A stretch of 64,000 nucleotides of DNA, taken from contig JBBDXD010000003.1 in the NCBI GenBank assembly GCA_040902535.1, forward strand, positions 1 to 64,000, written 5' to 3'. A program made the translations under genes and the position numbers. This document shows positions 1 through 64,000 of the stretch, piece after piece. Source of the DNA: Dehalococcoidia bacterium (GTDB lineage Bacteria; Chloroflexota; Dehalococcoidia; DSTF01; JACRBR01). Under the pieces are notes generated by a model. That model was not told the DNA's origin and did not search any database. It saw only the letters and a list, made by a program, of their open reading frames with translations. Position 1 is the stretch's first letter. Every line of letters begins with the position of its first letter.

Positions 1-95
1 GGACGCCTCCTACCTCGGGGTGGCTGCGTGAGCAAGACAGTTGCTCCGACCTCCCTACGACCCCCCCCCGTAACCCGCCCTTAACGCCACCCCGC

Positions 96-101
96 TACGC
101 T
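96..101 (+). promoter_or_regulatory. -10 element of a leaderless gene (TACGCT)
   Basis: TACGCT lies six bases before the ATG of the LysE-family gene, so transcription should begin at or next to the A of the start codon. No Shine-Dalgarno sequence precedes that ATG. The same six-base spacing recurs at several other genes in the window. Confidence 0.5.
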
Positions 102-107
102 CCCCGC

Positions 108-734
108 ATGACCATCGAGACGTGGCTGCTGTTCGTCGCGACGGAGGTCGTCGTGGCGCTGACGCCGGGGCCGGCCGTGCTCTTCGTGCTGTCCCAGGGC
201 GTGCGCGGCGGCGCAGACCGCGCCGTCGCCGCGACGACCGGCGTCCTCAGCGCGAATGCCGTCTACTTCACGCTCTCGGCGATGGGCCTGTCCGCAGTAC
301 TGCTCGCTTCGTTCGAGGCGTTCACGGTGGTGAAGTGGCTGGGCGCCGCATACCTGGTCCTTCTCGGCGTCACGATGATCCTGCGCGCGCGTGAGTCGAT
401 GCTCGCCGATGCATCGAACGCGCCGCCCGTGCGATTTCGCCGCACCATGATCAACGGCGCCGCGATGCAGTTCGCGAACCCGAAGGGCCTGCTCTACTTC
501 ACCGCGCTCGTGCCCCAGTTCGTCGACCCCGGCAGCGCCGCGGCGATCCAGATCGCGATCCTCGGCGTCAGCTCGATGGTCGTGGAAGGCATCGTGCTGG
601 TCGCCTATGGCACCCTCGCCGGCAGGGCGCGTTCGCTCCTGCGACGCCCGCGCTTCTCTCTGTTCGCGAATCGCGCCTCGGGCGGCCTCCTCGTGGCCGC
701 CGGCGCCGGCCTCGCCGCCACCCCGCAGCGCTAG
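108..734 (+). CDS. LysE/RhtB family amino acid exporter
   Basis: The 208-residue product is a typical length for the LysE/RhtB/CadD efflux family, whose members export amino acids or related metabolites from the cytoplasm. The N-terminal stretch containing ALTPGPAVLFVLSQG is the family signature, and about six hydrophobic segments follow (near 1-25, 40-65, 70-90, 115-135, 145-170 and 185-205). The motif NPKGLLYFTALVPQFVDP near the middle is also characteristic. The substrate cannot be read from sequence. The ATG is supported by a -10-like hexamer six bases upstream, which suggests a leaderless mRNA. The gene stands alone: the next gene on the strand is separated by a promoter and a terminator. 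Confidence 0.9.
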   Translation: MTIETWLLFVATEVVVALTPGPAVLFVLSQGVRGGADRAVAATTGVLSANAVYFTLSAMGLSAVLLASFEAFTVVKWLGAAYLVLLGVTMILRARESMLADASNAPPVRFRRTMINGAAMQFANPKGLLYFTALVPQFVDPGSAAAIQIAILGVSSMVVEGIVLVAYGTLAGRARSLLRRPRFSLFANRASGGLLVAAGAGLAATPQR

Positions 735-831
735 ACCGTAGCCCTTCGACGCCTATGCCGTCCCGCATACAGATCGGCACGGCCTTGCTGATAGCTGACA
801 GCTGACCGCTACCCCTGACAGCCGCCGTCAG

Positions 832-860
832 TTGACACCGTATTTTCGCCGGCATACTAT
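832..860 (+). promoter_or_regulatory. Promoter of the 867-1090 transcript
   Basis: TTGACA (832-837) and TACTAT (855-860) are separated by 17 bases, a near-consensus housekeeping promoter. Transcription would begin near 867. A strong terminator at 1060-1090 would then define a transcript of about 220 nucleotides that ends before the next gene. Confidence 0.6.
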
Positions 861-904
861 GCCCGAAGTTTCCAGCACTAATCGGAGGCGCGGCGGACAT
901 CCAG

Positions 905-1033
905 ATGAATAACCAGGGAGTCACGGCTATCGCTATCCGCACGGAGCGCGCTCTCCGCATCGAGCGCCTTCCCTCCGGCGGTGACCCGAACATGGGTGGG
1001 ATGAGTGCGCCCGGCGCAAAACGCGAGACGTAG
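905..1033 (+). CDS. Possible 42-residue small protein or leader peptide
   Basis: An ATG-to-TAG frame inside the candidate transcript encodes 42 residues, starting MNNQGVTAIAIRTERALRIE and ending with a Gly/Met/Pro stretch and KRET. The stop lies 26 bases before the terminator stem. The third-position GC bias is moderate and a little lower than in neighbouring genes. The nearest purine-rich stretch, CGGAGG, is about 15 bases upstream, which is long for a ribosome-binding site. I recognise no family. It may be a real small protein, a regulatory leader peptide or a chance frame in an RNA gene. Confidence 0.3.
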   Translation: MNNQGVTAIAIRTERALRIERLPSGGDPNMGGMSAPGAKRET

Positions 1034-1059
1034 CGCGCCGAGGGGGCAGACCCGTTCCA

Positions 1060-1090
1060 CCCACTACGGATATGCGTAGTGGGTTTTTTG
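1060..1090 (+). terminator. Intrinsic terminator
   Basis: The arms CCCACTACG (1060-1068) and CGTAGTGGG (1075-1083) pair perfectly around a six-base loop and are followed by TTTTTT. It lies between the 832 promoter and the ABC exporter genes, so it either ends a small RNA or attenuates the operon. Confidence 0.85.
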
Positions 1091-1109
1091 ATCCCCGCCG
1101 AAGGACGCT

Positions 1110-1147
1110 CCCCTCTCCGCTTGACGGAGAGGGGCCGGGGGTGAGGT
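1110..1147. repeat. CCCCTCTCCG hairpin repeat (copy 1)
   Basis: CCCCTCTCCG (1110-1119) and CGGAGAGGGG (1125-1134) form a 10-bp stem and are followed by GGGGGTGAGGTC. The same arrangement of stem plus GGGGTGAGGTC occurs at 54643-54684, so this is a dispersed intergenic element and not a local terminator. Confidence 0.7.
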
Positions 1148-1172
1148 CAGGATGGAAGTGAGGAGTATCGAC

Positions 1173-2036
1173 ATGGAAAGACACGATGTGCCGCTGAGCG
1201 TGCGCGGCGTCGTGAAGTCGTTCGGCGGCGGCTTCGACTTCACGAAGCTGCTGCCGTGGCGCACCAACGAAAAGAACGGGCACGAGCCGCGTCGCGTCGT
1301 CGACGAGGTGTCGTTCGAGATCCGCCGCGGCGAGATCTTCGGCGTCATCGGCGCCAACGGCTCCGGCAAGTCGACGCTGATCCGTATGATCAGCACGCTG
1401 CTCCTGCCGGACGGCGGCGATGTGCACATTTTCGGCCACGACGTCGTCAAGGAGCCGATGCGCGTGCGGCCGCTGATCAACCGCGTGTCCGCCGACCCTT
1501 CGTTCTTCCGCAACATGACGGCCATGGAGAACCTGCTGTTCTTCGGCCGCGTGTACGGATTGACGCCGGGCGACGTGAAGCGCAAGACGCCGGCGATCCT
1601 GAAGCGACTCGGCTTCGAATTGCAGCGCGCCTTCGAACCGATGAGCCACCTGTCGCGCGGCCAGCAGCAGAAGGTCGCCGTCGCGCGGTCGTTCCTGACA
1701 TCGCCCGTGCTGATGCTGCTCGACGAGCCGACGACCGGCCTCGACCCGCGCAGCAAGCGCGACGTCCAGGGCTTCATCCGCGAGGTGCAGCGCGAGCACG
1801 ACGCGACGATCCTGCTCACGACGCACGACATGGAGGAGGCAGAGCTGCTCTGCGACCGCATCTCGTTCCTCGCAGGCGGCAAGATCGTCGCCGAGGGCAC
1901 GCCGTACGAACTGCGCCAGACGGTCGCGCGCGGCCGGCCGATGGATGAGATCAACATGGAGACCGTCTTCATGGAACTGACCGGTCGCGACCTGTCCGAG
2001 GACGAAGTCCCGGAGGAGGAGCTGGTACATGGCTAG
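1173..2036 (+). CDS. ABC-2 type exporter, ATP-binding protein
   Basis: This 287-residue cytoplasmic ATPase energises the permease encoded next to it. It has Walker A GANGSGKST (about 60-68), a Q-loop region, the signature LSRGQQQK, Walker B LMLLDEPTTGLD and the switch His in TTHDMEE. The order and length match drug, polysaccharide or Na+ export ATPases (NatA/CcmA-like). An in-frame ATG lies at 1152, but the ATG at 1173 has GTGAGGAG seven bases upstream and is preferred. An insertion between the first strands and Walker A (FGGGFDFTKLLPWRTNEKNG) is longer than in most relatives. It overlaps the permease gene by eight bases, so the two are translationally coupled. The substrate is unknown. Confidence 0.9.
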   Translation: MERHDVPLSVRGVVKSFGGGFDFTKLLPWRTNEKNGHEPRRVVDEVSFEIRRGEIFGVIGANGSGKSTLIRMISTLLLPDGGDVHIFGHDVVKEPMRVRPLINRVSADPSFFRNMTAMENLLFFGRVYGLTPGDVKRKTPAILKRLGFELQRAFEPMSHLSRGQQQKVAVARSFLTSPVLMLLDEPTTGLDPRSKRDVQGFIREVQREHDATILLTTHDMEEAELLCDRISFLAGGKIVAEGTPYELRQTVARGRPMDEINMETVFMELTGRDLSEDEVPEEELVHG

Positions 2037-2886
2037 CATCAACGCAGCCGAAGTGAATAGCCCGCTCATGCCGGGGCGCGCAACCCTGGCATGGGCATTC
2101 GTCGAACGCCAGACCAACCTGTGGAAGCGCTACTGGGCGTGGGAACTCGTCTGGCTCGTCTACGGCGTCGTCAACACGCTCGCGATCACGTTCATCGCCG
2201 AGCAGGCCGGCCAGCAGGGCATCGCCAGCGAGGCCGACGTGCGCTACCTCGTGCTCTTCCTGCTCATCGGCACACTCGTCTGGGCGTATCTCTCGGCCGT
2301 GCTCGATGACATCAGCCTCGTCGTCACGTGGGAGCGCTGGGAAGGCACGATCGAGCACACGCTGATGGCGCCGGTGCAGCGTGCCGTGCACCTGATCGGC
2401 ATGTCGCTCTTCGGCGTCATGCACGCGACGGTCCGCACGCTGCTGATCTTCGCGATCGCCGTGCCGTTCTTCAGCGTCGACCTCGGCCAGTCGGACTGGT
2501 TCGCCGCGGCGCTCGTGCTGGTCATCGGCAGCTTCCCCATCGCGGGGTTGGCGATCCTCGCCGGCGTGCTGCCGTTGCTCTACCCGGAGCGGGGCGCGCA
2601 GATGTCGTTCATGGTGCAGGCGATCGTCCTGCTCGTATCGGGCGTCTACTACGAGGTCGACGTGCTGCCGCCGTGGCTGCAGATCTTCTCGTACGTCTCG
2701 CCCGCCACGTACATCCTCGATGGCATGCGCGGCGCGATCATCGGCGGCGAAGGCGTCACGGAGATCTGGCGCGAACTGCTGGCGCTGGCGGTGTTCGGCA
2801 TCGTGCTGATCCCCGGCGGCATGATGGTCTTCGCCGTAGCAGAGCGTTGGGCCAAGAAGACGGGAAAGCTGAAGCGGCAGGGATAG
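2029..2886 (+). CDS. ABC-2 type exporter, permease protein
   Basis: The 285-residue integral membrane protein has about six hydrophobic helices and the ABC-2 permease architecture. A cytoplasmic N-terminus (WAFVERQTNLWKRYWAWE) is followed by paired helices, a conserved amphipathic region (WERWEGTIEHTLMAPVQRAV), and a C-terminal pair containing LLYPERGAQMSFMVQAIVLL and SGVYYEVDVLPPWLQ. The last motif is typical of NodJ/DrrB-like and lipid- or polysaccharide-export permeases. Its start lies inside the 3' end of the ATPase gene. The two proteins presumably form a (permease)2(ATPase)2 exporter. The substrate cannot be inferred. Confidence 0.88.
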   Translation: MASINAAEVNSPLMPGRATLAWAFVERQTNLWKRYWAWELVWLVYGVVNTLAITFIAEQAGQQGIASEADVRYLVLFLLIGTLVWAYLSAVLDDISLVVTWERWEGTIEHTLMAPVQRAVHLIGMSLFGVMHATVRTLLIFAIAVPFFSVDLGQSDWFAAALVLVIGSFPIAGLAILAGVLPLLYPERGAQMSFMVQAIVLLVSGVYYEVDVLPPWLQIFSYVSPATYILDGMRGAIIGGEGVTEIWRELLALAVFGIVLIPGGMMVFAVAERWAKKTGKLKRQG

Positions 2887-2972
2887 ATGATCTGGTCGGC
2901 TGGTCGCTGGTCCGTTGGTCGCGGGTGACCGGTTGCAGGGATGTGCAACGTTGATGATCGCAACTTCGCACG

Positions 2973-3000
2973 GTAGGGGCGCACAGCTGTGCGCCCCTAC
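2973..3000. repeat. Perfect 28-base palindrome of the GGGGCGCACAGC family
   Basis: Two 14-base arms, GTAGGGGCGCACAG and its exact complement, abut without a loop. Near-identical sequence recurs at 42393 and 42434, so this is a dispersed intergenic repeat. It could also act as a bidirectional terminator after the ABC operon. Confidence 0.65.
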
Positions 3001-3067
3001 GCCGGCATAACATGTCGACGATCGAACACACCACTACCGGCGGTCAACGACCTGAGCGAACGCGACC

Positions 3068-3094
3068 GTCATCCTGAGCGCACGCGAAGGATCC
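3068..3094. repeat. GCGAAG-type hairpin repeat, ATCCT/AGGAT variant
   Basis: One copy of the dispersed repeat whose canonical form has ATTCT/AGAAT arms. Here both arms are changed together to ATCCT and AGGAT, so the outer stem is preserved. Confidence 0.5.
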
Positions 3095-3156
3095 CGTCAT
3101 GAAACGCACCGCCGCATCGACACGCCTCCAGCCTCCAGCGCTAGGAAAAAGCGGCC

Positions 3157-3705
3157 ATGCAGATAAGAACAGACCGCCTCATCCTCCGTGAGATCACCCT
3201 CGACGACTGGCCGGCCGTGCTCGCCTACCAGCGCGACCCCCAATACCTGCGCTATTACGCCTGGACCGAAGACCGCAGCGAGGACGACGTGCGCGCGTTC
3301 GTGAAGATGCTCGCCGATCTCCAGCACCAGCAGCCGCGGCGCAAGTTCCAGCTCGCGATCACGCTGCCCGGCGACGACGCGCTCATCGGCAACTGCGGCA
3401 TCCGTCGCAAGGACGGCAAGGACTTCGAGGCGGACATCGGCTACGAACTGAGCCCGGCGCACTGGGGCCGCGGCTACGCCACCGAAGCCGCGCGCGCGAT
3501 GGTCGCCTACGGCTTCGAAGAGTTGAAGATGCACCGCGTGTCCTCGTGGTGCATCGCCGACAACGTCGCATCGGCGCGCGTCCTCGAAAAAGCCGGCCTG
3601 CGCCCCGAAGGCCGCCTGCGCCTAAACGAGCACTTCAAGGACCGCTACTGGGACACCCTCCTCTTCGGCGTCCTCCGCGAAGAATGGCAAGCAGCATCGC
3701 GTTAG
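3157..3705 (+). CDS. GNAT family N-acetyltransferase (RimJ/RimL type)
   Basis: The 182-residue protein begins MQIRTDRLILREITLDDWPA, the standard opening of RimJ/RimL-like acetyltransferases that modify the N-terminus of ribosomal proteins or small amine substrates with acetyl-CoA. The acetyl-CoA pyrophosphate loop is WGRGYATEA (about 108-116), followed by helix RAMVAYGFEELKMHRV and the conserved NVASARVLEKAGLRPEGRLR. The C-terminal KDRYWDTLLFGVLREEW is also typical. The substrate is unknown. Its last 44 coding bases are repeated exactly 130 bases downstream, outside the gene, which suggests a local duplication that may have replaced the original 3' end. Confidence 0.9.
   Translation: MQIRTDRLILREITLDDWPAVLAYQRDPQYLRYYAWTEDRSEDDVRAFVKMLADLQHQQPRRKFQLAITLPGDDALIGNCGIRRKDGKDFEADIGYELSPAHWGRGYATEAARAMVAYGFEELKMHRVSSWCIADNVASARVLEKAGLRPEGRLRLNEHFKDRYWDTLLFGVLREEWQAASR
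3647..3690 (+). repeat. 44-base direct repeat, copy 1 (end of the GNAT gene)
   Basis: Identical to 3777-3820. This copy encodes the C-terminal residues WDTLLFGVLREEWQ of the acetyltransferase. The sequences after the two copies are partly alike, so the duplicated unit was probably longer and has decayed. Confidence 0.85.
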
Positions 3706-3776
3706 CGCCGCCAAGACCATCTCTCCCAGCTGCGACCAAACCCCACCAGCAACCAGCGACCAGGTACCAACAACCA

Positions 3777-3820
3777 ACTGGGACACCCTCCTCTTCGGCG
3801 TCCTCCGCGAAGAATGGCAA
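3777..3820 (+). repeat. 44-base direct repeat, copy 2 (non-coding)
   Basis: An exact second copy of the GNAT 3' coding sequence, placed 130 bases downstream in a non-coding spacer and embedded between CCAGCGA-type heptamers. Confidence 0.85.
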
Positions 3821-3839
3821 CCAATGCCATCGCGATAGC

Positions 3840-3910
3840 GACCAGCGACCAGCGACCAGCGACCAGCCTCCAGCCTCCAGCCTCCAGCCTCCAGCCTCCA
3901 GCCTCCAGTG
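3840..3910 (+). repeat. Heptamer tandem array (CCAGCGA then CCAGCCT)
   Basis: About ten seven-base units in a row: the first are ACCAGCG and the later ones TCCAGCC. Related sequence (GCTGGTCGCTGGTCG or CCTCCAGCCTCCAG) occurs in the spacers near 2890-2940, 3123-3140 and 14065-14100, so it is a recurring intergenic microrepeat. The array ends 25 bases before the next start codon. Confidence 0.8.
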
Positions 3911-3935
3911 CTACGATCCGCCACAAGGAGGCCCC

Positions 3936-4592
3936 ATGCCCATCACCATCGTCCCCGCGCAGATCGAAGCCTACGCCGCCGCCCATACGACGCCCCTGCC
4001 GCCGCTGTTGCAGGAGCTGGTCGAGACGACGCAGCGCGAACTCCCCGACCGCGCCACCATGCTGTGCGGCGACGTCGAAGGCACCCTGCTGCAAATGCTC
4101 GTCGCGATGAGCGGCGCCCTCCGCGTGCTCGAGATAGGCATGTTCACCGGGTTCTCCGCCCAGATGATGGCCGCCGCCCTCCCCGACGACGGTCGGATCA
4201 TCACCTGCGATATCGAGCCCCGGCACATCGAGATCGCCAGGCGCTTCTTCGTCCGCAGCCCGCACCGCCACAAGATCGACGTCCGCGAAGGGCCCGCGCT
4301 CGACACTATGAAGACGCTCGAGCCTGCGTCGTTCGACTTGATCTTCATCGATGCAGACAAGGGCAACTACACGAACTACTACGAGGCCTCGCTGCCGCTG
4401 CTCGCCGCCAACGGCACGATCGTTGTCGATAACGTGCTCTGGAGCGGCAACGTCCTCGACCCGAAAGAGCGCGACGACCACGCCATCGTCGCGTTCAACG
4501 ACCACGTCCGCGCCGACAGCCGCGTAACATGTGTGATGCTCACCGTCCGAGACGGCGTCACGCTCATCCGCAAGCGCACCGCTGCCCCATAA
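3936..4592 (+). CDS. SAM-dependent O-methyltransferase (caffeoyl-CoA OMT family)
   Basis: The 218-residue protein matches the class I O-methyltransferase family PF01596, which transfers a methyl group from SAM to a catechol-like hydroxyl in a metal-dependent reaction. Motif I is VLEIGMFTGFSA (about 66-77). DIEPRHIEIARRFF carries the acidic residue that binds the SAM ribose. The metal-binding region includes FIDADKGNYTNYYE and NVLWSGNV. The start has an AAGGAGG ribosome-binding site five bases upstream. A longer in-frame extension upstream runs through the repeat array and is not used. The natural acceptor is unknown. Confidence 0.92.
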   Translation: MPITIVPAQIEAYAAAHTTPLPPLLQELVETTQRELPDRATMLCGDVEGTLLQMLVAMSGALRVLEIGMFTGFSAQMMAAALPDDGRIITCDIEPRHIEIARRFFVRSPHRHKIDVREGPALDTMKTLEPASFDLIFIDADKGNYTNYYEASLPLLAANGTIVVDNVLWSGNVLDPKERDDHAIVAFNDHVRADSRVTCVMLTVRDGVTLIRKRTAAP

Positions 4593-4600
4593 TGAGACAC

Positions 4601-4831
4601 ATGAAGCGCGTCTCGGCGTCCGTGACGGCCCGAATCGCCGCCTGCGGCCTGGCACTCGTCGCAGCCACGCTGCTCGCTGCCTGCGGATCGGACCGCCAGC
4701 AAGCCGCGTCGCCCACGTCCGATGGCCAGGACGCCACCCGCAAGCCGTCAGGCTCGATCCCCACATCGCTCCCGAAGACGCCGATGCCGGTACTCGCAAA
4801 GGTCGCGCTGCTCCCGACGTCGCCGCGATAG
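4601..4831 (+). CDS. Truncated lipoprotein-like small ORF
   Basis: The 76-residue product starts with a convincing lipoprotein signal peptide: MKR, then a hydrophobic run ending LLAACGS, with the lipobox Cys near residue 25. Only about 25 further residues of low-complexity Ser/Thr/Pro-rich linker follow. The last stretch (about 4780-4831) is antisense to the conserved end of the neighbouring oxidoreductase pseudogene. The natural reading is that a lipoprotein gene lost its body at a recombination junction with that pseudogene. A CATAAT hexamer seven bases upstream, overlapping the stop of the methyltransferase gene, could drive leaderless expression. Whether the stub is made is unknown. Confidence 0.45.
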   Translation: MKRVSASVTARIAACGLALVAATLLAACGSDRQQAASPTSDGQDATRKPSGSIPTSLPKTPMPVLAKVALLPTSPR

Positions 4832-5898
4832 ATCACCGACGTCGCGCCGGCCGCATCGCCCCAGTACTCGTACGACAGGTCGAACACGTCGGAGAAGAAG
4901 TACGGCACGTGGATGAACGGCTGCCGGTCGCCCGCGAGTTGAAGCGCAATGTGCTTCCCCTGCTCCACGGCGTTGTCCCAGTGGTCGGCGCGGCGCGTCG
5001 TGCCGAACAGCAGGTCGCGATAGCGCACGACATCGCCGCCGGCATAGACGCCGTTGAGGTTGGTCTCGAGGCACTCGTTGACGATGATGCCGCGATCGAC
5101 GTGCAGCGCCGTGTCCTCGAACAACGCGACGTTCGGCTCGATGCCGATGCCCGCAACAATGAGTTCAGCTTCGATGCGGTCGCCGGCCGCCGTCACCACC
5201 GCGTTCGCCCGCGCATCGCCATCGATGCGCGTGACCTGCTGCCCGGACAATGTGCCGACGCCTCGTTCACGGTAATAGCGCTCGAAATACGCGGAGATCT
5301 CGGGCGTGAAACAACCTCGCCCATACGCGCTCTTCCGGGAACACCATCGTCGTGTCGACGCCCTGTGATGCCAGCACCGAAGCGAATTCCATCGAGATGA
5401 AGCCGCCGCCGATCGTGACCGCGCGCTTCGCCACGCTCGCGGCTTCCCGGATCGCGCGCGCGTCACCGATCGTGCGAAGGTAGTACACGCCGTCGGCGTG
5501 GGCGCCGGGAATGTCGAACGTGCGCGGCCGTGCGCCGGTGGCGATGATCAGCGTCTCATACGTGAGTGGCTCGCCGCGTTCGACGTGCAACGTGCGCGCG
5601 TCGAAATCGACGCGCACGACGGGCGTGTCGAGCATCGTGGTGATGCCCTGTTCAGCGTAGAACGCTTCGTCGTTGATCAAGATGTCGGACGCTTGCTCGC
5701 GCCCGGCGAGCAGGCCCTTGGAGAGCGGTGGACGTTCGTACGGCAAAAACGATCGGCGGAGACGATGGCCAGTTCGCCGGCGGCGAGTCCGTTGCCGGCC
5801 AACTCCCTGGCGGCGTAGCCGGCCACCATGCCGCCGCCAAGAACGATGTATTTGTGCGCCCCCACACGATCTCCCGGCGCCGCATTCGCGGCTGACAA
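4790..5898 (-). pseudogene. Frameshifted FAD-dependent pyridine nucleotide oxidoreductase
   Basis: Read together, three segments on this strand give a normal NAD(P)H/FAD oxidoreductase of the ferredoxin/rubredoxin reductase type. They are an N-terminal FAD Rossmann fold (YIVLGGGMVAGYAARELA), a middle part with LPYERPPLSKGLLAG, IIATGARPR and the NAD fold (AVTIGGGFISMEFASVLASQG), and a C-terminal part with YAGGDVVRY and DHWDNAVEQGKHIA. The frame slips at an A5 run (5745-5749, one base short) and returns at an A3 run (5309-5311, one base extra). The 3' end also lacks the usual last strands and runs into the lipoprotein stub. Both slips are at short homopolymers, so sequencing error is possible. 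The missing C-terminus is harder to explain that way. Confidence 0.75.
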
Positions 5899-6070
5899 TC
5901 ACTCCTCATGTCACAGGGCGGGTGACCTTCTCAAGCCCAAGTGAAGGCGGCATGCACCAACATGTGCGCACCATGACAAAAGCATCGCCCGCCGTCCGAT
6001 GGAGGCAATCGCCGTCAAGCTCGCCGTGGCGACCCTGACGATGTCAATCGACGCAGTCTCGGGCCTGCGC

Positions 6071-6076
6071 AACAAT
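6071..6076 (+). promoter_or_regulatory. Possible -10 element (AACAAT) of a leaderless gene
   Basis: AACAAT is six bases before the ATG at 6083 and supports that start over the longer frame that opens at 5999. It is a weaker match than the other examples in the window. Confidence 0.3.
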
Positions 6077-6082
6077 CCCTGT

Positions 6083-6973
6083 ATGGCGAAACGCGCACGC
6101 GCACCACTGCGGATCGACCTTGCCGGCGGTTGGACCGACGTCCCTGAATTCGCCGATGCCGAGGGCGGCGCCGTCGTCAACGTGACCCTCGATAAGTTCG
6201 TGCGCGGCACGCTCGACGATGCAGGTCCGCTGGACTACCGGCACGACGTGCAAGCCGGCGGCCTCGGCTCCTCGGCGTGCGAACTCGTGCTCGCCGAAGC
6301 GCTCCGCCACCCCGACGCTGACCTGGACGACATCGCAGAGGGCGCCTTCCACGCCGAACGCGCCGCCGGCGTCATCGGCGGGCGGCAGGATCAGTACGCC
6401 GCCTGCTACGGCGGGTTGAGCTTCATGGCGTTTCGCCGGCCGTCGGCCGCAAGCGGCCCGGTGCACATCGAGCGCCTGGAACTCGCCGAGCCGCTGCTGC
6501 GCGGGCTCGAAAGCCGGCTCGTACTCGTCGATAGCGGCGTCTCCCGCCTCTCCGGCCAGATCCACGAGGCGGTCTGGAGCGCGTACGCCCGCCACGACGA
6601 CGACGTCACGGGCGCCCTGCTCGCCCTCAAACAGTACGCCCGCGCCATGCGCGATGCGCTCGTCAGCGCGGACTTCGGCGGCGTGCGGCACGTCATGTCG
6701 GAGAACTGGACCCAGCAAAAGCGCCTCCACGCCAGCATCACCAATGACACCGTCGAATCGATCTTCGCGCTGGCCATGAAGTCTGGCGCCTCGTCGGGGA
6801 AGGCGTGCGGCGCCGGTGGCGGCGGGGCGCTGGTCTTCTACGCTTCGTCCGAAGGGGATGCGGCGAGGCTCCGGCGCGAGTTGCGCAGCGCCGGCCTCGA
6901 AGTCATCGACGTCACGTTCACCTTCGAGGGATTGGTGGACGAGGACGATGAGGCTTCGGAGCCGCAAGCCTGA
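6083..6973 (+). CDS. GHMP family sugar kinase (heptose-7-phosphate kinase-like)
   Basis: The 296-residue protein has the three GHMP kinase motifs. The N-terminal APLRIDLAGGWTDVPEF resembles D-glycero-D-manno-heptose 7-phosphate kinase and fucokinase. The phosphate-binding loop is GGLGSSACELVLAEAL (about 54-69), and the C-terminal glycine loop is GKACGAGGGGALVFY. The conserved GGRQDQYAACYGG lies between them. It is a little shorter than typical HddA (about 330-350 residues). The likely role is phosphorylation of a sugar for nucleotide-sugar synthesis, which fits the neighbouring glycan-precursor genes, although it is on the opposite strand. The precise sugar is uncertain. Confidence 0.8.
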   Translation: MAKRARAPLRIDLAGGWTDVPEFADAEGGAVVNVTLDKFVRGTLDDAGPLDYRHDVQAGGLGSSACELVLAEALRHPDADLDDIAEGAFHAERAAGVIGGRQDQYAACYGGLSFMAFRRPSAASGPVHIERLELAEPLLRGLESRLVLVDSGVSRLSGQIHEAVWSAYARHDDDVTGALLALKQYARAMRDALVSADFGGVRHVMSENWTQQKRLHASITNDTVESIFALAMKSGASSGKACGAGGGGALVFYASSEGDAARLRRELRSAGLEVIDVTFTFEGLVDEDDEASEPQA

Positions 6974-7113
6974 CGGTGCCGCTCCCTGACGCCGGGGGTT
7001 TGCCCGCGGTGACGCGTCCCGCGGTCGCCGGGCTTCAACCCGAGTAATCCATGGTGCGCAAGCCTGGTGCCCGCTCCCGCCCGTCGGGTACGTGCGTCTA
7101 AGTAGGGCCGGCG

Positions 7114-8373
7114 TTACCGGCCGATGCCGACGTACGCGACGCCGGCCGCGGCAACTGCCTCCGGCGTGAGCGCGCCGCGCCCATCGAGCACCGCGCGAAG
7201 GCCGGGGAACGCACGCAGGTCGAGCGAGGCGTACGCGTCGTGCCACGCCTGGACGACCAGCGCATCGCAAGCGGCCGGGAAGGCGGGCGGCGGTTCGACG
7301 CCGGCTGCGCGCAGTTCGTCGGCTGTAAAGAAGGGGTCGTGTACGTACGCCTTCGCGCCGGCGTCGGCGAGCGCCTGCACGAGCCCGTACGCGCTCGAGT
7401 GCCGCGACTCCTTCACGTTTGCCCGGTACGCGAACCCCAGCACGATGACTGTCGCCCCGTCAAGCGTGCCCAGCGCCTGCTTGAGCCGCTCGACGCCGTA
7501 ACCCGCCATGCCGTCGTTGATCCGACGGCCAGTGTCGATGAGGTCGCTGTCGCCGGCGCCGAGGAAGTGCGGGTAGACCGGTATGCAGTGCCCGCCCACG
7601 CCGACGCCCGGTTGGTGGATGTGCGAGTACGGCTGCGAGTTCGCCGCTTCGATCGCCTGCAACGCATCGACGCCGAGGCGGTCCGCCATGCGCGCGAACT
7701 CGTTCGCCAGCGCAATGTTCACGTCACGGTACGTCGTCTCGGCGAGCTTGGAAAACTCCGCCGTCTCTGCGTCGCGCACTTGCATCACCGGCGCGTCGAG
7801 CATCTTCTCGTAGAACTGTGCGGCAAGCGCCGTGCTGCGCTCGTCGATGCCGCCGACGACCTTCGGGTACGTCGCCAGGTCGCGTAACACGCTGCCGGAC
7901 GAGACGCGCTCGGGGCTGAACGCGACGGCGAAGTCGCCCGGCGGCGTCATGCCGCTCTGTTCGATGATCCTCGCGGCGACGCGATAACGCGTCGTGCCGA
8001 CCGGCACCGTCGTCTCGACGATGACCAGCGCGCCGCGCCGCACGTGCGGGCCCACCGCCTCGACTGCCGCGTCGAGCAGCGCGAAGTCCGGCCGCTGCGT
8101 TTCATCGATATCGACCGGCACGATGAAGATGATGGTATCGGCGCTGGCGGCCGCGTCACGCGCGTCGCACGTCGCGCGGAGCGTACCGCTCACAACGAAG
8201 CGCGGGATCGCCTCCGCGAGTCCGGGCTCGCCCTCAAGCGGGTTGCGACCGTCGTTGATCGCCGCAACGCGCGCCGCGTCGATGTCATAGCCTGCAACCT
8301 GTGCGCCTTTCGACGCGAACTGCACCGCCAGCGGCATGCCGATTTTGCCCAGCCCGACGACACAGACGTTCAC
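7114..8373 (-). CDS. wbpA: UDP-N-acetylglucosamine 6-dehydrogenase (WbpA-like)
   Basis: This 419-residue nucleotide-sugar dehydrogenase oxidises C6 of UDP-GlcNAc (or UDP-ManNAc) to the uronic acid with two NAD+. The Rossmann motif is CVVGLGKIGMPLA (residues 4-16), FSPERV marks the substrate domain, and the catalytic Cys is C263 in GVGVGGHCIPVYPHF. NSQPYSHIHQPG and YRANVKESRHSS are family-conserved. The GTG start overlaps the stop of the upstream dehydrogenase gene by four bases (GTGA). The other four genes of the diacetamido-mannuronate pathway lie upstream, so WbpA is more likely than WecC, although sequence alone does not separate the two. Confidence 0.85.
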   Translation of the reverse strand: MNVCVVGLGKIGMPLAVQFASKGAQVAGYDIDAARVAAINDGRNPLEGEPGLAEAIPRFVVSGTLRATCDARDAAASADTIIFIVPVDIDETQRPDFALLDAAVEAVGPHVRRGALVIVETTVPVGTTRYRVAARIIEQSGMTPPGDFAVAFSPERVSSGSVLRDLATYPKVVGGIDERSTALAAQFYEKMLDAPVMQVRDAETAEFSKLAETTYRDVNIALANEFARMADRLGVDALQAIEAANSQPYSHIHQPGVGVGGHCIPVYPHFLGAGDSDLIDTGRRINDGMAGYGVERLKQALGTLDGATVIVLGFAYRANVKESRHSSAYGLVQALADAGAKAYVHDPFFTADELRAAGVEPPPAFPAACDALVVQAWHDAYASLDLRAFPGLRAVLDGRGALTPEAVAAAGVAYVGIGR

Positions 8374-9434
8374 GCGGGCGCCGCCCGCAGCGGCAGCACG
8401 ACGTCTTCGCCGGTGTCGCCGGCGCGGACCAGCGCCTCGGCCGCCCGCATCGCGGCGATGGCGTCATCCGGCGAGACGGGCGGCGGACCGCCGGCGCGCA
8501 CCGCCGCGGCGAACGCCTCCAGCTCGACGCGCAGCGGCTCGCGCTTCTCGACCGCGATCGCGCGCACGGGCCCTTCGCTGACGCCCTTCGTGTGGCGCGC
8601 CGCCCAGCCCGCCGGCTCCTCGTGTTGGTGATGGTCGTTCTCGTAGAACGTGAGGCTGCGCGCCAGGTAGTCGACGACGAACATCCCGCGCTCGCCGAGC
8701 ACCGACAGTTCGCGGATCTTCGTCGGCGTCAGCCAGTTGACGTCGAGCACGCCGACGACGCCGTTCGCGAAGCGCAGCATGCCGAGCAGCATGTCTTCGT
8801 GCTCCGTGTTGATGCGCTGCTCTGTCTCGGCGTGTACGCGCACGATGTCGCTGTCGAGCAGGAAGCGCATCACGTCGATGTCGTGCGGCGCCAGGTCAAG
8901 TGCCACGCCGACGTCGCGCACGCGTTGCGGAAACGGCCCGACGCGGCGCGCGTGTACCTGGAAGATGCGCCCCGCCTCGCCCGCCGCCAGCCGCTGCTTC
9001 AGCTCGAACACTGCCGGATTGAACCGCTCGACGTGCCCCACCGTGAGCAGCACCCCCGCGCGTCGCGCCAGGTCGCGAAGTTCCCGCCCCTCGTCGATCG
9101 TCGCAGCGAGCGGCTTTTCCACCAGCGTCGCGATCCCGCGCTCGATCGCCGCGCTCGCGACTTCGAGGTGCGCGCGCGTCGGCACGGCGACCGTCAGCAG
9201 GTCGATGCGCTGCTCGTCCAGCATGCGGCGGTAGTCGTCGTACCCCGCGACCGCGAGCGCACCGTGGCGCGGGCTTTCAGCCCGCGACTGCTGCGCAGCG
9301 GCCGCGGCCACCCGACCCTCATCCACGTCCGCCACCGCCACCAGCTCGATGCCCGGCATCTCGCCGTACACGCGCACATGGTTGGCGCCCATCGCACCAA
9401 GCCCGATGACGGCGGCCCGCAGCGGTTCAGTCAT
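8370..9434 (-). CDS. wbpB: Gfo/Idh/MocA family UDP-GlcNAcA 3-dehydrogenase (WbpB-like)
   Basis: The 354-residue protein has an N-terminal NAD fold (AAVIGLGAMGANHVRVY) and the family EKP motif in LVEKPLAA, followed by the alpha/beta substrate domain with DLAPHDIDVMRFLL. By context it would oxidise C3 of UDP-N-acetylglucosaminuronate to the 3-keto sugar. Codons for about seven residues (SRAESPR) come from a GCGGGC-TTTCA-GCCCGC repeat inserted in frame, in the loop between the second and third strands of the Rossmann fold. TAGAAT lies six bases before the ATG, with CTGACC 16 bases further up, so this gene and wbpA probably have their own leaderless promoter. Confidence 0.83.
   Translation of the reverse strand: MTEPLRAAVIGLGAMGANHVRVYGEMPGIELVAVADVDEGRVAAAAAQQSRAESPRHGALAVAGYDDYRRMLDEQRIDLLTVAVPTRAHLEVASAAIERGIATLVEKPLAATIDEGRELRDLARRAGVLLTVGHVERFNPAVFELKQRLAAGEAGRIFQVHARRVGPFPQRVRDVGVALDLAPHDIDVMRFLLDSDIVRVHAETEQRINTEHEDMLLGMLRFANGVVGVLDVNWLTPTKIRELSVLGERGMFVVDYLARSLTFYENDHHQHEEPAGWAARHTKGVSEGPVRAIAVEKREPLRVELEAFAAAVRAGGPPPVSPDDAIAAMRAAEALVRAGDTGEDVVLPLRAAPA
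9268..9286. repeat. GCGGGC-TTTCA-GCCCGC repeat inside wbpB
   Basis: Seven-base arms CGCGGGC and GCCCGCG flank TTTCA. The element matches the dispersed intergenic family found at 31804, three times at 53231-53480 and twice near 61670-61720, but this copy sits inside a reading frame without breaking it. Confidence 0.8.
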
Positions 9435-9440
9435 GCGCCA

Positions 9441-9446
9441 ATTCTA
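9441..9446 (-). promoter_or_regulatory. -10 element (TAGAAT) of leaderless wbpB
   Basis: TAGAAT on the minus strand lies six bases before the wbpB ATG. A CTGACC hexamer sits 16 bases further upstream as a possible -35. There is no ribosome-binding site between the hexamer and the ATG. Confidence 0.5.
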
Positions 9447-9513
9447 GTGGATGCGACGCTCCGGTCAGATAATCGGCGAACAACGCCGTCGTCTCCGAGC
9501 GAATCCTGTTTCG

Positions 9514-9552
9514 CGTCATCCTGAGCAAGCGAAGCGCCGTGAAGGATCTCCT
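9514..9552. repeat. GCGAAG-type hairpin repeat, ATCCT/AGGAT variant
   Basis: A dispersed repeat copy in the wbpE-wbpB spacer, with ATCCT and AGGAT outer arms and AAGCGAAGCG in the loop. Confidence 0.5.
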
Positions 9553-9639
9553 CGCGGCGACACTTGAGGACTATCTGGCGAGCGCCGTATGAACGGTCGG
9601 AATCGCAAAGGCCCGCCGTCCGGCGGCAAGCGCGGCTCG

Positions 9640-10755
9640 TCACGATCGAATAGAGCGCGCGACTGACGTGGCAACCCGCTCCTGATCACCCTCCGCCAAC
9701 CCCGGGTGCACCGGCAGCGACAGCACCTCATCGCACAGCCGCTCGGCGACCGGCATCCGCACGTCGCCGTAGCCGAGACGCCGGTACAGCGGCTGCTGGT
9801 GGATCGGCGCCGGATAGAACACCGCCGACTCGATGCCCTCGTTCCGCAGCGCCGCCTGCAACCGGTCGCGCGCATCGCGTCCGGCGCGCACGCGGACCGT
9901 GTACTGGTGATACACATGATGCCGCCCCGGCAGCTCGCGCGGCGTCTCGATCGCATCGACGTCGGACAGCAGCTCCGTCAGCCGCGCGGCGTTGCGACGG
10001 CGCTGCTCGTTTCGCGCGTCGATCTTCCGCAACTGCGCCTTCCCGAGCGCCGCGGCGATTTCCGTCATGCGGTAGTTGAAGCCGAGTTCCTCCGTGACGT
10101 AGCGCGTGCGCTCACCCTGCGACCGCAGCGTGCGCGCCATCTCGGCGACGGCGGCGTCGTTCGTCGTGATCATGCCACCCTCGCCGGTCTGCAGATTTTT
10201 CGTCGCGTAGAAGCTGAACGCCGCTATGCCGAACGCGCCGCACTTCTTGCCGCCCACCGACGCGCCGACCGCCTGCGCTGCGTCTTCGATCAGGGCAATG
10301 CCACGCCGCTCGCAGATCGCACGCATCGCATCGATCTCGCATGGCTGTCCGTACAGGTGTACCGGCATCACGGCCTTCGTACGCGTCGTGATCGCCACTT
10401 CGACCTGCCCCGGGTCGATGCAAAGGTCATCCTCTCGCACGTCGACGAACACTGGCCGCGCCCCGGCGTGCAGCACGACGTTCGCCGTTGCCGCGAAGCT
10501 GAACGCCGGCACGATCACCTCATCCCCCGCACCGATGCCGTGCGCCAGCAGTGCCAGGTGCAATGCCGCCGTGCCACTGTTCACGGCTATCGCGTGCTCG
10601 ACGCCGATGTACGCAGCAAACGCTTCCTCGAACGCCGCGACGCGCGGCCCCTGCGCAAGTTGCTTCGACTCCAGCGCGTCGATCACCGCGCGCTTCTCGT
10701 CGTCCTCGACGATCGGCTGCGCGAGCCGGATCGTCAGCGCCGCCGCCGCCGTCAC
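9640..10755 (-). CDS. wbpE: DegT/DnrJ/EryC1 family aminotransferase (WbpE-like)
   Basis: This 371-residue PLP-dependent sugar aminotransferase would transfer the amino group of glutamate to the 3-keto group made by WbpB. It has NSGTAALHLAL, the cofactor aspartate in IEDAAQAVGA (about D158), and the Schiff-base lysine K186 in SFYATKNLQTGEGG. RMTEIAAALGKAQLRKID and the C-terminal PAPIHQQPLYRRLGY are typical of the family. The GTG start overlaps the stop of wbpD by four bases (GTGA). A long in-frame extension upstream is shadow sequence of wbpD and is not part of the protein. Confidence 0.88.
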   Translation of the reverse strand: MTAAAALTIRLAQPIVEDDEKRAVIDALESKQLAQGPRVAAFEEAFAAYIGVEHAIAVNSGTAALHLALLAHGIGAGDEVIVPAFSFAATANVVLHAGARPVFVDVREDDLCIDPGQVEVAITTRTKAVMPVHLYGQPCEIDAMRAICERRGIALIEDAAQAVGASVGGKKCGAFGIAAFSFYATKNLQTGEGGMITTNDAAVAEMARTLRSQGERTRYVTEELGFNYRMTEIAAALGKAQLRKIDARNEQRRRNAARLTELLSDVDAIETPRELPGRHHVYHQYTVRVRAGRDARDRLQAALRNEGIESAVFYPAPIHQQPLYRRLGYGDVRMPVAERLCDEVLSLPVHPGLAEGDQERVATSVARSIRS

Positions 10756-11333
10756 GACGCGATGTCCGCGAAGTGGTACGGCCGGTCGCACGGGTCGCAA
10801 AACCACATGTTCGTCTCGGACATCCGCAGCGGCCTCCCGCACACGCAGACCCAGCCTGCCAGCCGCGCCGGATTGCCGCGCATGATCGCGTGGTCCTCGA
10901 CGTTCGCCGTCACGACGGCGCCGGCGCCGATCATCGCCCACTGGCCGACGGTCACGCCCGGCAGCACGATCGCCCCGGCGCCGATCGAGGCGCCCTCGCG
11001 GATCAGTGACGGCTCGATCATCCAGTCGTCGTCGGTCTTGAGGGTGCCGTCGGTGTTGATCGCGCGCGGAAAGCGGTCGTTCGCCAGGATCGCGTGCGGG
11101 CCGACGAACACGCCGTCTTCGAGCGTCACGCCGTGGAAGACCGACGCGCGGTTCTGGATCTTGCAACGGTCGCCGATGATCACGTCCCGGTCGACGTACA
11201 CGCCCTTGCCCAACGTGCACTCCCGCCCGATGCGCGCGCCTTCGCGCACCTGCGCTTCGTGCCAGATGCGCGTGTCGTCGCCGACCTGCGCGTCCTTCGA
11301 TACGTCAGCGGTGCGGTGGATTACCTGCTTCAA
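10752..11333 (-). CDS. wbpD: Left-handed beta-helix N-acetyltransferase (WbpD-like)
   Basis: The 193-residue protein is built of hexapeptide repeats, visible as successive [LIV]-G-x-x-x-x units such as IGRECTLGKGVYVDRDVIIGDRC, and would form a trimeric acyltransferase. The catalytic region NRASVFHGVTLEDGVFVG and the later IGAGAIVLPGVTVGQWAMIGAGAVVT match WbpD/WlbB, which acetylates the 3-amino group of UDP-GlcNAc(3N)A. A C-terminal extension carries paired cysteines (WVCVCGRP and WFCDPCDRPYHF) that look like a small zinc ribbon. Its 5' end overlaps wbpI by 29 bases. Confidence 0.87.
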   Translation of the reverse strand: MKQVIHRTADVSKDAQVGDDTRIWHEAQVREGARIGRECTLGKGVYVDRDVIIGDRCKIQNRASVFHGVTLEDGVFVGPHAILANDRFPRAINTDGTLKTDDDWMIEPSLIREGASIGAGAIVLPGVTVGQWAMIGAGAVVTANVEDHAIMRGNPARLAGWVCVCGRPLRMSETNMWFCDPCDRPYHFADIAS

Positions 11334-12375
11334 GCGCCGTCACCATGCGTGCCGCCGCGTGCCCATCGCCGAAGACGGGCGGCGGCCGTCCTTGCGGAGG
11401 CGATCGTCTCGCCGCTGCCAGTATACGTTCGGCCTGCGCCCCGGCGAGGACGTTCCAGCCGCCTTCCAGCGTCTCGATCCACTCAGTCTCCTCTCGAAGC
11501 GTCACGCAAGGCACCGCGAGCAGGTACGCCTCCTTCTGCACGCCGCCGGAGTCGGTGAGCACCACGCGCGCGTTGCGCTGCAACTCCAGCATGTCGAGAT
11601 ATCCGACGGGATCGATGATCCGCACCCCCGGCTCGACTTCGATGTCCGTGCCCATGAGCGCCGCCCGCGTGCGCGGGTGCATCGGCAATATGACCGGCTC
11701 GTGGAGCAGCGCCAGCGCCTCCATGATCTCTCCGAGCTTCGCCGGATCGTCGGTGTTCGCCGCGCGGTGCACCGTCGCCAGCACGTAGCCGCGCGGCGTC
11801 AACGCGAGTTCACTCAGAATGCGTGACTTCTGCGACGCCGTCTCGGCGTGCTGCAGCAGCGCGTCGTACATGATGTCGCCCGTGAGCGTGACACCTTCCG
11901 TCATGCCCTCGCGCGCGAGATTGTCGACCGCCGTCTGCGTCGGCGCGAAAAGATACGTCGAGATGCGGTCGGCGACGAGGCGATTGATCTCTTCGGGCAT
12001 GTCGCGCACAAAGCTCCGCAATCCCGCTTCGACGTGCGCGACCGGCACGCTGAGCTTCGCCGCCGCGAGCGCGCCCGCCAGCGTGCTGTTCGTATCGCCG
12101 TACACCACGACGCGGTCCGGCGACTCGCGCTTGATCGTGGCCTCGATGCGTTCGAGCATCTGCCCCGTCTGCGCGCCGTGCGAGCCCGAACCGACGCCGA
12201 GGTGATAGTCGGGCGTCGGCAGCGCCAACTCCTCGAAGAAAACGTCGGACATGGAGGCATCGTAATGTTGCCCGGTGTGGACGAGCACTTCGGTGTTACG
12301 CTCGCGGACGGCGCGCGAAAACGCTGCGGCCTTGATGAACTGCGGCCTCGCGCCGACGACGGTCAGGATCTTCAT
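11305..12375 (-). CDS. wbpI: UDP-GlcNAc3NAcA C2-epimerase (WbpI-like)
   Basis: This 356-residue non-hydrolysing 2-epimerase opens with ILTVVGARPQFIKAAAFSRA. The ARPQFIKAA form is typical of WbpI/WlbD, whereas WecB-type enzymes usually have TRPEAIKMAP. HTGQHYD, VYGDTNSTLAGALAAAKL, HVEAGLRS and the C-terminal LTDSGGVQKEAYLLAVPCVTLREETEW are all conserved. It would invert C2 to give UDP-2,3-diacetamido-mannuronic acid, the last step of the pathway. It is the first gene of the cluster on this strand, and no -10 hexamer is obvious at leaderless spacing. Confidence 0.87.
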   Translation of the reverse strand: MKILTVVGARPQFIKAAAFSRAVRERNTEVLVHTGQHYDASMSDVFFEELALPTPDYHLGVGSGSHGAQTGQMLERIEATIKRESPDRVVVYGDTNSTLAGALAAAKLSVPVAHVEAGLRSFVRDMPEEINRLVADRISTYLFAPTQTAVDNLAREGMTEGVTLTGDIMYDALLQHAETASQKSRILSELALTPRGYVLATVHRAANTDDPAKLGEIMEALALLHEPVILPMHPRTRAALMGTDIEVEPGVRIIDPVGYLDMLELQRNARVVLTDSGGVQKEAYLLAVPCVTLREETEWIETLEGGWNVLAGAQAERILAAARRSPPQGRPPPVFGDGHAAARMVTALEAGNPPHR

Positions 12376-12418
12376 GCGGGCGCGGCGTGCATCTCAACCC
12401 CGCGATGTGCGCGGCGGA

Positions 12419-13984
12419 TCATTCGTTACCCGGCTTGCCGTACCGCTTGCGCAGTTCCGTCTTCAGCACCTTACCCATCGGGTTGCGCGGCAACTCGTCG
12501 ACGAACGCGAAGTACGTCGGCGCCTTGTAGCTTGCCAGGCGCGCCTTCGCATAGCTGACGACCTCCTCGGGATCAGGCTTCGCGCCGCCCTTCGGCACGA
12601 TGATCGCCTTGATCACTTCGCCCCAGTCCGGATCGGGCACGCCGATGATCGCCGACTCTTCGATCTGCGGATGCTCGTCGAGCGTCGCCTCGATCTCGCC
12701 CGGCGAGATGTTCTCGCCGCCGCGAATGATCAAGTCCTTCTTGCGTCCCGTGATGAACAGGTATCCCTCGTCGTCCAGGTACCCGACGTCGCCCGTGTGC
12801 AGCCAGCCATCGACGATGGCGCTCGCCGTCGCTTCCTTCTGCTTGTGGTACTCGGCCATGATGCGCGGCCCCATCACGGTGATCTCGCCTTCTGCGCCCG
12901 CCCCGACGATGTTGTTCCCTTCGTCCATGATGGCTATGACCACGTCGTCCATGCCGCGGCCCACGGAACGCAGCCGGTGCAGCCTCTTGTCGCGTTCGTC
13001 GCCCGGCTCCTTCGGGATCTGGTGGTCATCCGGCCCCAGGAACGTCATCGTCGACGTGCTTTCCGTCTGACCGTAGGCGTTCATCAAGCCGCACGTGAAC
13101 GCGTCAACCGCCTTGCTGACGACTTCGTACGGCATCGGCGCCGCGCCGTACGTGATGAGCTTAAGCGACGACAGGTCGTACTTCGCGAAGTCTTCGTGCT
13201 CCATGATGCGCTTCAGCATCGTCGGCACGACGAAGCTGTGCGTGACCTTCTCGTTGTGTACGGCTTCGAGCCACGCTTTCGGGTCGAACTGCGGCAGGAT
13301 GACAAGCGTCCGCCCGCCCCACACCGAAGACATCAGCGGCGTCACGCCCGCCACGTGGAACATCGGCACGGAGAGCAGCGTCACGTCTGGCTCCTCGCCG
13401 GGATCGGCGGGGTTCATCGTGTTCGTCACGTACACCGAGAGGTTCGTGTACGTGAGCGCGACGCCCTTCGGCACCGACGTCGTGCCGGATGTGTAAATCA
13501 GCACCGTGGGCCGTTCCTCGTCGACCTCGATGAACAACTCATCAGGGCTCGACGCCGCCAGCACGTCCGGATAGAAGTCCATGCCTTCGACCAGGCGGTC
13601 GTAGCAGACGAACCGCTCGACGTGCTCCAGCGTCGGACGCAGCCGTGCGACCAGGTCGAGGTAGCGACTGCCCACCAACAGCACGCCTGCGTCGGACGCG
13701 TTGATCATGTACGTCAACTCTTCGTCCTTCGCGCGATAGTTGAGTGGCACGAACGTCGCGCCGACTTTCGCCGCGGCGTAGTACGTCTCCACGTATTCGA
13801 TGCAGTTCGTCGCCATGATGCCCACGGGCTTATCGGACCCCGCGCCAAGCCCCAGGAGGTAGTTCGCGAGCCGGTTCACCCGCTCGGCCATGTCCATGTA
13901 CGTCACGCGCTTGCCCTCGCAGACGAGCGCGGTGCGGTCGGGGACGACCATCGACGTGATCTGCAGGAATTCGGCCGTGTTCAT
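12419..13984 (-). CDS. AMP-forming acyl-CoA synthetase
   Basis: This 521-residue member of the adenylate-forming family activates a carboxylic acid with ATP and CoA. The phosphate-binding P-loop is VLIYTSGTTSVPKGVAL (about 169-185), followed by the aromatic A4-type region, YGQTES, and GWLHTGDVGYLDDEGYLFITGRKKDLIIRGGENISPGEIE. The C-terminal catalytic lysine lies in RNPMGKVLKTELRKRY. The length and motifs fit medium- or long-chain fatty acid or aryl-acid ligases. A GAGGGA sequence about eight bases before the ATG is a plausible ribosome-binding site. The acid cannot be named from sequence. It lies 43 bases upstream of wbpI on the same strand. Confidence 0.88.
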   Translation of the reverse strand: MNTAEFLQITSMVVPDRTALVCEGKRVTYMDMAERVNRLANYLLGLGAGSDKPVGIMATNCIEYVETYYAAAKVGATFVPLNYRAKDEELTYMINASDAGVLLVGSRYLDLVARLRPTLEHVERFVCYDRLVEGMDFYPDVLAASSPDELFIEVDEERPTVLIYTSGTTSVPKGVALTYTNLSVYVTNTMNPADPGEEPDVTLLSVPMFHVAGVTPLMSSVWGGRTLVILPQFDPKAWLEAVHNEKVTHSFVVPTMLKRIMEHEDFAKYDLSSLKLITYGAAPMPYEVVSKAVDAFTCGLMNAYGQTESTSTMTFLGPDDHQIPKEPGDERDKRLHRLRSVGRGMDDVVIAIMDEGNNIVGAGAEGEITVMGPRIMAEYHKQKEATASAIVDGWLHTGDVGYLDDEGYLFITGRKKDLIIRGGENISPGEIEATLDEHPQIEESAIIGVPDPDWGEVIKAIIVPKGGAKPDPEEVVSYAKARLASYKAPTYFAFVDELPRNPMGKVLKTELRKRYGKPGNE

Positions 13985-14064
13985 GCGTGCGTCCCTCGAA
14001 ATGCGCGGGCATCCGGTTCGGCCGACAATCTAGCCGATCGGACACGGGCGGGAAACTGGCCTGC

Positions 14065-14100
14065 TGGTCGCTGGTCGCTGGTCGCCGTCGCTGGTCGGCC
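14065..14100. repeat. CTGGTCG heptamer microrepeat
   Basis: GCTGGTCGCTGGTCGCTGGTCG is read across two line blocks here with a few deviations. It is the reverse-complement form of the CCAGCGA heptamer array at 3840. Confidence 0.55.
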
Positions 14101-14192
14101 GCGCTTAGTCAGGCGGCGCCATACTCGATGTGGAGATCCATACGTTCCGCATCCACCGACGACTGACGCCTGACGACCGGCGACCCTACCGC

Positions 14193-14198
14193 TATGAT
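14193..14198 (+). promoter_or_regulatory. -10 element (TATGAT) of a leaderless gene
   Basis: TATGAT is six bases before the ATG at 14205, with CTGACG 17 bases upstream of it as a -35. Together they form a promoter whose predicted start coincides with the initiation codon. Confidence 0.55.
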
Positions 14199-14204
14199 CC
14201 CTGC

Positions 14205-14627
14205 ATGAAGTTCTGCATCGGCAGCGATGACACCGGCCCCGCGCCCGACGCTGTTGTCGTGGCGCTGCGTGAGCGCGGCCACGACGTCGAGCTGTGCGGG
14301 CCGTTGGCCGGCGAGCAGACCGGCTGGGCAGATGTCGCGCACGCGGTCGCGCAGAAGGTCGCCTCAGGCGCCGCGGATCAGGGCGTGCTGTTCTGCTGGA
14401 CCGGCACCGGCGTGTCGATGACCGCGAACAAGACGCCCGGCATCCGCGCCGCGCTCTGCGGCGACGCCGAGACCGCGCGCGGCGCCCGCGTCTGGAACGA
14501 TGCGAACGTGCTGTGCATGTCCCTCCGCACCACGACGCCGATCGTCGCTCGTGAGATCATTGACGCGTGGCTGTCAGCTGAGGTCGACGGCAGCGAGCGC
14601 GAACAGATCGCCCGGATCGAGTCGTAG
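14205..14627 (+). CDS. RpiB/LacA/LacB family sugar-phosphate isomerase, atypical
   Basis: The 140-residue protein aligns with ribose-5-phosphate isomerase B and LacAB: FCIGSDDTGPAPD at the N-terminus, then VLFCWTGTGVSMTANKTPGIRAALC and VWNDANVLCMSLRTT. The Cys equivalent to the RpiB catalytic Cys (CGTGIG) is present in FCWTGTG. Two conserved histidines are changed: GSDHAG has become GSDDTG, and HNDAN has become WNDAN. The second histidine helps open the sugar ring in RpiB. The protein may therefore use a different substrate or act in another role. It reads as a leaderless single gene. Confidence 0.75.
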   Translation: MKFCIGSDDTGPAPDAVVVALRERGHDVELCGPLAGEQTGWADVAHAVAQKVASGAADQGVLFCWTGTGVSMTANKTPGIRAALCGDAETARGARVWNDANVLCMSLRTTTPIVAREIIDAWLSAEVDGSEREQIARIES

Positions 14628-14669
14628 CTCCCTCTGACCGACTGATGGACTGACCGACTGACCGAATGG

Positions 14670-15959
14670 CTACACCTTCAGCAGCGAAGCGAACCGCTTG
14701 TCAGACTTGAACGGCCCGACGAGCGCGAGCGAGAGCTTTCGCTCATCGAGCAGCTTCTTCGCGACGCGACGAATGTCGTCGCTCGTCACCGCGTCGACCA
14801 GCGCAACCACTTCGTCGGGCGTCCGCACGAAGCCGTTGAGCATCTCTTGGCCGCCGATCCAGCCGCTGACGTTGCGCGTGTCTTCCATCCGCAGCAGCAG
14901 CCGTCCCTTCGACAGTTCCTTCGCCTTGTGCAGTTCGTCGTCGCTGACGCCGCTGTCGCGCACCAGCGCGAGCTGCTCGAGCAGCGCCCCCGTCGCCTCG
15001 ACGGTCTTCTTCGGGTCGACACCCGCGTAGACCGCGAACGCGCCCGTGTCCAGGTAGTGGCTGGCGTAGCTGTGGACGTCGTAGCAGAGGGCGCGCTTTT
15101 CGCGCAGCTCCATGAACAGCCGGCTGCTCATGCCTTCGCCGAGGATGACGCTGATCAGGTCGACCGCGAAACGATCGGGGTCCTGGTTCGAGAGCGCGTG
15201 TACCGCGATCTCGATGTGCGCCTGCTCCGTGCGCTTGTACTGCACCCGCGCCCGCGGGGCCGTCTGGCCGTCGATCGCGGGAATCCAGTCCGACGGGCTG
15301 CCCGCCTTCCAGTCGCCCAGCGCATCACGGAAAAACTCGACGATCTCGCCGTGCTCGATCGCCCCCGCCACCGCCACGACGATGTTGTTCGGCACGTACT
15401 GGCGGTGCATGTAGTCCAGCGTCCCCTCACGCGTTAGGCCGTTGACGGACGCCTCGGTGCCCGCCACGTCGCGCCCCAGGGGCTGGTCCGGCCACATCGT
15501 CGCGTCGAGCAGCACGTCGACGAGTTGCGCTGGCGAGTCCTCGATCGACGCCAACTCCTCGATGACGACCTTCCGCTCTTTTTCGATCTCCGCCGCCGCG
15601 ATGAGCGGGTTGCGAATCATGTCCGCGAGCACATCGGCGGCGCGCTGAAAGTGCGGCCGGGCGACCTTCGCGTAGTAGACGGTCAACTCCCGGTCGGTGC
15701 CGGCGTTCATGACGCCGCCGACCGCGTCGATCGTCTCCGAGATTAACTGTGCCGAGGGCCGCTTCTCGGTGCCCTTGAACAGCAGGTGCTCCAGCAGGTG
15801 CGAGAGCCCGGCTTCAACCGGCGTCTCATAGCGGGAGCCCGCGCCGACGTAGACGCTGACGGAGACAGATCGCGTCCCCGGCATCGGCGCCGACAGGATG
15901 CGTAGGCCGTTATCGAGCGTCGTCTTGCAGTACTGGGGGTCTTCGAAGGGTGATGTCAT
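14670..15959 (-). CDS. M16 family zinc metallopeptidase (processing-protease-like)
   Basis: The 429-residue protein has the inverted zinc motif HxxEH at H54-L-L-E57-H58 within GLSHLLEHLLFKGTEKR, as in mitochondrial processing peptidase and bacterial PqqL/YmxG-like proteins. GGVMNAGTDRELTVYYAKV and the C-terminal domain with GEGMSSRLFMELREKRALCYDVHSY are conserved. Single-chain members of this length dimerise. It probably degrades or processes peptides in the cytoplasm, as no signal peptide is seen when the start is placed at MTSPFEDPQYCKTTLDNG. An upstream in-frame extension lacks family similarity and is ignored. Confidence 0.88.
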   Translation of the reverse strand: MTSPFEDPQYCKTTLDNGLRILSAPMPGTRSVSVSVYVGAGSRYETPVEAGLSHLLEHLLFKGTEKRPSAQLISETIDAVGGVMNAGTDRELTVYYAKVARPHFQRAADVLADMIRNPLIAAAEIEKERKVVIEELASIEDSPAQLVDVLLDATMWPDQPLGRDVAGTEASVNGLTREGTLDYMHRQYVPNNIVVAVAGAIEHGEIVEFFRDALGDWKAGSPSDWIPAIDGQTAPRARVQYKRTEQAHIEIAVHALSNQDPDRFAVDLISVILGEGMSSRLFMELREKRALCYDVHSYASHYLDTGAFAVYAGVDPKKTVEATGALLEQLALVRDSGVSDDELHKAKELSKGRLLLRMEDTRNVSGWIGGQEMLNGFVRTPDEVVALVDAVTSDDIRRVAKKLLDERKLSLALVGPFKSDKRFASLLKV

Positions 15960-16151
15960 GGATGCGATCAGTGTAACAGGGTTCGCTGTTGACGCGCTCT
16001 TGCTTTCACGTGGGCCCATGTGTTTTGAACGAAGGACCAAGAACCTCGAACTTAGAACCTAAACCGGTCAGCGTGGACCTGAGGTTCCAGGTTCCTCATG
16101 ATCACAATTGAACAACGACGTTGTCGATCCGCCGCGACCCTGCATCTGCCG

Positions 16152-16187
16152 AAAAAACGAAGAGAGGCGCATTAGGCTGCGCCCCTC
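16152..16187 (-). terminator. Intrinsic terminator of the CAP-domain gene
   Basis: Read on the minus strand, GAGGGGCGCA and TGCGCCTCTC pair with one G-T wobble around a six-base loop, followed by TTCG and six T residues. It lies 24 bases after the stop of the lipoprotein gene. Confidence 0.8.
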
Positions 16188-16210
16188 CCAATGTCACGCC
16201 CTGCCGTCGA

Positions 16211-16714
16211 TCAGCAGGGGCGATTCCCATCGAAAATCATCGTGAAGTACACCTTGCCGTCGCGGCCCTTCGCGACCCCGGTGCCGAAGCGCGTGTAGTG
16301 GCAGCCAAGGATGTTCTCCATGTGCCCCGGACTCTTCCGCCACATCTCGACCGCGACGTCCGCCGTCTGCGGCCAGTCCCACGTGTTCCACGCGATGTTC
16401 TCGCCGGCCCATGCGTGCGGAACGCCGCGCTGGTCCATCAGACAGACGTAGTTGCAGCCGTCCGGAGGCTGGTGGCTGAAGTAGCCGCGCGCCGCCATGT
16501 CGCGGCTGCGGATGCGCGCGATCTCCACCAACGCCGGGTCGGCGACCAGCGGTGGCAGCCCGCGCGACGCCCGGATCTGGTTGATGCCGCTGTAGGTCTT
16601 GATTTCCGCCGCCACCTCGACCGTGCAGCCGGAGAGCAGGCCGATCGCCAGGGCGCCAAACACCACCAGCGTCCCGAGTGGTAGATACGATCGAAGACGG
16701 TGCCACCGGTTCAC
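16211..16714 (-). CDS. CAP/SCP-domain secreted lipoprotein
   Basis: The 167-residue protein has an N-terminal hydrophobic helix ending in LLSGC, a lipobox that would anchor it to the outside of the membrane. A CAP (SCP/PR-1/YkwD) domain follows: INQIRASRGLPPLV, the His in YFSHQPPDG, HAWAGENIAWN and SPGHMENILGCHYTRFGTGV. Those His and Glu residues form the CAP cavity. Bacterial CAP proteins are extracellular and of mostly unknown function. The GTG start is chosen because GGAAGGAG lies six bases before it; a longer frame to 16738 has no such site. Confidence 0.85.
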   Translation of the reverse strand: MNRWHRLRSYLPLGTLVVFGALAIGLLSGCTVEVAAEIKTYSGINQIRASRGLPPLVADPALVEIARIRSRDMAARGYFSHQPPDGCNYVCLMDQRGVPHAWAGENIAWNTWDWPQTADVAVEMWRKSPGHMENILGCHYTRFGTGVAKGRDGKVYFTMIFDGNRPC

Positions 16715-17080
16715 GTCCGACTCCTTCCACTTCCACAATCGGATGGAATCGACGCGTCTGATGGTCTGCGCACCCGGATTCGTAATCCCTCATCCCGGCG
16801 CGTGGCGATCCTTCGCAATGGCAATCCTTGCACTGAGGCGCGCCAGCGCGCGCTCGCTCCCTCCGCCCGGGGGCGAGGGAATCGCGACTCGTTCCAGCGG
16901 GGTCGCTCTTCAGTTCCAGGAGGCCCTGCCCCAAGGCCGCGGCTACCCTACACGAGCCGTCAAGGCCTTGACTACCCTCTGATCCGTCACAGGTCTGTTA
17001 TGGGACTGCCCACCCAGATACGCCACATCGGTATGTCGGGGCGAACCACGACGCCCCGCATCGGCTATTCCTATGCCGGT
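16715..17080. other. Gene-free spacer, no clear element
   Basis: Between the CAP lipoprotein gene and the convergent hydrolase gene I see no coding frame with family similarity. There is only moderate-GC sequence with short GGCGAGGG-like stretches. It should contain the CAP gene promoter, but no convincing -35/-10 pair stands out. Confidence 0.4.
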
Positions 17081-17863
17081 TTAGGACGCGAGGAACTTAT
17101 CGACCAGGGCGTTGTAGATATCCGCCCGCTCGAAGTAGACAGAATGTCCGGCCTTCGCGACGCGCTCCACGCTGGCGTTCGGAAAGCACCCGGCGGCCGC
17201 ATCGATGATCGGCGGCTGAATGACGATGTCCTCCTCGCCGGCGATGAACAGCACGGGCAATTTGACCCCGGCGGCTTCTTCGGCAGACACGTTGCCGCAC
17301 GAGCGTATGAGTTCACCCAACTGAGCACGCTCGCGGGGCGGATTGAGCGCGTCGATCTCCGCGTAAAGGAACGCGAGGTCCGGTTGTTCGTCGCGCATGC
17401 GGGCGCCTGCCGCCGGATGCACGCCCTCGGGCGGCGGCCCGGCGTTCTGGCTCGCTGAGCGCGCGGCGGCCGTCACCTCCGGCGTCGAAAGTCCGCCCGG
17501 CGTGTCTGACATGACGAGCTTCACGACGCGCTCAGGGTGCCGGACCGCAAACCGCAGGCACGTCCAGCCGCCCATCGACTGCGCGACGAGGTGCGCCCGT
17601 TCGATGGCCAAATGATCGAGCAGCGCCCGCAGGTCATCGGCGAAGGCGGCGCCCATGCGGCCATCAGCGTCGATCGACTGCCCGAACCCGCGGTGGTCGA
17701 AGACGATGCAGGTATAGCCGCTCTCGAAGTGTGGCACCTGCTGCCACCACGACAGGTGGTTGCCGCCCGCCCCGTGCGCGAAGACGATCGCCGGCGCGCC
17801 GCCGGGCTTCGGCCCGTGCCGCTCGTAGTAGATGCGCCCGCCCTCGACATCGACAAACGGCAT
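17081..17863 (-). CDS. Alpha/beta hydrolase
   Basis: This 260-residue cytoplasmic hydrolase has an oxyanion-hole segment FAHGAGGNHLSWW, nucleophile Ser96 in VAQSMGGWTC, an acidic residue in IAGEEDIVI and the catalytic His near residue 240 in KAGHSVYFER. HRGFGQSIDADGR after the third strand is typical of haloperoxidase/3-oxoadipate-lactonase-like members. The substrate is unknown. The ATG is preceded by TAGGAT at six bases, with TTGCCC 16 bases further up, a good leaderless promoter. It is divergent from the following plus-strand gene. Confidence 0.88.
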   Translation of the reverse strand: MPFVDVEGGRIYYERHGPKPGGAPAIVFAHGAGGNHLSWWQQVPHFESGYTCIVFDHRGFGQSIDADGRMGAAFADDLRALLDHLAIERAHLVAQSMGGWTCLRFAVRHPERVVKLVMSDTPGGLSTPEVTAAARSASQNAGPPPEGVHPAAGARMRDEQPDLAFLYAEIDALNPPRERAQLGELIRSCGNVSAEEAAGVKLPVLFIAGEEDIVIQPPIIDAAAGCFPNASVERVAKAGHSVYFERADIYNALVDKFLAS

Positions 17864-17869
17864 AGCGCG

Positions 17870-17875
17870 ATCCTA
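17870..17875 (-). promoter_or_regulatory. -10 element (TAGGAT) of a leaderless gene
   Basis: TAGGAT lies six bases before the hydrolase ATG on the minus strand, with TTGCCC at a 16-base spacing upstream. No ribosome-binding site is present. Confidence 0.5.
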
Positions 17876-17984
17876 GACATCGCGGCGTTACGGGCAATCG
17901 CGCGCAGTCGTACACTGGGAGTGTTATGCGAGCGATGTTCGAACGGCGTCCTGGCGTGTGTGCGTCTCCTGAGAGTCCCCGGAC

Positions 17985-18659
17985 GTGACCACCAGCATGC
18001 CCGCCGACGCTCCCCACAACCTCAACGACTTTCTTCGCGCCAACGGCTATAACACGCCCGACGCGATGGCCCGCGCCCGCGCCGTGCTCGAAGCCGCCGG
18101 CCTGACGAACCCGCGCAAGAAGGCGATGGCATCCTCGAAGCTGGACGCGGCGAAGAACGCGCTGGCGTCGACGCTCCTGCGCGTCTGCGGCGACGAGTGC
18201 GCCGCGCTCGCACGGTCCATGCGCAACGAGCGCCGCGAGCCCGTCGTCACGTCCGGCACGACGTGCGAAGTCTGTGGCGGCTCGAACAATCGCCGCGCCG
18301 CGATCGCCTGCGGCATGACGCTGCGGCGCAACAAGGTCAAGCACGTGCTCGTCGTCGGTGGGACGGCGCCGCAACAGCACGAACTGACGGCGCTCCTCGG
18401 CGGTGACGGCATCGAACTTGAGTTCGTCGACGGCACGGGCAAGTCGCACTCGCAGCGCGATGCGATCGCGAACATGCGCCGCGCCGATGTCGTCGTCATC
18501 TGGGGTGCGACGCCGCTGCGCCACGCCGTCTCGAACCTCTACACCGATGCGCCGCTTCCCGGCCTGCGCGTGATCTCCGTCCCCCGCCGTGGCATCGAAG
18601 CGCTCTGCGGTGAAGTGATCCGCAGTTTCCGCGACACGCCGCTCAGCACGCGTCGCTGA
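17985..18659 (+). CDS. DUF2325-like protein of unknown function
   Basis: The 224-residue protein has an N-terminal Ala-rich helical part, a CEVCGG motif (with another Cys in IACGMTLRR) that may bind a metal, and a C-terminal domain beginning HVLVVGGTAPQQHELTALL with a later ADVVVIWGATPLRHAVSNLY. The C-terminal part resembles DUF2325, a small Rossmann-like domain of unknown function. The GTG start follows GAGAG by about nine bases; GTG is the only sensible start near the conserved region. There is no operon partner: both neighbours are on the other strand. I cannot give a function. Confidence 0.5.
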   Translation: MTTSMPADAPHNLNDFLRANGYNTPDAMARARAVLEAAGLTNPRKKAMASSKLDAAKNALASTLLRVCGDECAALARSMRNERREPVVTSGTTCEVCGGSNNRRAAIACGMTLRRNKVKHVLVVGGTAPQQHELTALLGGDGIELEFVDGTGKSHSQRDAIANMRRADVVVIWGATPLRHAVSNLYTDAPLPGLRVISVPRRGIEALCGEVIRSFRDTPLSTRR

Positions 18660-18716
18660 CTGTGCAGGATCGCGGCATCAGTCGATGCTCGAGATTGCCG
18701 GGTACGACGTGAAACG

Positions 18717-20003
18717 TCAGCGCTTGTCCATCGGCACGTAGTCGCACTGCCGCCGCCCCGTGTACACCTGCCGCGGTCGCGCGATCTTTTGCTCCGGGTC
18801 CGTGATCATCTCGCGCCACTGCGCCACCCAACCCGCCGTCCGCGGGATCGCGAAGAGCACCGGGAACATCTCGACCGGGAAGCCAAGCGCCTGGTAGATG
18901 ATGCCCGAATAGAAATCGACGTTCGGGTACAACTTGCGTTCGATGAAGTAGTCATCCTCCAGCGCGATCCGCTCCAACTCGAGCGCGATGTCGAGCAGCG
19001 GGTTGCGCCCAACCTGCTCGAACACCTCATCGGCTGTGCGCTTGATGATCTTGGCGCGCGGGTCGTAGTTCTTGTACACGCGGTGCCCGAAGCCCATCAG
19101 GCGGCCTTCGCCGGACTTGAACTTCTTCACGAACTCCGGCACCCGCTTCTTGTCGCCGATCTCTTCGAGCATCCGCAGCACTTCTTCGTTGGCGCCGCCG
19201 TGCAGCGGCCCGTAGAGCGCCGCCGCCGCGGCCGCCGTCGACGAGTACGGGTCGCTCCGCGAACTGCCGACCGAACGCATGGCGTTGGTGCTGCAATTCT
19301 GCTCGTGGTCCGCGTGCAGGATGAACAGGACATCCATCGCGCGTTCCAGCACCGGGTTGGGCTTGTACTCCACCTGGCCCATGCGCCACAGCATGTTCAG
19401 GAAATTGCCCGGGAACGACAGGCCGTTGTCCGGGTAGACATACGGCATGCCGCGGTTGTGCCGGTAACAGAACGCCGCGAGCGTCGGCATCTTCGCGATC
19501 AGCCGCCACGTCTGCGCCTCGCGCGACTCCGGGTCGTCGACGTGACGCGCCTCCGGATAGAACGTCGAGAGCGCGCCGATCGTGCCGACGAGCATGCCCA
19601 TGGGATGTGCGTCGTACCGAAACCCCTCGACGAACTTCTTGATGTTCTCGTGTACCATCGTGTGGTACGTGATGTTGTGCGTCCACTCGTCGAGTTGCGC
19701 CTTCGTCGGCAGTTCGCCGTAGATGATCAAGTACGCGGTTTCCAGGTAGGTGCTCTGCTCCGCCAACTGCTCGATCGGATATCCGCGATACTCGAGCACA
19801 CCGCGGTCCCCGTCGATGTACGTAATGGCGCTCTGGCACGACGCCGTGTTGGTGAACGCCGGGTCGTACGTCATCAGCCCGAAGTCGCCCTCGTTGACCC
19901 GGATCTGCCGGAGGTCCATCGCGCGCACGGTGCCGTTGCTGACGGGAATCTCGTACGACTGGCCCGTGCGATTGTCGGTGACGGTGAGCGTGTCGCTCGG
20001 CAT
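18717..20003 (-). CDS. gltA: Citrate synthase (Si type)
   Basis: The 428-residue enzyme condenses oxaloacetate and acetyl-CoA to citrate, entering the TCA cycle. Catalytic regions are visible in order: HADHEQNCSTNAMR, GPLHGGANEEVLRML and GFGHRVYKNYDPRAK, then the Asp/Arg region VDFYSGIIYQALGFPVEMF. The length and N-terminal DNRTGQSYEIPVSNGTVRA match the larger hexameric type II bacterial enzyme. The ATG at 20003 has AAGGAGG five bases upstream; further in-frame sequence upstream is non-coding. Two copies of TATAGCTGC sit in the promoter region near 20085. Confidence 0.95.
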   Translation of the reverse strand: MPSDTLTVTDNRTGQSYEIPVSNGTVRAMDLRQIRVNEGDFGLMTYDPAFTNTASCQSAITYIDGDRGVLEYRGYPIEQLAEQSTYLETAYLIIYGELPTKAQLDEWTHNITYHTMVHENIKKFVEGFRYDAHPMGMLVGTIGALSTFYPEARHVDDPESREAQTWRLIAKMPTLAAFCYRHNRGMPYVYPDNGLSFPGNFLNMLWRMGQVEYKPNPVLERAMDVLFILHADHEQNCSTNAMRSVGSSRSDPYSSTAAAAAALYGPLHGGANEEVLRMLEEIGDKKRVPEFVKKFKSGEGRLMGFGHRVYKNYDPRAKIIKRTADEVFEQVGRNPLLDIALELERIALEDDYFIERKLYPNVDFYSGIIYQALGFPVEMFPVLFAIPRTAGWVAQWREMITDPEQKIARPRQVYTGRRQCDYVPMDKR

Positions 20004-20160
20004 CAAGGCCTCCTTGCGATGAGAGACGCGCGCGCGGATCGCGCGTGTGCGGTGGCTCGATCCGAGGATAGCAGCTATAGCAGCTATAGAATCCGCTCTC
20101 GCGGCGCACATCCGATCGCGTCCGGTCCGCGCTCGCAGCGCGAAGTCGGGTGAGCCGCGT

Positions 20161-20190
20161 TTGACACCGCAATGACGCCGGTCGCATACT
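20161..20190 (+). promoter_or_regulatory. Promoter of the oligopeptide-binding gene
   Basis: TTGACA (20161-20166), an 18-base spacer and CATACT (20185-20190) put the start of transcription near 20197. The ATG at 20172 would then lie upstream of the start site, so a downstream codon such as TTG 20253 may be the true start. Confidence 0.5.
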
Positions 20191-21944
20191 CCGACTCACC
20201 AACTGGTCGGACTTTTGGTGGCGGGTGGTCAGTTAGCGCGAGGCGGCCGGGATTGGGCGGCTACTGGGACCGGTTTTCGGCGGCGCGCATCGGGCGCCGG
20301 CGCTTTCTGAGCCGCGCTGCTGCGGCCGGTGGCTCGGCGGCGCTCCTGCTCGCCGGGTGCAGCGGCTCGTCGTCTACCTCCACCGTCTCCGACGTTGAAG
20401 GCCGCACGGCATCGCCGTCGGAGCCGGACGTGCTCAATCCGGCCGGCCCGCCGCGGCGAGGCGGCCGCTTCGTCACGGCGAACGCCGCGAGCCTGGGCAC
20501 GTTCGACCCGCACCTCGGCATCGCCGTTGCGTCGGCGTATTTCCCGCGCGTGTATAACGTGCTGGTCAATCAGTCTGCAACCAAGCCCGAGTTCCTCTAC
20601 CACGACCTCGCCGAGTCGTACGAGATCGTCGATGAGCTGACGTATGTGTTCCAGTTGCGGCCGGGCGTAACGATCGGGCCCAACGACCTGGACGTGCCGG
20701 AACGCGATCTGGATGCGGAAGACGTCCGTGTATCGCTCGAGCGCATCAGCTCGACGCCGAACGCCGTGAATTACTCGTTCGCCAGCGAACACATCGACTC
20801 CGTGCGCGTCGATGGCAGCGCCGTGACGGTGCGTACCACCGCGCCGTACGCATGGTTCCTCAATCGCATCGGCCAATTCACGAACTCCATCGCCCCGCGC
20901 GAACTGTTGACCGGCAACCTCGATCGGCTCGCAGCGCAAGCCGCGGGCGCCGGGCCTTTTCGCTTGACCGACGCGCGCGAGAGCGAATCGGCCAAGTTTG
21001 ACCGCAACCCGAACTACTACCGCACCGACCCCGAGAACAACGGCGCCCAACTCCCCTACGTCGATGGGCTCGACGTGCTGGTCATCTTCGACCGCGCGAC
21101 GCAGCGGACGGCATTCGAGACGGATCAGGTGCACCTGCTCATGACCGGCAGCGGCGAGGAAGCGCGCGCCCTCAGCGACGCCGTGATCGCGCGCGACCCA
21201 TTCTTCGCGTACGTATCGTTCACCATGAACCCGACGCGCCCACCCTTCACCGATCCACGCGTGCGGCGCGCGATCTCTCTGGCAATCGACCGCCAGCGCT
21301 TCGTCGACGTCGTGTACGGTGGCGACGCCCAGGCCGACGGTCTGGTGCAATGGTCACTCGGCGCCTACGCGCTCCCGCCCGACGAACTTGCGCGGCTCCA
21401 GCCGTACGACCCCGAAGAAGCAAAGCGCATCGTCAAGGAGGTCGGCGGCATCCGCATCAAAATGATGTATCCGGCAAATACGCCGATCCTCGAGCATTCG
21501 TCGCACCTGCCGATCTTCATCGAGCAACTGCGCGCGGCGGACATCGACGTCGACGAAGACCCGCTCGAGTTCACGACGTGGATCGACGACTACCTGAACA
21601 TGCGGTACGACTGCTCGCTCGCCCTCAATCAGACGTACGAGACGCCGGAACTGCCACTCGCGTTTCACCTCGAGGGTGGCCCGTTCGGCGACCAGAAATA
21701 CGTGCGCGGCCTCGGCGACCCCGATATCGAAGCCGCCGTCGCGAAGGTGAGCCGCACGCTGGGCTTCGAGGAGCGCGTGGAAGCGGTGCACGAGGCGCAG
21801 CGCGTGATCTACGAAAAAGCGCCGATGATGCTGCCGCTGGTGACGCCGTATAACCACCTGGCCTACCGGCCGCAGGTCAAGAACATCCCGGCCGGCATCG
21901 GCACCTCAGGGTATTTCATCAACACCTTCTGGATGGACGTCTAG
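20172..21944 (+). CDS. ABC transporter substrate-binding protein, family 5 (Tat lipoprotein)
   Basis: The protein is up to 590 residues and belongs to the extracellular solute-binding family 5 (oligopeptide, dipeptide or nickel). Near residue 42 it has a twin-arginine motif (GRRRFLSR), a hydrophobic run and a lipobox (LLLAGCSGS), so it should be exported folded by Tat and lipid-anchored. The family core follows: TFDPHLGIA, then YEIVDELTYVFQLRPGV and FTDPRVRRAISLAIDRQRFVDVVYGG. No permease or ATPase gene adjoins it. The start is uncertain: ATG 20172 lies between the apparent promoter elements, and TTG 20253, after a GAGG, would still keep the whole signal peptide. Confidence 0.85.
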   Translation: MTPVAYSDSPTGRTFGGGWSVSARRPGLGGYWDRFSAARIGRRRFLSRAAAAGGSAALLLAGCSGSSSTSTVSDVEGRTASPSEPDVLNPAGPPRRGGRFVTANAASLGTFDPHLGIAVASAYFPRVYNVLVNQSATKPEFLYHDLAESYEIVDELTYVFQLRPGVTIGPNDLDVPERDLDAEDVRVSLERISSTPNAVNYSFASEHIDSVRVDGSAVTVRTTAPYAWFLNRIGQFTNSIAPRELLTGNLDRLAAQAAGAGPFRLTDARESESAKFDRNPNYYRTDPENNGAQLPYVDGLDVLVIFDRATQRTAFETDQVHLLMTGSGEEARALSDAVIARDPFFAYVSFTMNPTRPPFTDPRVRRAISLAIDRQRFVDVVYGGDAQADGLVQWSLGAYALPPDELARLQPYDPEEAKRIVKEVGGIRIKMMYPANTPILEHSSHLPIFIEQLRAADIDVDEDPLEFTTWIDDYLNMRYDCSLALNQTYETPELPLAFHLEGGPFGDQKYVRGLGDPDIEAAVAKVSRTLGFEERVEAVHEAQRVIYEKAPMMLPLVTPYNHLAYRPQVKNIPAGIGTSGYFINTFWMDV

Positions 21945-22042
21945 CCCGCTCACCCGTGCGACGCAAAAGCCCCGATGTAGTTTCTATCGCGCCGGCGATC
22001 TACGATCCCGTCGCCGCCCGTTTCGGGCGGGAGAGGAGGCGC

Positions 22043-22990
22043 ATGGAGTACAGGAGTCTCGGTAAGTCCGGGTTGCAGGTGTCGGTGACCGGTCTTGGTT
22101 GCAACAACTTCGGCATGCGGATCGATGACGCACAGACGAAGGCCGTCGTCGACCGCGCGCTCGACCTTGGCATCAACTTCTTCGACACCGCCGACGTGTA
22201 CGGAGGGCGCGGCAAGTCCGAGGAGTTCCTCGGCAACGCGCTCAAAGGCCGCCGCCGCGATGCGATCGTCGCCACGAAGTTCCGCAGCCCCATGGGCGAA
22301 GGCCCGCTATGGGCCGGCGGTTCGCGCCGCTACATCTTCGATGCGGTCGATGATAGCCTGCGTCGCCTCGGCACCGATTACATCGACCTCTACCAGATCC
22401 ATTCCCCGGATCAGTCAACGCCGATCGACGAGACTATGCGCGCGCTCGACGACGTCGTCCGCGCCGGCAAGGTTCGCTACATCGGCTGCTCGAATTACCA
22501 GGGCTGGCAGGTCGTCGAGGCGCAGTGGATCGCGCGCACCGGCCGCACCATGCCGTTCATCTCCGCGCAAAACCACTACAACCTGCTGGACCGTCGCATC
22601 GAGAGGGAGTTAGTGCCGGCGTGCGCAGAGTACGGCCTCGGCGTGCTGCCGTTCTTTCCGCTCGCCAGCGGCTTCCTCACCGGCAAGTATCGCCCCGGGC
22701 AGCCGCCGCCCGAAGGCACGCGCCTCGCGCTGATGGGCGGCGAGCGCGCTAAACAGGCGCTGAGCGACGACAACTTCGAGGTGCTCTCCAAGCTCGAGGC
22801 GTTCATCGAGCCGCGCGGGCGCAGCATGGTCGACCTGGCGATCGGCTGGCTCGCCTCGCAGCCCGTGATCTCGAGCGTCATTGCGGGCGCGACGAAGCCT
22901 GAGCAGGTCGAGCAGAACGTCCGCGCGGCGGAATGGCGTCTGAGCGCCGAAGAGTTGGCCGAGGTCGACGCCATCACGCGCCGGCGCTGA
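22043..22990 (+). CDS. Aldo/keto reductase
   Basis: This 315-residue NADPH-dependent reductase is of the YghZ/Kv-beta-like group: MEYRSLGKSGLQVSVTGLGC, the catalytic Asp and Tyr in FFDTADVYGGRGKSEEFLG, the lysine in VATKF, the His in DLYQIHSPD, and QNHYNLLDRRIERELVPAC. The cofactor-binding end is SSVIAGATKPEQVEQNV. It reduces aldehydes or ketones in the cytoplasm; the substrate is unknown. The ATG has GAGAGGAGG just upstream, while a longer in-frame start at 21956 lies within a few bases of the previous stop and lacks family similarity. Confidence 0.93.
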   Translation: MEYRSLGKSGLQVSVTGLGCNNFGMRIDDAQTKAVVDRALDLGINFFDTADVYGGRGKSEEFLGNALKGRRRDAIVATKFRSPMGEGPLWAGGSRRYIFDAVDDSLRRLGTDYIDLYQIHSPDQSTPIDETMRALDDVVRAGKVRYIGCSNYQGWQVVEAQWIARTGRTMPFISAQNHYNLLDRRIERELVPACAEYGLGVLPFFPLASGFLTGKYRPGQPPPEGTRLALMGGERAKQALSDDNFEVLSKLEAFIEPRGRSMVDLAIGWLASQPVISSVIAGATKPEQVEQNVRAAEWRLSAEELAEVDAITRRR

Positions 22991-23209
22991 CTTTGTGAGC
23001 GCAAGCACAGATGACGCCTGCGCGGACGCTAAACTGAATCACCCATAAGCGTCGAAGTTGACGATAACGTGCGGCGCGCGCGTGAATGGGCCGAATCGGC
23101 GCCTTCTGCGTGCTGTCGCGGAATCGCCTCCGGAAGTTGACGTAAATGACGAGATTCGGCGAGACGAGCGGTGGCGCCGCCACGCGCCGGTCGTTCTCCA
23201 GAGCAGAGA

Positions 23210-24646
23210 ATGATCTTTAAGGCGTGTAGCGCAGGGCTGAGGGCCGGCGGCAGGTTGGGCGGCAAAACTTCCAGGACACGTAGCATCACCGGACCGGCGG
23301 CCATCGGCGCCGCGGCGCTCGCATGCGCCATCCTGGCGGCGTCATGCGGCGGCGGCAGCGCATCCACGACGGTCGTCCAGCCGATCACCACCCCGACGGC
23401 GGCGTCCGAAGTCGCCGCCGCAGTCGCAACGCCTGAGATGCTGCCCGTCACACCCGTCAGCATCGAGTACCAGATCGTCGACCCGGCGTTCGAGGCGCTG
23501 CCCGGCGCCCGCGCGATCTACGGCGCCCACGAAGGCTCCGGCTACCGCATCGAAGTCCCCGATAACTGGAACGGCGAGGTCGTCTATTACGCCCACGGCT
23601 TCCGCGGCAATCCGCCGCAGCTTACGGTCTCGTTCCCGCCGCTGCGCGACTACCTCATCGCCAACGGATACGCCTGGGCGGCGTCCAGCTACTCGAAGAA
23701 CGGCTACGAGCCCGGCGCCGGCGCGCGCGACACCTACGCGCTCCTCGATATCTTTGCCGATCAAGTCGGCGCGCCCGAGCGCGGTTACATCTACGGCCAG
23801 TCGATGGGTGGGCACGTCGTCTCGCTCTCGCTCGAGCAGTACCCGGCCGCCTACGACGGCGCGCTCAGCGAATGCGGCGTCGTTTCCGGCCACGACGTGC
23901 TCGACTACTTCCTCAGTTGGGGCGCGCTCTCAGGCTACTTCGCCGGCGTCGACCTGCGCGGAGTGACGCAGGACGCGGAGACCTTCGGCACGACGATCAG
24001 GGGCCAGATCGCGCCGCAGCTCGGTCCCGTCGATCAGCCGACCGCCGCCGGCAGCGCCTTCGCCAACGTCATCAAGAATCTCACCGGGGGCGAGCGCCCG
24101 TTCTTCCGCGAAGGCTACGCGATGAACTACGCCTTCAACTTCGCCATCCTCGTGAACGCTGTCGCTAACGCCGGCCCCTCGAATGCCGCCGCGCAAAACG
24201 TCGATGCCGTGTACGAGATCGACGCGGGCTTCGGCGTCACGTCCGCGCAGCTCAACCGCGATATTTCGCGCATCTCCGCCAATGTCATGTACCGCGACGC
24301 CGAGCGCTGGCCGGAGTTCGCGGACCTCACCGGGCGTATCCAGTCGCCTCACCTGACGATCCACGGCACCGGCGATCTATTTGTGCCGATCAGCCTCGAA
24401 CAGCGCTATCGCGAGATCGTCGATGCAGCCGGCCGTGGCGACCTGCTCGTGCAGCGCGCGATGCGCCGCCCCGGCCACTGCGCGTTCAGCGACGAAGAGC
24501 GAATGCGCGCGTTCGTAGACCTCGTGACCTGGGTAGAAACTGGCGCTCAGCCGGCCGGCGATGACCTGGCCGGGGACCTCGCCGACGTCGGCCGCGCCTT
24601 CACGCAACCGCTGGAAGAAGGCGATCCCGGTGGCATCGCCCCGTAG
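23210..24646 (+). CDS. Secreted alpha/beta hydrolase lipoprotein
   Basis: The protein has about 478 residues. A lipoprotein signal peptide ends LAASCGGGS, followed by a Thr/Ala/Pro linker and a large hydrolase domain. VPDNWNGEVVYYAHGFRGN provides the oxyanion region, Ser198 in YGQSMGGHVVSL is the nucleophile, the Asp lies in HGTGDLFVPI, and the His in RRPGHCAFSDEE. This resembles secreted esterase or peptidase-like hydrolases (feruloyl-esterase and DUF6351-like groups). It acts outside the membrane; the substrate is unknown. The start is the ATG of MIFKACSAG; a GTG 39 bases earlier is possible. The stop abuts the stop of the next minus-strand gene with no gap. Confidence 0.8.
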   Translation: MIFKACSAGLRAGGRLGGKTSRTRSITGPAAIGAAALACAILAASCGGGSASTTVVQPITTPTAASEVAAAVATPEMLPVTPVSIEYQIVDPAFEALPGARAIYGAHEGSGYRIEVPDNWNGEVVYYAHGFRGNPPQLTVSFPPLRDYLIANGYAWAASSYSKNGYEPGAGARDTYALLDIFADQVGAPERGYIYGQSMGGHVVSLSLEQYPAAYDGALSECGVVSGHDVLDYFLSWGALSGYFAGVDLRGVTQDAETFGTTIRGQIAPQLGPVDQPTAAGSAFANVIKNLTGGERPFFREGYAMNYAFNFAILVNAVANAGPSNAAAQNVDAVYEIDAGFGVTSAQLNRDISRISANVMYRDAERWPEFADLTGRIQSPHLTIHGTGDLFVPISLEQRYREIVDAAGRGDLLVQRAMRRPGHCAFSDEERMRAFVDLVTWVETGAQPAGDDLAGDLADVGRAFTQPLEEGDPGGIAP

Positions 24647-24976
24647 CTAGGCGGCGCGCTGCGCCACTTCTTCTTCAGCCGGAGCACCGACGGCCTGCAC
24701 CGCGACGGCGACGGGCGCAAGCGAGCGGAAGAAGTTGCGCGCGCGGTCAATGTCGAGCCGCAAGATCGAAAGCGCGATGTCGAAGCGGCCCGGCGTGTAC
24801 AGCGGACTCTGCATCACCGCTGCCTGTGCCTGCTCTTCGACGCGCGCGAGCGCGAACCGCAGCCGGTACGCGTGACGCGTCGCATCCGTCGCCCTTCGGT
24901 CCGAAGGCGCGAACGATCGGTCGAACTCGAGCAGCAGGCTGCGTACTTCGGTGCGGAGTTGTGGTGCGTCGCTCAT
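24647..24976 (-). CDS. Hypothetical helical protein
   Basis: The 109-residue protein is predicted to be almost all helical (TEVRSLLLEFDRSFAPS, RHAYRLRFALARVEEQAQAA and ALSILRLDIDRARNFFRSL). It has no signal peptide and no cysteines. GGGAAGG lies about six bases before the ATG at 24976, which decides the start; the longer in-frame region upstream is not coding. I recognise no family. It is convergent with the secreted hydrolase and 136 bases away from the glycosyltransferase that shares its strand. Confidence 0.6.
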   Translation of the reverse strand: MSDAPQLRTEVRSLLLEFDRSFAPSDRRATDATRHAYRLRFALARVEEQAQAAVMQSPLYTPGRFDIALSILRLDIDRARNFFRSLAPVAVAVQAVGAPAEEEVAQRAA

Positions 24977-25112
24977 CGTGTGCCTTCCCTGCGTTGATGC
25001 TCGGCCAACTATCCTCCAACGCGGGCGAGCCGATGAGCGGGCATCCCCTGATATTGCCGCGCACAAACCCTCATCGCATCGGGGCCAGCGCCCGGATGCA
25101 CGAGGATCGCGT

Positions 25113-26198
25113 TCACGACGCGTCTGCGCGAAACTCCGTTCCGCGCGCCGTCATCTCTTCGTACAGCCGCTCCATGAGCGCCGCGTTGTCGCTCCAGCGA
25201 TAATTCGCCTCCACGAACGCTCGCCCGGCTTCGCCCATGCGCTGACGCAGCGGTGCATCGCGCGCCAATTCCTCGATCGCCCCGGCGATCGGCGCGGCGT
25301 TCGCGGGCGGCACCAGCAGCCCGGTTTGCCCGTCGACCACGACGTCCGGGATGCCGTGGATGTCCGACGCGACGATCGGAAGCTGCATCGCGCTCGCTTC
25401 CACCGCCGATACGCCGAATCCCTCCCAGGTCGAAGGCAACGCGAACACGTCGAGACGCTGCAGCACGGCGGGCACATCCTCGTGCGGCACGTCGCCGAGC
25501 AACTCGACGCGGTCGCCAAGTCGTAAGTCCTTAATCAGCCCTTCGACCTGCTTGCGGGACGGCCCCTCGCCGGCGAGCACCAGTTGGATGTCGATGCCGC
25601 GGTCGCGCAACATGCCCGTAGCGCGCAGAAGGTGCGGCAATCCTTTCTCCGGCGATAGTCGCGAAGTCGCACCGACGGTCAGCCTCGCGCGCTCCTCGCG
25701 CGGTCGCGGTGTGAAGCGCCCCAACTCCACGCCGTACGGAATGACGATGACGCCTTTGCCGCTCGGCACGTACGGCAGCGTCGCTTCCGCGAGTCGCAGT
25801 CCGGTGGCCGTGATCGCGCCGGCGCGGCTGAGCGCGCGTTGCGTGACCCACCGGTGCATCGGCGTCAGTGTGGGCGCTTCCAGGACGTCGGTGCCCCAGA
25901 CGGAAACGATCGATGGCTGCACGCCCGTCAGCCCGGCGAGGAAGCCGTAGCTCGTGAGATGGAGCGCGTGTACCAGGTCAGGCGCCAGTTCGCGCACCAA
26001 CGCCCGCACGCGCCGCGCGTGTACGACGTAGCGTGCCTTGCCGATCGCCTCCAACCCGTCGATGTGGTGTACCGTCGCACCGTCGATGTCCGCAGGGCGA
26101 AACGAGATCACGTGAGCCTCGTGGCCCAGACGCGCGAAATGCTCGACCCAGCGCCGCGTGTGAACGTACGGAGCATCGGCCAGGTAGACGATCTTCAC
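25113..26198 (-). CDS. Glycosyltransferase family 4
   Basis: This 361-residue GT-B retaining glycosyltransferase opens with MKIVYLADAPYVHTRRWVEHFARLGHEAHVISF (in pieces). The C-terminal nucleotide-sugar domain has IPYGVELGRFTP, GATSRLSPEKGLPHLLRA, LVLAGEGPSRK and the E-x7-E motif in STWEGFGVSAVEASAMQLPIV. It probably adds a sugar to a surface glycan or lipid from a nucleotide donor at the inner membrane face. The GTG at 26198 is chosen because family similarity begins exactly there. It stands alone; a link to the WbpABDEI sugar is only a guess. Confidence 0.88.
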   Translation of the reverse strand: MKIVYLADAPYVHTRRWVEHFARLGHEAHVISFRPADIDGATVHHIDGLEAIGKARYVVHARRVRALVRELAPDLVHALHLTSYGFLAGLTGVQPSIVSVWGTDVLEAPTLTPMHRWVTQRALSRAGAITATGLRLAEATLPYVPSGKGVIVIPYGVELGRFTPRPREERARLTVGATSRLSPEKGLPHLLRATGMLRDRGIDIQLVLAGEGPSRKQVEGLIKDLRLGDRVELLGDVPHEDVPAVLQRLDVFALPSTWEGFGVSAVEASAMQLPIVASDIHGIPDVVVDGQTGLLVPPANAAPIAGAIEELARDAPLRQRMGEAGRAFVEANYRWSDNAALMERLYEEMTARGTEFRADAS

Positions 26199-26311
26199 GG
26201 CGCAGCCACGACGGCGCAAGGCCGGCGTTCGTCGGCGCGGCACGTCAGGCACGAAACGGGCGCGATGTTCACCATCGCGCCCATTGTATGCCGCGACTGC
26301 CCGCGTCGAGC

Positions 26312-27898
26312 CTACTGAAGCGGGATGCCGTTGTAGGTCAGGTCCGTGTCGCCGGTAAAGACGTCGGTGTAGATGTTGCCGAGCGCCACGATCGGCCGGT
26401 CCGACTCGAGGATCGCCGTGCCAGCGAAGCCATTCGGCAAGAAGCGCTCGTTGAACTGGAAGACCGTGAACTCGCGGAACGCCGACACGGTATACGACTG
26501 CTCGCCCCCCGGCAGGTCGAGCCCGAAGTACCGGATCCGCACGTTCGCCGAGCCGCCGTCGGCGACCAGCACGCGGAACCAGGAGTTCCAGCCCGCCCTT
26601 CCCTGGAACGGGCCGTAGTTCTTGTTCAGCACGGGCAGCAGCACCCGCGTCGCGCCGTCCTGCGGCGTGAAGCCGCGGTAGTTCGTGAACGTCTCGCCGA
26701 AACGCGTGCCGCGGTTGACGATCACCCCGAGCGGCTGCGTGGACGTGATCCGCGCCGTGCCGACGAAGTTCGCCGGCAGACGGTCGCCCGACGCCAGGCA
26801 GTTCGCGAAGTCGTCGCGGTCCTGGAAGCAGAGACGCGCGCCGTTCACCGTCAGGGTGTTCTGCTTCGCCACGAACGCGTTGCCGTTGTTGAGGTCAAAG
26901 CCCTCGATCCGGATCGTCACCTGCGCCGGCTTCTTCGGATCTTTGTTGACGATCTGGAAGCGCGTGCTATAGCCGTTGAACGCGCCGACTTCGCGGTCGA
27001 CGAGCGGCAGCAGCACCGTCGTGCTCATCTCGCTCTCATCGAGCGCGCGATACGACGCGAAGAGGCTGAAGATCGTGTTCCAGGCGTCGGCGGTGGCGGT
27101 CAGCAGTTGGTCCGCCGGCTCATCGCCCGCCGCGTTCTTGTGCGTATCGATGCGCACCGACCCGGTGAACTTCGCCGGCACTCCGAACGTGTCCGGATCG
27201 CGGAACAACGTGGCGCGGGGCGGCACCGGACGGCCGCCGTTCGGGCACCCGGCCTGTTTGGCGCCGTTCGTGCCGGGCATGTAGGGGTCCCACGCGATCT
27301 CGCCATCCGTGTAGTTGCTGAGATAGGTGATCGTCGCGCACGCCGTCACGTCATCGCTCAAGTTTTGCAGCGCGAATCGTCCCATCGAATCCTGCTGCGC
27401 GCCGTCGCGGTTCGCGATCAGCGGCAGGTACATGCGGCTCGCCCCCACCGCCGTGGTCGTCGTGTTGCCATCGATCATGAACGCGCCGCCGCGCCGGATG
27501 TCCTTCGCCTGCAGCGCGACGATCGCCTGGTCGCTCTCGACGATCGCCGAACCCTTGTAGCCGATCGGCAGGCTGGGGTTGCCCTCCTGGAAGAAGGTCC
27601 AGCCCTGCCCCGGACCAAGGTCCGGGTACTGGTCCGTTGCGATGTTCGCGCCAGCCTCGTTGTAGTAGCGGACGGTCACAGACGCAGGCACGCTGGCGAT
27701 GTTCTGGACGCGGATCCATGAGTTCTCTTTGCCGAAGGTGAACGCCATCGGTGGCGCCGCCTGCGCGCCGCGCCCGTCATCGGTGAACGGCGTGATGCCG
27801 CTGCCTGCGAGCGTACATAACGAAAGGACTGCCGCCGCCAGGAACAGTGTCCGCGCGCGCAGCAGTCCTCGACGGACTCGTCGTGGGAATCTTCGCAT
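26312..27898 (-). CDS. Secreted surface protein with repeated modules
   Basis: The 528-residue protein has a positively charged N-terminus and signal peptide (RRFPRRVRRGLLRARTLF, hydrophobic to about 40). It then carries about three similar modules of roughly 150 residues. Each opens with a phrase such as RMYLPLIANRDG, TTVLLPLVDREVGAFNG or TRVLLPVLNKNYGPFQG. Each continues with a beta-rich phrase (SWIRVQNI, TRFQIVNKD, SWFRVLVAD) and a later phrase such as GYKGSAIVESDQAIVAL, KFTGSVRID or GFAGTAILESDRPIVAL. Such modules are found in extracellular proteins of Chloroflexota; their function is unknown. GGAAGGA sits about nine bases upstream of the ATG. Confidence 0.7.
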   Translation of the reverse strand: MRRFPRRVRRGLLRARTLFLAAAVLSLCTLAGSGITPFTDDGRGAQAAPPMAFTFGKENSWIRVQNIASVPASVTVRYYNEAGANIATDQYPDLGPGQGWTFFQEGNPSLPIGYKGSAIVESDQAIVALQAKDIRRGGAFMIDGNTTTTAVGASRMYLPLIANRDGAQQDSMGRFALQNLSDDVTACATITYLSNYTDGEIAWDPYMPGTNGAKQAGCPNGGRPVPPRATLFRDPDTFGVPAKFTGSVRIDTHKNAAGDEPADQLLTATADAWNTIFSLFASYRALDESEMSTTVLLPLVDREVGAFNGYSTRFQIVNKDPKKPAQVTIRIEGFDLNNGNAFVAKQNTLTVNGARLCFQDRDDFANCLASGDRLPANFVGTARITSTQPLGVIVNRGTRFGETFTNYRGFTPQDGATRVLLPVLNKNYGPFQGRAGWNSWFRVLVADGGSANVRIRYFGLDLPGGEQSYTVSAFREFTVFQFNERFLPNGFAGTAILESDRPIVALGNIYTDVFTGDTDLTYNGIPLQ

Positions 27899-28058
27899 CA
27901 ACCCGGATCCTTCCGCCCCGCCCCAAGCGGCTATTCTACGGGGCGTCGATCTTGCGGGTCAACGTTCCGATGCTAAGCGCAAGCATCCGCATGCGCAGTG
28001 TCACGAAGGCGCGGCACAGCGACTCTACGCGGGTTAAAGTCAGACAGGTGGTCGCGAA

Positions 28059-28466
28059 CTAGTACCGGCGACCGCCGCCGCCGCCGCCGCCACGGCCCGG
28101 ATCTGGCGCCCGCGTGCTGAAGCAGTCGCGGCAATACACCGGCCGGTCGCCTCGCGGCTGGAACGGCACTTCCGTCTCGCGGCCGCACTGCGCGCACGTC
28201 GCCGGATACATTTGCCGCGGGCCGGGCGAATAACCGCCGCCCCCGCCGCCCCCTGCGCGGTATCCGCCGCCACCGCCGCCGCCGCCGAAACTGCCGGAGC
28301 GCGCGCCGCCACCGTCGTTGCGCTGCGCTTTGCGCTGACGACGGCAATCGGGGCAGCGCTTCGGCTCATTCGTGAAGCCCCGGCTGGCGTAGTACTCCTG
28401 CTCTTCCCCTGTGAACGCGAACTCCGCTCCACAATCCTGACAAGCAATGGTCTTGTCTTGCGTCAC
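28059..28466 (-). CDS. Zinc-ribbon protein with glycine-rich linker
   Basis: The 135-residue protein has two four-cysteine modules: CQDCGAEFAF with RCPDC (about 9-40), and CAQCGRETEVPF with YCRDCF (about 92-118). A Gly/Tyr/Arg/Ser-rich linker separates them and a Gly-Arg tail follows. This is the small CxxC-x17-CxxC family common in Chloroflexota and Patescibacteria, thought to bind zinc and possibly nucleic acid. A GTG start with AGGAGG five bases upstream is clear. It is a single gene with a spacer of about 150 bases behind it. Confidence 0.8.
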   Translation of the reverse strand: MTQDKTIACQDCGAEFAFTGEEQEYYASRGFTNEPKRCPDCRRQRKAQRNDGGGARSGSFGGGGGGGGYRAGGGGGGGYSPGPRQMYPATCAQCGRETEVPFQPRGDRPVYCRDCFSTRAPDPGRGGGGGGGRRY

Positions 28467-28624
28467 GACGACCTCCTGGGTAATGCGTTTCCTGTGTCGT
28501 CGGAGCGGGCGAATCTGGATGGGTTCGCGGCGGACGTGGACGGGAAACTTTACTAAATAGGTGCGGCTACAGTATCAGAGCCGTCAACCCCCCTGCAACC
28601 GCTTCTCCATGCGAGTCAACTCCC

Positions 28625-29572
28625 TCAGGCGAAGGTGGCCACCACCTCGTCGTTAATCCGCTGGTAGACTTCGCGCTTCCAGGGGCCCTGGCTGGCCATG
28701 ATCATCTGCGTCACGCCCGCCTCCGCGTACCGCTCGACGACCTCCCGCACGTGGGCCGCTGAGCCGATCGGAAGCTGTTCCTTCGCCTCCTCCGGCTTCA
28801 GCCCCAGGCCGGCGCCGAACATCGCCGCCACCCGGTCGATCAGCCCCGTGTTCTCCGAAACGACCATCGTCCCGAAGACGGTCTTCTCGATCTCGGCGGG
28901 GTTGCGGCCCACGTCCCGGCAGTGGCGCTCGAGCACGGCGATCTTCTCCTTCACGATCGAAGGCGTGCCCGACACGTTCATCACGTCGCCGTACTTCGCG
29001 AGCGTGCGCAGCGTCCGCTTCTCGCCGCCGCCCCCGATCATGATCGGCGGGTGCGGCTTCTGCACGCTCTTCGGCAGGAACACCGCGTCCTTCAGCCGAT
29101 AGTACTTGCCTTCAAAGTTCACGGGCGCTTCGGAGTCAAACAGCGTCTTGATGAGCAGCGTCGCCTCTTCCAGGCGGTCCTGGCGTTCCTTCACGCCCGG
29201 AAACGGGATCCCGTACATCTGGTGCTCGCCGGCGTGCCAGGCCGCCCCCAGCCCGAACTCCAGCCGTCCCTTGCTGAGATGGTCGATCGTGACGGCCATC
29301 TTCGCGAGCACTGCAGGCTCCCGGTACGTCACGCCCGTGACCAGGCAGCCGACGCGCACGCGCTCCGTCACCGCAGCGAGCGCCGCCAGCGCCGACCAGC
29401 CCTCGAAGCAGTTGGCGTTTGGGTCCTGCCCCGCGCCCGGCGGGACGAAGTGGTCGAAGGTCCACACGCTATCGAAGCGCGTCTCGCGGTCGAGGAACCG
29501 CCACATATCCTCGATCTCCCGCCATTCGACGTTGTTCAGGCTTGTCTGTATGCCGAACTTCATCTTCGCCAT
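28625..29572 (-). CDS. LLM class F420-dependent oxidoreductase
   Basis: The 315-residue TIM-barrel protein is of the luciferase-like monooxygenase superfamily: MKFGIQTSLNNVEW, FDSVWTFDHFVPPG, VTERVRVGCLVTGVTYREPA, GRLEFGLGAAWHAGEHQMYG and PIMIGGGGEKRTLRTLAKYGD. The subgroup is normally F420-dependent and catalyses hydride transfer to unknown substrates. GGAGG seven bases upstream supports ATG 29572 over GTG 29575. The adjacent minus-strand SDR (63 bases upstream) may be co-transcribed, although that gene looks leaderless with its own promoter. Confidence 0.9.
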   Translation of the reverse strand: MAKMKFGIQTSLNNVEWREIEDMWRFLDRETRFDSVWTFDHFVPPGAGQDPNANCFEGWSALAALAAVTERVRVGCLVTGVTYREPAVLAKMAVTIDHLSKGRLEFGLGAAWHAGEHQMYGIPFPGVKERQDRLEEATLLIKTLFDSEAPVNFEGKYYRLKDAVFLPKSVQKPHPPIMIGGGGEKRTLRTLAKYGDVMNVSGTPSIVKEKIAVLERHCRDVGRNPAEIEKTVFGTMVVSENTGLIDRVAAMFGAGLGLKPEEAKEQLPIGSAAHVREVVERYAEAGVTQMIMASQGPWKREVYQRINDEVVATFA

Positions 29573-29635
29573 CACATCACCTCCGCCGCGCTGATCTCGT
29601 GGCGATGACTGTACGGCGCGCCCGGACTACGCGCA

Positions 29636-30385
29636 CTAGATGGCGGTCGCCCCCGGCACGGGCACGACAGCGCCCGTGACGCGCTCAGCGCCGTCCGAGC
29701 AGAAGTACGCGACGACGTCCGCGATGTGCTGCGGGTGGTTGCCGGCGCCGCCGACGTCCTCGCCCCGCAGCGCCGCGAGCGCCTCGTCGAGCGTGATCCG
29801 GCGCGTCGGCCCCGGCGCGACCGCGTTGATCGTGATGCCGTATGGCCGTTCGAGCGGCGCCAGCGTGCGCGTCAGCCAGTGGCGCGCCGCCTTCCCGAGC
29901 GGATAGTCGATCGGCGCCTCCGGCGGCCCGAAGCGCCACGCCTCCGCCATGTGCCCGCCGATCGACACGATGCGGCCCCACCGGCGTTCGCGCATCCCGG
30001 GCAGCACCGTCCGCAAGATGTAGAACACGCTCTCGATCTCCTCACCCAGCACTTCGCGCAGATGCGCGGGCTCGATCTGCGTCACGTCCTGCGGCGTCCA
30101 CGGGCCGCCCGCGCTATTCACGACGATGTCGACGTGACCGAAGCGCTCGATACCGGCGGCGACCATCGCATCCACCTGCGACGGATTGGCGACATCACCG
30201 GCGTACGGCAAGACGCGGCGCCCCATCTGCTCGATGGCCCGCGCGGTGTTCTCCGCCTGCTCGTGCTTGCGATGATGGTTCAGCACGATGTCCGCGCCAT
30301 CGCGCGCCAGCGTCAGCGCGATGCTGCGGCCCATGCCCTGCCCGCCGGCGCCGGTGACCAGCGCCACCCGTCCTTCTAGGCTCAT
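29636..30385 (-). CDS. Short-chain dehydrogenase/reductase
   Basis: This 249-residue NAD(P)-dependent SDR has ALVTGAGGQGMGRSIA near residue 8, NSAGG, the catalytic Ser in GRIVSIGGHMAEA, and a substitution region after it. The canonical YxxxK is present only loosely as DYPLGKAARHWLTRTLA, where the aligned residues read Y-P-L-G-K. It therefore probably keeps Tyr-Lys catalysis. ITINAVAPGPTRRI and the C-terminal VTGAVVPVPGA are typical of FabG-like members. TACACT lies six bases before the ATG, so expression is probably leaderless. The substrate is unknown. Confidence 0.88.
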   Translation of the reverse strand: MSLEGRVALVTGAGGQGMGRSIALTLARDGADIVLNHHRKHEQAENTARAIEQMGRRVLPYAGDVANPSQVDAMVAAGIERFGHVDIVVNSAGGPWTPQDVTQIEPAHLREVLGEEIESVFYILRTVLPGMRERRWGRIVSIGGHMAEAWRFGPPEAPIDYPLGKAARHWLTRTLAPLERPYGITINAVAPGPTRRITLDEALAALRGEDVGGAGNHPQHIADVVAYFCSDGAERVTGAVVPVPGATAI

Positions 30386-30391
30386 GCCGGG

Positions 30392-30397
30392 AGTGTA
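30392..30397 (-). promoter_or_regulatory. -10 element (TACACT) of a leaderless gene
   Basis: TACACT on the minus strand, six bases before the SDR ATG. No ribosome-binding site is present. Confidence 0.45.
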
Positions 30398-30520
30398 CGC
30401 GCTGCATCGCCGGGGAGCCGTTGTTGGAAGTCAAACGCGTCGACGCCCATCTTGCTGTCGAATTAGCGCCGTGGTTCGCCATCGATCCGCCCGTTACCCT
30501 GCGGGGCGGAGGCGAGCGAC

Positions 30521-31291
30521 ATGCCAGACGACCACCGCTTCGACGGAAAAGTCGCGCTGATCACCGGCGGCACGCGCGGCATCGGCAAGGCGATCGCGCT
30601 CAAGCTGGCAGGCGAAGGCGCGGCCGTGGCGATCGCCTACTCGCGCAGCCGCGAGCATGCCGCCGCAACCGTCTCCGAACTGCGCGGTCTCCGAATCGAC
30701 GCCGAGGCGTACCAGTGCGACGTCGGCGACCGCGAAGCCGTCTTCGCGTTGGTGCGGGATGTCGCCGCCCGCTTCGGCAGGATCGACGTGCTGGTGAACA
30801 GCGCCGCCCGCGGCCTCGAGCGCCCGCGCCCTGCCATCGATTCGCTGCCCAAGCACCTGCACCACACGATGGACGTCAACGTGTTCGGGCCGTGGTTCGC
30901 CGCCCAGGCCGCCGTCAAGCACATGCACGAAGGCTCGTCGATCGTCAACCTGCTGAGCCCCGGCTCCGAGCGCTACCTGCCGAAGTACGCGCCCGTCGGC
31001 GTCACGAAGGGCGCCCTGCAGGCGCTGACGATCTACCTCGCCGTAGAACTGGCGCCGCGCGGTATCCGCGTCAACGCCGTATCCGCGGGGCTCGTCGAAG
31101 GCACCGACGGCGTGCGCATGATGGACAGCGACCTCATCGGCGGCTACGAGGCAAAGGTGCCCGCCGGCCGTCACGTGCGCCCCGAAGACGTCGCCGACGC
31201 CGTTGCCTTCCTCGCATCACCCGCCGCATCGATGATCGTCGGCCAAACGATCCTCGTCGATGGCGGTTACTCGCTGCTCGGCCTCGTGTAA
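30521..31291 (+). CDS. Short-chain dehydrogenase/reductase (FabG/FabL-like)
   Basis: The 256-residue SDR has a cofactor site VALITGGTRGIGKAIALKLAG, DVLVNSAARG, and the active-site Ser and Tyr-Lys in SIVNLLSPGSERYLPKYAPVGVTKGALQAL, where the usual YxxxK reads Y-A-P-V-G-V-T-K with altered spacing. The C-terminal part has RGIRVNAVSAGLVEGTDG and GQTILVDGGYSLLG. The altered spacing between Tyr and Lys resembles FabL-type enoyl-ACP reductases, so it may be an enoyl reductase rather than a ketoreductase. GGAGG upstream of the ATG supports the start. Confidence 0.87.
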   Translation: MPDDHRFDGKVALITGGTRGIGKAIALKLAGEGAAVAIAYSRSREHAAATVSELRGLRIDAEAYQCDVGDREAVFALVRDVAARFGRIDVLVNSAARGLERPRPAIDSLPKHLHHTMDVNVFGPWFAAQAAVKHMHEGSSIVNLLSPGSERYLPKYAPVGVTKGALQALTIYLAVELAPRGIRVNAVSAGLVEGTDGVRMMDSDLIGGYEAKVPAGRHVRPEDVADAVAFLASPAASMIVGQTILVDGGYSLLGLV

Positions 31292-31320
31292 TCGCGCCGG
31301 CATTCGTCACTCAGCGCGCC

Positions 31321-31403
31321 AACACCCGTCATTCAGAGCGAAGCGAAGAATCTCCAACACGACAAACTCCCTCCGCACACAACATCGCTGAGCCCCGTCA
31401 TTC
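31321..31403 (+). repeat. Long direct repeat, copy 1
   Basis: About 83 bases nearly identical to 31608-31690, an offset of 287 bases. It contains one full hairpin repeat and the start of the next. Confidence 0.75.
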
Positions 31404-31763
31404 TGAGCGAAGCGAAGAATCCCATCATGCAACGCACCGAACCCGTCCTTCAGCGCGCCGGCACCCGTCATTCTGAGCGAAGCGAAGAATCTCCCCGCTG
31501 CACCATCGACGAATGAAGCGATCACGTCTGGGCGCCCGACACCCGTCATGCTGAGCGAAGCGAAGAATCCCGTCATGCAACGCACCGAACCCGTCCTTCA
31601 GCGCCCCAACACCCGTCATTCAGAGCGAAGCGAAGAATCTCCAACACGACAAACTCCCTCCGCACACAACATCGCTGAGCCCCGTCATTCAGAGCGAAGC
31701 GACAAACTCCCTCCGCACACACGATCACTGAGACCCCGTCATTCAGAGCGACGCGGAGAATCC
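31328..31763. repeat. Cluster of seven hairpin repeats with a GCGAAGC core
   Basis: Seven copies of a roughly 26-base element begin near 31328, 31397, 31467, 31544, 31614, 31683 and 31738. Each starts GTCATTC or GTCATGC and ends GAATC. The canonical form has arms ATTCT and AGAAT, a tandem GA/GA internal mismatch and a GC-GAA-GC tip. Spacing is irregular (about 55-77 bases) and the spacers are partly duplicated. Related copies are at 54560, 3068, 9514 and 38530-38800. It is not a CRISPR array, because the spacers repeat and the units vary. Confidence 0.75.
31608..31690 (+). repeat. Long direct repeat, copy 2
   Basis: Second copy of the 83-base unit at 31321-31403, within the hairpin-repeat cluster. 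Confidence 0.75.
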
Positions 31764-31803
31764 CGTCGCGCACCCGCACTCATGCCAACGTGCCGCACGC
31801 AAC

Positions 31804-31824
31804 TGCGCGGGCTGAAAGCCCGCG
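31804..31824. repeat. GCGGGC-TGAAA-GCCCGC repeat
   Basis: Eight-base arms GCGCGGGC and GCCCGCGC flank TGAAA, the inverse orientation of the family seen in wbpB and at 53231 and 61670. Confidence 0.65.
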
Positions 31825-31890
31825 CTCGATCAACAAAAACCTCTGCGCCTCTGCGCCTCTGCGCCTCTGCGCCTCGGCGGTGAACCGGCC

Positions 31891-32652
31891 TTACAAAATC
31901 TTCGAAAGAAACGCCTGCGTCCGCGCGTGCTGCGGGCTGTCGAAGAACGCCGCCGGCGCATTCTCTTCGACGATCACCCCCTCATCCATCAGCATCATCC
32001 TGTCGGCGGCTTCCCGCGCGAAGCCCATCTCGTGCGTCACGACGATCATCGTCATGCCGATGCGCGCCAGTTCCTTCATCACCTCCAGCACCTCGCCGAC
32101 GAGTTCCGGATCGAGCGCCGACGTCGCTTCGTCGAACAGCATCACCTTCGGCTGCATCGCCAGCGCCCGGGCGATCGCGACGCGCTGCTGCTGGCCGCCC
32201 GACAGCTGCGACGGATACGCGTCGAGCTTGTCACCAAGCCCCACCTGCTTCAGCAGTTCCGTCGCCTTCTCGGCGGCGTAGTTCCTGGCGGCGCCCCGCA
32301 CCTTCATCGGAGCAATCGTCACGTTGCCCAACGCGCTCAGGTGCGGAAAGAGATTGAAGCGCTGGAACACCATGCCCACTTCGGCGCGCGCCTTCGACGC
32401 CGCGCGGTCGCCGAGCGGCCGCAGTTTGGCGCCGCGTTCTTCGTATCCCACCAGGTGACCGTCGACGTAAATACGCCCCGCATCGAGGCCGTCGAGATGT
32501 GCGACCAGCCGGAGCAGCGTGCTCTTCCCGGAGCCGCTCGGCCCCAGGATCACGATAACCTCGCCCTGCTCCACGTCGAACGTGACGCCCTTCAGCACTT
32601 CCAGCTTGCCGAAGCGCTTGTGTACGTCCTGGATCTGCACCATCGCCGGCAT
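31891..32652 (-). CDS. Polar amino acid ABC transporter, ATP-binding protein
   Basis: The 253-residue ATPase is of the GlnQ/HisP type: Walker [15 protein letters not shown] (about 36-49), [20 protein letters not shown], signature [16 protein letters not shown], Walker [15 protein letters not shown] and the switch His in VVTHEMGFA. These motifs are specific to polar amino acid uptake systems. The ATG sits inside TGATG with the stop of the permease gene, so the two are translationally coupled. The order on the strand is binding protein, permease, ATPase. The preferred substrate (glutamine, glutamate, cystine or other) is not determinable. Confidence 0.92.
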
Positions 32653-33479
32653 CAGCCTTCTCCGCCCCGCGTCCAGCGGTCGGGCAGCGCCCACGCCCGT
32701 CGCAACCTCGCGAAGATGCTGTCCTGCGCGCGCTCCGGCCGCAACGCCTGTTCGATCTCGGCCTGGATGAACGTCCAGACCGTCGTGAAGAACAGGTACC
32801 ACAGGCTCGCGACGACGAGCAGCTCCATCACCTGGTAGTTACGCGCGTACACCCCCCGCGCCGAGAACAACAGCTCCGGGTACGAGATCACCGACGCTAG
32901 CGACGAGTTCTTCAGCATCGCGTTGAACTCGTTGCCCGTCGGCGGCACGATGACGCGCACAGCCTGAGGCAGGATCACGTGACGCATCGCCTGCAGGCGC
33001 GTCATGCCGAGCGACTTCGAAGCGTCGAGCTGCCCCGACTCGATCGACTCGATGCCACCGCGCACGATCTCCGACATGTACGCGCCTTCGTTCACCGCCA
33101 ACCCGATGAGCGCCGCTTGGAACGGCGATAGCAGCAGCCAATCGTGCCTGTACTGGAAGATCCACCACCCGGCGTCGTCGGGGGCATACAGCGGCAGTGC
33201 GCTGAACCAGAAGATGATCTGCAGCAGCAACGGCGTCCCGCGGAAGAACCAGACGTAGAGGCCGCATGCCTGGCCGAGCACGGGGATCTTCAAGTTGCGC
33301 GGCACCGCCGTCAGCACACCGAGCGCGATCCCGATGACCTGCGCCAGCACCGAGATCTGCAGCGTCCGCCACGCGGCCTGCATGATGCTTTCGCGGAAGA
33401 GGTATTCCCGCACCGTCCCGAAGTCGAACTCCTGGGCGAGGAGCGGGTAGCAGACGATCGCGGGCAGTTCGAGCATCAT
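32652..33479 (-). CDS. Polar amino acid ABC transporter, permease protein
   Basis: This 275-residue HisMQ/GlnP-family inner-membrane permease has an N-terminal extension with one hydrophobic stretch, then [35 protein letters not shown], and the ATPase-contacting EAA region: [45 protein letters not shown] (in pieces). The last helix pair ends near residue 245. It lies 69 bases downstream of the binding-protein gene, with a GC-rich palindrome between, and overlaps the ATPase gene by one base. Confidence 0.92.
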
Positions 33480-33494
33480 TTGCGTATGCAGAGA

Positions 33495-33514
33495 GCCCCC
33501 GGCGCGCCGGGGGC
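33495..33514 (-). terminator. Intercistronic palindrome between binding protein and permease
   Basis: A perfect 20-base palindrome of GCCCCCGGCG and its complement, extendable to 14 bp with one mismatch, lies between the binding-protein and permease genes. Such stems commonly lower downstream expression or protect the upstream mRNA, so that the binding protein is made in excess. No U-tract follows. Confidence 0.6.
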
Positions 33515-33548
33515 CCTCGCTGCTTGTCCTACAGTCCGGCGGCTGCCG

Positions 33549-34454
33549 TTACTCTATCGCGCCGGCCGACAGGTTCCACCCTTCGAGGATCTCTTCGTAC
33601 TCGCCATCGGCGATCAGTTGGTCCAGTGCCTCCTGCAGCACCGCTTCCAGTTCATCGCTGCCCGGCCGCAAGGCGATGCCATACGTGAACGGCTCGATCG
33701 GGTTCGGTATGAACTCCAGGTCGCCGTCGGACTGCGTCGCCGAATACGCGGCGACGGGGAAGTCGGCGATCTCCGCGTCCGCCTGGCCCGCGAGCAGCGC
33801 CTGCACCGCTTCCGGATCCGTCGGGAGGCGCAGGATGTTGATCGCCTCATCGCATTCGGCGCTCTGCGCCTCCAGCAGGTCCACCTGGATCGTCCCTTCC
33901 TGCACCGAGACCGTCAGGCCGCACAGATCCGCCGGCGTCTCGATGCCGTTAGGGTTGCCCGCCGGGACGATCAGCCCCGAGCCTGCGTTGAAGTACGGCA
34001 CGAAGTCGACCTCTTCGTCGCGTTCGGGGTTGATCGTCATCGCCGACATGAGCGAGTCGTAGCGCTCGGCGAGCAAGGCCGGGATCAGGCCGTCGAACGT
34101 CGCATTCTCGAACGCCACCTCGACGCCCAGTCGCGCCGCCATCGCCTCCGCAAGGTCGATGTCGAGGCCGACGTTGTTGCCGTTCTCGTCCACGAACTCG
34201 ATCGGCGCGTAGGCGATGTCAGAGCCGATCGTCCACGTGCCGTCCTGCAGTTCGGGCACGCCCGATACGTCGATGACGTCCGTACCGCCAGCGGGCGTGT
34301 CCTCTCCTTCCGGCGTCGCCGCCGATGTCGCTGCGGTCGTCGGTTCGTCGCCGTCTCCGTCGTCGTCGTCATCGCCGCATGCGACGGCGAATGCAGCCGT
34401 CGCGACGACGGCCAAGAGGCCGGCGGCGACGTATCTCCTGGTGCGGGTGAACAT
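33549..34454 (-). CDS. Polar amino acid ABC transporter, substrate-binding lipoprotein
   Basis: This 301-residue family 3 binding protein has a signal peptide ending AAFAVACGDDDDD (lipobox Cys near residue 26), an acidic, Thr/Ala-rich linker to about 65, then GTWTIGSDIAYAPIEFVDENGNNVGLDIDLAEAMAARLG, ATFDGLIPALLAERYDSLMSAMTINPERDEEVDF and GLTVSVQEGTIQ (in pieces). These segments match amino acid binding proteins such as GlnH and FliY. It would capture the ligand outside the membrane for the permease and ATPase downstream. GGAGGAGG precedes the ATG at 34454; upstream in-frame sequence is not coding. Confidence 0.92.
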   Translation of the reverse strand: MFTRTRRYVAAGLLAVVATAAFAVACGDDDDDGDGDEPTTAATSAATPEGEDTPAGGTDVIDVSGVPELQDGTWTIGSDIAYAPIEFVDENGNNVGLDIDLAEAMAARLGVEVAFENATFDGLIPALLAERYDSLMSAMTINPERDEEVDFVPYFNAGSGLIVPAGNPNGIETPADLCGLTVSVQEGTIQVDLLEAQSAECDEAINILRLPTDPEAVQALLAGQADAEIADFPVAAYSATQSDGDLEFIPNPIEPFTYGIALRPGSDELEAVLQEALDQLIADGEYEEILEGWNLSAGAIE

Positions 34455-34769
34455 GAATCCTCCTCCTGCTCGTTCGGTCGCCTCCTTCCTGGAGGCGCCC
34501 GGCGAATCATGATCCCGCCCGGACGAGTGCCGAGTCAACGTGCATAGCTGAAATCCGCGCGAAGCAGCATTGGAAAAAGCAGGTGAGCAGCGGCTGACTC
34601 CGGTCGATGGGGGTGGTCCGAAGCCATACCGCTGCTCAACCTGAATAACAGCGCCTGCCCGTCAAAGGTGACGGCGACCGCAAAAGTCGGCGGCGGTGCT
34701 GTACCGTCCGGCGCCCCATGGGTACGCTGGTGCGCGCGTCAGGTCCGCGCGCGCAGCAGGAGCGTCAAG

Positions 34770-35864
34770 ATGCGTCCCACCATCGGCATCATCGGCGGCG
34801 GCCGCATGGGCACGACGCACAGCAGGTCGGCACACTACCTCATCAAGAACGGCCTCATCGATGGCGAACTCGTCGGCGTCTGCGATGCCGATGATGAGCG
34901 CCGGGCGAGCTTCGCGCGCCAGGCCGGCATGCGCCTCGCGACCGCCGACCCCGATGAGCTGATCGCCGCGCCGGACATCAACACCGTCTACATCTGCACG
35001 CCGACTCACAACCACCGCGCGCTCGCCGAGAAGGTGCTTGCCGCCGGAAAGGCGCTGTTCTGTGAGAAGCCGCTGGCCTTTCACGCCGAAGACGCCGCCG
35101 CGATGAGCGAGGCCGCGAAACAGGCCGGCGTCACGCACCAGGTCGGCCTCGTCATGCGCTGTTCGGCGGTGATGAACGTCACGCGCGAACTCTCGCGCGA
35201 GCCCGGCGCGGGCCGCGTCATGACGGCAGCCCTGATCGACGACCAGTTCTTCCCCATCCAGGGCCACTACGCCAGCACCTGGCGCGGCGATGTCTCGCAG
35301 GTCGGCGCGGGCACCCTGCTCGAGCACGCCATCCACGACATCGACCTGCTGGTGTCCTTCTTCGGTCCGGTGAGCCGGGTCACGGGCACCCTCCGCAACT
35401 TCGCGGGCAAGGAAGGCGTCGAAGACCTCAGCAACGCGCTCATCGAGTTCAAAAGCGGCGCCGTCGCGAACCACATCTCCATCTGGCACAACATCCTGCA
35501 TCGCGGTTCCAGCCGGCGCCTGAGCGTCTGCTGTGAGAACGCCCAGTTCGCCTGGGATGACGATGACTGGGCCGCTGCCATCCGCACCGACCGTCAGTCA
35601 GACGGCGGCCGCGGCGAAGTCTCGCCCGAAGCGGTCGTCCGCCGTCACGTCGAGATCGCAGGCATCACCGAGGAGCCTCTGCTGCGGCTGATGACGCCGC
35701 AGTACCAGGGGCAGGACTACTTGCTGGAGAACTATCGGTTTTTGCAGGCCGTGAGCGAGGACCGTCCCGCATCCCCGGACTTCGATGTCGCGGTCTACGC
35801 GCACCGAGTCGTCGATGCGATCTACGCGTCGGCGCGCGAAGGCCGTCCCGTCGAGGTGGCGTGA
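34770..35864 (+). CDS. Gfo/Idh/MocA family oxidoreductase
   Basis: The 364-residue NAD(P)-dependent dehydrogenase has a Rossmann motif TIGIIGGGRMGTTHSRSAHYL, VYICTPTHNHRALAEKVLAAGKALFCEKPLA with the EKP motif, and a substrate domain with LLEHAIHDIDLLVSFFGPV carrying the catalytic HD pair. Members act on inositol, sugars or bile pigments; the substrate here is unknown. AGGAG lies seven bases before the ATG, which decides the start. The D-aminoacylase gene begins two bases after its stop, so the two form the head of an operon that continues with a cupin and perhaps the enoyl-CoA hydratase. Confidence 0.88.
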   Translation: MRPTIGIIGGGRMGTTHSRSAHYLIKNGLIDGELVGVCDADDERRASFARQAGMRLATADPDELIAAPDINTVYICTPTHNHRALAEKVLAAGKALFCEKPLAFHAEDAAAMSEAAKQAGVTHQVGLVMRCSAVMNVTRELSREPGAGRVMTAALIDDQFFPIQGHYASTWRGDVSQVGAGTLLEHAIHDIDLLVSFFGPVSRVTGTLRNFAGKEGVEDLSNALIEFKSGAVANHISIWHNILHRGSSRRLSVCCENAQFAWDDDDWAAAIRTDRQSDGGRGEVSPEAVVRRHVEIAGITEEPLLRLMTPQYQGQDYLLENYRFLQAVSEDRPASPDFDVAVYAHRVVDAIYASAREGRPVEVA

Positions 35865-35865
35865 C

Positions 35866-37347
35866 GTGGCGCGTTACGACCTGGTCATCCGCAATGCCGC
35901 CATCATCGATGGTACCGGCGCGCCGCCCCGCCCCGGCGACATCGGCGTGCGCCGCGACCGCATCGAAGCCGTCGGTGATGTTTCCGGCGATGCGACCCTC
36001 GAAATAGACGCGCGCGGGCACGTCGTCTGCCCCGGCTTCATCGACGTCCACGCCCACGATGACGCTGCCGTCGTCCGCGCGCCTGCGATGGACTTCAAAA
36101 TCATGCAGGGCGTCACGACCGACGTCGTAGGCAACTGCGGCGCCGGCGTCGCGCCAGCCAACGACGTCTTTCGCGCTTACTATCCCGTGGGCTTCGGCCC
36201 GATCCTCGGCGACTCCGACCTGCCGTGGCGCACGACGTCCGAATACTTCGATGCCGTCGACCGCGCCCGGCCCGCCTGCAACGTCACGGCGTACATAGCC
36301 CACGGCGTCGTGCGCTGCAACACGCTCGAAAACGAACGCCGCGAGCCGGAAGCCGCCGAGCTGGCGCAGATGCGCGAGTTGGTCGAAGAGGGCATGGCCG
36401 CCGGCGCGATCGGCCTCTCGACGGGCCTCATCTATCCGCCCGGGCGCTGGGCGCAGACGCCCGAGATCGTCGAACTCGCCCGCGTCGCCGCGCAGCACGG
36501 CGGCATCTACACCAGTCACATCCGCAACGAAGGTCCCGGACTGCTCGAAGCGGTGCAGGAAGCGATCGCGATCGGCGAGCAGTCAGGCTGCCCCGTGCAA
36601 CTCTCGCACCACAAGGCCGGCTCTCCCGCGTGCTTCGGCATGACGAAGGACTCCCTGGCGCTCATCGCGCAGGCGCGCGCCCGCGGCCTCGACATAACGC
36701 TCGACGTGTACCCCTACGTCGCATCGTCGTCGTCGCTGGCGGCGATGGTGCGCGCCGGAGGGCCAGGAATGTGGGAGCACATCCCGTCGATCATCGCCAG
36801 CGTCAAGTTCAACAAGGAGAAGTACGAAGGCCGCTACATCTCTGACATCGCCGCCGAGCTGGACTTGCCGCTCGATGACGCCGTGCGCAAGATCCTCCAG
36901 GACGAAGAGAACACGCCTTCGGTGACCATGTTCACCATGCACGAAGATGACGTCCGCCGCGTCATCGCCGACGAGCACGCCATGATCGGCTCCGATGGCC
37001 TGCCGACCGAAGGCCAGCCCCACCCCCGCCTCTACGGCACCATGGCCCGCGTCCTCGAGCAGTACGTGCGCAACGAGCCCGTCGTGACGTTAGAGGACGC
37101 CGTGCGCAAGATGACGTCGCTGCCGGCGCGGAAGCATCGCGTCACGGAGCGCGGCGTGCTGGAGCCCGGCTGGTTCGCCGACGTCGTCATCTTCGATCCG
37201 CAGACCATCGCCGATGTCGCCACCTACGACGACCCCCGCCAGTACCCCGCAGGCATCGACTGCGTCATCGTCAACGGCGAAGTCGCCGCCCGCGACGGCA
37301 AGCAGACAGGCGCCCGCAGCGGCCGCATGCTGCGGCGAGGGGCATGA
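35866..37347 (+). CDS. N-acyl-D-amino-acid deacylase (D-aminoacylase) family
   Basis: This 493-residue amidohydrolase is of the D-aminoacylase/D-glutamate deacylase group. It begins YDLVIRNAAIIDGTGAPP. The first metal ligands are in GFIDVHAHDDAAV, followed by QGVTTDVVGNCGAGVAP, where the Cys is typical of the family. SHIRNEG, VQLSHHKAG and AMIGSDGLPTEG supply the later metal ligands and catalytic Asp. The C-terminal RHRVTERGVLEPGWFADVVIFDPQTI (in pieces) closes the barrel. It should hydrolyse N-acyl-D-amino acids or related cyclic amides with zinc. The GTG start lies two bases after the preceding stop; its stop overlaps the cupin ATG. Confidence 0.9.
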   Translation: MARYDLVIRNAAIIDGTGAPPRPGDIGVRRDRIEAVGDVSGDATLEIDARGHVVCPGFIDVHAHDDAAVVRAPAMDFKIMQGVTTDVVGNCGAGVAPANDVFRAYYPVGFGPILGDSDLPWRTTSEYFDAVDRARPACNVTAYIAHGVVRCNTLENERREPEAAELAQMRELVEEGMAAGAIGLSTGLIYPPGRWAQTPEIVELARVAAQHGGIYTSHIRNEGPGLLEAVQEAIAIGEQSGCPVQLSHHKAGSPACFGMTKDSLALIAQARARGLDITLDVYPYVASSSSLAAMVRAGGPGMWEHIPSIIASVKFNKEKYEGRYISDIAAELDLPLDDAVRKILQDEENTPSVTMFTMHEDDVRRVIADEHAMIGSDGLPTEGQPHPRLYGTMARVLEQYVRNEPVVTLEDAVRKMTSLPARKHRVTERGVLEPGWFADVVIFDPQTIADVATYDDPRQYPAGIDCVIVNGEVAARDGKQTGARSGRMLRRGA

Positions 37348-37736
37348 CGATGGACGTGCCGCCGATCGACGATCAGGTGCGCCGCAATGTCGGCGCCGCC
37401 GCCGAGAAAACGGACTTCGGCAGCGTCCACTGGGCAGCGCGCGAAGGTGACCCCGCGGGCGCCGAGCAGACCATCGGCCTCGCGATCTTCGACGCCGGCA
37501 AGAGCAACGTCGAGCACATCCACCCCGACTGCGAGGAAGTCGTCTACGTGCTCGATGGCGCGGTGCGGCACACCCTGGGCGATCAGGAGACGGTGTTGAA
37601 AGCCGGCGACCTCATCGTGGTGCCCCGCAACGTCCCGCATCGGCTCATCAACGACGGCGATGCGCCGGTACGGACCTACATCGTATTCTCGTCGCCCGAC
37701 CGGCAATTCGTCCCGACGAGCGACCTCGAGCGATAG
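37344..37736 (+). CDS. Cupin domain protein
   Basis: This 130-residue single-domain cupin has motif 1 in NVEHIHPDCEEVVYVLDGAV (His-x-His and Glu metal ligands) and motif 2 in LIVVPRNVPHRLINDGDAP. The function of such proteins ranges from sugar isomerase to metal-dependent oxygenase, and cannot be fixed here. The ATG overlaps the stop of the D-aminoacylase gene by four bases (ATGA), so the two are co-translated and the cupin probably works on the same pathway. Confidence 0.85.
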   Translation: MTMDVPPIDDQVRRNVGAAAEKTDFGSVHWAAREGDPAGAEQTIGLAIFDAGKSNVEHIHPDCEEVVYVLDGAVRHTLGDQETVLKAGDLIVVPRNVPHRLINDGDAPVRTYIVFSSPDRQFVPTSDLER

Positions 37737-37753
37737 CCGCTCGTGCCTTCTGT

Positions 37754-37759
37754 TACGAT
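37754..37759 (+). promoter_or_regulatory. -10 element (TACGAT) of a leaderless gene
   Basis: TACGAT six bases before the ATG of the enoyl-CoA hydratase gene; no ribosome-binding site between them. Confidence 0.45.
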
Positions 37760-37765
37760 CGGCGC

Positions 37766-38518
37766 ATGACGTACGAGACCATCGCCCTCGAGACGCGCGG
37801 CCACATCGCCGAAGTGCGATTGAACCGTCCCGCCGCGGGCAACCCCATCGACGCGCGCTTCCTCGACGAGTTGGACGCCGTCAGCGCCGCGCTCCACGAC
37901 GATCACGGCGTGCACGTCGTGCTTTTGACGGCCGCCGGCGACGTCTTCTCTTCGGGACGCCTCGCTGCGTCCGCCATCGTCGCCGACCCGGCGCGGCTGC
38001 CGTTTCGCTGCCTGGAACTGATGGGCCAGCCCGTCATCGCCGTCATCGAAGGCGACGCGATCGGCGCCGGGTTCGAACTGGCGCTCGCCTGCGACGTGCG
38101 CATCGCCAGCGAGGACGCCATGTTCGCCGTCCCCGACGTCGCCATGGGCAGCGTGCCCTTCGGCGGCGCGACGGTGCGGCTGCCGCGGCTCGCCGGACGC
38201 GGGCTGGCAGCCGAACTGGTGCTCCTCGGCGGCCGCATCGATGGCCGTCGCGCTGCCGCGACCGGCGTCGTGAACGAGGCGCTGCCGCGCCCCGGCGTGC
38301 GCGACCGCGCCGAGCGCCTCGCCGAAGCCATCGCCGCGCAGGGGCCGATCGCCGTCCGCTACGCCAAGGAAGCGATGCTGCGCGGCCTCGACCTGCCGCT
38401 CGCCGAAGCGCTGCGGCTGGAGACGGACCTCACGATCATCCTCCAGACGACCGCCGACCGCGCGGAGGGCGTCGACGCCTTCCTGCAAAAGCGCCCACCC
38501 CGATTCGAGAACAGCTAG
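37766..38518 (+). CDS. Enoyl-CoA hydratase/isomerase family protein
   Basis: The 250-residue crotonase-fold protein has AEVRLNRPAAGNPIDARFLDEL, and the oxyanion-hole segments GDVFSSGRLAA and GDAIGAGFELALACDVRIAS. The acidic catalytic residues of canonical hydratases are not clear: the region after ALACDVRIASEDAMFAVPDV reads AMGSVPFGGATVRLPRL, with no obvious Glu at the usual positions. It may be an isomerase, thioesterase or decarboxylase variant of the fold. It is preceded by TACGAT at leaderless spacing, 30 bases after the cupin gene. Confidence 0.85.
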   Translation: MTYETIALETRGHIAEVRLNRPAAGNPIDARFLDELDAVSAALHDDHGVHVVLLTAAGDVFSSGRLAASAIVADPARLPFRCLELMGQPVIAVIEGDAIGAGFELALACDVRIASEDAMFAVPDVAMGSVPFGGATVRLPRLAGRGLAAELVLLGGRIDGRRAAATGVVNEALPRPGVRDRAERLAEAIAAQGPIAVRYAKEAMLRGLDLPLAEALRLETDLTIILQTTADRAEGVDAFLQKRPPRFENS

Positions 38519-38529
38519 CCACCGCCGAG

Positions 38530-38905
38530 GTCCCGTCATCCTGACCAGCGGTTCCCGTCATCCTGACCAAGCGAAGGTCCCGTCATCCTGACCAAGCGAA
38601 GCGCGGGGAAGGATCTCCTCACGGGCCCTCATCATCCCGACACGGATCCGAGCACGCGCGCCTGTCCCACTGTCTACCAAAACCCATCTGCCCCATCTGC
38701 GGACGCGGCCCTCCTCGGCCAAGAACAGCGAGCCGCCGTGGCCCCGTCAATCCTGACCAGCGGTTCCCGTCATCCTGACCAAGCGAAGCGGGGGGAAGGA
38801 TCTCGTCACGGCGCCCTGATTCATCGCTACTCGGAACCGCAGCACGCGCGCCTGTCCCACGGTCTACCAAAAACCCATCTGCCCTATCTGCGGACTCTGC
38901 CCCTC
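38530..38905. repeat. Imperfect tandem duplication of about 200 bases with hairpin repeats
   Basis: Two units, starting near 38530 and 38742, share GTCATCCTGACC blocks, the GAAGGATCTC element, and a tail containing CACGCGCGCCTGTCCCAC and CCCATCTGCC. They differ by small indels. Each unit holds the ATCCT/AGGAT form of the dispersed hairpin repeat. No coding frame with family similarity is seen here. Confidence 0.65.
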
Positions 38906-39050
38906 CTCGCCCGAAGCCACGCTCTGTCAATTTCGACGTTTCGGCGTACCCGCGTCACTTTTCGCTGCTATCCGTCGTTAAGCACCCTGAACGGAGCCGG
39001 CTAAGGACCACCCCCATCGCCCTGTGTTGGATCTGTTCACGTGAACTCCT

Positions 39051-39100
39051 TGAGCGCTCGCCTCTCCGGTTGCCCCATCGGCCAGAGAGGCGAGCGCTCA
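39051..39100. terminator. Perfect 16-bp inverted repeat without U-tract
   Basis: TGAGCGCTCGCCTCTC (39051-39066) and its exact complement (39085-39100) flank an 18-base loop. It lies in the spacer before the small 39123 gene. A strong stem without a T-run suggests a factor-assisted terminator, or a protein-binding site. Confidence 0.6.
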
Positions 39101-39110
39101 CCCTTTCCGG

Positions 39111-39116
39111 CACAAT
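39111..39116 (+). promoter_or_regulatory. Possible -10 element (CACAAT) of a leaderless gene
   Basis: CACAAT is six bases before the ATG at 39123; a weaker match than the other leaderless promoters listed. Confidence 0.3.
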
Positions 39117-39122
39117 CGCCCC

Positions 39123-39344
39123 ATGCGACCCGATGCTGTTCCCTCGTCCGCCGGCCTCTGCCCCACCTGTCTTCACGCGCGCATCATCCAATCGGCGCGC
39201 GGCTCGACGTTCGTCATGTGCGCGCGCTCGCAAGATGACCCGCGCTTCCCGAAGTACCCGCGCCTCCCCGTCGTGCGCTGCACAGGCTACGAGCAACGCG
39301 ACGATCGGCCACAGGACGAGACGCCGACCCGCCCGCGACTGTGA
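39123..39344 (+). CDS. Small cysteine-containing protein
   Basis: The 73-residue protein has CPTCLHARII near residue 13, VMCARS, DPRFPKYPRLPVVRCTGYE and a charged tail. The four cysteines and the phrase DPRFPKYPRLPV recur in uncharacterised small proteins of Chloroflexota and Actinobacteria, and the spacing suggests a zinc site. Function is unknown. It reads as a leaderless single gene, bracketed by an inverted repeat upstream and a hairpin downstream. Confidence 0.6.
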   Translation: MRPDAVPSSAGLCPTCLHARIIQSARGSTFVMCARSQDDPRFPKYPRLPVVRCTGYEQRDDRPQDETPTRPRL

Positions 39345-39351
39345 GGAAACA

Positions 39352-39384
39352 CGTCAAGCCGCGCGGCAACCGCGTGTTTGACGC
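39352..39384 (+). terminator. Hairpin after the small cysteine protein gene
   Basis: CGTCAAGC-CGCG and CGCG-(T)-GTTTGACG pair over about 12 bp with one bulged T and a seven-base loop. It ends where the next promoter's -35 begins, so it separates the two transcription units. There is no U-tract. Confidence 0.5.
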
Positions 39385-39407
39385 TCTGAGAAACCCGTAC
39401 CTATACT
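39378..39407 (+). promoter_or_regulatory. Promoter of the thiolase gene
   Basis: TTGACG (39378-39383), an 18-base spacer and TATACT (39402-39407); transcription would start near 39414, about 55 bases before the ATG, leaving room for the ribosome-binding site AAGGGGG. Confidence 0.6.
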
Positions 39408-39469
39408 CGATCTGCATCCGCCTGTGGAACTCCGCCCGAACATAAAGCGCCCACCTGAAGGGGGTCGAC

Positions 39470-40642
39470 ATGGAAGACGTAGTCATCGTTAGCGGCGTCC
39501 GCACGCCCATCGGCAAGTTCCAGGGCGCCTACGCGAACCTGTCGGCTTCCGACCTCGGCGCGATCGTCATCAAGGAGGCCGTAAAGCGCGCTGGCATCCA
39601 GCCCGAGCAGGTCGAACACGTCGTCCTCGGCTGCGTCGGCCAGGTGATGGAAGATGGCTACATCTCACGGTACGCCGCCATCAAGGCGGGCATGCCCATT
39701 GAGACCCCGGCCGTCACCGTCAATCGCATCTGCGGCAGCGGACTCGAGGCGATCAATACCGCTGCCCGCTACATCCAGACCGGCGACGCGTCCGTCGTCG
39801 TCGCGGGCGGCGCCGAGAACATGACGATGATGCCGTACTACATGCGGCAGGGGCGCACCGGCTACCGGATGGGCAACGGCACACTCGAGGACGGCATCCT
39901 CCACCTGCTCGGCGACCCCTTCAGCAAGTCCCACATGGGCATCACCGCCGAAAACCTGGCCGAGAAGTACGAGATCTCCCGCGAGGCGCAGGACGAAGTC
40001 GCCGTCCGCTCCCAGGAACGCGCCGCCGCCGCCATCGAAGCCGGCAGGTTCAAGGACGAGATCGTGCCCGTCGAAGTGAAGTCCGGCCGCGAGACCGTGA
40101 CCATCGACCAGGACGAGCACCCGCGGATGACCAGCATGGAAGCGCTGGGCAAGCTCAAGCCTGCCTTCAAGGAAGGCGGCATGGTCACCGCCGGCAACGC
40201 CAGCGGCATCAACGACGGCGCCGCCGCCGTCGTGCTCATGAGCGCGTCCAAAGCGCGCGAGCTGGGCGTGAAGCCGCGCCTCAAGCTCGTCGCGCGCGCC
40301 GAGTCCGGCGTCGAGCCTTCGATCATGGGCGCCGGCCCGATCCCGGCGGTGCAGAAGGTGCTTGAGAAAGCCGGCCTCACGCTCGACCAGATCGATCTGA
40401 TCGAACTCAACGAGGCGTTCGCTTCGGTCGCCGCCGCGTGCAGCACGGTTCTCGGACTGGATCCGGAGAAGACAAACGTCAACGGCGGCGCCATCGCGCT
40501 CGGCCACCCCGTCGGCGCGACGGGCGCGATCCTCACCGTGAAGATCATGCACGAAATGGAGCGTCGCAACTCGCGCTACGGGCTGGTCAGCCTGTGCATC
40601 GGCGGCGGCCAGGGCATCGCATCGATCTTCGAGCGAGTATAG
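39470..40642 (+). CDS. Acetyl-CoA C-acetyltransferase (thiolase)
   Basis: The 390-residue thiolase has its acyl-accepting Cys88 in VNRICGSGLEAI, the His in LGHPVGATGAI and the second Cys in SLCIGGGQGIAS. VIVSGVRTPIGKFQGAYA at the start and ELNEAFA complete the signature. It cleaves or forms 3-ketoacyl-CoA, either in beta-oxidation or as acetoacetyl-CoA synthase. The length fits the biosynthetic, tetrameric type. It is a monocistronic gene with its own promoter and terminator. Confidence 0.95.
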   Translation: MEDVVIVSGVRTPIGKFQGAYANLSASDLGAIVIKEAVKRAGIQPEQVEHVVLGCVGQVMEDGYISRYAAIKAGMPIETPAVTVNRICGSGLEAINTAARYIQTGDASVVVAGGAENMTMMPYYMRQGRTGYRMGNGTLEDGILHLLGDPFSKSHMGITAENLAEKYEISREAQDEVAVRSQERAAAAIEAGRFKDEIVPVEVKSGRETVTIDQDEHPRMTSMEALGKLKPAFKEGGMVTAGNASGINDGAAAVVLMSASKARELGVKPRLKLVARAESGVEPSIMGAGPIPAVQKVLEKAGLTLDQIDLIELNEAFASVAAACSTVLGLDPEKTNVNGGAIALGHPVGATGAILTVKIMHEMERRNSRYGLVSLCIGGGQGIASIFERV

Positions 40643-40677
40643 AAGTACGGTAGAAGCGATGCGTCGAACATACGCGA

Positions 40678-40701
40678 GGGTCGCCGATTTGGCGGCCCTT
40701 T
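40678..40701 (+). terminator. Intrinsic terminator of the thiolase gene
   Basis: GGGTCGCC and GGCGGCCC pair over 8 bp (one T-G wobble) around GATTT, followed by TTT. Confidence 0.6.
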
Positions 40702-40724
40702 CGCTGCCCAGGTGATGGCGAATC

Positions 40725-40830
40725 CGTCGATTTTTGCTCCAAGAAATGTCATCTCAGTGAAATTTGTGTTCTTGGCCTGAATCGCACGATCCAGATTCGA
40801 ATCTTGCTCTGTACAGTGCATTCGCGGGGG
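40725..40830. other. AT-richer spacer segment
   Basis: This stretch contains runs such as GATTTTTGCTCC and GTGAAATTTGTG and has visibly lower GC than all its surroundings. It includes GATTCGAATCT, which looks like a tRNA T-loop but has no acceptor stem or D-arm around it. No convincing frame is seen. It may be a remnant of acquired DNA. Confidence 0.35.
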
Positions 40831-40874
40831 TAGGAAAGAGGGCGGATTCCGGGCAAACCCTGATCCCTGGCGGC

Positions 40875-40902
40875 TTGACCCTCGAAGGCGCAACGCTATA
40901 AT
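40875..40902 (+). promoter_or_regulatory. Promoter of the RlpA-domain gene
   Basis: TTGACC (40875-40880), a 16-base spacer and a perfect TATAAT (40897-40902). Transcription would begin near 40909, giving a leader of about 80 bases. Confidence 0.65.
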
Positions 40903-40908
40903 CGCGGC

Positions 40909-40988
40909 GTTTTGTGCTTGGTGGCGCAAACCCCCGTCCGGCCCGCAAGGGCACCCGGACTCCGCCTCTAGCTGATTGGAGGAACTGT
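40909..40988 (+). promoter_or_regulatory. Structured 5' leader of the RlpA-domain gene
   Basis: The leader holds a hairpin with GTCCGG/CCGGAC outer arms, an inner CCC/GGG stem and a GCAA tetraloop, preceded by GGTGGCGCAAACCCCC. It ends at GGAGG. RlpA and resuscitation-factor genes in other bacteria are often under c-di-AMP riboswitches, but the ydaO consensus blocks are absent here. I cannot assign a class. Confidence 0.4.
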
Positions 40989-41870
40989 CTGAATAACAGA
41001 CGATTCTTTGCGGGCGCGCGCGCGGCCTTCATGCTCGCCGGGACGGCGACGGCCGTGAGCGTAGCGCTCCTAAACGATCGAAGGCTTTCACCGGCCTTCG
41101 CGGAGGCGGCTCCGGCGCCGCCCCGGACGTCCGTCGGCAACGGCGGGCTCGCCACGGCCTCGCTGCCGTCAGCGAAAACGTTCATCACTCGCCGGATTCT
41201 CATCGCGATGATGCTCGCGATGGGAGGCATGGCCGTCGCCGCTTCGATCCCCGCGGTGACGGCGTTCGCGACGAACCTCTGGCTCCCGTCGTCATCCGTG
41301 CAGACCGCGGGCGTGCAAGGTCCCTCGACCGAGCTGCGTGCGGCGGCGGGCGTCGGCGGCAACTGGGAGCGGTCCGTCGCATCGGCGGCAGCGCCCGTCG
41401 AGGGGTTGGGTGCGCTGGCGATTGCCGGCGCGCACGAACGCGATTACCAGGCGCTCGTCTCGGCGCTCAACCAGCTCGCCGAGGAGAAGGCAGCGGCGAC
41501 CGCCCGCGCGGCTGCCGCACCCCCGCTCGGGGCGTCGTTCAGCAGGAACGCCGCATCCGGCTACGCGGTGGGCACGGTGTTGAACGCCCGCATCACCATC
41601 TATGGCTGCGTCGGGCCCGGCGGCGGCTTCTGCGGCGGCATGGCCGGTGGCGGCCGCGTCTTCGAAGGCGCAGCAGCCTGCAGCTCCGACCTGCCCTTCG
41701 GCACGAAGGTGAAGATCCACGGCGACCCGACGGGCCGGGTCTACGAATGCCTGGACCGCGGCGCGCTGCACGCCACCTGGGTCGATGTCTACTTCTACAA
41801 CACGAGCGACGGGATCGCGTGGCAGAGCGCGCTCGGCGGCACCGTGGCGCGGGTGGAGATCGTGAACTAG
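40989..41870 (+). CDS. RlpA-like double-psi beta-barrel protein, membrane or secreted
   Basis: The product is about 293 residues. Two hydrophobic stretches lie near the N-terminus (AAFMLAGTATAVSVALL and RRILIAMMLAMGGMAVAASIPA), then an Ala-rich helical region, and finally an RlpA-type double-psi beta-barrel. The barrel has LNARITIYGCVGPGGGFC, AACSSDLPFGTKVKI and the conserved Asp in YECLDRGALHATWVDVYF. Such domains bind or cut peptidoglycan. The start is uncertain: the frame is open from GTG 40914, but GGAGG lies six bases before a CTG at 40989, and a later ATG at 41031 is also possible. The gene has its own TATAAT promoter and terminator. Confidence 0.8.
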   Translation: MNNRRFFAGARAAFMLAGTATAVSVALLNDRRLSPAFAEAAPAPPRTSVGNGGLATASLPSAKTFITRRILIAMMLAMGGMAVAASIPAVTAFATNLWLPSSSVQTAGVQGPSTELRAAAGVGGNWERSVASAAAPVEGLGALAIAGAHERDYQALVSALNQLAEEKAAATARAAAAPPLGASFSRNAASGYAVGTVLNARITIYGCVGPGGGFCGGMAGGGRVFEGAAACSSDLPFGTKVKIHGDPTGRVYECLDRGALHATWVDVYFYNTSDGIAWQSALGGTVARVEIVN

Positions 41871-41893
41871 GCGAACCACGTTCGCAGGGGCAA

Positions 41894-41929
41894 AGCAAAA
41901 GGCCGGACGTACGTGTCCGGCCCTTTGCT
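41894..41929. terminator. Terminator after the RlpA-domain gene
   Basis: AGCAAA/TTTGCT, a mismatch and GGCCGGAC/GTCCGGCC stack into a 14-bp stem with a six-base loop. Its symmetry makes it usable in both directions. Confidence 0.75.
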
Positions 41930-41952
41930 GTCCCTCGCTTCCAGGCGTCCCC

Positions 41953-42004
41953 TTGACACGGTGTGTGTCCCGTGATACATACACCAGTACGTCCCGTGGG
42001 ACAC
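41953..42004 (+). promoter_or_regulatory. Promoter and probable operator of the RHH-like regulator
   Basis: TTGACA (41953-41958), a 17-base spacer and TACATA (41976-41981). GTCCCGTG occurs twice: inside the spacer, and again after the -10, where it forms the palindrome GTCCC-GT-GGGAC (41991-42002). Paired sites overlapping the promoter fit autorepression by the gene product. Confidence 0.5.
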
Positions 42005-42024
42005 AACTAGCAAGGCGTACTCCC

Positions 42025-42366
42025 ATGTCAGAAGCCACGACCCTGACCGTCGAGCGCGTGCAACTGGGCGTCCGCATGGAAAGGCACATGGTCAAGGTCC
42101 TCAAGGGCCTCGCCGAGCTCGAAGGCATCACCCTCGGGCAACTGCTCGAGAAGATCGTCCTCCACTCCTTCGAGCCGGTGCCCGGCGACGAAGGCGAATC
42201 GTGCGCGAGCCCCCACGGCAAGCGCGCGCTCGCGGCGATCGGCGACCTCAAGCGGATCTATGGCATGGACTTTGACATGCACGCCTTCCGCCAGTTCCAG
42301 GAGGACCGCTCGCGCACCGAAACCGCGGACGCACCGTCCGACGCCGCCGCCACGATCGAAGAGTAG
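42025..42366 (+). CDS. Ribbon-helix-helix-like DNA-binding protein
   Basis: In this 113-residue protein, VERVQLGVRMERHMVKVLKGLAELEGITLGQLLEKIVLHSF (in pieces) fits a ribbon-helix-helix fold: a short strand (VQLGVRM), helix A (HMVKVLKGLAELEG) and helix B (TLGQLLEKIVLHSF). A further helical part, GKRALAAIGDLKRIYGMDFDMHAFRQFQ, and an acidic tail follow. Such proteins bind repeated operators as dimers of dimers. Repeated GTCCCGTG boxes at its own promoter suggest autoregulation. No toxin-like partner follows, so an antitoxin role is not supported. Confidence 0.6.
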   Translation: MSEATTLTVERVQLGVRMERHMVKVLKGLAELEGITLGQLLEKIVLHSFEPVPGDEGESCASPHGKRALAAIGDLKRIYGMDFDMHAFRQFQEDRSRTETADAPSDAAATIEE

Positions 42367-42392
42367 TTCGACGCCGACATCATCTGGGTATA

Positions 42393-42474
42393 GGGGCGCA
42401 CAGCGGTGCGCCCCGCACCGTGCATCAGCGACTGGGGCGCACAGCGCTGCGCCCTCACCTTGCATCAGCGGTCG
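42393..42474. repeat. Two 41-base tandem units of the GGGGCGCACAGC family
   Basis: Each unit carries a GGGGCGCACAGC-GTGCGCCC palindrome followed by a GCATCAGCG tail; the two copies start at 42393 and 42434. The palindrome is the same as at 2973-3000. Confidence 0.7.
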
Positions 42475-42925
42475 GCGGCGCTAGCTCGCACGCATCCCAC
42501 CCAAAGCTCTCGAACCACGGACCTCCAACACCGTTTTCGATCGCGCGCCTCACGTACGCCACGGTGTTCGGGGGAAGCGCCGTCCTCGCGCACCAACGAA
42601 GCTCGCCGCATTTCTCAGGCTCGGCGTTTCGCAGGTCACCCCGCCACCTCGCCGCCGTGACGAAGTAGTCGATGCGCTCGTCTTCCGCGCGGCGGTGCAT
42701 GACGCCGCCGATGCGCAATGCGTCCGCATCGAGTTCGATGCCTGCTTCTTCACGCGCCTCACGCACTGCCGCGTCGATGATTTGCTCGCCCGGCTCGACA
42801 TGCCCGGCGATGACGCTGTAGCTACCGTCCTCGTACCCGGTATTGGCGCGGAGCAGCAGCAGCACCTCGCCATCGCGGACCAGCACCACGTGTACGGCCA
42901 CGGGCATCGTGTGCCGGCGCGTCAT
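42455..42925 (-). CDS. Nudix hydrolase
   Basis: This 156-residue protein has a complete Nudix box, GHVEPGEQIIDAAVREAREEAGIEL, at residues 41-65 (the catalytic RE-x2-EE is present). LLRANTGYEDGSYSVIAGH before it and HRRAEDERIDYFVTAARWRGDLRNAEPEKCGELRW after it resemble the ADP-ribose/NTP pyrophosphatases of the MutT group. The substrate is unknown. The ATG overlaps the stop of the transglutaminase-like gene (ATGA), so the two genes form an operon. Its 3' end lies within the 41-base tandem repeats. Confidence 0.9.
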   Translation of the reverse strand: MTRRHTMPVAVHVVLVRDGEVLLLLRANTGYEDGSYSVIAGHVEPGEQIIDAAVREAREEAGIELDADALRIGGVMHRRAEDERIDYFVTAARWRGDLRNAEPEKCGELRWCARTALPPNTVAYVRRAIENGVGGPWFESFGWDACELAPPTADAR

Positions 42926-43824
42926 CTGCCGGCGAGCGGATTGGCGCCGGTCCCTGCGCCCTCTCGGTCGGCTTCGTCGATGCCGCGCAGCGCGTCGTCG
43001 CTCACCTGCACCTCCGGCGTCGTCGCGTAGAAGTGGCGCACGTCCCGCGCATCTCTGGTCGACGCGGCGAGCGAGATCGCCGCCATGCGATCGTAAATCG
43101 AGGGCCGATCGCCGACGCCCTCGAGCTGTTCGCGGATGATGCGGGCATCCCACGGCAACAGCTCGATCTTGTTCAGCGCGGCGACGTCCAGGCAGAGGTT
43201 GCCGCTAACGTACCACTCGCCCCACATGTCGCCGATCCCGAACGTATCCGGGTCTGCTTCACCCGAGCGGCACTTCTGCCACGCTTTCCCTGCGACCCAG
43301 AAGGCGCTCGCCGGCACATCGAGCGGGTCAAAGTCCGGCTTGATGATCCCGCGTTGCAACGCGTCGAGTTGCGCGTCGACCATGCGCCAGCGGCCCTCCT
43401 CAGCGTGCCAGTACTCGCACACCCAGTGGTCGACGTACCTTCCCGGCTCAAAGTACGCCGCGAAGCCACAGCGTGCGCGCGCCGGCACGCCCTTCAGCTT
43501 GAGAAACGCCGTGAGCAGCGTCGAAAAATGGCGGCAGTTCGCGAGCATGCGGTCGGCTGGCGCGCGAGGCTCCGTGATCGGCGCGTCGTCGAGCGTGCGG
43601 ATCCGCGCGAGCATCGCCTCCACGCCGTGCAGCCCTTCCTCCGGATAGCGCCCCGGCGGCGCCTCCACGTTGTACGCCTTCAGCCACGCGCGATGGATCA
43701 GCACGCCCTGCACGATGTTCACGAGCGGGATCATGAGGTCCGGCAGCGACGCGGCATCGACGCTTTCGAGGCGCGTAAAGTGCCCGGGCGCGGTGTAATA
43801 CGCAAGTTCTTCGGCGTCGGTCAT
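42922..43824 (-). CDS. Transglutaminase-like cysteine hydrolase
   Basis: In this 300-residue protein the catalytic triad of the transglutaminase/papain-like fold is visible: Cys97 in LANCRHFSTLLTAFLKLKGVPARARCGFA, His133 in YVDHWVCEYW and Asp150 in GRWRMVDAQLD. There is no signal peptide, so it acts in the cytoplasm, perhaps as a peptidase or amidase. The start at MTDAEELAYYTAPGHFTRLE is chosen because family similarity begins there. It is coupled to the downstream Nudix gene. Confidence 0.82.
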   Translation of the reverse strand: MTDAEELAYYTAPGHFTRLESVDAASLPDLMIPLVNIVQGVLIHRAWLKAYNVEAPPGRYPEEGLHGVEAMLARIRTLDDAPITEPRAPADRMLANCRHFSTLLTAFLKLKGVPARARCGFAAYFEPGRYVDHWVCEYWHAEEGRWRMVDAQLDALQRGIIKPDFDPLDVPASAFWVAGKAWQKCRSGEADPDTFGIGDMWGEWYVSGNLCLDVAALNKIELLPWDARIIREQLEGVGDRPSIYDRMAAISLAASTRDARDVRHFYATTPEVQVSDDALRGIDEADREGAGTGANPLAGR

Positions 43825-43885
43825 AGCACGAGGCTGCACGTTTTCGCCGCTGCTGACAAGTGGGCGCGCGCTATGCTTCCGCGCG

Positions 43886-44641
43886 ATGTCGAAGACTCCC
43901 GCCAGACGCACGCCAGCAGCGAGACAGCACCCAAACGTCGCGCGCATTCCGGAGATCGTCGGGCGCCTGCAGGACGCGTATGGCGTGCCCGAGTGGCGTC
44001 CGCACCATGACCCGACGGCCGAACTGGTGCTGACGATCCTCTCGCAGAACACGTCGGACGCCAACTCCGGCCGCGCGTTCGTGCGGCTGCTCGAAGCGTT
44101 TCCGACGTGGGAGGCCGTCGCCGAGGCGCCGCTGCCCGACGTGATCGCTGCCATCCAGCCGGGCGGCCTCGCGCCGACGAAAGCGCCCCGCATCCAGGCC
44201 GCCCTGCGCGATCTGCAGCGCCGCGCCGGCGGCTTCGACCTGTCGTTCCTCTCAGACCTGCCGCTCGAGGAAGCGCGCGCGTGGCTGCGCGAACTGCACG
44301 GCGTCGGCCCGAAGACCGTCGCGTGCGTGCTGCTGTTCTCGCTCGGCATGCCCGCCATGCCCGTCGATACGCACGTCTTCCGCGTCGCGAGCCGCCTGGC
44401 GCTGATCCCCGCGCGCGTCGGCAACGCCGCCATGACCGCCGAAAAAGCGCACGATCTGCTCGAGTCGATGGTGCCGCCGGAAGACTTCTACGCCTTCCAC
44501 ATCGGCCTCATCAAGCACGGCCGCCGCACCTGCACCGCCCAGCGCCCCCGCTGCCCCGACTGCGTGCTGGTCGACCTCTGCCCGAGCGCCACGAAGTTTC
44601 ACCCTGAGTTGAAGCAGCGCCTGCCCCGCAAGACGACATAA
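43886..44641 (+). CDS. Endonuclease III-like DNA glycosylase
   Basis: This 251-residue HhH-GPD glycosylase removes oxidised pyrimidines and cuts the strand. The helix-hairpin-helix with catalytic Lys143 is LHGVGPKTVACVL, Asp161 is in MPVDTHVFRVASRL, and a [4Fe-4S] loop C-x6-C-x2-C-x5-C occupies 216-232. N-terminal ELVLTILSQNTSDANS is typical. Compared with E. coli Nth it is about 40 residues longer, mainly at the N-terminus. A TATGCT eight bases before the ATG may be the -10. It is divergent from the transglutaminase-like gene. Confidence 0.9.
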   Translation: MSKTPARRTPAARQHPNVARIPEIVGRLQDAYGVPEWRPHHDPTAELVLTILSQNTSDANSGRAFVRLLEAFPTWEAVAEAPLPDVIAAIQPGGLAPTKAPRIQAALRDLQRRAGGFDLSFLSDLPLEEARAWLRELHGVGPKTVACVLLFSLGMPAMPVDTHVFRVASRLALIPARVGNAAMTAEKAHDLLESMVPPEDFYAFHIGLIKHGRRTCTAQRPRCPDCVLVDLCPSATKFHPELKQRLPRKTT

Positions 44642-44710
44642 CTCGCGGATCTCCCACCCCGCACATCGGACTCCCGGCGATTCTCCATAACGATGTGTTG
44701 CGTATGCTTG

Positions 44711-44751
44711 CGCCCGGCAGTGCGTCGAGAACAACGACGCACTGCCGGGCG
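44711..44751. terminator. Perfect 17-bp hairpin between convergent genes
   Basis: CGCCCGGCAGTGCGTCG and its exact complement flank a seven-base loop. It lies between the convergent stops of the endonuclease III and nucleotidyltransferase genes, so it should terminate both. There is no U-tract on either side. Confidence 0.75.
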
Positions 44752-44760
44752 TGTGCACGC

Positions 44761-45429
44761 TCAGCGGGAAAGCTCCGCCTGCCACGGATGACCGAGGAGG
44801 GCGATCGCGTTGCTCAGCCAGCCACGCTGTTGCGCCGACAGTAGCGGAAGCGCCCTCGCGAAGTCGAGCTTGTCACGGCGCCGCAGGTCGCGCGACTTGA
44901 AGAACAGCAGGACTTCAGGCGCGACGACGGGCACGCCCCACGCAGACTCCTGGATGGCGTCGCGCACCGGGAACGTGATGCGCGGCTCACGCGAGAGGAT
45001 CCAGTCGTCGCCGGAGCGGTCGTCGATCTGGAACTCGACTATGAAGCCCTGCTCCATCTTCGCGATGCCGTCGCTAGGGAGCGCTTCGCCGGTGTCAGGC
45101 CGCGCGTGGATGTGCGCGGGCGGCTCGAGCCGGGCGCCATCCCAGGGATCGGCGTTGTCTTCGCCGACGCTCGGCCCGTGCGGGAGCAACTGCCAGCCAC
45201 GCAGGTGTTCGAACAGCGCCTGCTGGTCCGTCGCGAACACCGAGATATCGACGTCGCCGTGCTCGCGGGTGGTGCGGTTCAGCCAGGCGTCGATGGCCCA
45301 GCCGCCGCAGAGCGCCCAGGTCGCCGGGAACGATGCCATGACATCCGCGAAGTGCGCTACCGGCTCGGGGGCGCGATGCGCCCGTGGGTGTGTTTCAGGT
45401 AGAGACAAGGAGTGCTCCTCATATGGCAC
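44761..45429 (-). CDS. Nucleotidyltransferase-like protein
   Basis: The 222-residue protein has the nucleotidyltransferase signature GG-W-x-D-(V)-D: ALCGGWAIDAWLNRTTREHGDVDISVF. The two aspartates would bind metal. The overall shape resembles lincosamide/aminoglycoside nucleotidyltransferase-like (LinB/ANT-type) proteins, which modify small hydroxyl compounds, but such proteins also occur without resistance functions. FKSRDLRRRDKLDFARAL at the end is typical. The start is GTG, without a strong ribosome-binding site. It faces away from the sulfate operon. Confidence 0.7.
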   Translation of the reverse strand: MPYEEHSLSLPETHPRAHRAPEPVAHFADVMASFPATWALCGGWAIDAWLNRTTREHGDVDISVFATDQQALFEHLRGWQLLPHGPSVGEDNADPWDGARLEPPAHIHARPDTGEALPSDGIAKMEQGFIVEFQIDDRSGDDWILSREPRITFPVRDAIQESAWGVPVVAPEVLLFFKSRDLRRRDKLDFARALPLLSAQQRGWLSNAIALLGHPWQAELSR

Positions 45430-45582
45430 GCATCCGCCAGCACCGAAACCGGCACTGCGGACGCGCTGTGCGATTCGACGGTCGGGTAGGAGCGCACCCG
45501 GCGTCGAGCGGAGTCGCCTTGGCTAGGCCGCTCGAACCTCGGGGCGCATGCGGAGAGTTGTTCTGCTCACGATGGCCTCCTT

Positions 45583-45605
45583 TAGAATCGAACATGGCGA
45601 TTCTA
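45583..45605. promoter_or_regulatory. Inverted repeat upstream of the sulfate operon promoter
   Basis: TAGAATCG and CGATTCTA flank seven bases. It lies about 25 bases upstream of the -35 of the sulfite reductase promoter and could bind a dimeric regulator such as a CysB- or Rrf2-like protein. No regulator gene adjoins it. Confidence 0.4.
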
Positions 45606-45629
45606 GCAGGCTGTGCGCCGCCTGTCGCC

Positions 45630-45658
45630 TTGACTCGCCCCGTAGCCGGATCGATAAT
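45630..45658 (+). promoter_or_regulatory. Promoter of the sulfate assimilation operon
   Basis: TTGACT (45630-45635), a 17-base spacer and GATAAT (45653-45658); transcription would start near 45665, about 50 bases before the sulfite reductase ATG. Confidence 0.65.
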
Positions 45659-45715
45659 GATGACTAAATCGATTGACTTTCCGCAGTTCGATTTTCCCAC
45701 CCCCGGAGGCCCACC

Positions 45716-47491
<1,776 letters not shown>

Positions 47492-47519
47492 CGACGGCGC
47501 GCTACGTGGCGAGAGGTTC

Positions 47520-48272
47520 ATGACGCGGCAAACGGTCGGCGACGACATCTACGAGCAGCTCAAGCTTCACTCGAACACGCTCGATGACGCGTCGCCCCAG
47601 GAGATCCTCCAGTGGGCGGCGCGCGAATATCAGCCCGGGCTCGCGCTCGCCTGCAGCTTCGGCGGGCCGTCCGGGATGGTGCTGCTCGACATGGTCATGC
47701 AGATCGACCGCGCCGTCGAAGTGTTCTACCTCGACACGGACTTCCTCTTCCCGGAGACCTACAGCCTGCGCGATGCCGCGGCCGCGAAGTACGACTTCAA
47801 ACCGGTCGGCTACATGTCGCTGCTGACGCCCGACCAGCAAGCGCGGAAGCACGGCGATGCGCTCTGGGCGCGTGATCCCGACGCCTGCTGCGCGATCCGC
47901 AAGGTGGAGCCGAACCGCCGCGCGCTCGAGGGCAAGACCGCGTGGATCAGCGGCATTCGCCGCGACCAGACGAAAGAGCGCAACGATGTCGATATCGTCC
48001 AGTGGGACGAGAAGTTTGGCCTGGTCAAGATCAACCCGCTCTCTTCGTGGTCGGAGTCGCAGGTCTGGAAGTACATCATCGACAACCGCGTGCCGTACAA
48101 CGAACTGCACGATCGCAATTACCCGAGCATCGGCTGCACGCACTGCACGAAGGCCGTGCGCCCCGGCGATGATCCGCGCAGCGGCCGCTGGCAGGGCTTC
48201 GACAAGACGGAGTGCGGCCTGCACGTCGCCGATGGCGATCCCGCCGCGCAGGCCGCGCAGGCCGTCGAGTAG
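47520..48272 (+). CDS. cysH: Adenylylsulfate (APS) reductase, iron-sulfur type
   Basis: The 250-residue enzyme reduces APS to sulfite and AMP with thioredoxin or a similar donor. It has the PP-motif region [18 protein letters not shown], a Cys pair at 123-124 ([11 protein letters not shown]) and C206-x2-C209 ([10 protein letters not shown]), which together hold the [4Fe-4S] cluster, and the catalytic C232 in KTECGLH. The paired cysteines are diagnostic for APS-type rather than PAPS-type enzymes. The ATG is placed 29 bases after the sulfite reductase stop; only a short GAGAGG precedes it. Confidence 0.93.
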
Positions 48273-48397
48273 CGCCCGCCGCGCGTCGCGGCACGGCCAC
48301 CACGTTGAGGATTGACCCGCTCAGGGCGCGCCCGGGCGGGTTTGATTTGGGGACAACGAAGTCCCGCTACATCGATTGGATCAGGAGGAAATTGAGG

Positions 48398-48946
48398 TTG
48401 GAGCAGCAGGGATTCACGGTCTGGTTTACCGGACTTTCCGGCGCCGGCAAGACGACCATCGCGGACGCTATCGAGCCGATCCTGCGCGAGCGCGGCATCA
48501 CAAAGCTCGAAAAGCTGGACGGCGATGTCGTCCGCACGCACCTGAGTAAGGGGCTCGGGTTCAGCAAGGAAGACCGCGACACGAACATCCGCCGCATCGG
48601 CTGGGTCGCCGAAGTGCTGACGCGCAACGGCGTCTGCGTGCTCGCGTCGGCGATCTCGCCTTACCGCGAGATCCGCGATGAGGTGCGCGCCAACGTCGGC
48701 AACTTCGCCGAGGTCTACGTCAAGTGCTCGATCGAAGAGCTGACGCGCCGCGACGTCAAGGGCCTCTACGAAAGAGCGCTCAAGGGCGAGATCGCGAACT
48801 TCACGGGCGTCAGCGACCCCTACGAGCACCCGCTCAATCCCGACGTCATGGTCGACTCAGAGACCGAAGACCTGGACGAAAGCGTCGCCAAGGTGCTGGC
48901 AAGGCTCGAAGAGCTTGGCTTCGTGCCGGTCGGCGCCACCGCGTAA
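48398..48946 (+). CDS. cysC: Adenylylsulfate kinase
   Basis: The 182-residue P-loop kinase phosphorylates APS to PAPS. The start TTG-GAG-CAG-CAG gives [20 protein letters not shown], a standard CysC opening, with AGGAGG nine bases upstream. Walker A is [40 protein letters not shown] contains the conserved GFS and arginine residues, and [15 protein letters not shown] follows. The mobile lid region [16 protein letters not shown] is present. A longer in-frame extension upstream is not supported. With an APS-type reductase in the operon, PAPS is more likely needed for sulfonation than for reduction. Confidence 0.92.
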
Positions 48947-48997
48947 GACACCAGTAGCCGCGCGATCCTTCGCGCGAGGACGGAGCGCTGCACACAC

Positions 48998-50173
48998 ATG
49001 GCTGATGGAGTGGAACAGGGATTGATCGCACCGCACGGCGGCAAGCTCAACCCGAGAGAAGTACAGGGCGCCGCCGCGCGCGCGCTCGAAGAAAAAGCGC
49101 AGTCGCTGCCGAAGCGCGTGCTCAACTCGCGCGAGACATCGGACCTGGAACTGCTGGCGAGCGGCGGCTTCAGCCCGCTCGATGGCTTCATGACGCAGGC
49201 GCAGTACAAGAGCGTCGTCGATAGCATGCATCTGCCCGGCGGACTGCCGTGGTCCATCCCGGTGACGCTCAGCGTCTCGAAGGAGCAGGCGAACACGATC
49301 AAGGACGAACTCGCGCTCACCGACGCCGCCGGCGATGCGCTGGCGGTGCTCACCGTCGAGGACACGTACGAGTACGACCGGCAGCACGAGGCGCAGTCCG
49401 TCTACCGCACGACCGAAGAAGCGCACCCCGGCGTTGCCGCCGTCTACGCCCAGGATGACGTGCTCGTCGGCGGCTCCGTTCAGGTCTTCCGCCGTCCCGC
49501 GAACCCGACGTTCCCGCAGTACCGCCTCGACCCTGCCCGGACCCGCGCCGCTTTCGTAGAGCGCGGCTGGAAGAAGGTCGTCGGGTTCCAGACGCGCAAT
49601 CCCGTACACCGCGCCCACGAGTACATCCAGAAGTGCGCGCTGGAGATCACCGACGGCCTGCTGCTGCACCCGCTCGTCGGCGACACGAAAAGCGACGACA
49701 TCCCGGCTGAAGTGCGCATGGAGTGCTACACCGTCCTCCTCGACAACTACTACCCGAAGGACCGCGTCCTGCTGTCCGTGCTGCCCGCCGCGATGCGCTA
49801 CGCCGGCCCGCGCGAGGCGATCTTCCACGCGATCATGCGCAAGAATTACGGCTGCTCGCACTTCATCGTCGGGCGCGATCACGCCGGCGTCGGCAACTAT
49901 TACGGCACCTACGACGCACAGCTAATCTTCAGCGAGTTCGATGCCCAGGCGCTCGGCATCACGCCGCTCTTCTTCGAGCACACGTTCTTCTGCAAGGCGT
50001 GCGAGGGCATGGCGTCGAGCAAGACCTGCCCGCACGGCGCCGATGAGCGCGTGTCATTGTCCGGCACCCAGGTGCGCGAGTTCCTGTCGAAGGGCGTCGA
50101 GCCGCCGCACGAATTCTCGCGGCCCGAGGTCGCGCGCGTGCTGATCGCCGCGGAGCGGGCGAAGGTCGGCTGA
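48998..50173 (+). CDS. sat: ATP sulfurylase (sulfate adenylyltransferase)
   Basis: The 391-residue enzyme makes APS from ATP and sulfate. It has [19 protein letters not shown] with the QxRN and HxxH motifs, [43 protein letters not shown] and a C-terminal cysteine set ([16 protein letters not shown]) that binds zinc in related enzymes. It is the homo-oligomeric Sat type rather than CysDN. The last bases overlap the membrane-protein gene (TGATG), so the two are coupled. The start ATG 48998 has only a distant purine-rich stretch; a second ATG lies five bases later, out of frame. Confidence 0.94.
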
Positions 50174-51303
50174 TGGACGCCGGGCGCGCACACGAGGCTG
50201 CGCTGCCCGCGCCTGCCGCCGAAGGCGAGCGTCACCTGAGCGTGCCCGCGCCCACGTGGCGCATCGTCGCAGGGATAGCGTTGCGCGCCGTCTACGTCAT
50301 CGTTGCGGTCGCCGTCTTCGTCTTCGCGCTGCAGACGCTGAAGTCCGGCGCCGGCGCGCTGCGGCCGATCCTCGACGGCTTCGACGCGCAGGGCACGGCG
50401 AACATCCTCGGCCTCGGCTGGCTCGGCTCGTATGCCGTCCTCAGCGGATCGCCAGTCGCGGCCATCGCCCTCAGCCTGTTCTCAGACGGCGTCATCTCGG
50501 ACACCGAAACCTTCGCCATGATCAACGGCTCGCGCATGGGCGCGTCGTTCATCGTGCTGTTCGTCGGATTCCTCTACTGGGTGCGCGGCAAGCGCAATCC
50601 CGATGGCCTGTACATCGGCGTTGTCGCGCTGCTGACGGCGTTTAGCCTCTGGGGCCCGGTGATCCCGCTCGGCCAGCTCATCCTCAACGAAGGCTGGTTC
50701 GATGGCGTGCGCTTCGGCAGCCCCGGCGTCCTGACGTCGGTCGTGGACGTCGTCTACGACCCGATGATCGAGCGCATGGACACGCACCTGCCGCGGCTCG
50801 CGATGTTTGGCATCGGCGTCGTCGTGCTGCTGCTCAGTTTCAGCATCTTCGACCGCGTGCTGCCGAACCTCGACCAGCCCGGCGAGCGCTTCGAACGTGC
50901 GTCCGAGTTCTTGCACCGCCGCTACGCGATGTTCGTCTTCGGCATTCTCGTCACGCTGATGACGTTGTCGGTGTCGCTTTCGCTCACGATCCTCGTGCCG
51001 CTCACGCTCAAAGGCTACGTCAAGCGCGACAGCATCATCCCGTACGTGATGGGCGCAAACATCGCGACGTGGATCGATACGCTGTTCGCCGGACTGCTGC
51101 TCGACACCCCGCGTGCGTTCACGATCGTGTTCGTGCAGATGGTGACGGGGGCGGGCGTGTCCTTGTTCGTACTCGTATTCCTGTACGAGCCGTACAAGCG
51201 CGCGATCTTGCGCCTGTCGCACCTCGCCGTGCGCGACCGCCGTGGCTTCGCCGTCTTCCTGGGCGCCGTGCTCATCGTGCCGGCGCTCCTGCTCGTCGTA
51301 TGA
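50173..51303 (+). CDS. Na/Pi-cotransporter-like membrane protein, candidate sulfate importer
   Basis: This 376-residue protein has about nine to ten hydrophobic helices and two repeats that resemble the Na+/phosphate cotransporter II family (PF02690). The first contains GSPVAAIALSLFSDGVI with GSRMGASFIVLFVGFLY, and the second LKGYVKRDSIIPYVMGANIATWIDTLFAG. In NptA-like proteins such QSSS/GANIGTT-type segments bind the anion. Here the substrate is not known, but the ATG lies in TGATG with the ATP sulfurylase stop, so it is co-translated with the enzyme that uses sulfate. No other sulfate importer is in the window. Sulfate transport is therefore an inference from context. Confidence 0.65.
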   Translation: MDAGRAHEAALPAPAAEGERHLSVPAPTWRIVAGIALRAVYVIVAVAVFVFALQTLKSGAGALRPILDGFDAQGTANILGLGWLGSYAVLSGSPVAAIALSLFSDGVISDTETFAMINGSRMGASFIVLFVGFLYWVRGKRNPDGLYIGVVALLTAFSLWGPVIPLGQLILNEGWFDGVRFGSPGVLTSVVDVVYDPMIERMDTHLPRLAMFGIGVVVLLLSFSIFDRVLPNLDQPGERFERASEFLHRRYAMFVFGILVTLMTLSVSLSLTILVPLTLKGYVKRDSIIPYVMGANIATWIDTLFAGLLLDTPRAFTIVFVQMVTGAGVSLFVLVFLYEPYKRAILRLSHLAVRDRRGFAVFLGAVLIVPALLLVV

Positions 51304-51422
51304 CCGCTAGCGACGGTCACGTCGCAGGCATCAGCACCTTCGTCTTCGACGCCAACCGCCAGATCAGGCATATGTCCGCCTACTTCGACGTTGTCGCAGT
51401 AGCAGCCGCGATGCGTGCATAA
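51300..51422 (+). pseudogene. C-terminal remnant of a SnoaL/NTF2-like protein
   Basis: A 40-residue frame whose ATG overlaps the membrane-protein stop ends ISTFVFDANRQIRHMSAYFDVVAVAAAM. The phrase matches the last strand of SnoaL/NTF2-like folds (usually about 120-140 residues). The N-terminal two thirds are missing, so this is probably a gene remnant, although a short translated product is possible because the overlap ATGA would allow re-initiation. Confidence 0.45.
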
Positions 51423-51423
51423 T
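51418..51423 (+). promoter_or_regulatory. Possible -10 element (CATAAT) for the VanW gene
   Basis: CATAAT lies seven bases before the VanW ATG, overlapping the end of the upstream remnant frame; the same hexamer and spacing is seen before the lipoprotein ATG at 4601. Confidence 0.4.
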
Positions 51424-51430
51424 GTGAACC

Positions 51431-52192
51431 ATGCGCCGGTTGTTACGCCGCACCCTGCCGTTTGCGGTGCGGTGGCGCCTTCGCGAGTTGGTTCGTCGGG
51501 CCGGTGATGCGCGCTGCGGCGTGCGATTCGCCACATCGGGTGTCGACGCACCGCCGCGATCATTCCTGGTCTGCGAGTACGCGCTTCCGCTCGTCTGCTA
51601 TCCCGGCCAGGAGGCGGCATTCGCCGCGAAGCGTTCGAACATCGAACTTGCGTTGCACAGCATCGATGGCATGCTGGTGCAGCCCGGAGAGACCTTATCG
51701 TTCTGGAAATGCGTCGGACCTCCGACGGTTCGGCGTGGCTATGGCGTCGCCGCCGCGCTGAAGGACGGCGAGCTAACGTCCGAGGTCGGTGGCGCGATCT
51801 GCTTCGTCTCAACCATCCTCTACAACGCTGCGCTGTTGAGCGGCATGACCGTCGTCGAGCGCTACGGCCATAGCGTCGATTCCTACGGCGATGCCCGCTA
51901 CTTCGAGCTCGGACGCGACGCCGCCGTCGAGTACGCGTATCGCGACTTTCGCGCGCGCAACGATTTCGAAGATGACCTGCAGCTACGTGCCTGCCTCGAC
52001 GACAGCATGGCGGTGATCGAGGTGCGATCGACCCGGGACCTCCACCTCTGCGTCGAGCTAGACGTGCGGTCGGCAAAGAAGCGCGCCAATGGCGAGTTCG
52101 CAGTCAACACTGTCCGCCATCTCCTCGTCGATGGTCGGGCGCGGACCGACGACCTGGGGATCACGGTCTATCGCCATCCACCGGTCCAGTGA
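51431..52192 (+). CDS. VanW family protein
   Basis: The 253-residue protein carries the VanW domain: [69 protein letters not shown] (in pieces). The phrase LSFW-x-x-VG-x-P-T-x-R-x-GY and the GGGxCQxSTxLY-like [12 protein letters not shown] are diagnostic, although the usual Cys-Gln is here Cys-Phe. VanW proteins are found near vancomycin-resistance and cell-wall genes; their role is not defined. There is no signal peptide. The protein likely acts in the cytoplasm or at the membrane face. Confidence 0.85.
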
Positions 52193-52268
52193 CGATGCCC
52201 CCCGTTCCGCCAAACCCCCGCGTTCGCTAGCATCCACCGGCAACCAACGCGACGCCACAGGAGATCCC

Positions 52269-53156
52269 ATGTCCGTTCTCGTCAACAAGGACACGCGCGT
52301 GCTGGTGCAGGGCATCACCGGCAAGGAAGGCTCCTTCCAGACGCAGCGCTGCATCGAGTACGGCACGAAGGTCGTCGCCGGCGTCACGCCCGGCCGCGGC
52401 GGCGAGAAGACGGACCAGGGCGTGCCTGTCTTCAACACCGTGTCGCAGGCCGTCCGCGAGACCGGCGCCGAATGCGCGCTGATCTTCGTGCCGCCGCCCT
52501 TCGCCGCCGATGCGATCCTTGAAGCAGCCGACGCCGCAATCCCGCTCGCCGTCTGTATCACGGAAGGCATCCCGACGCTCGATATGGTGAAGGTGAAGCG
52601 CGCGATTACCGGTGGCAAGACACGCCTCATCGGCCCCAACTGTCCCGGCGTCATCACCGCCGGCGAGTGCCGCGTCGGCATCATGCCCGGTCACGTCTTC
52701 TCGACGGGCAGCGTCGGCGTCGTCTCGCGCAGCGGCACGCTGGTCTACGAGGCCGTCGATCAACTCACCCGGCGCGGCATCGGCCAGACAACCTGCATCG
52801 GCGTCGGCGGCGACCCCATCATCGGCACGACTCAGCGTGAAGCGCTCGAACTGCTGAACGGCGACGACGACACCGCCGCCGTCGTCCTCATCGGCGAGAT
52901 CGGCGGCAGCGCCGAGCAGGACGCCGCGGACTACATCAAAAAGCACATGCGCAAGCCCGTCATCGCCTTCATCGCCGGCTCGACGGCCCCGCCCGGACGC
53001 CGCATGGGCCACGCCGGCGCCATTATCTCAGGCAACACCGGCACCGCCGACGCGAAGAAGTCCGCCCTCGGCGACGCCGGCGTCACCATCAGCGACTCCC
53101 CCGCAGAGATCGGCGCCACCACCGAACGCGTACTCCGCGAACGTGGCCTCCTGTAA
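52269..53156 (+). CDS. sucD: Succinate-CoA ligase subunit alpha
   Basis: The 295-residue alpha subunit of succinyl-CoA synthetase binds CoA and carries the phospho-histidine. It has [57 protein letters not shown], and the active-site His in [21 protein letters not shown] lies five bases before the ATG. The beta-subunit gene sucC is normally directly upstream; here the preceding gene is vanW, so sucC must lie elsewhere in the genome. Confidence 0.94.
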
Positions 53157-53230
53157 CTCCCCTGCTCACTGTCCTCTTCTATTCCGCCTGCCGCGCGTGC
53201 CCCGTTCGATCGGCTCGTCCTCCCTTTATC

Positions 53231-53566
53231 GACCGCGGGCTTTCAGCCCGCGCGGCTCACCCGCACAGCCGGCGGTTGGCGAGCACACGCGCAGAGAGCT
53301 GCGAAACCGGAGTGCTTGTCGCGTGCCGCTGATTCATTATCCGAGCGCGGGCTTTCAGCCCGCGCGGCTCGCACGCAGAGCGGCCGATGGCCAGCACGCG
53401 CGCAGAAAGCTGCGCAGCCGGGAGCGCTTGTCGCGTGCCGCTGATTCATTATCCGAGCGCGGGCTTTCAGCCTGCGCCGCTCGCACGCACAGCGGCCGAT
53501 GGCCAGCACGCGCGCAGAAAGCTGCGCAGCCGGGAGCGCTTGTCACGTGCCGCTGCTCCGTGAAAC
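53231..53566 (+). repeat. Three 112-base tandem units containing GCGGGC-TTTCA-GCCCGC
   Basis: Units begin at 53231, 53343 and 53455 with a constant 112-base period. Each holds the GCGGGC-TTTCA-GCCCGC hairpin near its start; copy three has mutated to GCCTGCGCC on the right arm. Copies two and three are closest to each other. No frame with family similarity is seen across them. Confidence 0.85.
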
Positions 53567-53597
53567 GGCTAGCATTTCGCCACGCCGGGAGGGACTC

Positions 53598-54551
53598 ATG
53601 CCACTCAACAACGACAACACCACGCTCACACCCCGCACGTCGTTCGAAGACGCGCCGTCACTGGCATTCGACTTCGAAGGCGTCCGCATCGGCGTCGCCG
53701 AGTACGACGAAGGCCCCACCGGCTGCACCGTGATTGCGTTCGACAAACGCGTGATCTCCGCATCCGATGTCCGCGGCGGCTCGCCGGGCGTGTTCATGGC
53801 GGACGCCGGCAACTGCAACGCGATCTGCTTCTCCGGCGGCTCCCTGCTCGGCCTCGAAGCGATCGCCGGTGTCGCCTCCGAGATCTACGCGATGAATGGG
53901 CACAAGCCCGGCTGGGAGCACATCCCATGCGTGCAGGGCGCGATCCTCTTCGACATGGCCGGCCCGAACAGCGTCTACCCGGATAGCGCGCTGGGACGCG
54001 CCGCAGTCCGCGACGCGAAACCCGGCGTGCTGCCGCTAGGGGCGCGTGGCGCCGGACGCAACGCGCGCGTCGGCAAGGGCCTCGGCTGGAACATGAGCGA
54101 GCCCGCCGGACAGGGAGGCGCATTCGCGCGGTACGGCGAGACGAAGATCCTCGTGCTCACCGTCGTCAACGCGATCGGCGCCATCGTCGACCGCGCCGGC
54201 CGCGTCGTTCGCGGACACCTCACCAACAGAGGCGCCCGCGTGCGCATCGAAGAGGATCTTGCGCGGCGCATGCACGCTGCGCAGCAGGCGCCCGGCGGCG
54301 CGCCCGGCAACACGACGCTCACCGCCGTCATCACCAACCAGCGCGTCGGCGGCCGCGACCTGCAACAACTCGCACGCCAGGTCCACGCGTCGATGGCCCG
54401 CGCCATCCAGCCGTTCCACACGATCAACGACGGCGACGTGCTCTTCGCCTGCAGCACCTGGGAAGTCCAGAACGACGCGCTCCCCACGATGGCGCTCGGG
54501 GTCCTCGCGTCCGAACTCGCGTGGGATGCCGTGCTGGCGTCGTTCTTCTGA
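53598..54551 (+). CDS. P1 family (S58) peptidase, DmpA-like
   Basis: This 317-residue N-terminal-nucleophile hydrolase resembles DmpA/beta-peptidyl aminopeptidase and L-aminopeptidase/esterase. It has FEGVRIGVAEYDEGPTGCTVIAF, DVRGGSPGVFMADAGNCNAICFSGGSLLGLEA, RGAGRNARVGKGLG and the presumed autocleavage region GAPGNTTLTAVITNQRV, where the Thr after GN is the likely nucleophile. It releases N-terminal residues from peptides, and some members act on amides. GGGAGGG lies about four bases before the ATG, which sits just after the 112-base repeats. Confidence 0.85.
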   Translation: MPLNNDNTTLTPRTSFEDAPSLAFDFEGVRIGVAEYDEGPTGCTVIAFDKRVISASDVRGGSPGVFMADAGNCNAICFSGGSLLGLEAIAGVASEIYAMNGHKPGWEHIPCVQGAILFDMAGPNSVYPDSALGRAAVRDAKPGVLPLGARGAGRNARVGKGLGWNMSEPAGQGGAFARYGETKILVLTVVNAIGAIVDRAGRVVRGHLTNRGARVRIEEDLARRMHAAQQAPGGAPGNTTLTAVITNQRVGGRDLQQLARQVHASMARAIQPFHTINDGDVLFACSTWEVQNDALPTMALGVLASELAWDAVLASFF

Positions 54552-54559
54552 CCGCCCCG

Positions 54560-54586
54560 GTCATTCAGAGCGAAGCGAAGAATCTC
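54560..54586. repeat. GCGAAG-type hairpin repeat
   Basis: A single copy of the family clustered at 31328-31763, placed just after the P1 peptidase stop; left arm ATTCA, right arm AGAAT. Confidence 0.6.
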
Positions 54587-54642
54587 TCCGCACACGATCA
54601 CCGCAATCACACCAGAGCGTCGCCAATGCCCCACAACAAGCT

Positions 54643-54684
54643 CCCCCTCTCCGCTCGGCGGAGAGGGGGTTGGGGGGTGAGGTC
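54643..54684. repeat. CCCCCTCTCCG hairpin repeat (copy 2)
   Basis: CCCCCTCTCCG (54643-54653) and CGGAGAGGGGG (54659-54669) form an 11-bp stem, followed by TTGGGGGGTGAGGTCC. The same unit occurs at 1110-1147. Confidence 0.7.
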
Positions 54685-54703
54685 CACCTTGCTACGCTGA
54701 TCG

Positions 54704-54832
54704 CACCAAGGGGAGTAACCGGACCGCATACGGTCACCACGGTCGTCAATACGCGCGAGACCCAGCGCCGGCCGTGGAGCGAGAGCCTTCTCGTCGGTGA
54801 GACCTTGCCACATCGTTTGATGCGGCAAGGGT
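54704..54832 (+). promoter_or_regulatory. yybP-ykoY (Mn2+-sensing) riboswitch with expression platform
   Basis: The diagnostic blocks are present in order: CAAGGGGAGTAACC (54707-54720), CGTCAATACGCGCGAGAC (54734-54751) and GGTGAGACCTTGCC (54796-54809). P1 pairs CAAGG with CCTTG. The 3' strand of P1 is also the 5' arm of a second hairpin, GACCTTGCC-A-CATC / GATG-C-GGCAAGG-GTC (54800-54832), so the two structures are mutually exclusive. The RNA class senses Mn2+ and normally controls exporters such as MntP or TerC/UPF0016. Here the next gene, 27 bases on, encodes an Asp/Arg-rich protein. No promoter was pinned down. Confidence 0.85.
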
Positions 54833-54858
54833 CACCGCCATGACGGGAAGGATTTTTC

Positions 54859-55146
54859 ATGCTCGACAGACTCTTCGACATGCTGGGTGGTGGCGACGAT
54901 GACGGCGACGACCGCGATCGCCGCCGCCGTCAGCCGCAGCAGGGCGGCATCCGCGGCTTCATCGCCGGCCTCTTCGGCGGCGACGATGATGACGACGGCT
55001 CCTACGACGACCGCCGCGGCGCACGAGACGACCGCCGCCGCTACGACGATGATGATGACGACGACGACGAATACGCGCGAGGCCGTGGCCGGCGTCGCCG
55101 CGACGGCGACGATGACGGCGGCGGCCTCGGCTTCGGCGACGACTGA
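54859..55146 (+). CDS. Asp/Arg-rich low-complexity protein under a Mn2+ riboswitch
   Basis: The 95-residue protein begins MLDRLFDMLGG, then alternates acidic runs (DDDGDDRD, GGDDDDDGSYDD, DDDDDDDDEY) with arginine-rich patches and ends GGGLGFGDD. A second hydrophobic-amphipathic segment, GIRGFIAGLFGG, sits near residues 30-41. There is no signal peptide or cysteine. GGGAAGGA lies about seven bases before the ATG, just after the riboswitch. Aspartate clusters can bind divalent metals, so a Mn2+ buffer or chaperone is a reasonable idea but nothing in the sequence proves it. I recognise no family; similar short, charged proteins are often unannotated. Confidence 0.75.
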   Translation: MLDRLFDMLGGGDDDGDDRDRRRRQPQQGGIRGFIAGLFGGDDDDDGSYDDRRGARDDRRRYDDDDDDDDEYARGRGRRRRDGDDDGGGLGFGDD

Positions 55147-55232
55147 CGTCCGCGTACGTCCACGCCGGTAACGCGGCGGGTGTAAGATCCACCCGCCATG
55201 AGCCGCGCCGCCGTCGACACGCAAGCGCCGCA

Positions 55233-55748
55233 ATGAACGCCCGCGAAGGCCTCGCGATCCGCCCCGCGCACGAGCGCGACCTGCCGCGCCTGACCGAGAT
55301 CTACAACCACTACGTGCTGAACACGGCCATCACGTTCGACATCGAACCGTACACCACGGAGATGCGCCGTCCCTGGTTCACACAGTTCCGCGCAACGGGG
55401 CCGCACCGCCTGCTCGTCGCCGAAGCCGACGGCACGGTCGTCGCCTACGCCGGCACGCACCAGTTCCGCACGAAAGCGGCATACGACACCAGCGTCGAAG
55501 TGACGATCTACTGCACGCCCGACGTCACCGCGCGCGGCATCGGCACCGCGTTGTACGCCGCGCTCTTCGACGCCGTCCGCGACGAAGACATCAACGCATT
55601 CATCGCGGGCATCACGCTCCCCAACGATGCGTCGGTCACGCTCCACGAACGCTTCGGCTTCCGCCCCGCGGGTGTCATGCACTCCATCGGCCGCAAGTTC
55701 GACCGCTACTGGGACGTCGGCTGGTATGAGCTGGTCGTCCGACGATAG
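55233..55748 (+). CDS. GNAT family acetyltransferase (Pat/MddA-like)
   Basis: The 171-residue protein matches phosphinothricin/methionine-sulfone acetyltransferases: LAIRPAHERDLPRLTEIYNHYVLNTAITFDIEP, VAYAGTHQFRTKAAYDTSVEVTIYCTPDVTARGIGTALYAALFDAV (acetyl-CoA loop ARGIGTAL) and NDASVTLHERFGFRPAGVMHSIGRKFDRYWDVGWYEL (in pieces). It would acetylate small amines such as methionine sulfone or sulfoximine. No herbicide resistance can be claimed. It starts 86 bases after the Asp/Arg-rich gene on the same strand and could share its transcript. Confidence 0.88.
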   Translation: MNAREGLAIRPAHERDLPRLTEIYNHYVLNTAITFDIEPYTTEMRRPWFTQFRATGPHRLLVAEADGTVVAYAGTHQFRTKAAYDTSVEVTIYCTPDVTARGIGTALYAALFDAVRDEDINAFIAGITLPNDASVTLHERFGFRPAGVMHSIGRKFDRYWDVGWYELVVRR

Positions 55749-55766
55749 TCGCTGGCACGCTCGCGG

Positions 55767-56828
55767 CTACGCCGCCTCATCGGCCGGCACCGCCTTCGGA
55801 GCCGGATTGCCGAACGAGAAGACGTCCGCCCACGTCAGTCGCAGCGCGTACAGCGAGATCACGCCCATCACCGTGATCGACGCGATGTTGAAGATGTGCG
55901 CGGCGATCGCGAACGCCCCCGCCGGCCCCGCCGCGACGCCCAACGCCTTCACCAACTCCGTGATCGCCACCTCGTACGCGCCGATGTTCGACGGCGCGAT
56001 CGGCACCGCGCTGATCATATTCGCCGCGATCATGATCAGCATCCACGCCGGCATCGACAGGTGTATGCCGAACGCCAGCCCGAACAGCGCGAACATCCCT
56101 ACTTCGAGCAGCCAGATCGCGAATGAAAGCGCCATCGCCTGCGCGCCCAGCCGCAGGTCGCGAAATACCGCAAGCCCGTCGATGAAATGCGGCACGGCTT
56201 CTTCGAGCAGCAGTCGCGGCGGGTCCGGCAGCAACGGGATGAACCCGCGCTGCGTCCACCCTTCCGAAAGCTTCAGGTGCGAGAGCGGGATCACCGCCAG
56301 CACGGCCCCCGTGATCAGACCCAGCAAGCCCCAGAAGATCTCCGTCGGAAAGCCTTCGATGTTGATCAGCGCCAGCCCGATCAGCCCCAATACCGCGAAC
56401 GCAATGCCATCCAGCAGCGATTCGGTCGCGAAGACCGTCGCCGCCAGCCGGGCGCGGCTCACGTCGTAGCGCTGCGCCGGCACCTGCACGCGGATCAGGT
56501 CGCCGATCCGCGCCGGTACGATGTTGTTCGCCATGCACGACACCATGAAGATGCCGAAGAGCTGCGCCAGCGGGATCTGCGCGAACGTCGACATCATCAG
56601 GCCCCAGCGCTGGGCGACGAGCAGCTTCGACGCGCCGAACAGCACGATCGCCGGCGCGATGTACACGTAGTTCGCGGATCGCAGCGCATCCCATGCGTCG
56701 CCGAGGTCGACGCGCCAGAAGAGGAAACCCAGCAGGGCAAGGCTGACAGCCGTGCGGATGAGCAGGCGCGGCTCGATGAGGCGTAGCATCCTGTACAGGT
56801 ACCTCGCAGCCAACCGTACCATAGCCAC
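55767..56828 (-). CDS. Flippase-like (UPF0104/LPG synthase TM) membrane protein
   Basis: The 353-residue protein has about eight to nine hydrophobic helices and matches the lysylphosphatidylglycerol-synthase transmembrane region family (UPF0104, AglD/MprF-type). SCMANNIVPARIGDLIRVQVPAQRYDVSRARLAATVFATESLLDG contains the conserved R-x-G-D/E and ER-like motif (in pieces), and the last part has SAVPIAPSNIGAYEVAITELV. Such proteins are thought to flip lipids or lipid-linked sugars; no aminoacyl-transfer domain is present. The GTG start follows GGAG by six bases; an ATG two codons later is possible. It is divergent from the HMGL-like gene. Confidence 0.87.
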   Translation of the reverse strand: MAMVRLAARYLYRMLRLIEPRLLIRTAVSLALLGFLFWRVDLGDAWDALRSANYVYIAPAIVLFGASKLLVAQRWGLMMSTFAQIPLAQLFGIFMVSCMANNIVPARIGDLIRVQVPAQRYDVSRARLAATVFATESLLDGIAFAVLGLIGLALINIEGFPTEIFWGLLGLITGAVLAVIPLSHLKLSEGWTQRGFIPLLPDPPRLLLEEAVPHFIDGLAVFRDLRLGAQAMALSFAIWLLEVGMFALFGLAFGIHLSMPAWMLIMIAANMISAVPIAPSNIGAYEVAITELVKALGVAAGPAGAFAIAAHIFNIASITVMGVISLYALRLTWADVFSFGNPAPKAVPADEAA

Positions 56829-56970
56829 CCGGCGCTCCTACCGGCTGTTTGGCCGTCGCGCTAACCTGAACTACCGAGCCAGAAGCGCTGCTTGGCACAG
56901 GCGCGCTCATAGCCTATAACAATCACAGGTATAGAAGACCTCTTGGCGAATGAATCCGAAGGGAGCGAGT

Positions 56971-58335
56971 ATGGTCGTCGGGACGAAGGTCAACGCGGAG
57001 CGCGTGTACTACAACTATGGCGGCGGTCTTCCGCCCGTCGAGCTTGATCCGGAGCCGGCCCTGCCGCTGTCCCAGCAGCAGGACGATCTGCCGAAACTGA
57101 TCACCGACACGACGCTCCGCGACGGCGCGCAGGATAGCCGCTTCGCAATCTTCCCGTCGGACGTGCGGCTCAAGTACTACGACCTGCTGCATCGCCTCGA
57201 CAACAACCTCGGCGCCATCTACGCCGTCGAAGCGTTCATCTATCAGAAGCGCGACGTCTGGACGCTTGAAAAACTGCTCGAGCGCGGCTACGAATGGCCG
57301 CGCGTCACAACCTGGACGCGCGCCACGCCCAAGGACATCAAGCTGCTCGTCGATGTCTCCCAGGGGAAGGTGAAGGAGACGGGCATGCTCGCCTCCGCGT
57401 CCGACCACCACATCTTCGACAAGCTCGCCTACGCCTCCAAGGAAGAGGCGATCGAAAAATACCTGCAGCCGATCCGCACGGCGCTTGAGAACAACATCGT
57501 GCCGCGCGTCCACCTCGAAGACACGACGCGCGCCGATATCCACGGCTGGGTAATCCCCTTCATGCAGCGCGTGCTCGATGAATCCCGCGGCATCGCGAAG
57601 TTCCGCGTCTGCGACACGATCGGCTGGGGCAGCCCCGATCCGTATGCCAAGCTCCCGTGGGGCATCCCCCGCTTGATCACGACGCTCCGCGCGGAAACCG
57701 GCGCCGAACTTGAGTTCCACGGACACAATGACTTCGGCCTCGCGACGGCGAACACCATCGCCGCCTGGCGTTACGGCGCGAAAAAGGCGAACGTCGCCTT
57801 CGCCGGCCTTGGCGAGCGCACCGGCAACACATCGCTGGAGCAGATGGTCGCCGCCCTCATCCGCCACTACGGCGATCCCGGCTTCGACCTCAAGGCGCTC
57901 GAAGATATGAAAACGCTCATCGATACGGAGGTGACGCCGCTTCCCGACCGCGCGCCCATCATCGGCGAAGTCTTCACGACCACCGCGGGCATCCACCAGG
58001 CAGGCGTCGGGCGCCAGGGCGGCGCGCCGGGCGGCCTCATCTACCTGCCGTTCGCCGCTTCGCTCTTCGGACGTCGCGAAGTCGAGCTGAGCCGCATCGG
58101 GTCGCTATCCGGCTCCGAAGGCATTATCTCCGTGCTCAACCGCGAACTGGAACGCACAGGCAGTGACACGCGCGTGAAGGAGACCAGCCGCGTCGTAAAG
58201 CAGATCTACGATCGCATCCAGGACGAATACAACGGCCAGTACGACGAGCAGCACGACCACTGGGTGAACTCCCGGCGCGCGTTCTTCACGTCGGAGGACA
58301 TCATCGATCTCGCCCGCGAGCTTGGTGCGCTCTGA
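56971..58335 (+). CDS. DRE-TIM metallolyase (isopropylmalate/homocitrate synthase-like)
   Basis: This 454-residue HMGL-like protein has the metal and substrate motif ITDTTLRDGAQDSRFAIFPSD, with the arginine and aspartate of the LRDGxQ signature, the His-x-His ligands in ELEFHGHNDFGLATANTIAAW, and GLGERTGNTSLEQMVAAL. These enzymes condense acetyl-CoA with 2-oxo acids, or act as aldolases or carboxylases. The N-terminal arrangement differs from LeuA proper, and the C-terminal allosteric domain of LeuA is missing. AAGGGAG lies about five bases before ATG 56971, preferred over ATG 56950. A TATAAC hexamer upstream may be part of its promoter. Confidence 0.85.
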   Translation: MVVGTKVNAERVYYNYGGGLPPVELDPEPALPLSQQQDDLPKLITDTTLRDGAQDSRFAIFPSDVRLKYYDLLHRLDNNLGAIYAVEAFIYQKRDVWTLEKLLERGYEWPRVTTWTRATPKDIKLLVDVSQGKVKETGMLASASDHHIFDKLAYASKEEAIEKYLQPIRTALENNIVPRVHLEDTTRADIHGWVIPFMQRVLDESRGIAKFRVCDTIGWGSPDPYAKLPWGIPRLITTLRAETGAELEFHGHNDFGLATANTIAAWRYGAKKANVAFAGLGERTGNTSLEQMVAALIRHYGDPGFDLKALEDMKTLIDTEVTPLPDRAPIIGEVFTTTAGIHQAGVGRQGGAPGGLIYLPFAASLFGRREVELSRIGSLSGSEGIISVLNRELERTGSDTRVKETSRVVKQIYDRIQDEYNGQYDEQHDHWVNSRRAFFTSEDIIDLARELGAL

Positions 58336-58475
58336 GCGGTCGTTGGTACTCGCCGTAACGTGGAATCGCGGAAGTTGCGCACCGCACGCCGTTCAGGCGC
58401 TATGCTGGCGGCGTACGATAATGCGTCAAACGACGCGGGACCTGGAACCGGAGGTCGAGCGTAGGCAGGAAGCCG

Positions 58476-58796
58476 ATGGCCCAGTACGTCACGATCCGGC
58501 GGTGGACCCTCAAAGAGGGCGTCTCGGAAAGCGATCTCGTTGCCCTCGTGCGCGATGGCATCATCCCGGCATACAGGAAACAACCCGGCTGTCTGCGGCT
58601 GATGCTCCTGCGCGTCGCCGATCCACCTTCCTATCTCGCGACGACGCACTGGGAGAGCAAGGAAGCCTACGATCGTTGGGCCGGCGAAGGCGGCCAATCC
58701 TGGCGCGATGAATATCGCCCGACGCTCGAACGTTGGTTGGAGTTCATGACGTTTCAAGACGAGTGGGAGACCGACCTCGTCGTCGCCAGCGACTGA
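58476..58796 (+). CDS. ABM domain protein (antibiotic biosynthesis monooxygenase fold)
   Basis: The 106-residue dimeric alpha/beta-barrel protein begins AQYVTIRRWTLKEGVSESDLVALVRDGIIPAYRKQPGCLRLMLLRVADPPSYLATTHWESKEAYDRWAGEGG (in pieces), the ABM/Dabb pattern. Family members include haem-degrading and quinone-forming monooxygenases and many of unknown role. It lies 140 bases after the metallolyase and has a purine-rich AGGCAGGAAG just upstream. Whether it shares a transcript with that gene is unclear. Confidence 0.78.
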   Translation: MAQYVTIRRWTLKEGVSESDLVALVRDGIIPAYRKQPGCLRLMLLRVADPPSYLATTHWESKEAYDRWAGEGGQSWRDEYRPTLERWLEFMTFQDEWETDLVVASD

Positions 58797-58887
58797 TCGA
58801 ATCGCGGTGAGATAGCCCCGGCATCCCATTTTCCGAAATTTTGTGCCGTCGGCTTTACAGAATTCGTATCAAAACCGCGAGACCCCG

Positions 58888-58917
58888 TTGACAGCAACGG
58901 ACCCGCGGGCGTAACAT
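58888..58917 (+). promoter_or_regulatory. Promoter of the c-di-AMP riboswitch transcript
   Basis: TTGACA (58888-58893), an 18-base spacer and TAACAT (58912-58917). Transcription would begin near 58924, just before the hairpin at 58938 and the riboswitch. Confidence 0.65.
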
Positions 58918-58937
58918 GTACATGAAATCACAAACAG

Positions 58938-58962
58938 GCCCCACGCATCCCGCTTGTGGGGC
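58938..58962 (+). other. Hairpin at the head of the riboswitch transcript
   Basis: GCCCCAC and GTGGGGC pair over 7 bp around 11 bases. It lies between the promoter and the riboswitch. It may protect the 5' end of the RNA. Confidence 0.5.
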
Positions 58963-58966
58963 TTCG

Positions 58967-59140
58967 TGCCGGCGAGGGCACGGCCGAACCACCGCGATTC
59001 TCTCGTAGAAGCGCGGCGGGCGGGGGAACCAGGGTCCGCATTGCGCGGATGGGGTGAATCGAGCGTCGACCCGGGTTTACCGGCGGCGGCGACTTGTAGG
59101 GCAGCCTTCAGCCCGAACCCGTCAGCTAACCCCGCAGGCA
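58967..59140 (+). promoter_or_regulatory. ydaO/yuaA (cyclic di-AMP) riboswitch
   Basis: The conserved blocks appear in order: GGCCGAACC (58982-58990), GGGGGAACC (59022-59030), GGGGTGAATC (59051-59060) and CCCGAACCCGTCAGCTAACC (59112-59131), followed by CCGCAGGC. P1 pairs TGCC-GGCGAGG near 58968 with CCCCGC-A-GGCA near 59130. Such RNAs turn genes off at high c-di-AMP and usually precede potassium transporters, osmolyte systems or wall hydrolases. The only gene before the next terminator is the 68-residue zinc-ribbon protein. Downstream of the aptamer, CAGAA/TTCTG and GGCC-GACA-GGCC arms could form the expression platform. Confidence 0.9.
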
Positions 59141-59228
59141 GATCAGAAGGCCCGTGATTGGACATCCGGTAGCTTTCTGACTTCCGTATGAGCGGAGGTC
59201 CGGCCGACAGGCCCTGGAGGACTGCCTC

Positions 59229-59435
59229 ATGAACACCAATCTGCCCCGAACATGCCCCCGCTGTCGCGGATCGATGATCGTAGAGCGTGACTGGTACGGC
59301 GCCTACAGCACCTGTTTGTGCTGCGGCTACGTCCACGAAGCCGTCTCAACGCCCCCGATCGACCTGCTCGAAGAGGAAGAGGGCCACCCCCGCCAGCGCC
59401 GGCGCCAACCGTCGCACGGCAAGCTTCGTCTCTAG
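59229..59435 (+). CDS. Small zinc-ribbon protein under a c-di-AMP riboswitch
   Basis: The 68-residue protein has two CxxC pairs, RTCPRCRGSMIVERDWYGAYSTCLCCGYVHEAV, that would bind one zinc, then an acidic linker (LLEEEEGH) and a basic tail (RQRRRQPSHGKLRL). The fold resembles the zinc ribbons of transcription and ribosome-associated proteins, but no domain partner is visible. GGAGG lies eight bases before the ATG, and an intrinsic terminator follows 30 bases after the stop. The riboswitch is therefore dedicated to this gene. Function unknown. Confidence 0.8.
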   Translation: MNTNLPRTCPRCRGSMIVERDWYGAYSTCLCCGYVHEAVSTPPIDLLEEEEGHPRQRRRQPSHGKLRL

Positions 59436-59464
59436 CATCTCACCAATGGCCATCCTGCGCGTTG

Positions 59465-59496
59465 AAAGCGTCCCGGGCGTATTGACCGGGCGTTTT
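59465..59496 (+). terminator. Intrinsic terminator of the zinc-ribbon gene
   Basis: GAAAGCG-(T)-CCCGG and CCGGG-CGTTTTC pair over about 12 bp with one bulge and a nine-base loop; the T-run is part of the stem and is followed by CC and TTTG. Confidence 0.75.
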
Positions 59497-59577
59497 CCTT
59501 TGCCATCGCCGGGTCTAAGATTGCGGCGGTGCGAAGCGGCGACCCGCCAATCTGCACGCACCCGGTAGGAGGTCACG

Positions 59578-59913
59578 TTGCTCTACATCCGGCTTTCATT
59601 GATGAACCCCAAACCCGGGAAGGACCACGAGGTCGCCGCGATCATGGACGACCTCGTGACCTACTACAAGCAGCAGGACGGCTTCGTCGACGGCTATAAG
59701 CTGCGCGCCGCCGATGAGACCGGCGACATCGGCCGCGTCACCGTCTGGCGCTCGGAGGAGGAAGCCGACCGCACCGCGCAGAACACCCATGTCATGTCAC
59801 GGCGCTCCGATCTCATGCCGCTGATCGAAGAAGGTTCGCACGAAGAACGCTCGTTCTTCGCGGAAGAGGAGTCGAAGCCGCTGTCGCAGCTTCTGCGCAA
59901 ACTGGGTCTTTAG
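59578..59913 (+). CDS. ABM domain protein
   Basis: In this 111-residue protein, LYIRLSLMNPKPGKDHEVAAIMDDLVTYYKQQDGFVDGYKLRA and the later VTVWRSEEEADRTAQNTHVMSRRSDLMPLIEEGS fit the ABM/Dabb ferredoxin-like fold (in pieces). The long middle region could bind a small substrate, but the function is unknown. The TTG start has GGAGG five bases upstream. The stop overlaps that of the convergent membrane protein gene by four bases. Confidence 0.75.
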   Translation: MLYIRLSLMNPKPGKDHEVAAIMDDLVTYYKQQDGFVDGYKLRAADETGDIGRVTVWRSEEEADRTAQNTHVMSRRSDLMPLIEEGSHEERSFFAEEESKPLSQLLRKLGL

Positions 59914-60146
59914 ATCTCGACCGCCGCCGGCACCATGTCCTGCTCTTCAAGCTCCGCAAGCTCCGGCTCGGTGTTGATCATCGTCCAGCCCACCCAAAAC
60001 GCCAGCGCGCTCACGATGCCGACGGCCGTCACCACCGGCAGCGCGACCACCAGGTAGCTCCGCCGCATCATGCCGACGAGCATGAACAGCATCTGCACCG
60101 CAGACGCGATCATCAGGATCATGCCGAGTTCCCGCGACCGTCCCAC
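59910..60146 (-). CDS. Small two-helix membrane protein
   Basis: The 78-residue protein has two hydrophobic helices (about 8-27 and 32-55) separated by MMRRSYLV and followed by an acidic tail (NTEPELAELEEQDM). No family is recognised. The GTG start has AGGAGG about nine bases upstream. The Trm112-like gene lies 18 bases upstream on the same strand, so the two are probably co-transcribed. Confidence 0.65.
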   Translation of the reverse strand: MGRSRELGMILMIASAVQMLFMLVGMMRRSYLVVALPVVTAVGIVSALAFWVGWTMINTEPELAELEEQDMVPAAVEI

Positions 60147-60164
60147 CGGGTCCCTCCTCCTGGA

Positions 60165-60362
60165 CTATGCGCCGCTGGTCGCCTTCCGCAGGTCCGGCGG
60201 CAACAGGTTCGGAATGCTGTCCTCGATCGGGTATCGCTCGTCGCACTTGGCGCAATAGAGCGTGCCGCGGATCACTTCGTCGTCCTTCTCTTCGTCGATC
60301 GTGAGCGTCAACTCGCTCTTGCACATCGGGCAGGCGAGGATCTCCATCAGGTCTTTGCGCAT
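60165..60362 (-). CDS. Trm112 family protein
   Basis: The 65-residue protein has MRKDLMEILACPMCKSELTL and GTLYCAKCDERYPIEDSIPNLLPPDLR: two CxxC pairs that bind zinc in a Trm112/YcaR fold. In eukaryotes and archaea Trm112 activates methyltransferases, and bacterial homologues are small orphan proteins near LpxK or methyltransferase genes. No partner is adjacent here except the two-helix membrane protein. GAGGGAG precedes the ATG. Confidence 0.88.
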   Translation of the reverse strand: MRKDLMEILACPMCKSELTLTIDEEKDDEVIRGTLYCAKCDERYPIEDSIPNLLPPDLRKATSGA

Positions 60363-60623
60363 GCGTATCGCTCCCTCGAACGTTGCTGAGTACCACGACA
60401 GAGTACAGCGAGACCGCGATGTCCGACTAGTCCCGCTCGCGTCCGAATGTACCCGCAGCCCCGCGCCCGCCCTCGGCGCATGAGCAATTGATCATGCTTG
60501 TCAAGCGCGAGTCGTCCATGTCAAGCGAATCTGTATCGCGCCACGGCGCCATCCCGTACGATCGCCGCGACATAGAGGGCAGAGACGCTGCAGCTTCACG
60601 CTCGGCTTGGGACGGAACACATC

Positions 60624-61661
60624 ATGCTTCACACGACGCTCTCACGCGTGGCCGTCGCCGGCGTGCTCGCCGCTGCGGCGCTTAGCGTCGCGGCCGGCGC
60701 GCTCAGCCTGACGACGACACGTACCGCCTACGCCGCCGACGAGGTCGCCTGCAACGGCGACCACGCGCTCGAAGACGATGGCTACGCATGCTCACCGCTG
60801 CTCAACAAGGGCACCGGGTCGACCATCGGTGAGGCCTTCAGCATCCGTGCCGGCTCCGTGCTCACCATCTACACCAACCTGTTCTCACCGCTCTCCGACG
60901 ACGGTCACAGCGAGCAAAAGCTCTGCGTCGACGATGATGACGACCCCTTCGACGAAGAAGAATCATGCCTCGGCGACACCGCCGAGGGCCACATCAACGA
61001 CGACATGCTCGTCCCCGCCCCCGCGAATCAGGAGGAGGACGACGGCGAGTACGAGTTCCTGATCGAAGACGAGCAGCTCGAAGAGTTCTCCGGCGCCGGC
61101 TCCAGCGCCGGCCTCGGCGGCTACGCCGTCAACGTTTCGAGCTACACCTACTTCTCCTTCCACTTCGACGAGGCGCAGTACTCGGTCGAGACCTTCCTCC
61201 AGCCCGAAGATGACGGCCCGGAGACCGAAACGCCCGAGGTGACGAAGACCGGCGGCCCCGGCCGCACCTCCACCGTCGTCAGGACGACGACGGCGGTCCG
61301 CACGACGACGCCCACCGTCACCGGCGAGACCGAAACGCCCACCAGCACACCCACGCTCACCTCGACCAGCACATCCACCAGCACCTCGACGCCCGGAAAC
61401 GGCACGACGACCACCAACCGCCCACCGCCCAACGGCGTTGGCGGCTCGACCACCACGCCTCCGACGGCAACCCCGGTCAACACCGTGCTTGCGCAAGAAG
61501 TGACACCGACGGCCAGCGCGATCGGCGTCTCGCTGCCGGCAGCCGGCGGCGGCGGCTCGATGGACATGGTGCGCGATAACCTGCCGCTGCTCCTGCTCTC
61601 GATGTGGCTGATCGTCCTCGTCATCGTCGGCGGCGCCGTCACCCAACGCCGCGGACTCTAG
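60624..61661 (+). CDS. Wall-anchored surface protein with LPAAG sorting signal
   Basis: This 345-residue protein has a signal peptide (to about residue 37, ending TAYA), an acidic domain with CVDDDDDPFDEEESC and a beta-rich part (YAVNVSSYTYFSFHF). A Thr/Ser/Pro-rich stalk of about 80 residues follows. The C-terminus reads SLPAAGGGG (LPAAG from about residue 304), then a hydrophobic helix LPLLLLSMWLIVLVIVGGAV and a RRGL tail, the pattern of sortase substrates. The exact motif is LPxxG, so a non-canonical sortase class is likely. Function unknown. No sortase gene is in the window. The acidic calcium-binding-like stretch may aid adhesion. Confidence 0.7.
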   Translation: MLHTTLSRVAVAGVLAAAALSVAAGALSLTTTRTAYAADEVACNGDHALEDDGYACSPLLNKGTGSTIGEAFSIRAGSVLTIYTNLFSPLSDDGHSEQKLCVDDDDDPFDEEESCLGDTAEGHINDDMLVPAPANQEEDDGEYEFLIEDEQLEEFSGAGSSAGLGGYAVNVSSYTYFSFHFDEAQYSVETFLQPEDDGPETETPEVTKTGGPGRTSTVVRTTTAVRTTTPTVTGETETPTSTPTLTSTSTSTSTSTPGNGTTTTNRPPPNGVGGSTTTPPTATPVNTVLAQEVTPTASAIGVSLPAAGGGGSMDMVRDNLPLLLLSMWLIVLVIVGGAVTQRRGL

Positions 61662-61668
61662 TTACACG

Positions 61669-61726
61669 AGCCGGGCTTTCAGCCCGCGCGGCACACTACG
61701 AGCGCGGGCTTTCAGCCCGCGCGGCT
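61669..61726. repeat. Two GCGGGC-TTTCA-GCCCGC repeats in tandem
   Basis: Two copies, each ending in GCCCGCGCGG, lie about 31 bases apart just after the surface-protein stop. The first copy has lost its first bases (CCGGGC instead of GCGGGC). Confidence 0.65.
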
Positions 61727-61835
61727 CCGCGCAGCATCACGCCGCCCACACCACCGCGCCGCGCAGCAGCAGACAGAACGCCGCCGGCCGTGGCCGCGAG
61801 CCTCACCGCTCAGCCAGGGCACAGCACACCTTCCG

Positions 61836-61864
61836 TTGACTTGACCTAACCGCGATCCTATACT
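61836..61864 (+). promoter_or_regulatory. Promoter of the rpsF-ssb-rpsR operon
   Basis: TTGACT (61836-61841), a 17-base spacer and TATACT (61859-61864); the leader would be about 110 bases. A second overlapping TTGACC is too close to the -10 to be used. Confidence 0.65.
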
Positions 61865-61980
61865 GCTCTGCGCTGTCGAACAGCCCAGATCGATGCTGAA
61901 CCGACCAGCCCGGCCTCCCTCCATGACGGCGGAGCGCACGGGCGGTTTGCTCTACTGGACATGCATTATCGGAGGATGGA

Positions 61981-62271
61981 TTGCACGAGTACGAATTGGT
62001 GGTGGTGATCAACCCGGAGATCGCCGAGGAAGAAGTCCCGGCGGCCGTCGAGCGCGTCACCGGCGCCATCACAAGCCGCGGCGGCGAAGTCGCCGAAGTC
62101 ACGCCATGGGGCCGGCGTAAGCTCGCGTACCCCATACGGCGGCATGTCGAAGGGAACTACGTCCTCACGAACATTCGCCTCGACCCCGCGCGCGTGCACG
62201 ACCTCGAAGGCAGCTTTCTCATCTCCGACGAGATCCTGCGCCACCTGCTGATCCGCAGGGACGAGGACTAA
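61981..62271 (+). CDS. rpsF: Ribosomal protein bS6
   Basis: The 96-residue protein has the bS6 fold: HEYELVVVINPEIAEEEVPAAVERVTGAI, WGRRKLAYPIRRHVEGNYVLTNIRLDPARVHDLEGSFLISDEILRHLLIRR (in pieces). It sits in the small-subunit platform and pairs with bS18. The TTG start is supported by CGGAGGA four bases upstream. It is the first gene of the rpsF-ssb-rpsR operon, an order conserved in most bacteria. Confidence 0.93.
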   Translation: MHEYELVVVINPEIAEEEVPAAVERVTGAITSRGGEVAEVTPWGRRKLAYPIRRHVEGNYVLTNIRLDPARVHDLEGSFLISDEILRHLLIRRDED

Positions 62272-62318
62272 GCCCCAGGACGTGGGCGGAGCCCGCGCAT
62301 CGACGAGAGGGAGTTCAC

Positions 62319-62753
62319 ATGGCGGGGTTGAACAAGGTCATGCTCATCGGCAACGTCGGGAAGGATCCCGAGATGCGCTACACGGCGAATGGAAGCGCGG
62401 TGACCAGCTTTTCTCTCGCGGTCAGCCGCAGCTTCACGAAGGAAGGCGAGCGTCGCGAAGAGACCGAATGGTTCGAAATCGTGACCTGGAACAAACTCGC
62501 CGAAATATGCAGCCAATTCCTGCAGAAGGGGCGGCAGACCTACGTAGAGGGACGGCTGCAGACGCGATCCTGGGAGGGTCAGGACGGCCAGAAGCGCTAC
62601 AAGACCGAAGTCGTGGCGGAGACGGTCCTCTTCCTCGGTAAGGCCCCGGGATCCGGAGGCCAGCGTGAGATGGAAAACTACGACGACGCACCCGCAGGCA
62701 GCGGCGTCGGCAGCGGACCGCCGGTCGACCCCGACGATCTGCCCTTCGAATAG
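62319..62753 (+). CDS. ssb: Single-stranded DNA-binding protein
   Basis: The 144-residue SSB has an OB-fold domain (NKVMLIGNVGKDPEMRYTANGSAVTSFSLAVSRSF, TEWFEIVTWNKLAEICSQFLQKGRQTYVEGRLQTRSW), a short Gly/Asp-rich linker and the acidic tip DDLPFE, which recruits replication and repair partners. It is shorter than E. coli SSB (178 residues), mainly in the linker. It lies between rpsF and rpsR, as in most bacteria. Confidence 0.95.
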   Translation: MAGLNKVMLIGNVGKDPEMRYTANGSAVTSFSLAVSRSFTKEGERREETEWFEIVTWNKLAEICSQFLQKGRQTYVEGRLQTRSWEGQDGQKRYKTEVVAETVLFLGKAPGSGGQREMENYDDAPAGSGVGSGPPVDPDDLPFE

Positions 62754-62804
62754 CAACATATTGGCGCGGTCCGTCCGCGCGAACAGACGAAAGGGAGCAC
62801 ACAT

Positions 62805-63359
62805 TTGACGAACGAAGGTAGCGAGAGCGAGCAGATCGCTCCGGCGACCGCGGCCCCCGGGGCCGCAGAAACGTCGCCTCGGCCGGATACCGGCCGAACC
62901 GGGGAGCGCGAACAGCGACCGGCCAGCGACCGCCCGGAAGGCCCCCGTACCGATGACCGTGGCGACCGTCCCGGCGGCGATCGATTTGGCGGCGGCGACC
63001 GCGGCGGTGATCGATTCGGCGGCGGCGACCGCGGCGGTGATCGATTCGGCGGCGGCGACCGCGATCGCGGCGATCGGCCGTTCCGCCCGCGCGGTGGTGG
63101 TGGCGGCGGCTTTCGCGGCCGCGGCGGCGGCCGCAAGAAGGTGTGCGCCTTCTGCGTCGATAAGATTGACCGCGTCGACTACAAGGACGCACTCAAGCTG
63201 CGCCGGTACATCACCGAACGCGGCAAAATCGAGCCGCGGCGGAAGACGGGCACCTGCGCGCGGCATCAGCGCCGCCTGACAATCGCGATCAAGCGCGCCC
63301 GCCACCTTGCATTGCTTCCGTACACTGCCGACCACTCCTTCCCCGGCGACCGACGTTAG
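62805..63359 (+). CDS. rpsR: Ribosomal protein bS18 with long RG/RGG-rich N-terminal extension
   Basis: The 184-residue protein has a normal bS18 core from about residue 110 ([64 protein letters not shown], in pieces), about 75 residues as usual. It is preceded by a roughly 105-residue disordered extension rich in Gly, Arg and Asp. The extension contains tandem [11 protein letters not shown] repeats and an [14 protein letters not shown] segment. The DNA shows a 27-base repeat copied about three times (62970-63060). The TTG start has GGGAG seven bases upstream; no nearer start gives a plausible alternative before the core. The role of the extension is unknown. Confidence 0.9.
62975..63063 (+). 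repeat. 27-base tandem repeat inside rpsR
   Basis: Units reading GATCGATTCGGCGGCGGCGA and then CCGCGGCG are repeated about three times and encode the [10 protein letters not shown] peptide. The repeat is a source of length variation in the bS18 extension. Confidence 0.75.
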
Positions 63360-63372
63360 TAGAACGCGACTC

Positions 63373-63392
63373 GCGCGCCGCTACCGGCGCGC
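63373..63392 (+). terminator. Hairpin after rpsR
   Basis: GCGCGCCG and CGGCGCGC form an 8-bp stem around CTAC, 14 bases after the rpsR stop. There is no U-tract, so it may only attenuate transcription into the next gene. Confidence 0.45.
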
Positions 63393-63408
63393 ATGTGGGT
63401 GTTGAACG

Positions 63409-64000
63409 ATGGCCAGTGAGAGCAAGCCGGGGCGAACGCCGGAAGCCAAGCCCGCACCGAAACCCACACCTCCGCGCGCCACGAAACGCGGCGGCATCGC
63501 AGAGATGCTCTCGATGGACTCCGAACGCGCGGCGCGGCTGATCCTGTTCAGCGTCGTCGGCGTCATTCTCGTCGCCGCAGTCGGCTTCATCGGCTTCGGC
63601 TACTGGTATACCGAAGTGCGCCCGGACAGCCGCACCGTGCTTAAGGCCGATGATGCCGAGGTGACGTTCGCCGCGATGAAGCGTCGCATGAAGTACGAGT
63701 ATTCGCTCAACCCACAACAATTCTCGCAGTTCATCAGCATTCTGCCCGACGTGTCGTACGAAAGCTTGCTCAGTGAACTGACACTCGTGCTCCGCGCCGA
63801 GGGTGAACTCGGTATTACCGCCACGCCGGAAGAGATCGACGCGCAACTTCGCCGCCGCCTCGGAGTCCAGCCTGGCGCCGGCCAGCGTGAATTCATCGAC
63901 AGCTTCCGCGACGCACTCGACGAGAGCGGGCTCAAAGAAAGCGAATATCGGCGCATCGCGCACGCCGACGTGCTCTTGAATAAGATCCGGGAAAAGTTCA
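63409..64000 (+). CDS. SurA/PrsA-like membrane-anchored chaperone-isomerase (partial)
   Basis: The frame is open to the end of the window, giving 197 residues so far. A Pro/Lys-rich cytoplasmic tail is followed by a single hydrophobic helix (AARLILFSVVGVILVAAVGFIGFGYW, in pieces) and then a SurA-type N-terminal domain: FAAMKRRMKYEYSLN, LLSELTLVLRAEGELGITATPEEIDAQLRRRLG and ESEYRRIAHADVLLNKIREKF. The peptidyl-prolyl isomerase domain would lie beyond the window. It probably assists folding of exported proteins outside the membrane. It is 49 bases after rpsR and could be transcribed with the ribosomal operon past the hairpin. Confidence 0.75.
   Translation, partial: MASESKPGRTPEAKPAPKPTPPRATKRGGIAEMLSMDSERAARLILFSVVGVILVAAVGFIGFGYWYTEVRPDSRTVLKADDAEVTFAAMKRRMKYEYSLNPQQFSQFISILPDVSYESLLSELTLVLRAEGELGITATPEEIDAQLRRRLGVQPGAGQREFIDSFRDALDESGLKESEYRRIAHADVLLNKIREKF

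Follow-up and report, generated by a model that had tools for sequence, protein, structure and literature searches.

A Mn2+ (yybP-ykoY class) riboswitch and the new family of Asp/Arg-rich small proteins that follows it

The riboswitch locus and its first gene

In the window, that is, the whole stretch of 64,000 nucleotides that was analyzed, a riboswitch aptamer, a hairpin competing with it, a small gene and a candidate co-transcribed gene follow one another on the plus strand, as listed here.

54702 to 54811, plus strand: Mn2+ (yybP-ykoY class) riboswitch aptamer, a four-way junction of P1, P2, P3 (with L3) and P4
54707 to 54711, plus strand: 5' strand CAAGG of switch helix P1, pairing with CCUUG at 54803-54807, from the sequence
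54710 to 54717, plus strand: L1 block GGGGAGUA, from the sequence
54712 to 54717, plus strand: 5' part GGAGUA of the metal-sensing loop L1
54722 to 54735, plus strand: P2 hairpin GACCG-CAUA-CGGUC, from the sequence
54737 to 54777, plus strand: P3 arm including L3 (GUCGUCAAUACG, 54742-54753)
54780 to 54793, plus strand: P4 hairpin CGAG...CUCG, from the sequence
54796 to 54804, plus strand: third consensus block GGUGAGACC, from the sequence
54796 to 54836, plus strand: competing hairpin GGUGA-ga-CCUUGCC...GGCAAGG-g-UCACC, from the sequence and RNAfold
54845 to 54851, plus strand: ribosome-binding site GGGAAGG, 7 nt 5' of the ATG, from the sequence
54859 to 55146, plus strand: gene for a 95-aa Asp/Arg-rich small protein of an undescribed riboswitch-linked family, based on the family, on selection and on the ribosome-binding site
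55233 to 55748, plus strand: GNAT acetyltransferase gene (PF13420, 2e-18), the candidate co-transcribed next gene, in the place that TerC takes in relatives

The three yybP-ykoY blocks that a first-pass annotation had read from the letters, L1, L3 and GGUGAGACC, do occur in this order, and the RNA combines the class features of a four-way junction, a conserved L1 (GGGGAGUA / GAGACC) and a metal-sensing adenosine in L3. In an alignment of 62 RNAs, those of E. coli included, the GGAGUA of L1 is invariant (62 of 62), the named loci among them having been chosen partly by that motif, and the L3 adenosine is invariant in all 62 as well. In the window RNA we take A54748 to be the probable counterpart of the Mn2+-sensing A41 of L. 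lactis. Sensing of Mn2+ by the L3 adenosine has been described for A41 of L. lactis and A48 of X. oryzae (PMC6754395), and for some yybP-type aptamers the ligand may be a divalent ion other than Mn2+ (PMC7266159).

The hairpin at 54796-54836 had been proposed to reuse the 3' strand of P1, and nucleotides 54803-54807 are indeed common to both structures; RNAfold gives -28.6 kcal/mol for the segment 54796-54861. The same hairpin arrangement is found in genome G003, from the same family as the window, and at the other loci. A run of U residues ends the hairpin in several relatives where TerC follows directly, making classic terminators of them, and is absent from the window and from most small-protein loci. 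Switching through P1.1 has been described for the class (PMC6754395; PMC11087558), and by analogy high cytosolic Mn2+ would dock L1 onto L3 and stabilize P1, which would prevent formation of the competing hairpin and turn the gene on. The anatomy, with P1 set against a competing hairpin, is that of a Mn2+-ON switch and agrees with the induction at high Mn2+ that had been suggested. With no U-run at the end of the window hairpin, the OFF state is more likely to operate through translation or Rho than through an intrinsic terminator; Rho and translational control have been reported for the mntP riboswitch of E. coli (PMC11647493). Just upstream of the aptamer, a sigma-70 promoter read by eye (TTGGGG-17-TACGCT, 54670-54698) was discarded since the promoter scan did not report it, and a 12-bp GC-rich inverted repeat (CCCCCTCTCCGC..) lies at 54643-54669, looking terminator-like on the minus strand.

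The frame that opens with the ATG at 54859 encodes, as the first reading had it, 95 residues without cysteine behind a ribosome-binding site, and it is the only one among the 590 window frames with 60 aa or more in which more than 25% of the residues are Asp. Searches of Pfam, NCBIfam and PDB with the protein gave no match; in particular, the TerC domain PF03741 is absent according to Pfam, and so is the zinc ribbon PF13453 with its two CxxC pairs, there being neither cysteines nor a Pfam match. An AlphaFold model has a mean pLDDT of 54.5, with helices at residues 3-10 and 31-39, where the conserved motifs lie, and disorder in the remainder, both at low confidence. Judged from this model, the protein would be mostly disordered, with two short conserved amphipathic segments at residues 1-10 and 30-40 and with variable linkers, rich in Asp and Arg, between them.

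Two further observations were made in the window. A c-di-AMP riboswitch (RF00379, 66 bits) at 58972-59155 on the plus strand lies 73 nt 5' of a gene at 59229-59435, whose 68-aa product, zinc-ribbon-like by its two CxxC pairs and carrying a charged tail, is an unusual target for such a riboswitch. A frame for 184 aa at 62805-63359 on the plus strand has a GGGDR-rich repeat extension and, by eye, a bS18-like C-terminal part, and adjoins a gene resembling, again by eye, ssb.

Assignment of the RNA to the yybP-ykoY class

The first-pass annotation had named a search with the Rfam covariance model RF00080 as a check on its class assignment, and on this count the window RNA stays below threshold, since no match was obtained at gathering or relaxed thresholds, even at an E value of 10. 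As released, RF00080 comprises 177 positions and has a gathering cutoff of 45, and with this model the E. coli mntP leader reached 41.6 bits, which is under the model's own cutoff, while the E. coli alx leader went undetected. Furthermore, none of 17 sampled related leaders, located before genes for TerC, CaCA exchangers, P-type ATPases, the new family and other genes, was found, and the missed leaders include some of other phyla, where the downstream genes encode TerC, P-type ATPases or CaCA exchangers. As the model also misses alx and all 17 related leaders, its negative outcome for the window RNA is uninformative, and we put it down to insufficient sensitivity of the library model, not to a trait that would define this RNA. 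The Rfam annotation of the yybP-ykoY class is likely to be incomplete. Rfam's best match hereabouts was to mir-598, on the strand opposite to the coding sequence; it was below its cutoff and was set aside as a low-complexity artefact.

A two-block pattern was found in 10 of 393 genomes of the class to which the window belongs, the reversed control giving no matches, and the RNAs from these ten genomes served to build a covariance model, R1, that contains no E. coli sequence. The window RNA, being part of the training set, scores 81.4 bits with R1. Outside of the training set, R1 finds the E. coli mntP RNA at its known leader (37.8 bits, 1e-6) and likewise the alx RNA (23.3 bits, 0.002). This recovery of mntP and alx by a model trained without E. 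coli is decisive for placing the window RNA in the yybP-ykoY class. In the 393 class genomes, R1 detects 37 sites in 34 genomes.

The structure also finds support in the 62 aligned RNAs, an alignment which was fitted to the structure so that its covariation counts lean towards it: 89% of the cells pair, both sides change in 21 of 24 pairs (15 in shuffles), and the covariation score is 0.57, compared to 0.18 for shuffles, with slid structures reaching no more than 0.12. For P1 itself, both sides change in 6 of 7 pairs. The 3' part of the window RNA has a 72% identical homologue in G003, directly upstream of a TerC gene (PF03741, 2.3e-51), and no synteny between the window locus and this TerC locus was detected. 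Short DNA matches in two other genomes, G004 and G007, were taken as chance, R1 finding nothing at those loci. When about 85,000 named genomes were searched with a pattern, 48 loci were obtained, most of them before genes for TerC, CaCA exchangers or cation P-type ATPases. Taken together, the recovered E. coli leaders, the covariation and the TerC-linked homologue uphold the original proposal of a Mn2+ riboswitch, and on these sequence grounds window positions 54702-54811 are a real yybP-ykoY aptamer for which Mn2+ binding is predicted. A chance origin of the observed features is ruled out by the reversed pattern control, by covariation above that of the shuffles, and by the small frame standing alone in Asp content among the 590 window frames.

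Genes behind the riboswitch and the small-protein family

When the 37 class sites were sorted by the first downstream gene, TerC followed directly at 15 and an Asp/Arg-rich small protein came first at 17. Charged-tail zinc-ribbon proteins of the TFIIB type were found at 2 and a CaCA exchanger at 1 (G006, from the window's family), and 2 sites were left unclassified. Behind the small protein, the next gene encodes TerC in 14 cases, an MgtC-family protein in 2 and the GNAT acetyltransferase in the window. The earlier suggestion to look for the same riboswitch-protein pair in related genomes has therefore been borne out: 17 genomes contain the pair, in most of them followed by TerC, and the arrangement in the window is a recurrent one and no oddity. 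At locus L053 (G057:C161) two riboswitch-TerC units stand in tandem, their aptamers at 8613-8721 and 7410-7516 on the minus strand. In Thermus (L065, L068, L071, L093, L097 and L099), a gene for a neutral zinc metallopeptidase (PF04298) follows riboswitches of the Mn2+ class in place of a transporter gene, the assignment having been checked on L065.

A direct protein search of the genome contigs with the window protein returned nothing, probably defeated by low complexity, and the family members were reached through the RNA pattern. The family has 17 members in the 393 sampled class genomes, each encoded by the first gene after a Mn2+ riboswitch. A profile search of these genomes, with a profile built from the riboswitch-linked members which hence match by construction, returned exactly those 17 and one marginal match with an internal stop, and it revealed no copies away from the riboswitch. 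Outside the class, no member was found in the phylum sample. In a leave-one-out analysis, where the profile that scores a member is made from the others and 300 shuffles of that member serve for comparison, 16 of the 17 members exceeded all of their shuffles, L045 being marginal, and the window protein obtained 18.3 bits when the best of its shuffles obtained 12.7 (0 of 300 as high). Orthologue pairs display a third-position excess and pN/pS values of 0.37 to 0.60, apart from the poorly aligned pair L026/L022 (0.74), and the orthologues are thus under purifying selection (pN/pS about 0.37).

In the alignment, conservation resides in an N-terminal M-LFELFERD (family helix 1, LFxLFERD), a central RGIRGFFxRLFG and an acidic/aromatic C-terminus; the window protein shares helix 1, helix 2, the acidic C-terminus and the position first after a Mn2+ riboswitch. 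Across the family, acidic residues amount to 20-34% and basic residues to 17-25%, and cysteine is absent but for one in L045. The emphasis that the first reading placed on repeated Asp runs has to be qualified. The protein is Asp/Arg-rich as described, but in homologues the longest acidic run can be as short as 2 or as long as 9 residues, so that the runs are a compositional trend and no conserved element, the conserved parts being the two helices and the C-terminus. Some members (L022, L036) have few acidic residues.

These results bear on whether the frame is a gene at all. Low complexity, the failure to match any library and a genome without TerC could suggest a chance frame left behind an orphaned riboswitch after loss of TerC. 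However, a family of 17 members with shared motifs, the score of the window protein above all 300 shuffles, purifying selection among orthologues, the ribosome-binding site and the same position at all loci speak against it, and we give this reading practically no credence; at the level of the family it is already refuted. Because the family shares motifs and the same position, its orthologues are under purifying selection, and the window frame has a ribosome-binding site, the small frame is a real gene. A link between the Mn2+ riboswitch and a protein of this kind, of which the first-pass annotation knew none, is undescribed in the literature searched, outside of which lie the two founding papers of 2015. 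On sequence grounds, the small proteins form a new family, and the riboswitch class to which it is attached is a known one.

The genome of the window, which is 96% complete, has no TerC (PF03741), and R1 detects no second credible riboswitch site in it. Since TerC is missing, the small protein is the sole recognized target of the riboswitch in this genome, which carries a CaCA exchanger elsewhere. In G082 and G308, the small protein belongs to a riboswitch unit without TerC and a second riboswitch is found elsewhere, before TerC in the case of G308; with the small protein and TerC behind separate riboswitches in G308, the former can be regulated on its own. In these two genomes (L023/L024) an MgtC-family gene (PF02308) lies about 90 nt 3' of the small-protein gene, and a possible hairpin terminator was seen between the two. 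Where TerC follows the small protein, a gap of about 70-105 nt mostly separates the two genes and TerC has a start site of its own; in L044 the gap is 3 nt. In G003 (L003:350-406), an 18-aa frame MSCCDRARPHTGDVRRWF has its ATG at the same position after the riboswitch and overlaps the TerC start; it is possibly a remnant or a leader peptide. Given that G003 keeps this 18-aa frame together with TerC, and the window's genome has the small protein without TerC, the order riboswitch - small protein - TerC would fit as the ancestral one, either gene having been lost later.

The small frame might alternatively be for the most part a regulatory leader cistron, one that links the riboswitch to translation of the downstream TerC by being translated itself and not through what it encodes. 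Its constant place as the first gene after the riboswitch, the 18-aa frame overlapping the TerC start in G003 and the gap of just 3 nt in L044 are compatible with such a role, which nevertheless seems improbable in view of the constraint at the amino acid level with conserved motifs at both ends, the separate start sites at most TerC genes with gaps of about 70-105 nt, the absence of TerC from the window's genome and the frames in G082 and G308 that have no adjacent TerC.

Function of the small protein and comparison with known systems

The explanation we favor, with a probability of roughly 0.55, is that the small protein would be a Mn2+-induced, mostly disordered accessory of Mn2+ homeostasis which partners TerC or buffers or delivers Mn2+. 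A role in Mn2+ homeostasis is made more likely by the recurrence of the pair in 17 genomes, usually with TerC next. TerC proteins are involved in Mn2+ efflux and in the metalation of exported enzymes, and B. subtilis MeeY of the TerC family is under the control of a Mn2+ riboswitch (PMC10550928). According to our favored explanation, the small protein would normally act alongside the TerC-family protein of the adjacent gene, its short helices attaching it to TerC or to the membrane and its acidic linkers most likely binding Mn2+ weakly, with the outcome that Mn2+ would be buffered, or handed over for export or metalation. A partnership with TerC has against it the loci where TerC is not adjacent and the genome of the window, which lacks TerC and in which the small protein may act alone or with another exporter, such as the CaCA exchanger.

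Isolated Asp runs bind Mn2+ weakly and non-selectively. As acidic runs vary from 2 to 9 residues and L022 and L036 are poor in acidic residues, it is not clear that strong Mn2+ binding is what the family conserves. A more specific proposal, which we advance tentatively, is that the family might consist of dedicated Mn2+ metallochaperones or buffers, disordered proteins made at excess Mn2+ only. They would capture Mn2+ and pass it to TerC, which would export it or metalate secreted enzymes with it, and in some lineages they would replace TerC altogether.

The conserved helices and variable acidic linkers would also agree with an exporter modulator like MntS of E. coli; the two helices of the small protein would then bind TerC or another transporter and alter its activity, and the linkers would only keep the protein soluble and bind no Mn2+ specifically. 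TerC adjoins the small protein in 14 of 17 loci, and a small protein together with an exporter has a precedent in manganese homeostasis (PMC4361602). However, MntS is induced at low Mn2+, opposite to the switch in the window (PMC4361602), and the window's genome offers no TerC, so that we consider a modulator of this type rather unlikely. With 20-34% acidic and 17-25% basic residues across the family, the protein might instead form a charged condensate or be a polyampholyte interacting with nucleic acids or ribosomes, that is, a general protectant against metal stress. Since the gene context appears to indicate Mn2+ transport and not general stress, this is a very improbable role, and an accessory function in Mn2+ homeostasis continues to be our preferred reading.

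Comparison with TFIIB-type zinc-ribbon proteins (PF13453) is suggested by a protein of G284 in the same place after the riboswitch, which has an Asp/Arg-rich tail ending in KKGFLSTIFESMG; its counterpart in G146 is broken by frame changes. In contrast to PF13453 proteins, members of the window's family are free of cysteines apart from one in L045, and an origin of the family from zinc-ribbon proteins was rejected, the tail similarity not being significant (68 of 1000 shuffles as high). At L048:1121-1450 on the minus strand, a riboswitch is followed by a TFIIB-type zinc-ribbon protein with an Asp/Arg-rich tail, in the position taken elsewhere by the cysteine-free family, and at L038/L013 the frame is broken. 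With E. coli MntS, compared by description and not by sequence, the small protein shares that it is small, non-enzymatic and linked to manganese, but MntS has 42 aa, is made at low and reduced at high Mn2+, and is not induced by a riboswitch.

The window RNA has in common with the class represented by RF00080 the L1 and L3 loops, the GAGACC strand, the four-way junction and a P1 with a competing hairpin, and its relatives also target TerC, CaCA exchangers and P-type ATPases. It differs in scoring below RF00080 detection, in its GC-rich stems, in a hairpin without U-run and in having a new small protein as target. A GC-rich part of the Mn2+ riboswitch class is overlooked by the current Rfam model. 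In comparison to TerC/Alx/MeeY (PF03741) operons, the riboswitch is the same and 14 of the 17 related loci have TerC as the following gene, whereas an extra small gene is located between riboswitch and TerC, and in the window's genome stands without TerC. While the targets of Mn2+ riboswitches known so far are mostly membrane transporters, the conserved, soluble small protein encoded behind this one is a candidate for a missing cytosolic part of Mn2+ handling beside TerC.
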